A stretch of 33,261 nt of DNA, taken from positions 1 through 33,261 of the forward strand of contig REEK01000059.1 of the NCBI GenBank assembly GCA_007695115.1. Reading direction: 5' to 3'. A model generated the notes under the pieces. The model did not search any database. It saw only the letters and a program-made list of their open reading frames with translations, and was not told the DNA's origin. The stretch comes from Sphaerobacteraceae bacterium (GTDB lineage: Bacteria > Chloroflexota > Chloroflexia > Thermomicrobiales > Thermomicrobiaceae). A program made the translations under genes and the position numbers. Positions 1 to 33,261 of this stretch are shown one piece after another; position 1 is the stretch's first letter; each line of letters starts with the position of its first letter.

Positions 1-1738
1 CAGTTGGCATCTCACTATAGTTGTGCGTGTACAGCGTGTAGCCCTGATGTCCTGAGAGACTGATAGAGATCGGAACGTTCAATGTCGGAGCCACCAGGTT
101 ACCGGTCGGATCCATGAACCAGACTTCAGCCAGCGTTGTCGTTGCCGGCAAGCTGTTGAAGAGCTGGATACCGCTGGTGTCGCCGGTTCCGGTGTTCGGG
201 TTGCCCTTCTGAACCAGCGGCACTCCCATCATGCCGAGATCGAGAGAATCCCAATCAGCTGAGCCACCGAGTTCATTGAGGAGCTCGTCGATGTCGTTGA
301 AGAGGATTTGCTGACCGATCCAGGAGAGATCACCGATTGTCGGCATCGGCGGTTCGGTGACATAGGACATTGCGTCGCCAACGTCCGGATCTCCACCGAA
401 GTACTTCACCTGGTCAACTGCCGCGTGTAGCGACTGGGTTCCAGTAATCGTGGCGGCGCCAACGAAGCCGCTGTTCAATCCGAGATCCTGCGTGCCAGGT
501 GTGTAGATGTACTCCATACCGCGTGGTGGGATCGTCAGCTGTTCGCTGCCAACCTGGCTACCGCCCGGCGTAAAGAAGCTCACCGTCACCGTATTCGGGG
601 AATTGCTGGTGTTCGCGATGCTGATACCCGTGTTCCAGTAATTGTAGTTCTGGAAGATCAACGGGGCAATCGCCTTGTGGTTGTCGGCAGCAGTGAGTTC
701 AAGGGAGACCTCGTTCACCTGCTCGACCGGTCGCGAGACGTTGTTGAGCAGCATGTTGGTTTCGGTCTTGTACCGATTCGCAACCACACCGATCGGGGCG
801 TTCGAGGTGATGAAGGCGTTGCCGACCCACTCTTCATCGATACCCGGGGCATCCATGATGTCGATGTGCACCACTTCACCACCGCGAATCACGCCGGTGA
901 ACTCGCCACTGGAAGTTCCTGCCGCACCCTGGCCACCGGCCGCGTAGAGTGTCACGGTGTAGGCAGTACCCGGGTTCGGGTCTTTCTCATCAGCAAAGCT
1001 GGCCAGTCGCAGTTCAGTGCGCCAGCCGCTGTTGGTCTGCACGATCGGCAGAACATGATGATCGGTCAGCGGTGGCTCGACCTGGAACCGGTTCATGCCG
1101 GTATAGCCATCAACCGTCTCATGCGCGGCCTGAGTCTGCGCGCTGTTGGCCGGGAAATCGGCAACAGTCTTCACCGAGCCCGCCAGCGTTGGATTGACCG
1201 CGTAGAGGAACTCCAACATGAGCTCGTGCTTGGCGATCGCGAGCCCAAGGAAGAGTCGAGTGAGTCCAGTAGCATCTTCAAACTGATCCTGAAGCTCAGC
1301 CAGCGTGGCTTCCGTTTCAGCAATCAGGGCCACGACCTCCGGCTGAACGCCAACTACGTGAACACTGGCACCTGGCGAGTCAATCTCCAGGTCTGCCGCT
1401 GAAACAGTAACCGAGGCACCTGCCTGAACATTGGCCACGACATAGGGGTTGTCGTATGCCTGCGATCCACTTCCAACGCCGACATAGAAGTAGAGATCAG
1501 TGGACCCCGCCATCAGGCTACCGAGGTTCTGAACCGTCACATCACCATGGAACGGTCCTGATTCGCCGAGCATCTCGCCGTTCGGCACCCACGGGAAATA
1601 GACCCCGGTGCTCAAGGCATCGACGGCATCGATCGACCCGGAAATGGGGCCCTGCGCGCTACTGACTCCAATGGAGGCAACAAATGCGCTCATAACCAAC
1701 GATAAAACTAAAAGGATTCTTAGCCCGCGAGCCTTCAT
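1..1738 (-). CDS. Exported β-sandwich-like protein, 3' end cut by window edge
   Basis: An open reading frame runs without a stop from an ATG at 1738 to the left edge (579 codons), so the C-terminus lies outside the window. The start is supported by an AAGGGG ribosome site a few bases upstream and by a signal peptide: MKAR, then a hydrophobic stretch ending near ASIGVSSAQG. The mature part opens with YFPWVPNGE and is rich in Thr, Ser, Gly and Asn. It carries repeated β-strand-like phrases such as GWRTELRLAS and APIGVVANR. The gene at 2050-4440 shares the same N-terminal layout (YFPWVPVGE, APIGIVSER), so the two are adjacent paralogues on one strand. No catalytic motif was seen. The likely role is a cell-surface or secreted structural or adhesive protein, which is inference from signal peptide and composition only. 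Confidence 0.85.
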   Translation of the reverse strand, partial: MKARGLRILLVLSLVMSAFVASIGVSSAQGPISGSIDAVDALSTGVYFPWVPNGEMLGESGPFHGDVTVQNLGSLMAGSTDLYFYVGVGSGSQAYDNPYVVANVQAGASVTVSAADLEIDSPGASVHVVGVQPEVVALIAETEATLAELQDQFEDATGLTRLFLGLAIAKHELMLEFLYAVNPTLAGSVKTVADFPANSAQTQAAHETVDGYTGMNRFQVEPPLTDHHVLPIVQTNSGWRTELRLASFADEKDPNPGTAYTVTLYAAGGQGAAGTSSGEFTGVIRGGEVVHIDIMDAPGIDEEWVGNAFITSNAPIGVVANRYKTETNMLLNNVSRPVEQVNEVSLELTAADNHKAIAPLIFQNYNYWNTGISIANTSNSPNTVTVSFFTPGGSQVGSEQLTIPPRGMEYIYTPGTQDLGLNSGFVGAATITGTQSLHAAVDQVKYFGGDPDVGDAMSYVTEPPMPTIGDLSWIGQQILFNDIDELLNELGGSADWDSLDLGMMGVPLVQKGNPNTGTGDTSGIQLFNSLPATTTLAEVWFMDPTGNLVAPTLNVPISISLSGHQGYTLYTHNYSEMPT

Positions 1739-1759
1739 ACATTCCCCTTACCCTCATTA

Positions 1760-1776
1760 GTCCCGGAGACCGGGAC
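1760..1776 (-). promoter_or_regulatory. Perfect hairpin in the 5' leader of the left-edge gene
   Basis: GTCCCGG (1760-1766) and CCGGGAC (1770-1776) form a perfect 7-bp stem with a 3-nt loop. It lies about 20 nt before the start codon at 1738 and just upstream of the ribosome site. It has no T tract, so a translation or mRNA-stability role is more likely than termination. A similar 3-nt-loop hairpin precedes hsp20 at 26612-26626. Confidence 0.4.
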
Positions 1777-1988
1777 ATCAAATCACCCAAACTCCGCTAA
1801 CCATTGAACGATTGGTGTTGCAATCAGTTGCATATTACAGCAGATTACTATCGCCGCATACACTCTTGCGAACATTGCATGGAGAACAAGTCAGGCATCA
1901 GACCGTAGTGATTCCCGGGCGTTCAGCGCTCATGGCAGCTCGCGATCACCTGGCAGAGTGGGTCAAATCGACTTCAGAACAGAAGATA

Positions 1989-2014
1989 CCCCCGGAACCT
2001 TCCGGCTCCGGGGG
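1989..2014 (-). terminator. Terminator-like hairpin after the 796-aa exported protein
   Basis: CCCCCGGA (1989-1996) pairs with TCCGGGGG (2007-2014), and the interior can add CC/GG around a TTCC loop. It lies 36 bases past the stop codon at 2050. On the minus strand the hairpin is followed by TATCTTCTGTTCTG, which is T-rich but not a pure T run, so this is a probable but imperfect intrinsic terminator. Confidence 0.5.
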
Positions 2015-2049
2015 ATGCGTTTCGGGCACATCTGTTTCGCTGAGATCGA

Positions 2050-4440
2050 CTACTGTGTGTCGTACCAGGTCACGGTGACTTCGGCCGTGAGATCGGTACC
2101 GGGAACCTCGATGAGGATCACGTCAGTCATATCGGCGTCGGGATCGAACAAACCGTCGAACTCGTAGGAGAGCAGCGCCTGTCCCGATACGTCGGTGACG
2201 CCAACGGTTTTGCCGTCGCTTTCCGGCACAGTCAGTGCCATACCTTCATTCGGACCACTGATAACCGATGCGATGACGTCCGCCCCTTCAACCGGCCCAT
2301 TGGCAGCATCCAGGACCGTTGCTTCGATGAGGTGCGGCTCATCGACGGAAGCATCGGCTTCGGTGGGGTTCGCTTTCAACTCAACCGGTTCACCGTCATC
2401 GGCCCACTCGACGGTCGCCGACGCAGATACCGTGCTGTCCAGGATTCGTGCGATGACTTCGTCGGTCCCAATCTCATCTCCGGAGTAGGTGAATTCGATC
2501 TGCCCATCCTGGTCAGTGGTGCCGATGTTGTCCCCGTAGTTCGGGTCGTCCGGAGAGACAGTGCCGATGGCGCCTTCGTGAACACCGGTCACCGTGAACT
2601 CGACCGGAAGACCAGAGACGGGTTCACCCTCGGCGTCGGTCGCCGTTGCCACCAGCGGCGATGAAACCTCCGACCCTGGTCCTGATGCCTGAGATGCTGG
2701 CGCCAGCGTGAGATCGATAGCCTGGCTCGGTAGACCGCCACCGATTACGCGATGCATCCGATGGGCCACTCCCCTGTCACCGGGAACACCGAAGGTGGTG
2801 TTCGTCATGACCCCGAGGACTTCGCCGTCACCACCGACTACGTCAACCACGGCACCACCCTGGAAGTTCGGCGGCATCGCGTCGAACACGTCATCGCCGG
2901 TGGACATGGTCATCGACTCTTGTGCATCCAGGTCGACCTGCACCGGCGCCGACAGCGTCGGTTGAACGGGCCCGATAGTCCAGAAAGTGACTTCGGCCTC
3001 GACCGGATCATTCGATGGATTGAACAGATACAGGTCGGTTTCGGATCCCGCGGTCGCGTCTTCATTTGCCTTCTGCACCATCGTCACTGCCAGGCGATCG
3101 CCCGTGGTTGCCGTATCAGACCGCAACTCATAGGTCATCGCGCTGGGGCCTTCGTCACCTCCGGCATCGGTATTGATCAGATCGACCGAACCAATGGCCG
3201 GCAACTCCGATCCAACGACCGCAGTCACGTACTCGTAGCCGCTGATATCGGCAATATCTGTCAGATCGACACGCTGAACTCCGACTGGATCGATCGTGTA
3301 TTGACCAGAGTCGATCAGATCTCCATCGGCGGAGTAGAGTGCCACGGTAAACGAGCTCAGCTCGTATCCGGGATTGTTGATGTTCAGGGTCGCGCTCGAA
3401 CCGGGTTCGCCCGGGTTCACGAACGACGCATAGGTGAACGCTTCTGCCGAGTCTTCGGGAACCGAGGTGTTACTCAGGCTGAGTTCATCCCCCGAATTCG
3501 AGCGTTCGGAAACGATACCAATGGGGGCATCAGACTCGATCCGGACTGAACCAGTGAACGAATCGTCCGCGTCCTGGAACATGTCCTGCAATTCGATGTG
3601 CTCGACTTCGCCCGGACGGAACGGAAAACTCGATGCGGTCGAAGATTCTCCGGATTCATGGTAGAGCGTGACATTAACATTCGTCAGCCCGGCTCCAGAT
3701 GTATCCAGATTGGCGATATGCAAGGTGGTCTCCCACCCGTCGCCTTGCTCGGCGATTGGAAGGATCTTGGTTGGTCCCACCGCGATCTCGTCCGGGGTCA
3801 TCGCGTTATAGCCGTCGATTGCGTCGAAGCCTGGTTCAGGGGCAACGTCCTCTTCATCATCATCTACGGGGCCGGGCGGAACGTTCGCCGCGGCCGACGG
3901 ATTTGCCTGATCGGGCAGCCTCGACGAGACATCCGGCGGGCCACCACCCCGGGCGTGATCCGGTGGACCACGGCGCTGACCAGGTTGCTGGGCCTGAGCG
4001 TCGTCCATAGCAGCAGTGCCGGCGTCTGGAGTATCGTCAGTACCCTCGGATGCCTGGCGATCGGTCTTCAGAACGGCGGAGATCTCCGCTCCCTGTCCAT
4101 TCTCTGGAACCGACTCCACCACCAGGCTCGCACCGGGTTCATCGACTCCAAGCTCTTCAGCATCAAAGTACATGGACCGCTGCGGAGTGATAAATACCGT
4201 AAACTCGAGCTCGAAAGATGTGTCGCTGGTTCCCTCGCCAACGAGCACGTTTACCTCAGCGTCCATGTCATGTTCGAGATTCTGGATAACGATCTCGCTG
4301 TTTACATCCTCACCCACGGGAACCCACGGAAAATAGAGCGTCTTGACCGGGTCTACCGCGGAACTCGAACTCGGCCCGATGGACAGAACGATCACTGCGG
4401 TGATCGTCGCAACGAGACCGAGTGCGTACCTGCGCCACAT
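2050..4440 (-). CDS. Exported protein with C-terminal Ig-like (Big) domains
   Basis: The product has 796 residues. A signal peptide (MWRRYALG, then a hydrophobic core to about residue 29, ending SSSSAVDP) follows a strong GAGGGAGGG ribosome site. The mature N-terminus opens YFPWVPVGE like its downstream neighbour. Residues 130-210 are a Pro/Gly/Asp-rich, probably disordered linker that the neighbour lacks. The middle has repeated β-sandwich phrases (ILPIAEQGDGWETTLHIAN, APIGIVSERSN). The last 220 or so residues form two bacterial Ig-like modules, recognisable by phrases such as GEPVSGLPVEFTV, TDQDGQIEFTYSG and GPVEGADVIASV. Such modules act as spacers or adhesive domains on surface proteins. 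No enzyme motif, cell-wall sorting signal or C-terminal membrane anchor was seen, so it is probably secreted or loosely surface-bound. Confidence 0.85.
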   Translation of the reverse strand: MWRRYALGLVATITAVIVLSIGPSSSSAVDPVKTLYFPWVPVGEDVNSEIVIQNLEHDMDAEVNVLVGEGTSDTSFELEFTVFITPQRSMYFDAEELGVDEPGASLVVESVPENGQGAEISAVLKTDRQASEGTDDTPDAGTAAMDDAQAQQPGQRRGPPDHARGGGPPDVSSRLPDQANPSAAANVPPGPVDDDEEDVAPEPGFDAIDGYNAMTPDEIAVGPTKILPIAEQGDGWETTLHIANLDTSGAGLTNVNVTLYHESGESSTASSFPFRPGEVEHIELQDMFQDADDSFTGSVRIESDAPIGIVSERSNSGDELSLSNTSVPEDSAEAFTYASFVNPGEPGSSATLNINNPGYELSSFTVALYSADGDLIDSGQYTIDPVGVQRVDLTDIADISGYEYVTAVVGSELPAIGSVDLINTDAGGDEGPSAMTYELRSDTATTGDRLAVTMVQKANEDATAGSETDLYLFNPSNDPVEAEVTFWTIGPVQPTLSAPVQVDLDAQESMTMSTGDDVFDAMPPNFQGGAVVDVVGGDGEVLGVMTNTTFGVPGDRGVAHRMHRVIGGGLPSQAIDLTLAPASQASGPGSEVSSPLVATATDAEGEPVSGLPVEFTVTGVHEGAIGTVSPDDPNYGDNIGTTDQDGQIEFTYSGDEIGTDEVIARILDSTVSASATVEWADDGEPVELKANPTEADASVDEPHLIEATVLDAANGPVEGADVIASVISGPNEGMALTVPESDGKTVGVTDVSGQALLSYEFDGLFDPDADMTDVILIEVPGTDLTAEVTVTWYDTQ

Positions 4441-4584
4441 AAACCCTCCCTCAGTAAAAACGGGTAACGCTGAGTCTCCACTCGACGCGTGACATGCGCC
4501 TGGGCGGAGTGTTCGGCTGATAGCCCTGCACCAACCGGTGTCATTGCGGACTTCTCAGCACATTCAGCTGTACAGCACAGGGAT

Positions 4585-4614
4585 ATGGTAGATCATTAAG
4601 CGCGTTCAGGTCAA
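4585..4614 (-). promoter_or_regulatory. Candidate sigma-70 promoter for the Ig-like exported protein
   Basis: On the minus strand TTGACC (4614-4609) is followed after 18 nt by TACCAT (4590-4585). This would start transcription near 4578 and give a leader of about 138 nt before the ATG at 4440. Confidence 0.45.
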
Positions 4615-4716
4615 ATATGCGATTTGGGAGAAAGGACGGTTTTCGAAAGAAAATATTGCATTGCTTACACGACCAATTATTGCCGCAAGGATTTGAATTG
4701 CTGGGAGAGTGGCTTG

Positions 4717-4769
4717 TTCGCGGGGCGACAAGGAGAGCCTGCCCTGAGTGGAGCCGAATGTGTCTGCCC
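4717..4769 (-). repeat. Dispersed repeat B, inverted copy
   Basis: Read on the minus strand, this contains CACATTCGGCT, then CTCAGGGCAGGCTCTCC, then GCCCCGCGAACA. The 17-mer CTCAGGGCAGGCTCTCC (4732-4748) is identical to 29615-29631, and the flanks also match. A third, more diverged copy lies at 29682-29722. It is non-coding and of unknown function. Confidence 0.65.
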
Positions 4770-4797
4770 TCGTCAATCCGACCGGTTTGCGGGACGG

Positions 4798-4815
4798 GGC
4801 GACACAGAGGTCGCC
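4798..4815. repeat. Single hairpin of the GC-rich palindromic repeat family
   Basis: GGCGAC (4798-4803) and GTCGCC (4810-4815) form a perfect stem around the 6-nt loop ACAGAG. Stem style and loop size match the twin-hairpin elements at 4847-4909 and 12115-12176, so this may be a lone or decayed unit. Confidence 0.5.
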
Positions 4816-4846
4816 GACTACCGATCCCCCGCTTTTCTCGATGTTG

Positions 4847-4909
4847 GGGCTGGCGCCTCTGCCAGCCCGTGGTTCGCGCGGACACCCGGGTCGGCAGGAG
4901 CGCCGACCC
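4847..4909. repeat. Twin-hairpin palindromic repeat, copy 1
   Basis: Hairpin one is GGGCTGGC (4847-4854), loop GCCTCT, GCCAGCCC (4861-4868). Hairpin two is GGGTCGGC (4888-4895), loop AGGAGC, GCCGACCC (4902-4909), followed by CTACAT. The stems are 19 nt apart. The copy at 12115-12176 keeps the loops, stem lengths, spacing and CTACAT tail but changes the stem bases in matched pairs. The layout resembles REP/BIME-type intergenic elements. It lies just past the ABC permease stop, where it could also stabilise or end that transcript. Confidence 0.7.
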
Positions 4910-4937
4910 CTACATAGTTTTTGACGTGGGTTGCCCC

Positions 4938-7900
4938 CTACTCGTACCGCAGAGCATCGGCGATCGACACGCGGGACGCTTGCCGAGCCGGGATCCAGGC
5001 CATGATCAGCGAGGCGACGATCGCGAGTACTCCGAAGAACAGGATAAGGCCCCACGGAATCGTGAATTCGATCTGCCCGAAATCGGCAAACTCCTCGCTC
5101 GTGATCAACTGGTAGGCCAGCCAGAGCGCCAGCGCCCCGCCAGAGAGCACACCGAGCAGCGTGATCATTGCCGACTCGATAATGAAACTGGCGGAAACCA
5201 TCGCCCGGCTATACCCGATCGCCCGCAGCATACCGATCTGTTGCCGTCGCTCGACAACGGAACGGAACGAGACGACTCCCAGCGCAGCAATACCAACGAC
5301 CAGGCCGAGCGACATGAAGCCCTGCACCAGGTAGATGAAACCGCGGTTGATCGCCAGTTGCTCGTCGAGCAGGTCCTGCATCGAATCTGCCTGAACGCCA
5401 TACTGGATCAATGCCGCCTGCATCTCCTCCGCGAACTCAGTGTGGTCGACTCCGCTCTCCGCCCGCACCAGATAGGTGTACCCGGTTGGCTGGGCGAACA
5501 GCTCATCGAAGCCCTGCTCACTCATGTACAGACCCCAGATCATCGACACACTCTGGTCGACGATGCCGATTATCGTGACCTCACCGCTCGTGCCATTGAG
5601 CAGTGAACTGGCTTCAACCGTAATCGGGTCGAGGTAGTCCGCTCCAAGGTCGACTCCTTCGAGCTGGAAGCCCGGTCCGCCGATCTGGATTCCCCCTTCA
5701 ATCGGTACCGCGAACGCATCGATCACCGCGAGGGTCGGATCCTCGGCAACCGCCTGCCAGACGTCCGCCTCGCTCTCGTATCCTTCTGCATAGATCTGAA
5801 GAGGCATCCGGCTTTCGGAGATGAATGTTTCATCCACACCACGAACGGTGTAGCTGCCCCACTCCTCATCCGGAGAGGTTCGCAGCCGTGCCGCACCGAA
5901 CCCGACCGTAGACATACGGGCTGCTGCGTCGATCTGACCGGTATCGACTCCGCCCTCTACGAGCGCTGCTTCCAGGTCGTCGATCGGATTGACCGCGCCC
6001 TGCTCCAGCTGGATGTCCCAGCCAGCCGAGGCATCCTCGCCGGAAAACAGCTGTTCGAAGTTCGAGTTGATCGTTGCCATCGCCACCAGCGAGAAGATGA
6101 TCAGACTGAACATGGCGATCGTCATACCGGTACGTCCGCGACTGGCCAGGGGATACGCCACCGCAGTCTTTACCGCGGGGAGCCACCGGCTGAATGTCTG
6201 CCCGAGGAAGCTCACCACGCTTGTCAGCACGGTGGCGTTCCAGACGATGAGTACCGTTGCCGACGTAACCATGAAGATTCCGGAGATAAAGAACATCTCG
6301 AAGTCGCCACTCATACCTTCAGGCTCGATATAGGCCACCCACTCCCAGGGCAACACCCAGTAGAGCAGGACCAGGCCAGCAGCCAGTGAGTAGACCAGCC
6401 GGGAGGAGAACCCGAACCGGCGGAAGATCACGGCAAGGCAGAGTGGAATCAGAGAGATACCCATGGTGTACAGCGCCATGCTACCGCTCTCGGCACCACC
6501 CCAGAGCATCAGCGCACCAAGTACCAGCCCGATGATGCCGAAGATCAGGAACTTGCGACTTTCGCGTTCTTTCGGCTCTTCCTGAGTGTCACGAATCGCC
6601 GAGACGATGTTCAACCGACTAACCCGCCAGGAAGAAATCACGATAGTGATGAAGGTGATAACCACGCCAAGCGTGTAAGCAATCACCAGACTCTGCCAGG
6701 TAACGGAAGGTTCGATCTGGATGAAATCGCCGATCAATCTGGCAATGACGTCCGCGATGACCCAGGCAACACCGACGCCGAGCGCCGCGCCGACCGCTGC
6801 GGCCGCAAGATCATAAGTCAGCCCCTCCGCGATGTACATCTGGGTCAACTGCCGTCGCTTCAGGCCAACGGCCCGGGCCATACCCATCTCGGGTTTGCGT
6901 TCGGCCGCAAGGAGAACGAAGATGAGGAAGATCAGAAGAATGCCTGCAGCAATCGAGAACATACCCAGCACCACAAAGATGGAACTGAAGGCATTCCCGG
7001 CCAGCTCGGCCTCTTCGAGCAAACTCTGCTTTACCGCATTGATGTTGAACTGCGTCCCGGCCAGCAGCGGTTCGATGGCCGCCATTGCCTCGTCGGTTCG
7101 GTCTGCACCAGACACTTCATCACCACTGTTGGTGACAGCAATCATGTTGAGTTCGTCACTGTCGAGACCAGTCAGCTCCTGTGCATAGGACAGAGGAATC
7201 GCAAAACCACCCGGCATTCCAGGCGTCTGGACACCGGTGAGGTACGAGTCCTCGCCTACCGCGAAGACCGTCATCTCATGTGGTGCATTCTGCACGAACA
7301 CGGTGAAAGCATCACCCGCTTCCAGATTCAGTGACTCCGAAAGTGTTTCACTGAGAACGACCTCACCATCTGAAAGCGAATCCAGGTCAATGGTGTTGCC
7401 CTCCAGATCGCGGAGTCCTCCGAACGCCTCGATCGCCTCCGCCTCCAGGCCGGTCATCGCCGTCACCGGTTCAGCGAACGTGCCATCCCCGACAACGGCA
7501 GGTACTTGCTCAGCCACGACGCCCATGAAGCCGTCGATTGCACCGACATCCGCCGTTTCAGCGCGCAGTTCTTCAAGCAGGCTGGTCGGAACAGTGCCGC
7601 CACCTTCCGGTACCGCCTGCTCCATATCCGTTGCTTCGACTGCTTCTTCACTGCTATGAACAATGATCTGATCCGTGTGACCGAGATAGTTGTAGACATC
7701 CGCCCGGATGCTGTGGTTGAGGGTGTCACCAGTTGTCAGCGCAGCGGCAACAATCAGCGTGCTGAGCATGAGCCCAACAATGATCAATACCGTCTGAGCA
7801 GGTCGCCGCGGGATATTACGGACACCCATCCGAAAGATCACCCGGTTCCGCAAAAGAATCCAGGCACCGACCAGCAGGCAGAGGCCAAAGATGACCAGCA

Positions 7901-7946
7901 GCACATTCATGATCGATGTCATCGGAATGCCGAAGATATTCTCCAT
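4938..7946 (-). CDS. ABC transporter permease with two FtsX domains
   Basis: This is a 1002-residue membrane protein. Two N-terminal helices (about residues 13-32 and 47-72) precede a large extracytoplasmic MacB-type domain (about 75-310). Then comes an FtsX block with the typical helix-coupling phrase GMARAVGLKRRQL, a long middle region with further helices and a second extracytoplasmic domain. A second FtsX block near the C-terminus carries the matching phrase IGMLRAIGYSRAM, and the protein ends RVSIADALRYE. Two FtsX units in one chain let it act as a complete permease. The ATPase gene ends 8 bases upstream, so the two form one exporter of the MacB/LolCDE superfamily. The family exports lipoproteins, peptides or antibiotics; the substrate here cannot be told. 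Confidence 0.9.
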   Translation of the reverse strand: MENIFGIPMTSIMNVLLVIFGLCLLVGAWILLRNRVIFRMGVRNIPRRPAQTVLIIVGLMLSTLIVAAALTTGDTLNHSIRADVYNYLGHTDQIIVHSSEEAVEATDMEQAVPEGGGTVPTSLLEELRAETADVGAIDGFMGVVAEQVPAVVGDGTFAEPVTAMTGLEAEAIEAFGGLRDLEGNTIDLDSLSDGEVVLSETLSESLNLEAGDAFTVFVQNAPHEMTVFAVGEDSYLTGVQTPGMPGGFAIPLSYAQELTGLDSDELNMIAVTNSGDEVSGADRTDEAMAAIEPLLAGTQFNINAVKQSLLEEAELAGNAFSSIFVVLGMFSIAAGILLIFLIFVLLAAERKPEMGMARAVGLKRRQLTQMYIAEGLTYDLAAAAVGAALGVGVAWVIADVIARLIGDFIQIEPSVTWQSLVIAYTLGVVITFITIVISSWRVSRLNIVSAIRDTQEEPKERESRKFLIFGIIGLVLGALMLWGGAESGSMALYTMGISLIPLCLAVIFRRFGFSSRLVYSLAAGLVLLYWVLPWEWVAYIEPEGMSGDFEMFFISGIFMVTSATVLIVWNATVLTSVVSFLGQTFSRWLPAVKTAVAYPLASRGRTGMTIAMFSLIIFSLVAMATINSNFEQLFSGEDASAGWDIQLEQGAVNPIDDLEAALVEGGVDTGQIDAAARMSTVGFGAARLRTSPDEEWGSYTVRGVDETFISESRMPLQIYAEGYESEADVWQAVAEDPTLAVIDAFAVPIEGGIQIGGPGFQLEGVDLGADYLDPITVEASSLLNGTSGEVTIIGIVDQSVSMIWGLYMSEQGFDELFAQPTGYTYLVRAESGVDHTEFAEEMQAALIQYGVQADSMQDLLDEQLAINRGFIYLVQGFMSLGLVVGIAALGVVSFRSVVERRQQIGMLRAIGYSRAMVSASFIIESAMITLLGVLSGGALALWLAYQLITSEEFADFGQIEFTIPWGLILFFGVLAIVASLIMAWIPARQASRVSIADALRYE

Positions 7947-7954
7947 GGCTCTAC

Positions 7955-8689
7955 TTACCGCCCATCACTGACGATTTCGCCGTCGTGCATCTGGATAATC
8001 CGGTCACACATGTCACCGATTCGTGGGTCGTGCGTGACAACGACGAAGGTCTGTCTGTTTCGCTGGTTCAGGTCCCGCATGAGAGCCATAACCTCATCAG
8101 CGGTGGAGGAATCGAGGTCACCGGTCGGCTCATCTGCCCAGACGATCGCCGGATCATTCACCAGGGCGCGGGCAATCGTGACCCGCTGGCGCTGACCACC
8201 GGAAAGCTCCGCAGGGCGATGAGTTGACCAATCGTTCAGTCCCACCATGTCCAGAATCGCTAGCGCCCGTTCGCGGGCTTCGCGCGTGCCGACGCCACTT
8301 ACCAGCAACGGCAACTCAGTGTTCTCCACCGCATTCAGCACTGGCAGCAGGTTATAGAATTGAAAGATGAACCCCATGTCCTGCGCTCGGAATGCGGTCC
8401 GCTTATTGTCGGAGAGTTTGGCCAGATCAGTCCCGGCAATCAGGATGCTGCCGGAATCGATCTCATCAAGGCCTGACAGGCAATTGAGAAGCGTCGTCTT
8501 TCCACAGCCCGATGGTCCCATGATGGCCACCATCTCACCCCGATTGACGGTGAGATCAACACTCTTCAGTGCTTCGACCCGAATGCGTCCAGACTCGTAG
8601 GTCTTTACAACGCCGCTCGCTTCGATAATCGCGTCTTGCGCATCGAGATCAACGATCACCTCATCCTTACTGGCGGTCTTCTGGCTCAT
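7955..8689 (-). CDS. ABC transporter ATP-binding protein, LolD/MacB type
   Basis: The product has 244 residues from the ATG at 8689. I prefer this start because AAGGAAG lies 6 nt upstream; an in-frame GTG at 8707 would add six residues but lacks a clear ribosome site. Seen in order: Walker [10 protein letters not shown] (58-66), Q-loop [10 protein letters not shown] (about 108-116), signature LSGGQRQR (162-169), Walker B with DEPTGDLD (186-193) and the switch His in VVVTHDP. FYNLLP and DEPTGDLDS are typical of the LolD/MacB/FtsE branch, which pairs with FtsX-type permeases. The permease starts 8 bases downstream. The cytoplasmic ATPase should power the exporter by mechanotransmission. Confidence 0.93.
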
Positions 8690-8888
8690 AACGATCTTCC
8701 TTCCCACATTTCCCGTGGCGTCGCCGAGTGGCGTTTTACTGGCAGAATCTTAGGTTTCCGGCCAGATGACCGAAATAATGCTCGCTGGTTAATAAAAGGT
8801 AAGGCTAACCCCACTCCCCCGGACTACTATAGGGGATTCTTGTGCTTTGCACCATGTTCGCGAGGATGGGTCAGCCCCGACTGAATGG

Positions 8889-8918
8889 ACAAAATGACCC
8901 TGTCCGGATGGACAGGGT
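8889..8918 (-). terminator. Intrinsic terminator-like hairpin after the CBM48 gene
   Basis: ACCCTGTCC (8897-8905) and GGACAGGGT (8910-8918) make a perfect 9-bp stem with a 4-nt loop. On the minus strand it is followed by CA and TTTT (8894-8891). It lies between the CBM48 gene, which ends at 8972, and the ABC operon, which begins at 8689, so it probably separates the two transcripts. Confidence 0.55.
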
Positions 8919-8971
8919 TCTGGTCGGGATTTCTGTTCTTGAGCAGATACGGGGAGCGGAAACCGGCAGGA

Positions 8972-9268
8972 TCAGGTAACGATCACACCGTCGGTCTCTC
9001 CGAAACTGTTATCGACGAACTCATCAGCCTCAGCATCATTGATCCAGATCTCGTTGTCCACAAGATACCGGAACTGCACACGAGAGCCGCTTGGTACCAC
9101 GAGCGACGTCGAGTAGGAGCCATCCTTGCGACGCACCATGGGGCGGGCACTGGTGCTCCAGCCATCATGACTGCTCACCAGATGCATACTGGCTACCGGA
9201 TACTCCGGACAGTAGCGAAACGTCACCCGGCAGGTCCGTCCATTGTTATAGAAACTTCGGCGAATCAT
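8972..9268 (-). CDS. Small isoamylase-early-set / CBM48 domain protein
   Basis: This 98-residue protein consists of little more than one β-sandwich. It begins RRSFYNNGRTCRVTFRYCPE and contains LVSSHDGWSTSARPM and RKDGSYSTSLVVPSG. It ends with VQFRYLVDNEIWINDAEAD and DNSFGETDGVIVT. This order (strand, DGW, G-x-Y, FRYLVD-x-x-x-W-x-x-D) is the signature of the glycogen-binding CBM48/AMPKβ-like fold. The domain binds α-glucan or serves as a protein-binding module. There is no catalytic domain and no signal peptide, so it is cytoplasmic. The start lies 30 nt after the flippase-like gene, so the two are probably co-transcribed. The ribosome site is weak. Confidence 0.8.
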   Translation of the reverse strand: MIRRSFYNNGRTCRVTFRYCPEYPVASMHLVSSHDGWSTSARPMVRRKDGSYSTSLVVPSGSRVQFRYLVDNEIWINDAEADEFVDNSFGETDGVIVT

Positions 9269-9298
9269 GATTCAATCCATTCTTGTCTGATCACGTAC

Positions 9299-10429
9299 TT
9301 ACTGACCAGAAGAACGCTGATCAGTGGAGTCGCTCTCCTCGCCCTTATCCTGGTCCTGTGGCGTATCGTCGTCACCTTCCGACTCGGACTGATCGCCTTC
9401 ACGGTCATCGTCAGACTTCTTCATATCAGCTGAGGGCAGGAGCGATTCGGGATCCCGAATCGGAATGCCGACGATCGCTGGCCGCTCCTCTGGAACGCGC
9501 AATTGTCCGACCAGCAAGTGTGGATACCGGGCAACCAGCACCAGAGCGCCGAAAATCGTGCGAAACACCATGATCACCGTACGGTAAGCCAGCGCGACGA
9601 ACGTCGCCCGGGCCAGACCGATACCGAGATAATTCAACAGGCCAGTCAAGCTACCGTCGCTGACGCCATAGCCGCCCGGCACCGGCACCAGCACCCGGGC
9701 GACCGTGCTGAAAGAGTGGGCGTACAGCGCCTCGAAGGGATGCAGACCGCGCTCCGTGAGTGACAACGCCAGCACTAGAAGGATAGCTGTCGAGAGAATC
9801 GTCGCCCCGATGCTGTAAATCGACCCACCAACAAGCGTCCGGAAGTTCATCAACACCGCGACGTATTCCCGGAAATCGTCACTCTGGGGGACCACTCGCC
9901 GGGTCAGGCGAAAACGCCCCAGGAACGCGATAACCCGATCCCCAAGCCCCCGATTCCGGAGCACCTGCACCACGGCAATCGCGCCAATCGCCGTCAGCAA
10001 CGGGATAAAGAGTTGAATGTTGCGCTGAGACGTCGCCACGATTGCAATGGTTGCCATCACCGACAGGGCAAAGGCGTCGGCAAACGTCTGGCCCACCAGA
10101 CTGGCCGTTGCCTGGCGCATCTTGACGTTGCCATGCTCCTGCGCCAGCCGGGCACCGAGCAATGATCCGCCGGGGAGCGCCGTCCCGGCCTGAGCTGCCA
10201 GATAGGAGGTGAGAGCATCGAAGGTGCTGATGTCGAGCTTACTGGAACGGAGGAAGAACGCCCAGCGGAGGCCTTTGACGATCTCGTTCGCCAGCAGGAG
10301 AAGCAGAAGGATGAACACCGATTCAGCGGACATGCTGAGGATCGCACTACTCATCGACTCGAGGTCGGCCACGGCATAAAAGAAGATAGCCGCGGCAATG
10401 ATCAGCGCGATAATGATGAAACGCTTCAT
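9299..10429 (-). CDS. Flippase-like integral membrane protein (LPG synthase TM family)
   Basis: The product has 376 residues. It starts MKRFIIIALIIAAAIFFYAV and continues with about eight hydrophobic helices to about residue 310. The conserved cores of the UPF0104 / lysylphosphatidylglycerol synthase membrane-domain family are visible: NEIVKGLRWAFFLR, AGTALPGGSLLGARLAQEHG, VPVPGGYGVSDGSLTGLL and AYRTVIMVFRT. Members flip lipids or act as lipid-linked membrane enzymes. The catalytic aminoacyl-transferase domain of MprF is absent. The last 45 or so residues form a highly acidic, Ser/Asp/Glu-rich tail, probably cytoplasmic and disordered. The small CBM48 gene follows after 30 nt. Substrate unknown. 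Confidence 0.85.
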   Translation of the reverse strand: MKRFIIIALIIAAAIFFYAVADLESMSSAILSMSAESVFILLLLLLANEIVKGLRWAFFLRSSKLDISTFDALTSYLAAQAGTALPGGSLLGARLAQEHGNVKMRQATASLVGQTFADAFALSVMATIAIVATSQRNIQLFIPLLTAIGAIAVVQVLRNRGLGDRVIAFLGRFRLTRRVVPQSDDFREYVAVLMNFRTLVGGSIYSIGATILSTAILLVLALSLTERGLHPFEALYAHSFSTVARVLVPVPGGYGVSDGSLTGLLNYLGIGLARATFVALAYRTVIMVFRTIFGALVLVARYPHLLVGQLRVPEERPAIVGIPIRDPESLLPSADMKKSDDDREGDQSESEGDDDTPQDQDKGEESDSTDQRSSGQ

Positions 10430-10865
10430 AAGGTGCTGGCCGATCGGCGGAACGAACGGTCAGTGGCGGCGAGCACCCCGGAAACCGAGACGTTTCGATC
10501 CGTGATCGAATCGGCAGAGATGTCAATTCGCATGGTCGAACCGGTAGTGTCCTCGGCTCGTCGGTAGCGCCGCAGCGATCCGCAAGCCAGTGTAAACAAC
10601 GAGCGAGGTGCCGTAGTTGTTGTTCCCCCGCGGCTGGCGGCCGGAAATTCCCCCATGCAGGCCCGGGATCCTGGCTGAGCGCCGCTCAACCACCCTTCCG
10701 ATGTACCTGCGCGCGTCGCAACTTTACCGTCTCTCAATCCCTCGTGCTAGCCCCCGCCATTCGGACAGTGGTTGGACCGGGGAGAATACAGCCCGTATCA
10801 TGCGGAAACATTCTGATTCGTGCAGATAGCGACACCCATTTGTATGGAAAGGTTCGGCTCTCCTG
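10430..10865. other. Divergent intergenic region
   Basis: About 436 bases separate the flippase-like gene (minus) from the M20 gene (plus). The right end holds a candidate promoter for the M20 gene. On the minus strand TTGACA occurs at 10524-10519 without a good -10, so the flippase promoter is not placed. A 103-codon minus frame that touches the flippase start by 4 bp is Arg/Ser/Thr-rich and not convincing. Confidence 0.55.
10772..10801 (+). promoter_or_regulatory. Candidate sigma-70 promoter for the M20 hydrolase
   Basis: TTGGAC (10772-10777), an 18-nt spacer and TATCAT (10796-10801) would start transcription near 10808. That leaves a leader of about 58 nt before the ATG at 10866. Confidence 0.45.
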
Positions 10866-12047
10866 ATGACTGCAATTGACGACCGTCGCCTGGTCGCCCT
10901 TACTACCGAACTCGTCTCGCACCCGAGCCTCCCCGGCGCTGAAGGTAATGTTGCCGAAGCAATCAAACAGGCGATCACCCAGCTCGATTTCGATGAAGTA
11001 TCGATCGATGAACTCGGCAACGTCGTGGCAATCAGGCGGGCCGAAAGCGGCAGCGGAACGCTCCTTTTCGATGGCCACATCGATACCGTAAGTCCGGGAA
11101 ATCACGATCTCTGGAGCGGCGATCCCCATACGGTGATCGAACGCGATGGCAAACTGATCGGCCGGGGAGTCGCCGATATGAAGGGCGCCATCGCCGCCAT
11201 GATGCTCGGGCTCTCCAGCGTTCCACGCAGCGAGCTCAGCGCCGATATCGTCCTGTCCTGCTCAGTGTGTGAGGAAGCGGTCGAAGGTGTGGCCCTCGGG
11301 ACGGTTCTCGACCATAACCCGGCAGATATCGTGATTATCGCCGAGTCCACCGAATGTGAACTGGCAATCGGTCAGCGCGGTCGTGGGGAACTCCTGGTCG
11401 AGACGTTCGGCTCGGCGGCGCATTCATCGACACCGCATCTTGGTGTCAACTCCGTGAAACACATGGCAAAGGTCATCAGCCGTCTCTCCGAGATGGAACC
11501 ACCGCATCACCCCCGGCTCGGTTACGGAGTAATGGAAGTAACTGATGTCAAATCGAACCCGTACCCGGGGCTGTCGGTCATTCCCGAGCATTGCGCTGCA
11601 ACGTTCGATCGACGCCTGCTGGTGGGCGAGATGGAAGACGACATTCTGGCATCCCTGCAACCGGCGCTGGATGAAGTCCGGGCCGAGATTCCCGAGCTGC
11701 AGGTGCAGGTCTCGATTCCACGTACCGATGTCACCACGTTCCCCGGCACACCACTGATCGCCCCGAAGTTCTCTCCGGCATGGCTATTCGAGGAAGACCA
11801 TCCTGCGGTGCGGGCTGCGCTCGATGCGCTAGAGAAGGGGAATGTCGGAACCACCACACGGACCTACTCTTTCTGCACCAACGGCAGTGAATCCGCCGGA
11901 CGTCGGAACATTCCGACGCTGGGCTATGGGCCGGGGAGCGAGGAACAGGCGCATCGAGTGGATGAATACGTGGAGATCGAGCAGCTTGTTCGGGCAGCGC
12001 AGGGGTATGCGGCGCTGGCTCGTGGACTGGGCGCGGGGATCGTTTGA
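10866..12047 (+). CDS. M20 family metallohydrolase, YgeY-like
   Basis: The product has 393 residues, the usual length for the ArgE/DapE/CPG2 family. Metal-site motifs are in order: FDGHIDTV (H71, D73), GRGVADMKG (D104 probably bridges two metals), CEEAVEG (E136/E137, one of them the general base), IIAESTE (E160) and the C-terminal AHRVDEY (H363). A dimerisation lid lies between, about 175-290. The phrases YSFCTNGSESAG and GYGPGSEEQAHRVDEYVEI recall the YgeY group, often annotated as selenium-metabolism-linked hydrolases. No selenium gene lies nearby, so the role is better given as hydrolysis of an N-acyl or peptide-like amide. It is cytoplasmic. The ribosome site is weak (GGAAAGG well upstream), but the N-terminus aligns with the family. 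Confidence 0.9.
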   Translation: MTAIDDRRLVALTTELVSHPSLPGAEGNVAEAIKQAITQLDFDEVSIDELGNVVAIRRAESGSGTLLFDGHIDTVSPGNHDLWSGDPHTVIERDGKLIGRGVADMKGAIAAMMLGLSSVPRSELSADIVLSCSVCEEAVEGVALGTVLDHNPADIVIIAESTECELAIGQRGRGELLVETFGSAAHSSTPHLGVNSVKHMAKVISRLSEMEPPHHPRLGYGVMEVTDVKSNPYPGLSVIPEHCAATFDRRLLVGEMEDDILASLQPALDEVRAEIPELQVQVSIPRTDVTTFPGTPLIAPKFSPAWLFEEDHPAVRAALDALEKGNVGTTTRTYSFCTNGSESAGRRNIPTLGYGPGSEEQAHRVDEYVEIEQLVRAAQGYAALARGLGAGIV

Positions 12048-12054
12048 TCCCCGC
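12033..12054 (+). terminator. Perfect hairpin spanning the M20 stop codon
   Basis: GCGGGGATC (12033-12041) and GATCCCCGC (12046-12054) form a 9-bp stem around GTTT, and the TGA stop (12045-12047) sits at the loop. No T tract follows, so it may protect the 3' end or cause pausing rather than act as a full intrinsic terminator. Confidence 0.4.
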
Positions 12055-12114
12055 ATGCCGAAGCATCTCGATTTATGGGATGGTATTCCGTGGTGCCAGA
12101 TCAATTCGATGCAG

Positions 12115-12176
12115 GGGCGCACGCCTCTGTGCGCCCGATGTGCCCGGCGATTCCGGGACGGCAGGGGCGCCGTCCC
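12115..12176. repeat. Twin-hairpin palindromic repeat, copy 2
   Basis: Hairpin one is GGGCGCAC (12115-12122), loop GCCTCT, GTGCGCCC (12129-12136). Hairpin two is GGGACGGC (12155-12162), loop AGGGGC, GCCGTCCC (12169-12176), followed by CTACAT. Architecture matches copy 1 at 4847-4909, with paired stem changes. It sits between the converging 3' ends of the M20 and DUF5808-like genes, a usual place for REP-type elements. Confidence 0.7.
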
Positions 12177-12255
12177 CTACATCGGCAATTGACATGTCTA
12201 GATCCCGACACCATGCGAGGCTGCACACCGGAAACCGCCGTAAGAGGCGATGCCC

Positions 12256-12531
12256 CTACGCGAGCAACGCCTTCAGGCGCTGGCTGGCCTGGTACAGGTT
12301 GATCGACCACCCGACTCCAAACACATGCGGGGTCAGGACACGATCATCCTTCGGATTCCACCATCGCTGGAGAATTCGCTCCGGCGTGGGGGGACGGAAA
12401 TCGTAGGGGACCCCGAAAGCATCGCCCTGCCAGGTTCGGTCTTTCGGCTCCCGAGACCACTGCTCGAGAATCGCATAGGCGAACAGAAACGCCGCTATGA
12501 GCTTGATGATCTTCCTGATTACACGAAACAT
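12256..12531 (-). CDS. Small membrane protein with DUF5808-like C-terminus
   Basis: The product has 91 residues from the ATG at 12531. AGAGGA lies 9 nt upstream; an in-frame TTG at 12549 would start inside that ribosome site, so the ATG is preferred. It begins MFRVIRKIIKLIAAFLFAYA, a single N-terminal membrane segment. After about 25 polar residues comes RWWNPKDDRVLTPHVFGVGW followed by SINL, which resembles the DUF5808 pattern (W-N-P-x-D-x-R, then G-x-G-W-x-x-N). The function of that domain is unknown to me. It follows the amidohydrolase stop by 27 nt on the same strand, so it is probably co-transcribed. Confidence 0.7.
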   Translation of the reverse strand: MFRVIRKIIKLIAAFLFAYAILEQWSREPKDRTWQGDAFGVPYDFRPPTPERILQRWWNPKDDRVLTPHVFGVGWSINLYQASQRLKALLA

Positions 12532-12558
12532 CGATCTATTTCCTCTCAACGCCGGTGG

Positions 12559-14193
12559 CTATCGCTCGTAGACCCACGCTCCACCAACCATAGTGCGGGT
12601 TACGCGGCCCTCACGCAAGGCATCGTCACTGCACGTCAGGGGATCAACGTCGGTCACGATCAGATCAGCCAGTTTACCCGGCTCGATCGACCCCTGCCGA
12701 TCGTCCAGCCCGATCGCCGCGGCCCCGGCAATGGTGTAGCTCCGGATTGCGGCCTCGCGACTGATCGCTTCGGATTGATCGAACTGCCGTCCCTGCACCG
12801 TCTTCCGGGCAACCGCGGCGTACATCCCAACGAAGGGGTTGAAGTCCGTAATCGGGCTATCAGATGAACTGGCCACTGGTACCCCGGCCGCAAGATAGCT
12901 GGCCAGCGGAACCGTCTGCGCGGCGCGCTCCTCGCCGAGTGAATTCACGTAACTGTCCCCGAGATTGGTGATGAATGGCGTGCTGACCAGCGCACCAATC
13001 CGGTGTTCGGCCATAAGGGAGAGCGTCTCCGCTGACGGGAAATACCCGTGATGAATCCGGTGAAACAAGCGCGGGTTCGGATTGGCGCGCTGTGCGGCAA
13101 CCATCGCTCGAACCGCCAGATCCTGGGCTGTCGTTCCGCAGGTGTGGGTGTCGATCGACCAGCCGAGATCGTGCGCCCAGCGAACCATATGCGGGTACTC
13201 GTCCGGATCAACCACCCATTGCCCGTAATTGTCCGGTTCATCTTTATATGGCTCATCGAACCGTCCAGTCCGATCGCCAACGCCGCCATCCAGCCCGAAC
13301 TTGATCCCGCCGAGCCGGAGCATGTCATCCCCGAAACCGGCATGCACTCCGTAGCCCTGAATCCAGTCCTGCAGGCCAGCCATCATGTCCACCGGAGCAA
13401 ATCCCCAGGCGCCGAGCAGGAGATCGGAGCGCACCGTCAGGACGCCCTCGGCATACGCTGCCTGATAGCCCCGGAGCTGCTCTGGAAACAGTCCGGGGTC
13501 GGCGATTCGCGTGATGCCGACCGCGTTGTAGGCACGCGAGCCAATCGCCAGCGCTTCCACCAATTGCGCTTGCGACAGGCCGGGAATCGCCTGCAGAACC
13601 ATCTGCTTGGCGCGATCCCGGAACAACCCGTTCGGCTCGCCGGTATCCGGATCTCGGTCGAACCCGCCAGCGTAGAGCAGATCGGCCGGCGGATCTGGCG
13701 TATTACGCGTGATCCCGGCCGCAGCCAGTGCCGCGCTATTGGCCACCAGCTTGTTCCAGACCCGATGCATCACGACCGGGTTGTCCGGAGCAACGGCGTC
13801 GAATTCCCAGCGGGTCGGGAAGCGGCCTTCCGCCAGCAACGCTTCGTCCCAGCCCTTCCCCAGAATCCACTCGCCCGGCTTCGCCTGGGCAACCGCCGCC
13901 GCCACTCTGTCGAGAATTTCGCCAATCGAGCGGCAATCGTACAGCTGAACCTGCGTCAAACCGACGCTGGTGGAGAGCAGGTGGTTGTGGCCATCGATCA
14001 GTCCGGGGAGCACAGTCGCGCCGCCCAGATCATCGACACGAGTCCGGCCACTGGCGAGATCGGCGATCTCGTCACTGGTCCCGGTGGCCACAATACGATC
14101 ACCCTGGATCGCCACAGCTTCCACCACACTGAATGCGGCATCCACCGTCAGAATCCGGCCGTTGAGAAGTATTCGATCAACGCCAAACGGCAT
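12559..14193 (-). CDS. YtcJ-like metal-dependent amidohydrolase
   Basis: The product has 544 residues, typical of the YtcJ/Amidohydro_3 family. The N-terminal β-sandwich half begins DRILLNGRILTVD. The first metal motif is GLIDGHNHLL (H69, H71). Later come WILGKGWDEALL, the barrel phrases GIKFGLDGGVGDRTGRF and WSIDTHTCGT, HRIHHGYF (His pair), and ASSSDSPITDFNPF with the catalytic Asp region. The C-terminus returns to the sandwich with GSIEPGKLADLIVTD. Family members hydrolyse cyclic amides or N-formyl/N-acyl compounds; the exact substrate is unknown. It is cytoplasmic. GAGGCAGG precedes the ATG at modest distance. A methyltransferase gene lies upstream and a small membrane protein downstream on the same strand. 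Confidence 0.9.
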   Translation of the reverse strand: MPFGVDRILLNGRILTVDAAFSVVEAVAIQGDRIVATGTSDEIADLASGRTRVDDLGGATVLPGLIDGHNHLLSTSVGLTQVQLYDCRSIGEILDRVAAAVAQAKPGEWILGKGWDEALLAEGRFPTRWEFDAVAPDNPVVMHRVWNKLVANSAALAAAGITRNTPDPPADLLYAGGFDRDPDTGEPNGLFRDRAKQMVLQAIPGLSQAQLVEALAIGSRAYNAVGITRIADPGLFPEQLRGYQAAYAEGVLTVRSDLLLGAWGFAPVDMMAGLQDWIQGYGVHAGFGDDMLRLGGIKFGLDGGVGDRTGRFDEPYKDEPDNYGQWVVDPDEYPHMVRWAHDLGWSIDTHTCGTTAQDLAVRAMVAAQRANPNPRLFHRIHHGYFPSAETLSLMAEHRIGALVSTPFITNLGDSYVNSLGEERAAQTVPLASYLAAGVPVASSSDSPITDFNPFVGMYAAVARKTVQGRQFDQSEAISREAAIRSYTIAGAAAIGLDDRQGSIEPGKLADLIVTDVDPLTCSDDALREGRVTRTMVGGAWVYER

Positions 14194-14229
14194 AACTGGC
14201 CCTGCCTCTACTCATGAGATCAAACAAAG

Positions 14230-14259
14230 AAAAAACGAATCTGCCTGATTGCCCGGCAG
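14230..14259 (-). terminator. Possible terminator between methyltransferase and amidohydrolase
   Basis: On the minus strand CTGCC (14259-14255) and GGCAG (14245-14241) form a 5-bp stem with a 9-nt loop. ATTCG and then six T (14235-14230) follow. The stem is short and the gap to the T run is 5 nt, so it is probably weak and may only partly separate the two genes. Confidence 0.35.
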
Positions 14260-14283
14260 TATGGTGGTCGGGTTGGTCGCTCG

Positions 14284-15075
14284 TCAATCCGCAGATCGGG
14301 CGATCACCAGCAGATCGATCGAACGCTCGACCTGCTCATCGCTGATCGGATAATCGGCAGTGGTGAACTGATCGATCTCGCCCGGCTGCTGACGCCCCAC
14401 GAACCGGCGGATCACCCGGGTCATGGTGGCGTGGATTGGCCCGGTAATGCGCTCGGGCAGGCGATACCTGAGCCCGAGGAAATCGAGCTTCATAAGACGG
14501 CCGACGATCTTCCGGTTTCTGGCCCGGTACTGCATCACTCGATGACTGCCCGAAACGCCGAACATCTCGACATCCGGGAAGACAATCTCCATCACCTCTT
14601 GCAGCTCATCGGCGCTGTACTCCAGCACATGATGTGGGTTGGGACCAGTCCCGGCCCAGAGGCGATTGGGAGTGGTCAGAATAAGCTCCCCGCCAGGTTT
14701 CAGCACCCGTCGAGCCTCGAAGAGGAACCCCGGCGCATCATCCAGATGCTCCAGAACCTGAAAACAGCAAAGGGTATCGAACGAGTCGTCCACAAACGGC
14801 AGTGAACTCGCGTCGCCCTGCAGAAATCCGGGGCCGTCTGCGTCGGCGTATTTGCTCCGGGCGTAGCTGGCTGCTTCCATTGAGTAGTCGAGCCCGACCA
14901 CAAACGAGGCATGCTCGGCCAGCAGCGCTGGCCCGTAGCCTTCGCCGGCACCGCAATCGAGCACCACTTCCCCGTCCACCCGGGCCGCGGCAAACTCGTA
15001 GACCGCCAGCGACTGCAGGAACGTCGCCCGAAGCTCTGGAATATCAGGAAGAATTCGTTCGCCAGTAAATCGCAT
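14284..15075 (-). CDS. SAM-dependent class I methyltransferase
   Basis: The product has 263 residues from the ATG at 15075; an in-frame GTG two codons earlier (15081) is possible, and neither has a good ribosome site. The Rossmann SAM-binding motif VVLDCGAGEGYG is followed by the acidic strand end VVGLDYS, GDASSLPFVDDSFD and CFQVLEHLDD. RRVLKPGGELILTTPN completes the UbiE/Methyltransf_11 order. The start MRFTGERILPD is common in bacterial methyltransferases near glycan genes. The acceptor is unknown. It is cytoplasmic and divergent from the M14 gene, with about 80 nt between starts. Confidence 0.88.
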   Translation of the reverse strand: MRFTGERILPDIPELRATFLQSLAVYEFAAARVDGEVVLDCGAGEGYGPALLAEHASFVVGLDYSMEAASYARSKYADADGPGFLQGDASSLPFVDDSFDTLCCFQVLEHLDDAPGFLFEARRVLKPGGELILTTPNRLWAGTGPNPHHVLEYSADELQEVMEIVFPDVEMFGVSGSHRVMQYRARNRKIVGRLMKLDFLGLRYRLPERITGPIHATMTRVIRRFVGRQQPGEIDQFTTADYPISDEQVERSIDLLVIARSAD

Positions 15076-15158
15076 AGTCACGAGGGGAGTCTACTTCACC
15101 ATGGGGCCGGCGGGTAGAATCGAAACCAGTCAACCGGAACGGGAAAGGGATCACCACT

Positions 15159-18100
15159 ATGGGATCAGACCAGCAACCACCAGCCCGGGGACCACTCCCC
15201 GATCTTTCATCACTGTTGATCGATCGGAATGAGGATGGCTTCCCGGACGACATTGTCGGAATTCTGGCGATCCCGGAGGATCTCGATACCGCGGACTGGG
15301 CTGCCGTGCTCAATCTCTGCGCCAGGCTCGGTCTCTCAACCAGCGGGTTCACCCCACCACTTGTCTCCCGCGAGCCAGAGATCGGCCGGGTCTCGGTAAC
15401 GCTTCGACCCGGAGACGCAGCACGAATCAACGGCCTGGCGCTTGACGGAAAAGATCCCGAGCCGGTAGCGAATTCGGTGCAACCGGTGCCGATCGATCTC
15501 ACCGATCTCTGGTCGATCAGTGGATTCCTTACCGATCGGGACGACGATCAGGCAACCGACGACTCCGCCATCCACCTGATACTTCCCGATCACGTCCCGT
15601 TCGAACTCGGTTCTGCGCTGGCGAATCTGGCCGCCCGGATTGGTATCGAATGCGGCGCGCTGACGCTGCCGATTGCCGGGGATACGATGCCGGCCTGGCG
15701 AAATCGCCTGGAGATCAGCCTGAACAATGATGAGACTGCTCGCCTGAGTCGAGCCGGCAGCGGATCACTCGCGTTGACGGGAACCGTGGATGCATTGACT
15801 GCGGCGATCAACCATATCGCCCGGCTCTCCAGCGGGTTTCTTGGAGATCGGCCCGGAGTGCGGGCCATCGACTGGCTCCGTCGATCTGCCGCTGGTTGGA
15901 CCGCAGACGGCCAGGTTACCCAGGTACAGGCCGCCGTGGCCGATAATCGACCTGACCGGCTGATCGTTCTCGATCAATCGACGGACGTGCATCAGCGAAT
16001 CGCCCAGATACTGGCTGAATCCGGCCCCGAGCCAGAACCGGCCGCACCGGGTGAGCACGTCGTGTTCGATCATCAGTGGACTGCCGAGTGGGAAGTCCAG
16101 CGCGCAATCCGGACGCTGGAGAACGACATTCTGCCCTCGCTCGATCCATCCAGCCCGCTCGATCTGCTTGTGATGATCTCCGAACCTCCCCAGATCAGGC
16201 GACGAGTTCGCGGGCTGATCAGCCGGATGATGGTCGATCGCGGATTCAACGATGGTTCACTCCACGTGCTGGACGCCTTCAAGCCCGGACTGGACTGGCT
16301 TCGGATCATCATGCTGGCGAAACTCCGGGAGATCAGCGATCTGGCAAAAATCGAGATCACGGCCCGGACCTGGGATCCGGAGAAGCATGACGGACAACTC
16401 GATATGCCGATCCGCTGGCTGCAGGAGCTCTTCCCCGGTGATGAGATCCTGGCCCGGGAGCTGGGGCTTCCCCTGGATCAGGTGCGGATTCAACTGGACG
16501 ACTCGCTGGAGCCGATCTATCGGGTGGAAGCGTTCGATAGTGCCGGACATGTTGTTCTGGAATCGTCATTCTCACCTCTCTGGCGGCGCATCGACTATCT
16601 GAGCGGGATCCATGATGCCGGCAATGTCACCGTAACAACTGGAGGTATTGTCGCCCGGCAAAATGACGAGACGTTCCGGGCCCGGGTGCTTACCGATCCC
16701 GAGATCGTCTGGCGCTATGTACAGGGTGAGCTGTTGCCGAATCTGCGACGGTTCATCCTCACCGAGACGGAGAACGAGCCTCGACAGGGTGATCAACCAT
16801 TCTTCGAAGATCTGTTGATCGATCTCCGGATCAGCGCCAGTGACGAGCCATACGGTATCCGGGAAGAGCGTCACTCCGCGGCCGAGGCGCTCCACGAAGA
16901 TCTCTACTTCAACATCCTCGATTTTGTGGAAGAGCTCGGCAAGCAGACCACCGGCGAGAAGCTCGGTGCGCCCGGCTCGGTGCGGCCGTTCGTCGAGGTC
17001 GTCCCCGGGCGGCAACCGGAGGCGAGAATCCGCCTGACTCGACGGCCGCGTGGTATCGCCCGGCTGATGTCCGGTGGACAATCCCGGATCATCGCCCCGG
17101 CCACTCGCTCTCTTCCCGCAGCGCCTGCGGTACGGGGGGTCCGCTTTTCCGTCGACAACATTACATTTGATGTTGACTGGACTGAATCAACTGAAGACAT
17201 CGCCCGGTTTGTCACGGCACTTAGCGTCGTCTGCCAGCCGGAACAGTCCAGCCTGCAGCTCGATGTATCCACACCAGCCGGTTCGGTGCTGATCGGCGTT
17301 CCGGCTCCGGTTGACGTCGGTCTTCCGGATGAACCCGCCGCACTCCCGGTGTCGGCTGACACGATCATCAGCAATCCGGAGGTCTCTTCATTGCTCAGCC
17401 GATTCGCCAGGCACCCAGCAGTGACCGTGGTTCCGGCGGCAGAGACCTCCTGGCAGGGGCGGGCGATCCCGGCCGTGGCAGTGACCAGTCCACAGAGCGC
17501 CGAAATCTGGTCGATGCGGAAGCTCTCACACCTGAAGCCAACCAAGTTGATCGTCGCCCGGCATCACGCCAACGAGGTCGCCAGCACCACCAGCGCATTC
17601 CAGTTGATCGAGGCGCTGACCAGAGATGATTCGGCCCAGGCGATGCTCCGGGGGCTCAATCTCGTGCTACTGCCGCTGGAGAATCCGGATGGCGCGGCAC
17701 TGCACGATGAGCTCAGGGCAACCAATCCGACCTGGAAGCATCATCCGGCCCGCTACAACGCCACCGGGTACGAGTTCGGCGAGGATCAGGGCAATCCGGA
17801 CAGCCAGTACGGTGAGGGTCGGGTTCGAGACCTGGTCTGGAGCGCTTGCCTGCCGGATATCGTGGTCGATAACCATGGCGTACCGTCGCACGAGTGGGCG
17901 CAGCTCTTCGCCGGGTTCGGATCTCCACCCCGGTTCGGAGTCAGCTACTGGCAGGTTCAGGCGCTCCTCTATGGGATTCTTCCGTGGTTCGATCAGCCAG
18001 CTCACCGGGAGGCGATGACTGCCGTGCGGGATAGCGTCGCTGCACGGATCGCCGCTGATGACGATCTCCTCCAGTGGAACCGGGTCTACACCGAACGCTA

Positions 18101-18452
18101 CCGAACCTGGGGGCACCAGTGGGTGCCGGAGCGGTTTCCCATGGAGCTGGTGCAGGAGATGCTCTTTCATATCAGCCAGGTCGAGCCAGATTCCGTTCGT
18201 GGGCGGAGATCGTATGCCGTGCGCTACCCGAACACCACCGTGCTCAACTGGATTACCGAAGTCGCCGACGAGACAGTCTCGGGCGACGCGCTGGAACGCA
18301 CTGCCAGAGCGCATCTGTTGACCAACATCGCCGTGATGGAACTCCTGCGGGATCATCACCAGCGCCACCCAGTTCATGCCGACCCGGTGGCTGGTGGGGT
18401 GAAAATCCAGACCGGGCGGGAACGTCCATTGCGGTTGAACGCTTCGAACTGA
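15159..18452 (+). CDS. Giant M14-family zinc metallopeptidase with N-terminal repeat modules
   Basis: The product has 1097 residues and lacks a signal peptide or membrane segment. The catalytic region lies at about 750-1080. It shows ETSWQGRAIPAVAV, RHHANE (H803 and E806 as zinc ligands), LLPLENPDGAAL (N842-G845, a typical M14 phrase) and VVDNHGVPSHEW (H906 as third ligand). The family cleaves C-terminal amino acids or peptide amides. Two related modules stand near the N-terminus. Each has an Asp-rich loop (DRNEDGFPDD at 22-31, DRDDDQATDD at 126-135) followed by a helix ending in ARLGLSTSG or ARIGIECGA. The loops resemble calcium-binding D-x-[DN]-x-D loops. Residues 200-740 are not assigned. 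The catalytic base Glu could not be placed. The length is far above normal M14 enzymes. GGGAAAGGG lies about 10 nt before the ATG. Confidence 0.8.
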   Translation: MGSDQQPPARGPLPDLSSLLIDRNEDGFPDDIVGILAIPEDLDTADWAAVLNLCARLGLSTSGFTPPLVSREPEIGRVSVTLRPGDAARINGLALDGKDPEPVANSVQPVPIDLTDLWSISGFLTDRDDDQATDDSAIHLILPDHVPFELGSALANLAARIGIECGALTLPIAGDTMPAWRNRLEISLNNDETARLSRAGSGSLALTGTVDALTAAINHIARLSSGFLGDRPGVRAIDWLRRSAAGWTADGQVTQVQAAVADNRPDRLIVLDQSTDVHQRIAQILAESGPEPEPAAPGEHVVFDHQWTAEWEVQRAIRTLENDILPSLDPSSPLDLLVMISEPPQIRRRVRGLISRMMVDRGFNDGSLHVLDAFKPGLDWLRIIMLAKLREISDLAKIEITARTWDPEKHDGQLDMPIRWLQELFPGDEILARELGLPLDQVRIQLDDSLEPIYRVEAFDSAGHVVLESSFSPLWRRIDYLSGIHDAGNVTVTTGGIVARQNDETFRARVLTDPEIVWRYVQGELLPNLRRFILTETENEPRQGDQPFFEDLLIDLRISASDEPYGIREERHSAAEALHEDLYFNILDFVEELGKQTTGEKLGAPGSVRPFVEVVPGRQPEARIRLTRRPRGIARLMSGGQSRIIAPATRSLPAAPAVRGVRFSVDNITFDVDWTESTEDIARFVTALSVVCQPEQSSLQLDVSTPAGSVLIGVPAPVDVGLPDEPAALPVSADTIISNPEVSSLLSRFARHPAVTVVPAAETSWQGRAIPAVAVTSPQSAEIWSMRKLSHLKPTKLIVARHHANEVASTTSAFQLIEALTRDDSAQAMLRGLNLVLLPLENPDGAALHDELRATNPTWKHHPARYNATGYEFGEDQGNPDSQYGEGRVRDLVWSACLPDIVVDNHGVPSHEWAQLFAGFGSPPRFGVSYWQVQALLYGILPWFDQPAHREAMTAVRDSVAARIAADDDLLQWNRVYTERYRTWGHQWVPERFPMELVQEMLFHISQVEPDSVRGRRSYAVRYPNTTVLNWITEVADETVSGDALERTARAHLLTNIAVMELLRDHHQRHPVHADPVAGGVKIQTGRERPLRLNASN

Positions 18453-18500
18453 GCTGCTTTTGCGAGGCGCAGCATTGCGCCAGACGCGTGAGAGAAACCA

Positions 18501-18983
18501 TTGGCACGAGCTGCAAGTACATCCAGCAAGACCGCGATTACCCGGCGTGAGTTCTTCGCCGCGGTGCGGGATCGCCTGCAAGTCAGGCTCCCCACTGAGC
18601 TACAGGGCATCCGGTTTCGGGCAAACCACCGGCAGATGAAGCTCTACTACCGACATGAGCGCTTGCACTACGAGATCTGGACCAACGGGCGGGATCAGCA
18701 TATCGAGATCGGGCTTCACTTCGAAAACGGGCCAGAATCGACCGAGTCGTTGATCCAGTTCTTCGACCAGCACATCGTCGAGATCAAACACGAGCTCGGT
18801 CCGGAGATCGAACTGGAACGCTGGACCAACTCCTGGGGCCGGATTTTCCTGTTACTCCCCTATCAGCCGCTCACCGAAGAGCTCGCCATCGAGGTCGCCG
18901 ATCGCCTGTGTGCGATGATCACCATGCTCCAGCCGCTGCTCGATGAGGCGATCAAACACGGCTATGCCGGCGTTTCAGCCTGA
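18501..18983 (+). CDS. Small unknown protein downstream of the M14 peptidase
   Basis: The product has 160 residues from a TTG at 18501, which follows GTGAGAGA by a few bases. The only later ATG near the front (18648) would cut off the conserved-looking helix TRREFFAAVRDRL, so the TTG start is preferred. The sequence alternates charged helices with strands, for example QMKLYYRHERLHYEIW, HIEIGLHFE and IELERWTNSWGRIF. It vaguely recalls DUF4268-type domains linked to nucleases, but I cannot assign it. It is soluble, with no signal peptide. It begins 48 nt after the peptidase stop on the same strand, so it is probably co-transcribed. Confidence 0.7.
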   Translation: MARAASTSSKTAITRREFFAAVRDRLQVRLPTELQGIRFRANHRQMKLYYRHERLHYEIWTNGRDQHIEIGLHFENGPESTESLIQFFDQHIVEIKHELGPEIELERWTNSWGRIFLLLPYQPLTEELAIEVADRLCAMITMLQPLLDEAIKHGYAGVSA

Positions 18984-18986
18984 AAC
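18972..18986 (+). promoter_or_regulatory. Short hairpin spanning a stop codon
   Basis: GTTTCA (18972-18977) and TGAAAC (18981-18986) form a perfect 6-bp stem with loop GCC, and the TGA stop (18981-18983) lies inside the stem. No T run follows, so termination is unlikely by itself. Confidence 0.3.
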
Positions 18987-19008
18987 TCGAACCGAACCCG
19001 GAACAATC

Positions 19009-19040
19009 CTGACATCAACTATTGTCAGCCTGCGTACAAT
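19009..19040 (+). promoter_or_regulatory. Inverted repeat and -10 element before the DUF420 gene
   Basis: CTGACA (19009-19014) and TGTCAG (19023-19028) form a dyad with an 8-nt centre. TACAAT (19035-19040) follows as a likely -10; the best -35 is TGACAT at a long 19-nt spacing. The dyad overlaps the -35 region, as a repressor or activator site would. Confidence 0.35.
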
Positions 19041-19099
19041 AGACCGGGTCGACTCGTCGGCCATCAATCGAGCTGCATAGCGAACAGGGCCAACATCCC

Positions 19100-19531
19100 A
19101 TGACCATGGAAGAACTTCTTCCCCTTATCGACACCGTTCTGATCATTATCAGCGGCTCGGCGGTCGTTGCCGGCGTCATCCTCATCAAAAAGAAGATGGT
19201 CGATTACCACAAGTACGCCATGCTGACGGCGACGACGTTTGCGGCGCTGTTTCTCGTGGTCTACGTCACCCGCTACCTGCTCTACGGAAGTAAACTCTTT
19301 GTGGGTGAGGGCTGGGTACTGGCCGTCTACGTGGCGATCCTTGCCTCACACGTGATTCTCTCGATCGTGATTATCCCACTGGTGCTGATCACGCTCTACC
19401 GGGCGCTCACAAAACAGTTCGAGCGGCACAAAGCGATCGCTCGCTATACTGTTCCAATCTGGCTCTACGTGGTGGTCACCGGCTGGATCATCTATCTCAT
19501 GCTCTACCATCTCCCTGTCGAAAATCTCTGA
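19100..19531 (+). CDS. DUF420 family integral membrane protein
   Basis: The product has 143 residues with four hydrophobic helices. Histidines lie near helix ends as in DUF420/COG2322 (YozB): VDYHKYAMLTA, ASHVILSIVIIPLVL, FERHKAIARYTVPIW and LMLYH. The family occurs with haem-copper oxidase and cytochrome assembly genes and is thought to bind haem or copper. That is family knowledge; nothing in the window proves it. ATG 19100 is followed two codons later by another ATG (19106), and the ribosome site is weak. The ABC ATPase starts 20 nt downstream. This looks like the first gene of a four-gene operon. Confidence 0.85.
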   Translation: MTMEELLPLIDTVLIIISGSAVVAGVILIKKKMVDYHKYAMLTATTFAALFLVVYVTRYLLYGSKLFVGEGWVLAVYVAILASHVILSIVIIPLVLITLYRALTKQFERHKAIARYTVPIWLYVVVTGWIIYLMLYHLPVENL

Positions 19532-19551
19532 CGATCACATCGAGGAACCTG

Positions 19552-20556
19552 ATGGCATCGATCAACACCACATCACAACCGGTCACCGCCAACGGGCATG
19601 TCAATCTGGCGCATAGCCCGGTTCAGGACACCGTTGATATCGGCTCGGCCGCCGTCTCGATCACCGATCTGCACAAACGATACGGTGATCTCAAGGCCGT
19701 CGACGGGCTCAGTTTTCAGATCCGACCGGGAGAGATCTTCGCTTTGCTCGGGCCGAACGGAGCCGGAAAGACAACAACGCTGGAGATTCTGGAGGGCTAT
19801 CGCTCACGGGATGGCGGGGCCGTCTCGGTACTCGGCTTCGATCCCCAGCGGGAAGCTACGCAGCTCAAACCACTGATCGGGGTGATGCTGCAGAGTGGTG
19901 GTATCTATCCCACCGTGACCCCGTTCGAGTTACTGGAACTGCTCAACAGCTTCTATCCGAACGCTCGCCAGCCAGCCGAATTACTCGATCTGGTTGGTCT
20001 CACCGATTCCGCCAGCACACGATACAAACAGCTCTCAGGCGGGCAACAGCGTCGGCTGGCTCTGGCCGCTGCGATTATCGGGCATCCGAAGCTTCTCTTC
20101 CTCGATGAGCCGACCTCGGCAATGGACCCGCAGGCTCGTCGGGTCACCTGGGAACTGATCGAAGCCCAGCAGCAGCAAGGCACCACGATCATCCTGACGA
20201 CTCACTCCATGGAAGAAGCCGAGCGTCTTGCCGATCGGGTCGCGATTATCGACCACGGCAAACTGCTGACGCTCGAGGAGCCATCCGCGCTGCGGCGAAA
20301 CGGGGGAAGCACTGTCCGCTTCTCCGGGCCAGCCAGCATCGATCCAGCCGACCTGGCCGGGATTCCGGCAGCCAATGAGATCATAGCCAAGGGCTCGGGG
20401 CAGTTCGTCATCGAGACCGATGATCCGATCGCTCTGCTGGACGAACTCACCACATGGGCACGTCAACGTGGAATACTCCTCGATGATCTGCGTGCCGGGC
20501 ACGAGACGCTGGAAGATGTCTTCCTGCGACTGACCGGACACCAGATTCGTGAGTAG
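19552..20556 (+). CDS. ABC-2 type transporter ATP-binding protein
   Basis: The product has 334 residues. A 45-residue unstructured N-terminus precedes the nucleotide-binding domain. Walker A is GPNGAGKTT (67-75), the Q-loop region is GVMLQSGGIYPTVT, the signature is LSGGQQRR (161-168) and Walker B is LLFLDEPTSAMD (D185, E186). The switch His lies in ILTTHSMEEAERLAD. The C-terminal 90 or so residues form the small regulatory domain usual for CcmA/DrrA-type ATPases. GAGGA lies 5 nt before the ATG. The end overlaps the permease start by 8 bp, which implies translational coupling. Substrate unknown; the DUF420 neighbour allows a guess at haem or cytochrome biogenesis. Confidence 0.92.
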   Translation: MASINTTSQPVTANGHVNLAHSPVQDTVDIGSAAVSITDLHKRYGDLKAVDGLSFQIRPGEIFALLGPNGAGKTTTLEILEGYRSRDGGAVSVLGFDPQREATQLKPLIGVMLQSGGIYPTVTPFELLELLNSFYPNARQPAELLDLVGLTDSASTRYKQLSGGQQRRLALAAAIIGHPKLLFLDEPTSAMDPQARRVTWELIEAQQQQGTTIILTTHSMEEAERLADRVAIIDHGKLLTLEEPSALRRNGGSTVRFSGPASIDPADLAGIPAANEIIAKGSGQFVIETDDPIALLDELTTWARQRGILLDDLRAGHETLEDVFLRLTGHQIRE

Positions 20557-21301
20557 CCCGCTACTGGATTCGAGCAGAATGTCCGCACTGATCGCCCAGA
20601 CACGGATGGAAATCCGGTTGACCATGCGCCGTTTCGAAGCGGTGCTGATCACGATGGTCGTGCCCGTTATCCTGCTGATCTTCCTGGGCCTGATCGGCCT
20701 GGCGCCGGAAGAGTACAGCCGACCGGTCGATTTCCTCCTGCCGAGCATGCTCGTACTCGCCGTTATGTCGACTGGCCTCGTCGGTCTGTCGATCCGAACG
20801 GCCTACGAGCGAAGCTACGGCGTGCTCAAACGGCTCGGCTCCACCCCGCTCAGTCGGGGAAACCTGCTCCTGGCGAAGATCAACTCGGTCATTCTGGTGA
20901 CGCTGATTCAGATCGTGGTTCTGATCGGGATCGCCGCGCTCGGGTTCGGATGGCGCCCCGAGGGAAACCTGCTTCTGGCGGGCATCGTGCTGGTAATCGG
21001 GACCGCAACGTTTGCCGGTCTGGGGCTGTTGCTGGCCGGAATTCTCCGGGCAGAGACGACGCTTGCCGCGGCAAACACCATCTACATCTTCCTGCTTTTG
21101 TTCGGTGGAATTATCTGGCCTGCAGAGCGGTTGCCGGGCGCGGTTTCCGTTGTCAGCTCGCTTCTGCCATCCAGCGCATTCGCCACCGCACTGCGAGATA
21201 TTCTCTCGACAGGTGAGGCGCCAGTCACCCCGATTATCATTCTGTCGGTCTGGGGTATTGCTGGTATTCTGATAGCGAGTCGAACGTTCCGGTGGGAGTA
21301 A
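20549..21301 (+). CDS. ABC-2 type transporter permease
   Basis: The product has 250 residues with six hydrophobic helices. It shows the ABC-2 layout: an amphipathic N-terminus (SALIAQTRMEIRLTMRR), helix 1 (LITMVVPVILLIFLGLIGL) and the coupling phrase YERSYGVLKRLGSTPLSRGN. Paired helices follow, ending near GGIIWPAERLPGAVSVVSS, which resembles the family's P-x-x-x-L-P motif. The GTG start at 20549 overlaps the ATPase stop by 8 bp; an ATG at 20579 is an alternative start that would remove ten residues. It should form the membrane channel with the ATPase encoded just upstream. Confidence 0.9.
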   Translation: MSSPLLDSSRMSALIAQTRMEIRLTMRRFEAVLITMVVPVILLIFLGLIGLAPEEYSRPVDFLLPSMLVLAVMSTGLVGLSIRTAYERSYGVLKRLGSTPLSRGNLLLAKINSVILVTLIQIVVLIGIAALGFGWRPEGNLLLAGIVLVIGTATFAGLGLLLAGILRAETTLAAANTIYIFLLLFGGIIWPAERLPGAVSVVSSLLPSSAFATALRDILSTGEAPVTPIIILSVWGIAGILIASRTFRWE

Positions 21302-21311
21302 GACGGAGTCT

Positions 21312-21866
21312 ATGAGCAGCGATCAGGCACACGAGGACCAACAGGAAGATTCAACCCCGCGATCGAAGATCAAATCGCGGAAAGAGATCGAGCAGGAGAA
21401 GAGTCCGACTCCGGCGCGGCGTCCAACGCCGACCTCAATACTGCTCTACGTCGGCCTGGTCGTCGTCCTGTACATCTACTGGGCGCTCTTTCCCGGGTTC
21501 CCACCGCTGGAACTCGAAGCCAACCTGGGCACGTCTATCTTCATCCGTCTGCTGGTGATCTTCCTGCTGATCAACCGATCGGTGGTTGGCTGGTTCATCG
21601 GAATCGTGCTGGAAACGATATACATCATCGTCTTCTCGTTCCAGATCGCGTCCATCGGTGGAGATAGCGCCGCAAAACTCTGGGGATTGCTCTTTCTGGC
21701 AATCGCAGCACTGGCGCTCTTGTTGACCCGCACCTCCCGCCATCACGTCTGGTCGAAGGGTGATGAAGCAGAGCCGGATGCACACACCTTCAAGAGCACC
21801 ACGACCGATGATCAGGCGGAACCGGCGTCATCTTCTTCGAGATCGTCGTCTTCTTCCTCCATGTAG
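21312..21866 (+). CDS. Membrane protein of unknown function with polyserine tail
   Basis: The product has 184 residues. The N-terminal 40 are charged and probably cytoplasmic (DQAHEDQQEDS, KSRKEIEQEK). About four hydrophobic helices follow between residues 43 and 140. The C-terminus is hydrophilic and ends with a run of serines. It starts 10 nt after the permease, with CGGAG just upstream, so it is the last gene of the DUF420/ABC operon and may assist it. The last 55 bases overlap the end of the molybdoenzyme gene on the other strand. The serine run is the antisense image of that gene's Glu/Asp run, so the tail is probably shaped by overlap rather than function. Confidence 0.75.
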   Translation: MSSDQAHEDQQEDSTPRSKIKSRKEIEQEKSPTPARRPTPTSILLYVGLVVVLYIYWALFPGFPPLELEANLGTSIFIRLLVIFLLINRSVVGWFIGIVLETIYIIVFSFQIASIGGDSAAKLWGLLFLAIAALALLLTRTSRHHVWSKGDEAEPDAHTFKSTTTDDQAEPASSSSRSSSSSSM

Positions 21867-23380
21867 ACCGCGGTGACCACGATTTCGTGCAGGCCGGTGG
21901 AACCGTCCGGGAGCGCTGACTGCTCTTCCTCGATCTGTGGAGTGCCGTCACCTTCGTAGGCCCGGGCATAGATCCAGCTCGACTTCTCTTCCTCCGGCAC
22001 CCAATCGTAAGACCATCGCACCCAGCTGCTGTCCGACAAGGCATCTTCGACCTCGGCATCGACCCATGTCTGCATACTATCCACTGAAACTTCAACCCGG
22101 GAGATGCCCCGATCTCCGGAGTACGCCACACCACCAATCAGTGTCGGTTCACCAACCGGCACATGGCTCTGATAGAACGGCGTCACGATCTTGGACATGG
22201 TGAGCACCGGCGCTTCATCCGACCAGCCCCGCTCCTGCCAGTAACCGGTATAGACCTCAGGAACCGGCTCGATCCGGTTGATCCACTTGACGTGCTTCAT
22301 TCCATAGATACCTGGAACCACCAGCCGGAGTGGGAACCCATGCTGATCCGGGAGTTGCTGCCCGTTGAGCTGGTAGGCCAGAATCACATCGTCCGACATC
22401 GCCTTCTCCAGCGTGATGGAGTCCGAGTAATCGTCCTCCGCATGGAGTGCCACATCGACCACCCCATCCCGAACACCCGCCTGCTCCAGAATCGCGCGCA
22501 AGGGAACACCGGTCCACTCGCCATTGCTGATGTACTCACCACCAACGGTGTTGCTGATGCACTCCAGCGTGGTGACCTGGGTAACGGACTCCATCTCCAG
22601 AATGTCATCGTAGGTGAAGCCGATATCGGTTTCGACTTCGCCATCGACAACCAGAATCCAGTTGTCTGCGTTGACCGTGGGATCAACCACATTCTTGGAA
22701 ACCGTGTAGAAGTCACCCAGTGGCGTAATCGCCGGCGGAAGTTCACCTTCCGTGTCGGTCAGTCCGGTCGGTTGACTTCGGGTGGCCAGGCCATCCATGA
22801 ATCGTCCGAGGTAGGCGACGGAGATGACCGCCGGAACACCGAGCGTCGCCCAGCGCATGAAGCGGCGGCGGCCTGGATCGATCTCGACCCCATCACGCTC
22901 CAGCGCACTGAAGACACCGGTGACGATCGCCACCCCGAACACGCCAGCAATGACGAAGAAAGCCAGCATCGCGTTCGATGCTCCCGCAGTCGAGTCCATC
23001 GCGAAGATGCCGAGTCCACCGAGAGGAGCCATCACCAGACCGAGCATTAGCCAGACGGCACCGATCAATCCGGGCAGAACCAGCCAGGGAGAGGTGCCCC
23101 GCCGCATGATGTTCTCGGTCGCCAGACCGATGAACCCGCTGACGATCACCTGACCGAGCACGATCCCGGCAAACGCGAGTGGTTTGGCCCACGATTCCAG
23201 GAAGCCGAGAATCTGACCGAACGTCTCGACGGGAATGATCGCGGTCATCCGGTCCGAGAGCATCTGGGGAACAACCGGCGCGCGCCAGAGATCCCCGAGG
23301 GCGATCATGACTGCGGTTGCCAGGACGCCAGCAATCAAGCCAGAGTAGAAACCGGGGCGGCGGATGAAGTCGAAGGACAT
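21812..23380 (-). CDS. Membrane-anchored molybdopterin oxidoreductase, sulfite-oxidase fold
   Basis: The product has 522 residues. The first 160 hold about four membrane helices. Then GRRRFMRWATLG (170-181) precedes a fifth hydrophobic segment; this looks like an internal twin-arginine signal. The catalytic domain (about 215-420) has TLECISN with C274 as the likely molybdenum ligand, GEWTGVPLRAILEQAG, and LPDQHGFPLRLVVPGIYG followed by KHVKWI, all classic for the sulfite oxidase/YedY family. A Mo-co dimerisation domain follows (GVAYSGDRGISRVEVSVD). The last residues are acidic. The enzyme should work outside the membrane and pass electrons to or from a respiratory partner, perhaps through its own helices; no haem motif is visible. 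Substrate unknown. Confidence 0.88.
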   Translation of the reverse strand: MSFDFIRRPGFYSGLIAGVLATAVMIALGDLWRAPVVPQMLSDRMTAIIPVETFGQILGFLESWAKPLAFAGIVLGQVIVSGFIGLATENIMRRGTSPWLVLPGLIGAVWLMLGLVMAPLGGLGIFAMDSTAGASNAMLAFFVIAGVFGVAIVTGVFSALERDGVEIDPGRRRFMRWATLGVPAVISVAYLGRFMDGLATRSQPTGLTDTEGELPPAITPLGDFYTVSKNVVDPTVNADNWILVVDGEVETDIGFTYDDILEMESVTQVTTLECISNTVGGEYISNGEWTGVPLRAILEQAGVRDGVVDVALHAEDDYSDSITLEKAMSDDVILAYQLNGQQLPDQHGFPLRLVVPGIYGMKHVKWINRIEPVPEVYTGYWQERGWSDEAPVLTMSKIVTPFYQSHVPVGEPTLIGGVAYSGDRGISRVEVSVDSMQTWVDAEVEDALSDSSWVRWSYDWVPEEEKSSWIYARAYEGDGTPQIEEEQSALPDGSTGLHEIVVTAVYMEEEDDDLEEDDAGSA

Positions 23381-23451
23381 GATAGCGCTCCCTGGGGCTG
23401 GTGGATCGAGTAGGCGTTGGTCTAATTCTACGGATTTCGTACCAATGGAAT

Positions 23452-23465
23452 CTAATATCTATTAG
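23452..23465. promoter_or_regulatory. AT-rich dyad upstream of the molybdoenzyme gene
   Basis: CTAATA (23452-23457) and TATTAG (23460-23465) form a perfect inverted repeat with a 2-nt centre, about 70 bases before the start at 23380. It could be an operator, or part of the -10 region. No full promoter could be assigned. Confidence 0.3.
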
Positions 23466-23580
23466 GTATACGAAAAATCGGGCCCGAATGGATGGAACTC
23501 CATGCTCACCCCGCCTCTTCCAGCGTCGGGAGAAGATCGGACAGAGGGCTGTTCAATGTAGCACTACACCCTGCATATAG

Positions 23581-23672
23581 CTGTCATTCCGACCGCAGCG
23601 GAGGAATCTCGATCGTCCCGTACGTCGACACCTGCAGGCATCTCAGATCTCTCGACAAGCTCGAGATGACAG
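23581..23672. repeat. TCATTCCGA-type dispersed repeat
   Basis: The element opens CTGTCATTCCGACCGCAGCG with GAGGAATCTCG after it, and closes TCGACAAGCTCGAGATGACAG, so CTGTCAT (23581) and ATGACAG (23666-23672) are inverted ends. I recall such GAGGAATCTC sequences as abundant intergenic repeats in Chloroflexota and some other phyla. No transposase is present. Confidence 0.6.
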
Positions 23673-23714
23673 GTTCGACGTCGGGAAGCGTTGGCGATCA
23701 GCGCAGAGTCTTCT

Positions 23715-23738
23715 CCCTCTCCCAGTATTGGGAGAGGG
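23715..23738. repeat. CCCTCTCCCA hairpin repeat
   Basis: CCCTCTCCCA (23715-23724) and TGGGAGAGGG (23729-23738) form a perfect 10-bp stem with a 4-nt loop, followed by TCGGGGTGAGGG. This is a widespread type of bacterial intergenic palindrome. Confidence 0.55.
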
Positions 23739-23786
23739 TCGGGGTGAGGGCCGCTATTCCAGGGCTTCGGTCAGGAGATCAAGGTT

Positions 23787-23819
23787 AAAAGAAAAAGGGG
23801 CCGTGGGAGAGACGGCCCC
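23787..23819 (-). terminator. Strong intrinsic terminator on the minus strand
   Basis: On the minus strand GGGGCCGT (23819-23812) pairs with ACGGCCCC (23804-23797) around a 7-nt loop. TTTTTCTTTT (23796-23787) follows directly. This is the best terminator in the window. It faces away from aspartate dehydrogenase, so it must end a minus-strand transcript, most simply the candidate small RNA. Confidence 0.8.
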
Positions 23820-23941
23820 GGTACAGGGAGGGCGGGGAAACGCTGAAGCGGGTGTGAACGCTTGCGGCGTTCAGCCTGCTTGCAATCTGGGGGCAGATTG
23901 CGGTTTTCCCCCCGAGCTATACGTAGTGTACGTACGCTCTG
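23788..23941 (-). ncRNA. Candidate structured small RNA of about 150 nt
   Basis: On the minus strand a near-consensus promoter (23975-23948) would start transcription near 23941. The RNA then meets a 5' hairpin: GAGC/GCTC (23939-23936 with 23917-23914) and TACGTA/TACGTA around a 3-nt loop. A three-way junction follows. Its outer stem is GGGGAAA (23834-23840) with TTTCCCC (23905-23911). Arm one is GCAATCTG/CAGATTGC (23882-23901). Arm two is AAGCGGG/CCTGCTT (23846-23881), capped by GAACGC/GCGTTC. It ends at an 8-bp GC hairpin with a U tract (23819-23787). Nearly all of it is paired and no open frame fits. It does not match SRP RNA, 6S RNA or a riboswitch I recognise, and the nearest downstream gene on this strand starts about 400 nt away. 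Confidence 0.6.
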
Positions 23942-23947
23942 ATACCT

Positions 23948-23975
23948 ATTGTACGTACACCCAGAAATTTGTCAA
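23948..23975 (-). promoter_or_regulatory. Near-consensus sigma-70 promoter on the minus strand
   Basis: On the minus strand TTGACA (23975-23970) is followed after 16 nt by TACAAT (23953-23948). The -35 is perfect and the -10 matches five of six. No protein gene starts nearby in this direction; the first thing transcribed is the structured RNA. GTACGTAC palindromes overlap the -10 (23951-23958) and recur at about 23928-23935. Confidence 0.6.
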
Positions 23976-24084
23976 GGTGTCACGCGAAATTGCCCGACCA
24001 TCCGCTTTCCACCCGGAACTGCTAAGCTACGAGCCAGAACGTCGACTCTCGGGAACATTTGCCGGCTCAGAACAGGAGACTTCC

Positions 24085-24870
24085 ATGGCTGCCCCGCTTC
24101 GTGTTGGACTCATCGGCCTGGGCGCAATCGGTCAGGATCTCGTGCGCCTGGCGCAGAAAACCGCTCCAGATCAGATCGAATTCGTTGGCGCGATCGTGCA
24201 GAACCTCGATAAACCGGATCGTATGCTCCCGGTGTTCGGTTCCGTCGACGAGATCATGACCCGGCACCCAGAAGTCTTTCTGGAGGTCGCCGGACACGAA
24301 GGGCTCCGCACACACGGCATCGAGGTACTGAACCGGGGTCTGGATCTCTATTTTCTGGCGGTCGGATCGCTGGCCGATCCCGGCTTTGAGTCCGAGTTCC
24401 GCGCTGCGGCCGAGGCATCGAACGGCCAGGCGATCGTGGTCTCCGGGGCAATCGGGGCGCTGGACGCCATCTCGGCGGCGAAGGCCGGTGGTCTTGATCG
24501 GGTTCAGCACACGGTCCGCAAGCATCCGGCAACACTCCTCGGCCCGGACGAAGGCGCCGGAATCACCGACGAAACCGAGGTCTTCCGTGGAAACGCTCGA
24601 GATGCCGCACTTGCCTATCCGGAGAGTGTCAACGTCACGGCCGCTGTCAGCTTCGCGGGAATCGGACTGGACCGCACCGAGGTTGTGGTGATGGTCGATC
24701 CGGCGGTCGATCGAAACGTGCATACCGTCGAGGCCGAAGGGGCATTTGGCTCCCTGCGATTCGAGATCCGGAACGTTCCGAGTGCGCAGAATCCGAAAAC
24801 CGGCGCACTCGTAGCAATGAGTTGCCTGCGGCAGCTCCGCAAACGCCGGGACGGGATCGCCGTCGGCTAA
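24085..24870 (+). CDS. nadX: L-aspartate dehydrogenase
   Basis: The product has 261 residues from the ATG at 24085, chosen because AGGAG lies 6 nt upstream and the Rossmann fold begins at once. The frame stays open further upstream but runs through the RNA candidate. The NAD(P) motif is LRVGLIGLGAIG (GxGxxG at 11-16). Typical phrases follow: EVFLEVAGHEGLRTHG, FLAVGSLADPG, IVVSGAIGALDAISAA, VRKHP and the C-terminal NPKTGALVAMSCLRQLR of the DUF108/aspartate dehydrogenase family. The enzyme interconverts aspartate and iminoaspartate/oxaloacetate with NAD(P)H. In some bacteria it supplies iminoaspartate for NAD synthesis, but no nadA or nadC lies here, so a catabolic role is possible. Its stop overlaps the stop of the converging glycosyltransferase gene. 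Confidence 0.88.
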   Translation: MAAPLRVGLIGLGAIGQDLVRLAQKTAPDQIEFVGAIVQNLDKPDRMLPVFGSVDEIMTRHPEVFLEVAGHEGLRTHGIEVLNRGLDLYFLAVGSLADPGFESEFRAAAEASNGQAIVVSGAIGALDAISAAKAGGLDRVQHTVRKHPATLLGPDEGAGITDETEVFRGNARDAALAYPESVNVTAAVSFAGIGLDRTEVVVMVDPAVDRNVHTVEAEGAFGSLRFEIRNVPSAQNPKTGALVAMSCLRQLRKRRDGIAVG

Positions 24871-26408
24871 CGGTCTCGCAGGAGATCGTCATACAGCGCG
24901 CGAACGGTACCGGCAACCTGCGCCCAGGAATATTCCGAGCGCACCGTCTCAAGGGCCTGCTTGCCACGTCGACGTCGCTCATCCGGATTATTGACCACCT
25001 CGATCAGCGTCCGGGTGAGCGCCTCCTGATCATCCGGGGGGATCATCCAGCCATCAGGCGAATCCGGATTTCTGTTGATGAACGTTGGCGGACCACCGCT
25101 ATCGGTGGCAATCACCGGCAGCTGGCAGGCCATCGCTTCGAGATAGACTTGGCCAAACGGCTCATTCCGGGACGGCGCCACCATAACATCGGAGGCGTTG
25201 AGCCCGGCCGGCAGCTCGCTATGACCTCTCCAGCCAACAAAGAAGATCCCGTCAGTGTTGCCTTCGCTCGCCACGGTATAGGGATGCTCACCTTCCCACT
25301 CTCCCGGATTGCCACCCCAGATCACCAGTGGCGCCTTCCAGTGAAAGTGCGGCCTGGCATCCTGGTAGGCCCGGATCAGCATCGGTACGCGTTTCATACT
25401 GGTAAACCGGCCAACGAAGAAGAGCACCGGGGTCTGCTCACCGGCAGCATCGACGAACCACTCATCGACCTCCGTCTGGGTATACCGGATCGAGCCTGGC
25501 TCACCGGATTCATCCCAGCCGCGGGGTCGATCTACCAGCCAGTGCTTCCAGCGCTCGAGTCGCTGGCTCGCCGTCAGCCGATCCGGCGTAAAGTGGTCGG
25601 TATCAACGCCGTTCGGAACCGGCTGAATCCGCGCAGGATCGTAGTCGAGCAATTCGACTGTCTGATCACGGGCGCTTTCGGTCAGTACGATCAGGCGATC
25701 ACACATCGCGGCATACTCGATCAGTCGCTTTTCCCAGAAATCTGACCATCGCCAGTATGGCCATCGGGTCGATGTGGCGATGCGTTGCTGATCGGACGTC
25801 AGCGACTCCCATTCCCGGGCAATCGTTGCCTCGATATCTGCTGGATCACGGTCGAACGTGAGACCGCAGGCATGGAGCAGGGCACGCCGCGCCCGGATCC
25901 GGGTGAGCATCTTGAGCTCGGTCCCGTGGATATGTCCGATCTTCGGAACATCTGGCCAGAGTGATTGCACCGCGGGCTGAATCGGCGAGAGGTGGTGTAT
26001 ATGGAAGACATCCGGAACCCGGGTGACCCTGGATTGCAGAATCTGCTCCCATCGCGATTCCATCCAGTGCGCCGTATCCGGGTCGATCGAGACAAATGCC
26101 CGATCTGCCACCTCCGGCCGGTCTTCATAGGAAGGGTGCATCGGCACTGGCTCCCTCAGCGGGTCTCCTCCAGACCGAAACACCTCGTGCGCTGGAGTGT
26201 AATCAATGGGCAGCACATCGAGATCCCGAAAGAACCGCTGGGCATGCGTGGCCGACTCGGGTTCACCGAGTGACCCGGAGATCACCTGACATTCGACCTG
26301 GTGGTGATCCAGTGCGGCCGCAAGATAACGAATGACCTGCGCCGAGCCACCCCGTGGAAAGAACAACAGAAGTTGGGTCGTTGAAATCGGCGATCGAGGC
26401 TCGGCCAT
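24867..26408 (-). CDS. GT4 family glycosyltransferase
   Basis: The product has 513 residues from the ATG at 26408, which has AGGAG 7 nt upstream; the longer frame from 26459 has no such site. The GT-B fold is evident: an N-terminal domain beginning LLLFFPRGGSAQVIRYLAAA, HIHHLSP and IGHIHGTEL, then the linker phrase IQPVPNGVDTDHFTPD. The C-terminal donor domain has VLFFVGRFTSMKR, VMVAPSRNEPFGQVYLEAMA (E-x7-E motif) and VIATDSGGPPTFI. This matches retaining GT4 enzymes, which transfer sugars from nucleotide donors. Acceptor and product are unknown; sucrose-phosphate-synthase-like or cell-surface glycan roles are both possible. There is no signal peptide. Its 3' end converges on aspartate dehydrogenase, with overlapping stop codons. 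Confidence 0.88.
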   Translation of the reverse strand: MAEPRSPISTTQLLLFFPRGGSAQVIRYLAAALDHHQVECQVISGSLGEPESATHAQRFFRDLDVLPIDYTPAHEVFRSGGDPLREPVPMHPSYEDRPEVADRAFVSIDPDTAHWMESRWEQILQSRVTRVPDVFHIHHLSPIQPAVQSLWPDVPKIGHIHGTELKMLTRIRARRALLHACGLTFDRDPADIEATIAREWESLTSDQQRIATSTRWPYWRWSDFWEKRLIEYAAMCDRLIVLTESARDQTVELLDYDPARIQPVPNGVDTDHFTPDRLTASQRLERWKHWLVDRPRGWDESGEPGSIRYTQTEVDEWFVDAAGEQTPVLFFVGRFTSMKRVPMLIRAYQDARPHFHWKAPLVIWGGNPGEWEGEHPYTVASEGNTDGIFFVGWRGHSELPAGLNASDVMVAPSRNEPFGQVYLEAMACQLPVIATDSGGPPTFINRNPDSPDGWMIPPDDQEALTRTLIEVVNNPDERRRRGKQALETVRSEYSWAQVAGTVRALYDDLLRDR

Positions 26409-26561
26409 TGTTTGTCTCCTGGTTGGTATCGGGGTAACGTGCGGTGGGCGGGCGAACAATTAATGTTTTCTCAACACTGTGAAGATTCTACGGCAGAGCC
26501 GCAACCAGCGAGCACCATAGCTCATCCACTCCAGTTATATGCCTCGTACTGCATCAGACTC

Positions 26562-26590
26562 TTGACACAGACTGACTCACTATTTAGAAT
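26562..26590 (+). promoter_or_regulatory. Strong sigma-70 promoter for hsp20
   Basis: TTGACA (26562-26567), exactly 17 nt, then TAGAAT (26585-26590). Transcription would start near 26597, giving a leader of about 80 nt. No CIRCE inverted repeat or heat-shock operator was seen, so control may come from elsewhere. Confidence 0.7.
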
Positions 26591-26611
26591 ATATCCAGTT
26601 ACCGTTACTCC

Positions 26612-26626
26612 GCCCGGAAACCGGGC
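26612..26626 (+). promoter_or_regulatory. GC-rich hairpin in the hsp20 leader
   Basis: GCCCGG (26612-26617) and CCGGGC (26621-26626) form a perfect stem with loop AAA near the 5' end of the leader. A weaker stem, GATGT/ACATC (26647-26661), lies just before the ribosome site. An RNA-thermometer role is possible but the site itself is not clearly masked. Confidence 0.35.
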
Positions 26627-26676
26627 ACGTGAAGGTCGTTTGTCAGATGTCATACACATCAGGGAGGTGAGCTGTC

Positions 26677-27150
26677 ATGGTTATGCGTCGACATCCGTGG
26701 GCCGAGTTCACTCGTCTCTTCGATGAAATGGATCGAGCATTCGGCGATACCATCGATGGAGGTCGCTCGACCCCGTTCAACCGTGGATTCCGGCCAGCTA
26801 TCGATCTGTACGACACCGGCCAGGAGTTGATCGTTCATGCGCTGCTGCCAGGCACTCGACCGGAGGATCTGGACGTAAACCTGGAGCAGAATACGCTGCA
26901 CATCTCCGGATCGTATGGCTACGAGCACCCGGAAGAGCAAACTCATCAGTGGAACTGGTATCGGCGTGAGATCGGCTCCGGTCAGTTCACCCAGAGCGTG
27001 GCTCTGCCGGCGCCGGTAGATAGCGAGCAGATTGAAGCGCACCTCGAATGGGGTGTCTTGACGCTACGGATGCCGAAGGCTGAACAGGCACGCACCCGCC
27101 GGATCGAAATCAGCCAGCCGAAAGCGCTGAGCAGCGAACATCAGGGCTGA
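26677..27150 (+). CDS. Hsp20 / α-crystallin family small heat-shock protein
   Basis: The product has 157 residues. The N-terminus (RRHPWAEFTRLFDEMDRAFG) is the usual amphipathic arm. The α-crystallin domain (about 45-140) includes PAIDLYDTGQELIVHALLPG, EDLDVNLEQNTLHISGSYG, FTQSVALPAPVDSEQIEAHL and the closing ENGVLTLxxPK-like motif, here EWGVLTLRMPKAE. The C-terminal extension carries RRIEIS, in the place of the I-x-I/V anchor. Such proteins hold unfolding proteins in oligomers without ATP. A very good ribosome site (GGGAGGTGA) precedes the ATG, and a near-perfect promoter lies upstream. It is a single-gene unit with hairpins at its end. Confidence 0.93.
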   Translation: MVMRRHPWAEFTRLFDEMDRAFGDTIDGGRSTPFNRGFRPAIDLYDTGQELIVHALLPGTRPEDLDVNLEQNTLHISGSYGYEHPEEQTHQWNWYRREIGSGQFTQSVALPAPVDSEQIEAHLEWGVLTLRMPKAEQARTRRIEISQPKALSSEHQG

Positions 27151-27154
27151 TCAC

Positions 27155-27205
27155 CACCGGCTCCCGGTGCAATTCCCCGCCCGTCTGTACGCGATACAGG
27201 CGGGC
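27155..27205 (+). terminator. Double hairpin after hsp20
   Basis: CACCGG/CCGGTG (27155-27169, 3-nt loop) is followed by GCCCGTCTGT/ACAGGCGGGC (27179-27205, ten pairs including one G-U, 7-nt loop). No T tract follows the second stem, so it may be a Rho-assisted or mRNA-protecting 3' end. Confidence 0.5.
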
Positions 27206-27303
27206 AACTGCCTGTCAGACTGACACAATCCTTGCCAGTAGACGATGCCTCGATCCAGTCACCCTGACCTTTACCGGACATAATTGCCACTCTGGCACAT
27301 CTC

Positions 27304-27356
27304 CGTACGTACGCGCGCGAATGCACAAACGACCCATGGGAGCATGCGAACGTACG
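27304..27356. promoter_or_regulatory. Long imperfect palindrome with GTACGTAC ends
   Basis: CGTACGT (27304-27310) pairs with ACGTACG (27350-27356). Inside, CGC-GA-ATGC (27316-27324) pairs with GCATGCG (27342-27348), and the loop holds the palindrome CCCATGGG. It lies about 210 bases before the LysM/M23 start and could be an operator or leader structure. The GTACGTAC core also overlaps the small RNA promoter at about 23951. Confidence 0.4.
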
Positions 27357-27567
27357 AAGCCCCACTTTACAGTTATACGCAGTTGCTTCATGATTTGACA
27401 GCCAGCGTGTAGAATTGCTCTGGTAGCGCGCCGAAAGAGTTGTTATGCTAACGCAATGACACGCCAACACGAACTCGCGGGCGGCAAACGGGGACACGCT
27501 CGACCCGCAATGAAGCTTCTGAATGAAATCGCGTGAGCGGTGTTGGGGAAGCAGGGAAGGGATAGCT

Positions 27568-29466
27568 ATGGGCTACGCCCCTGAGAATCGCGCTAATAAG
27601 CAGGGTGACCAGAATGAGGGTCCTGATTCAGTGAATGCACAATTTGGCTGGCGACCAGAACATCCAACGCCAGTACCGGCTGATGATCAACCATCGAGGA
27701 TCCATCCATCATCGATCGGACAGCCACCATCTCCGCAGTCGATCGCCGGCTCGCAGCGACCACTAGGGTCGTACTGGGTACCAGGTCGGCCCGGTGAACT
27801 TCCTCCGACCATTATTCATCGAGAAAAGACTCCGCTCTCTATCACACTGAGTGGTAAGAAACTCGGTCAGCCAGTGATGCTGGCAATGACCGTCGCTGCG
27901 GTTGGAACCGGCAGCCTCTACTCGGGTGGTAATAGCACAGCAAATGCCGCCGATTCGCCAGGAATGCTTGATCGCTCGAACTACCAGCAATTCGCGACGC
28001 TGGGCGATCATACGGAGAGCGGCACGGTCCTGGAAGCCACGACAAACGACGGCGATGATGACGCGACTCCCGAGCGTGATTCCTTTACGGAATACACGGT
28101 TCAGGAGGGCGATGAACTCAGAAACATCGCTGCATCCTTCGGGCTACGCACATCGACTCTCGTCTGGGCGAACAATCTGGATAACCCGGATCTGATCTAC
28201 ACCGGTGATGTTCTCCTGATCCCGCCCACAGACGGTCTGGTTGTCGAGGTTCAGTCCGGTGATACGCTCCGGGATATTGCCACCCGCTATGGCGTCTCGA
28301 TGACGGCCATCATCAACTATGAACCGAACCAGATCTCTGATCCCGATATGATCTACACCGGTCAGATTCTTATCATCCCGGGTGGCATGCAGCCAGAATC
28401 GCCGGAACCGTCCGAGGCTCCGGCAGAATCCAGTAATGAAGCGTCTGGTTCCACTGAAGCGTCGGCCGATTACCAGTCAGCCGAGCCGGATCCACAGCCG
28501 GAGGGCATCTATATCGAGGTCCAGGCTGGTGACACGCTGCGGGCGATCGCCGATCGCTACGGCGTCAGTGTCAGCGCAATCATCGACTGGGGCCCCAACG
28601 GGCTCAGCAACCCGGACGCGCTGTCGGTCGGACAATCGCTGTTCATCCCAGGTGGCGTCGAGCCAGTGGTTGAGGAACCGGTCTCCGAGGAGCCGGCTCC
28701 AGCGCCTGAGCCGCAGCCCGAACCACAGTCTGAACCCGAACCCGAACCAGCGCCAGAAGGCATCTACATTGATGTTCAGGCCGGCGATTCGCTGCTCGCT
28801 ATTGCCCAGCGCTACGGCGTTGATGTCAATGCGATCCTGGACTGGGGGCCAAACGGGCTCAGCAACCCGGACGCACTGTCAGTCGGGCAATCACTGTTCA
28901 TTCCCGGTGGCGTTGAGCCAGTCGTGGAAGAACCTGCTCCGGCAGAATTCCAGGACGATGGTTCGGCCGATGTCGTCGACGAACCGGAGCCGGAGCCAGA
29001 ACCCGAGCCAGAGCCGGAACCCGAGCCCGAGCCGGAACCTCAGACTTCGTCCGATAGTGGCGTGGCTAACGGGAACTTCAGCTGGCCGACCGAAGGTGTT
29101 ATCACTCAGCGGTTCGGACACACATCGTTCTCGCAGTCTTCGGGATGGTATGGCGCGTCCGGTCACACCGGTCTCGACATCGCAAACTCCACCAACACGC
29201 CGATCAATGCCGCCGATGGTGGCACGGTGATCGTCTCCGGTTGGTCTGGTGGGTACGGGTATGCGGTGGCAATCGATCACGGCAACGGCTATGTCACCTG
29301 GTACGCCCATATGGCACAGCAGCCGCCGGTCAGCGTTGGACAGCGTGTGGCGCAGGGTGAGTACATTGGTCCAATGGGATCAACCGGTTACTCGACCGGC
29401 CCTCACCTGCACTTCGAAGTCCGCAAGAACGGCAACTACCAGGATCCGCTCAGCTACCTGCGATAG
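27568..29466 (+). CDS. Cell-wall hydrolase with four LysM domains and M23 peptidase
   Basis: The product has 632 residues from the ATG at 27568, chosen for AAGGGA a few bases upstream; a frame from 27523 would add 15 residues without such a site. A Pro-rich polar N-terminus (1-100) precedes one membrane segment (about 102-120). LysM domains lie at 175-219, 225-270, 315-361 and 400-446. An EP-repeat spacer (472-491) leads to an M23 domain (about 505-632), with zinc ligands in HTGLD (H533, D537) and HLHFE (H615) plus H581 in YAHM. M23 enzymes cut peptidoglycan cross-bridges; LysM binds the glycan. It is probably anchored with its long N-terminus inside the cell. It resembles NlpD/EnvC-type division or remodelling hydrolases, but with an intact active site. 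A clear terminator follows. Confidence 0.92.
   Translation: MGYAPENRANKQGDQNEGPDSVNAQFGWRPEHPTPVPADDQPSRIHPSSIGQPPSPQSIAGSQRPLGSYWVPGRPGELPPTIIHREKTPLSITLSGKKLGQPVMLAMTVAAVGTGSLYSGGNSTANAADSPGMLDRSNYQQFATLGDHTESGTVLEATTNDGDDDATPERDSFTEYTVQEGDELRNIAASFGLRTSTLVWANNLDNPDLIYTGDVLLIPPTDGLVVEVQSGDTLRDIATRYGVSMTAIINYEPNQISDPDMIYTGQILIIPGGMQPESPEPSEAPAESSNEASGSTEASADYQSAEPDPQPEGIYIEVQAGDTLRAIADRYGVSVSAIIDWGPNGLSNPDALSVGQSLFIPGGVEPVVEEPVSEEPAPAPEPQPEPQSEPEPEPAPEGIYIDVQAGDSLLAIAQRYGVDVNAILDWGPNGLSNPDALSVGQSLFIPGGVEPVVEEPAPAEFQDDGSADVVDEPEPEPEPEPEPEPEPEPEPQTSSDSGVANGNFSWPTEGVITQRFGHTSFSQSSGWYGASGHTGLDIANSTNTPINAADGGTVIVSGWSGGYGYAVAIDHGNGYVTWYAHMAQQPPVSVGQRVAQGEYIGPMGSTGYSTGPHLHFEVRKNGNYQDPLSYLR
28504..28935 (+). 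repeat. Intragenic duplication of LysM domains 3 and 4
   Basis: 28504-28680 and 28759-28935 are two near-copies 255 bases apart, each coding a LysM domain plus the tail PGGVEPVVEEP. They share exact stretches such as AACGGGCTCAGCAACCCGG. LysM 1 and 2 are much more diverged, so this pair arose by a recent in-frame duplication. Confidence 0.8.
28981..29040 (+). repeat. Glu-Pro repeat coding tract
   Basis: A six-base periodic tract (GARCCN units) codes about ten Glu-Pro pairs between LysM 4 and the M23 domain. Shorter EP runs lie at about 28700-28755. Such tracts form stiff extended spacers and tend to change length by slippage. Confidence 0.85.
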
Positions 29467-29492
29467 CGAGCACAATCGAGTTACGAAGATCC

Positions 29493-29523
29493 AGCCGGTC
29501 CGCTTATGCGGGCCGGCTCTTTT
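29493..29523 (+). terminator. Intrinsic terminator of the LysM/M23 gene
   Basis: AGCCGGTCCGC (29493-29503) pairs over 11 positions (one G-U) with GCGGGCCGGCT (29508-29518) around TTAT, followed by CTTTT. It lies 27 bases past the stop codon. Confidence 0.75.
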
Positions 29524-29597
29524 GGTGACGCTTCAGGGTGCGCCGAGCGCTCTTCTATCTAGAGCGGTTCTCACTAGAGTTGACGACCGGTAGTCGG

Positions 29598-29647
29598 CCA
29601 CCCGTTCGGCTTCGCTCAGGGCAGGCTCTCCGTGTGGCCCTGAACAG
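29598..29647 (+). repeat. Dispersed repeat B, second copy
   Basis: It contains CACCCGTTCGGCTTCG, CTCAGGGCAGGCTCTCC (29615-29631) and GTGTGGCCCTGAACA. The 17-mer is identical to the inverted copy at 4732-4748 and the flanks match in part. Confidence 0.65.
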
Positions 29648-29681
29648 CGACCGAATACCCAGCGAACACATCAGTGGATCC

Positions 29682-29722
29682 GGGGCAGACACGTTCGGCA
29701 AGCTCAGTGCAGGCTCCGCTGC
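29682..29722 (+). repeat. Dispersed repeat B, third, diverged copy
   Basis: GGGGCAGACACGTTCGGC is followed by CTCAGTGCAGGCTCCGCTG. The first part matches the flank of the copy at 4717-4769 (GGGCAGACACATTCGGC), and the core has one change plus a shortened end. Confidence 0.55.
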
Positions 29723-29753
29723 CCAGCTACCGACAGCAAAAATGAAACCTGCT

Positions 29754-32243
29754 CTATCTCAGTGATTCAGGAAGGGCCCGGGGAAACCGGCGTCGCCAGA
29801 ACGCAGCCAGCCGGGCAACCAGATGCAGCTGCCATGTGAAGCGAAGCAGGAACGACCAGGCAACCACCGCCACGGCGATCGCCAGATATGCTTCCGGACG
29901 CAGAATCTGCAATTCGTAGAAGTTCCTCAGGGGCGGGATCGCCAGAATCAGCACGTACCCCACGGTCATCAGTGCGGCCACTCCGGCTGGCTTCCAGTCA
30001 CCGGTGGTTTGCTCGACAATCGCAAACCAGCGATGCGGTGGATGCACGTAAGCAACCAGCACGATGCCACAGAGGATCGATGTGGTGACCAGGGCCTCCC
30101 TGGCCAGGAACATATCGCCGGTCATCTCGATAGTGGTGACATAGACACCGATTCCCAGAATCGCCGTCAGTACAGCCGCAGGCACCACGAAATGGCTGGC
30201 TGAACGCAGAATCCGCTTCGGGGTCTCCCCCGGAGTTGCCCAGAACGCCAGGGCCAGAATCGGCGCGCCGATCGTCAGCATCGCCAACAGTGTGTCGAGC
30301 TTCGGAGTCGAGGGAAACGGATACCCCAGCAGAGATACCCCGATGATGATCAACCCCATATAGAAGCCCCGACTCAGGAACAGCCGGATAATCGCTTCCA
30401 TGCCGCGCAGGATCCGCTGCCCTTCCTGAAACGCTCGAGGCAGCGAACTGAACGAGTCATCCATCAGCACCAGATCAGCCACCCCACGGGTTACCTGGCT
30501 GCCACTACGCATCGCCATCGCCACATGAGACTTCTTCAGCGCCAGGACGTCGTTGACCCCATCACCGATCATCGCCACATAGTGGCCTCGTCGATTGAGC
30601 GCCTCGACCAGTCGCTCTTTCTGCTTCGGAGTAATTCTGCCGAAGACCGACGTATTGACGGCGACCTCTTCCAGCTCGTTGTCATCCATCCGATCGAGGT
30701 CATACCCGGAGACCGCCGAGTTATCGCTGGCCAGTCCAGCCTGACGCGCCAGCACGGAGACCGTCCCCGGATGATCACCGGAGATCACCTTCGGCTCGAT
30801 GCCGGCCTCGCGGAAATGGGCAATGGTCTCCTGGGCATCCGGGCGAAGCTCATCGCGCAACGCCACGAGCCCCATAATCTCGATCGTGTCGGGCAACTCT
30901 GGAGAGTCATCCGAATCTTCGGCACCATAGGTCAGGGAATCTGGAGACTGGCAGATGATCAGCACTCTCAGTCCCTCACCGATCATCTCGTCAGCACGTT
31001 CGGCGATGTGGTCTGGCATCTGAACATGGTTCCGGAACGCCTCCGGAGCGCCGAAGATGATCGATCCGCCCTCCGGGAACGTTCCCCCACTCCACTTCCA
31101 GTCCGAGGAAAACGGCACCTCGGCCGTCAACTCACGGGCATCTGCCGGAAACGCATCGGCCAGCGCCTCAGTGGTGCGATTACTGGTGGACACGCTGGAG
31201 ACGAGCTGGCCAAGCCCAGTCCGCAGATCAGAATCATCATCCTCAATCGGCACCACCGTTTCCAGATCGAGCCGGTTTGTGGTCAAGGTACCGGTCTTGT
31301 CGACGCAGAGCACGTCGACGTGACTGGTCGACTCCACGGCGTTCATCCGCTGGATGAGCAATCCTTTGCCAGCCAGACGCACAGCCGCCATGGCATAGGT
31401 CACGGTTACCATGAAGACCAGACCCTGCGGCACCAGCCCGAAGATCACGGCAGCTGCCCGGACACTGTCTCCAAACGGCAGATCGAGATCCCCGCTGCGA
31501 TACTGCAAGGCAATCTGGACAGCCAGGGCAATCGCCATCACCAGCATCACCTGAATGATCAGGGCAACTTCGCGCTGAAGGGGAGTGCGAATGTTTCGAT
31601 AGCTTCGGGCACCGGCTGTCATCTCATTGGCAACGCTCTCATGCCCTACCCGGGTTGCCTGATAGCGCACGGCGCCAGTCATGCAGAAGCTTCCGGAGAA
31701 GACCTCGTCACCCGGACGTTTCGCAAGCAGGTCGGATTCGCCGGTCAGCAGCGATTCGTCAACACTGGCCGGACCGCCGTGAATCACCATTCCATCGACC
31801 AGGAACTGATCACCTGATTCGGCCAGGAGAACGTCATCCTGCACCACTTCATGCGGGGCAATAACCTGCTCGTTGCCATCCCGGACCACTCTCGCTTCCG
31901 GCCTGAGAAGCAGGGCAACACGATCCAGCTTGCGTTTGGCCCGAGCCTCCTGAAAGACCCCGACGGAGACATTGGCTACCACCAGACCGGCCGTTACCAG
32001 CGCATCACCGAAGAAGCCGAGCACCACCAGAATACTGGCGATGGTCAACAGGATAAGGTGAATCGGCGTAATCAGATTGTCGAGAAAGATCCGGGAATAT
32101 GTTCGGCTGGTGCCGGGTGGAGCTGTGTTGGAGCGTCCATCGCGATGCCGCTGGTCGACTTCGGTTGTCGTCAGTCCGGTCTGGGGATCGATCGAGGGGA
32201 TCTCATCCGCGCTGACCGATCTCGTCTGCGTCTCAACCGTCAT
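29754..32243 (-). CDS. P-type cation-transporting ATPase, CtpE-like
   Basis: The product has 829 residues from the ATG at 32243 (AGGAAG 9 nt upstream); an ATG at 32285 would add 14 residues but has a weaker ribosome site. In order: helix pair 1-2 (LILLTIASILVVLGFFGD), the actuator motif DESLLTGES, helix 4 with FGLVPQGLVFMVTV (Q273), the phosphorylation site VDKTGTLTTN (D315), the KVISGDHPGT region, the hinge MIGDGVNDVLALKKSHVAMA and six C-terminal helices. There is no N-terminal heavy-metal domain. Layout and phrases recall CtpE and related calcium-type P-ATPases. The usual PEGL at the helix-4 ion site reads PQGL here, so the transported ion is uncertain. Confidence 0.92.
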   Translation of the reverse strand: MTVETQTRSVSADEIPSIDPQTGLTTTEVDQRHRDGRSNTAPPGTSRTYSRIFLDNLITPIHLILLTIASILVVLGFFGDALVTAGLVVANVSVGVFQEARAKRKLDRVALLLRPEARVVRDGNEQVIAPHEVVQDDVLLAESGDQFLVDGMVIHGGPASVDESLLTGESDLLAKRPGDEVFSGSFCMTGAVRYQATRVGHESVANEMTAGARSYRNIRTPLQREVALIIQVMLVMAIALAVQIALQYRSGDLDLPFGDSVRAAAVIFGLVPQGLVFMVTVTYAMAAVRLAGKGLLIQRMNAVESTSHVDVLCVDKTGTLTTNRLDLETVVPIEDDDSDLRTGLGQLVSSVSTSNRTTEALADAFPADARELTAEVPFSSDWKWSGGTFPEGGSIIFGAPEAFRNHVQMPDHIAERADEMIGEGLRVLIICQSPDSLTYGAEDSDDSPELPDTIEIMGLVALRDELRPDAQETIAHFREAGIEPKVISGDHPGTVSVLARQAGLASDNSAVSGYDLDRMDDNELEEVAVNTSVFGRITPKQKERLVEALNRRGHYVAMIGDGVNDVLALKKSHVAMAMRSGSQVTRGVADLVLMDDSFSSLPRAFQEGQRILRGMEAIIRLFLSRGFYMGLIIIGVSLLGYPFPSTPKLDTLLAMLTIGAPILALAFWATPGETPKRILRSASHFVVPAAVLTAILGIGVYVTTIEMTGDMFLAREALVTTSILCGIVLVAYVHPPHRWFAIVEQTTGDWKPAGVAALMTVGYVLILAIPPLRNFYELQILRPEAYLAIAVAVVAWSFLLRFTWQLHLVARLAAFWRRRFPRALPESLR

Positions 32244-32342
32244 CCCGCGGTGCTTCCTATCCCTGTGTTGCAGGCGAACTGACATCAGCCAGCGTGTCAG
32301 TCAATGACGGAATCATACCGCGAGATAGCGCGCCACTGGCCG

Positions 32343-33261
32343 CTAATCCGCTTCCTCGTTCTCATCAGACCCATACGGCTTCGGTTTTGCAAACGAGATC
32401 ACGATCACCGCGAGAATCGGCAGCGCAGCCATCACCAGAATCGGTAACGTATAGCTCCCGGTCTGCTCCTGGAGAAACGCCACCGGGAGCGGGCCGACGG
32501 CAGCGCTGGTGATCCCTACCATCATCGCCGAGCCCTGAATTCGACCCAGATTATGTCGACCATAGATATGTGCCCAGGTGGTTCCGCCGACGATTCGCTG
32601 GAATCCACCCTGCATCCCGAGGAACAGTGCATAGATGATCGCCAGGAACGGACTGGTGATCACCAGCGCCAGCAGCGTGGCGATCAGAAGTGCGGCCATC
32701 GTCAGTCCGAAGAGGAACTTCGGCCCCATTCGATCGACGATGAACCCGCCCGCCATCGAGGAACTTGCCGAGGTGATCGCATATGGCACGAAAACACTCG
32801 CCGCAATTGCCGCCGAGAGACCACGCTCGTCAAAGATCGAGACCTGATGAAAGATCAGAGCGGTGGAGACGAACGATGGAGTTGCCAGCGGGAGCGCCAG
32901 CAGCCAGAAGGTCGGCGAGGTGAATACCTTGCGTTTGTCCGGCTGACTCTTCACCTGTGCAGCGGTTGGCTCGTTGGCCGGCGGCCGATCGCGATTGTCC
33001 GGATGCAGTCCGATATCTTCCGGTGTATTGCGCACCAGGAAGATCGCTCCTGGCAAAACCAGAACCCAGACCATGACACCGAGCACCATATAGGCTTCCC
33101 GCCAGCCGATGCTGCTGATCAGAAACTGCGCTAACGGAGGCAGGACTGCGTTGGAGGCGGCAAACCCGAGCCCCACCACGGCCATCGCCCGGCCGCGACG
33201 CTCTACGAACCACGACGCCACAAGCAGGGTGGAATTGATCGGCAATGATCCCTGCCCGAAC
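32343..33261 (-). CDS. MFS transporter, 5' end cut by window edge
   Basis: The frame is open to the right edge, so the true start lies outside. At least 305 residues are visible. They include the MFS loop phrase ASWFVERRGRAMAVVGLGFA, a central hydrophilic loop (DRPPANEPTAAQVKSQPDKR) and IVDRMGPKFLFGLTMAALLI, the second-half copy of the D-R-x-G motif. Helix GGFQRIVGGTTWAHIYGRHN and four more helices follow, ending in a short acidic tail. The PTP-like phrase FLVRNTPEDIGLHPD is typical of MFS carboxylate/oxalate-type transporters. The substrate is unknown. It lies on the same strand as the P-type ATPase, about 100 bases upstream of the chosen ATPase start, so the two may be co-transcribed. Confidence 0.88.
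   Translation of the reverse strand, partial: FGQGSLPINSTLLVASWFVERRGRAMAVVGLGFAASNAVLPPLAQFLISSIGWREAYMVLGVMVWVLVLPGAIFLVRNTPEDIGLHPDNRDRPPANEPTAAQVKSQPDKRKVFTSPTFWLLALPLATPSFVSTALIFHQVSIFDERGLSAAIAASVFVPYAITSASSSMAGGFIVDRMGPKFLFGLTMAALLIATLLALVITSPFLAIIYALFLGMQGGFQRIVGGTTWAHIYGRHNLGRIQGSAMMVGITSAAVGPLPVAFLQEQTGSYTLPILVMAALPILAVIVISFAKPKPYGSDENEEAD

Follow-up and report, generated by a model that had tools for sequence, protein, structure and literature searches.

A predicted small RNA gene in Thermomicrobiaceae with operator-like palindromes at its promoter and a conserved C-rich run before its terminator

Results

A predicted transcription unit between two metabolic genes

The window (the whole 33,261-nt stretch of DNA analysed) carries a predicted small RNA on its minus strand, flanked by a molybdopterin oxidoreductase gene and a divergent aspartate dehydrogenase-like gene. 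The features of the locus are as follows.

21812..23380, minus strand: molybdopterin oxidoreductase gene (PF00174, PF03404); downstream flank, outside the RNA
23787..23941, minus strand: predicted small RNA transcript, about 150 nt (from fold, promoter/terminator, and identity in G002 and G001)
23787..23796, minus strand: terminator T-run (from sequence)
23797..23819, minus strand: terminator stem-loop GGGGCCGU...ACGGCCCC (terminator scan and alignment)
23820..23837, minus strand: C-rich seed region CCCCGCCCUCCCUGUACC with core CCCUCCCUGUACC; core invariant in 16/16 aligned homologues
23834..23840, minus strand: 3' strand of the junction-closing stem P1, UUUCCCC (sequence and fold comparison)
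23846..23881, minus strand: second junction hairpin (fold); stem kept in G001 despite sequence changes
23882..23901, minus strand: hairpin GCAAUCUG-CCCC-CAGAUUGC (fold); identical in G001
23905..23911, minus strand: 5' strand of P1, GGGGAAA; lengthened to GGGGAAAAG in G001
23914..23939, minus strand: 5' hairpin (predicted fold); predicted in G001 too
23927..23936, no strand assigned: operator-like palindrome O2, CGTACGTACA, just past the predicted start and making up most of the 5' hairpin
23948..23953, minus strand: -10 hexamer TACAAT, 16 nt from the -35 hexamer
23950..23959, no strand assigned: operator-like palindrome O1, TGTACGTACA, overlapping the -10 hexamer; matches the AraR box consensus core
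23970..23975, minus strand: -35 hexamer TTGACA, conserved in homologues with the complete unit
24086..24870, plus strand: aspartate dehydrogenase-like gene (PF01958, PF03447); divergent flank, outside the RNA

An earlier note on this DNA, made from the sequence alone, had described a minus-strand TTGACA-16-TACAAT promoter, and this is present at 23975-23948 with 11/12 matches. The intrinsic terminator that it placed up to about 23787 is likewise there (stem 23819-23797, T-run to 23787), but its score is not above chance. Within 7 kb, 2 promoter-like sites were observed against 2.3 expected by chance, and 4 terminator-like sites against 4.0. Since promoter and terminator scores alone do not exceed chance, it is the comparison with relatives that lifts the transcription unit above it. 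The minus strand contains no open frame inside the 23941-23787 transcript, as the note had also stated; downstream, its next gene begins at 23380, beyond a repeat-bearing spacer of about 400 nt. The repeats of this spacer are interspersed ones (23570-23671 and 23704-23755); about 50 matches to them occur elsewhere in the genome, most of them to a unit of about 45 nt at 23704-23755.

The RNA unit is conserved in relatives

Sister genome G002 matched the window at 100% over the 155 nt between the predicted start and the T-run, and its downstream gene was 93.7% identical; past the terminator, only half of the spacer aligned, at 77%. The RNA unit of G001 was 86.5% identical, versus 70-75% for genes. 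By this comparison, the constraint on the RNA unit is greater than that on coding DNA.

In a DNA search of 61 genomes, 18 gave a match, most of them over the last ~45 nt only. Among named relatives of this Thermomicrobiaceae-type genome (Chloroflexota), those that share the motif are Sphaerobacter, Thermalbibacter, Thermomicrobium and Thermomicrobiaceae MAGs; one Streptomyces match to that pattern lay in an unrelated context. A covariance model built on this 3' module found 18 of the 21 genomes of the Thermomicrobiaceae family (E<1e-8, one strong match each). Outside the family, the match was strong in G028, weaker in G025 and perhaps present in G027; G025 and G028, which belong to another family of the same order, share the promoter and the C-rich run as well. 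No other convincing match turned up when the model was run on 158 genomes of the class and 400 of the phylum, and the match in G010 and the weak matches outside the order are probably due to chance. Searches of Rfam 15 (SRP, 6S, tmRNA, riboswitches, 6C, RsaE) at gathering and relaxed thresholds returned no match, the best chance match scoring 16.8 bits where 100 were needed. This agrees with the earlier statement that the RNA resembles neither SRP RNA, 6S RNA, tmRNA nor a known riboswitch. From these matches, the predicted small RNA gene is present as a single copy per genome in the heat-loving Thermomicrobiaceae and some relatives.

The molybdopterin oxidoreductase gene is the next gene on the same strand in the window and in several relatives, as would be expected if the RNA were a cis-acting leader or attenuator of that gene. 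However, the spacer of about 400 nt intervenes, and the conserved neighbour of the RNA gene in Thermomicrobium and Thermalbibacter is convergent, which refutes a leader as the general role. No fixed downstream gene is led: the flanking genes vary among genomes and are often convergent, and the RNA is therefore not a leader. The earlier view that it is no ordinary attenuator thus holds, and we regard the leader reading as very improbable. With promoter, operator, C-rich run and terminator conserved in about 20 genomes, the unit looks like a free-standing small RNA gene with its own promoter and intrinsic terminator, as the note had proposed, and we predict with high confidence that 23941-23787 on the minus strand is an independent RNA gene.

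Operator-like palindromes overlap the promoter

Thirteen genomes of the order each had a single copy of the exact motif TTGACA-N(9-14)-GTACGTACAAT; the reversed control gave 0. Twelve of the 13 copies lead to the 3' module, and in the 13th (G030) the contig ends first. The promoter-operator is thus unique to the RNA gene in each genome with the exact motif.

Homologues with the complete unit have TTGACA and a -10 hexamer, and the region of the -10 hexamer and the start carries one or two GTACGTAC palindromes. O2 is retained in all homologues with a recognisable promoter; Thermomicrobium has the downstream palindrome only, with a -10 hexamer that is mostly TATCAT, and the weaker copy in G014 is without such a promoter. 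The palindrome core at the promoter, GTaCGTAc, is that of a GntR/AraR-type operator. Where two palindromes are present, their spacing varies between 22 and 27 bp among homologues, and they are therefore not strictly in phase. We infer that the two GTACGTAC palindromes form a putative repressor operator. The 5' hairpin that the earlier note had placed from 23939 does exist (23939-23914), but it consists largely of the second GTACGTAC palindrome and so resembles an operator in the DNA.

Exact TGTACGTACA sites number 15 in the window's own genome, G000 (L054-L068), i.e. 14 besides that of the RNA gene, versus ~2 expected from base composition by our estimate. Some of these sites are at promoters (e.g. 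L065). A TGTACGTACA regulon was considered and rejected: several sites are intragenic or lie between convergent genes, and no coherent function emerged.

The predicted fold exceeds chance, and the 5' half diverges

The predicted fold of the transcript is well above chance (z = -6.1; 0/200 shuffles were as good). The earlier note had seen a three-way junction at 23911-23834. The stems that it named exist, but the closing stem P1 has a rival in the computed minimum of the window RNA, where the C-rich run is instead paired with GGGGGG. The 5' half can fold as a junction in the window, G001 and G002, and G001 has both hairpins and a longer closing stem. These closest relatives are also the only ones that retain the junction, which is thus not a conserved part of the RNA: the 5' half diverges, and its sequence in G004, G007 and Thermomicrobium differs from that of the window. 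Two-sided changes are few in the 5' half of Thermomicrobium, and the covariation term gives no support there. In Thermomicrobium (alignment A4), GUACAG of the 5' palindrome (columns 12-17) is complementary to CUGUAC, which follows the C-rich run (columns 99-104); pairing of the two would close the whole RNA. Both elements are invariant in nearly all Thermomicrobium members, which leaves covariation uninformative here.

A C-rich run and the terminator are the conserved part

An invariant C-rich run, CCCUCCCUGUA, lies just before the terminator. In an alignment of 16 homologues, CCCUCCCUGUACC and most of the terminator stem were invariant, and one position preceding CCCUCCCUGUACC varied. The C-rich single strand reads UUCCCUCCCUCCCUGUA in most genomes and CCCCGCCCUCCCUGUA in the window. 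The pairs of the terminator stem are nearly invariant within the family, which makes covariation uninformative, and only G025 supports the pairing: its terminator stem is of wholly different sequence and still pairs, while UCUUCCCUCCCUCCCUGUA is retained. The G025 comparison indicates that the terminator stem is conserved as a structure and the C-rich run as a sequence. The conserved and presumably functional part of the RNA is the C-rich single strand with the terminator, which the note had not singled out.

In predicted folds of G001 and most Thermomicrobium members, the seed is mostly unpaired; in the window's own minimum it is partly paired. These homologues show the conserved, exposed C-rich single strand expected of a trans-acting C-rich-seed small RNA.

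Two other uses of this sequence were weighed. Many homologues have four close G-tracts on the opposite strand, so that the G-rich template could form a DNA G-quadruplex (GGGTACAGGGAGGGAGGG) to which the RNA would be incidental. G004, G008 and G025, however, have only three tracts and yet keep the C-rich sequence, promoter and terminator, and we give this explanation almost no weight. Alternatively, the run could bind a protein, e.g. a KH-domain protein or Rho, with the RNA acting as a protein sponge or decoy instead of pairing with mRNA. KH domains and Rho favour C-rich RNA, and the run, rich in C and poor in G, carries an exact UCCC-UCCC-UCCC repeat in most homologues. On the other hand, a protein site has no obvious need for the exact UGUA end, and we know of no single-copy protein sponge of such form. 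We consider a sponge improbable and regard pairing with mRNA as the likely mechanism.

Some homologues encode a small basic protein

In G005, G006, G008, G011 and G013 (loci L036, L041, L042, L043 and L086), a longer transcript encodes a conserved protein of 75-79 aa between the operator and the seed. The protein is basic and arginine-rich, and its frame lies just upstream of the C-rich seed. In four genomes, compared as two pairs, the frame is preceded by a Shine-Dalgarno site and has a dN/dS of 0.36-0.39, versus 1.0 or more in shifted frames. Two of the five proteins were scanned against Pfam without a match. We saw the protein only in the transcript of the RNA gene in these five genomes; a search of the order gave no other convincing copy.

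In these genomes the RNA unit is an mRNA with the same 3' end, and the job of the RNA could be tied to the protein. The gene may descend from an operator-controlled mRNA for the basic protein, with the C-rich run and terminator as a 3' UTR that had a stability or regulatory role; the frame would have been lost in the lineage of the window and the UTR function left, or both functions kept as a dual-function RNA. This reading would account for a protein encoded between operator and seed in five genomes, for its ribosome-binding site and selected frame in the four compared, and for the lack of a confident match to it in other contexts. Against it, G025 and G028, of another family, have the operator, seed and terminator without a clear homologous frame, so that an ancestral coding form is not required. 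In addition, at least three genera have kept the non-coding form, which in g1 is highly conserved. We consider a dual-function or former mRNA rather unlikely; as to the seed, this reading overlaps with the explanation that we prefer. It is quite possible, if short of probable, that one promoter-operator drives a pure small RNA in some genomes and an mRNA for the small basic protein in others, the gene having passed from one form to the other in a single bacterial family while the regulatory 3' end stayed fixed.

Candidate targets

The complement of the seed, ACAGGGAGGGAGGGAA, is G-rich like a Shine-Dalgarno region. The pattern AGGGAGGGA occurred 1-9 nt before an ATG 74 times in five genomes, versus 20 times for the reversed pattern. 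Orthologous pairs across genera included those for what we take, from our own reading of the N-termini, to be superoxide dismutase (SOD), RtcB and HSP20; a presumed Mn-catalase-like protein was a common candidate within Thermomicrobium. The candidate genes of G000 and G001 differ from those of the other genomes. These candidates are suggestive and serve as leads only, since strong Shine-Dalgarno sites alone would give the same AGGGAGGGA excess. The window itself has an HSP20 gene (26677-27150, plus strand), with a good promoter match TTGACA-17-TAGAAT upstream (26562-26590) and a ribosome-binding site, CAGGGAGG, with an 8-nt match to the RNA seed.

Discussion

We favour, as the more probable account, a single-copy trans-acting regulatory small RNA, specific to Thermomicrobiaceae and certain other members of the order, controlled by a repressor and pairing via its C-rich seed with G-rich ribosome-binding sites. 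A putative repressor bound to the GTACGTAC palindromes would cover the -10 hexamer and the start site and keep the promoter shut until a signal arrives. The RNA, once released, would use its exposed seed to pair with mRNAs at their G-rich Shine-Dalgarno regions and so block their translation, and the GC-rich 3' hairpin would both end and protect the transcript. Our searches of the open-licence literature gave no description of a regulatory small RNA from Thermomicrobia; this RNA would be the first, and one in which promoter, operator and seed are clear.

Related arrangements are known from other bacteria. RoxS/RsaE of Bacillus and Staphylococcus uses C-rich regions to pair with G-rich mRNA sites, and RoxS has a site for the repressor Rex directly downstream of its start site that is conserved across species (PMC5419742). 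The Thermomicrobiaceae RNA likewise has a C-rich sequence that would pair with such sites and an operator-like site just after the start. However, RoxS has four C-rich regions instead of one run beside the terminator, and the operator here is GTACGTAC, not a Rex box; Rfam also gave no match between the two. The 6C/B11 RNA of actinobacteria is a short structured RNA in which C-rich single strands act against G-tracts in mRNA 5' regions (PMC10470900). It has two C-rich loops, whereas the C-rich run of the Thermomicrobiaceae RNA is a single strand placed after the 5' domain and before the terminator, again without an Rfam match. RoxS (PMC5419742) and B11 (PMC10470900) thus establish that the C-rich mode of small RNA pairing exists.

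AraR, a GntR-type regulator of B. subtilis, binds boxes with the palindrome core GTaCGTAc, often paired at a promoter (PMC4218819). The Thermomicrobiaceae palindrome equals this core, and its boxes are also paired at the promoter; here, however, they are spaced at a variable 22-27 bp and would control a small RNA. SgrS-type dual-function RNAs combine a small protein and a pairing small RNA in one transcript. The five coding homologues may do the same, but protein and RNA are unrelated to those of SgrS, and most members of the family lack the frame. The Thermomicrobiaceae RNA forms a new family within a known sort, unusual in that its coding and non-coding versions share one operator, and these versions under the same control offer a natural series for the origin of small RNAs from mRNAs, or of mRNAs from small RNAs.
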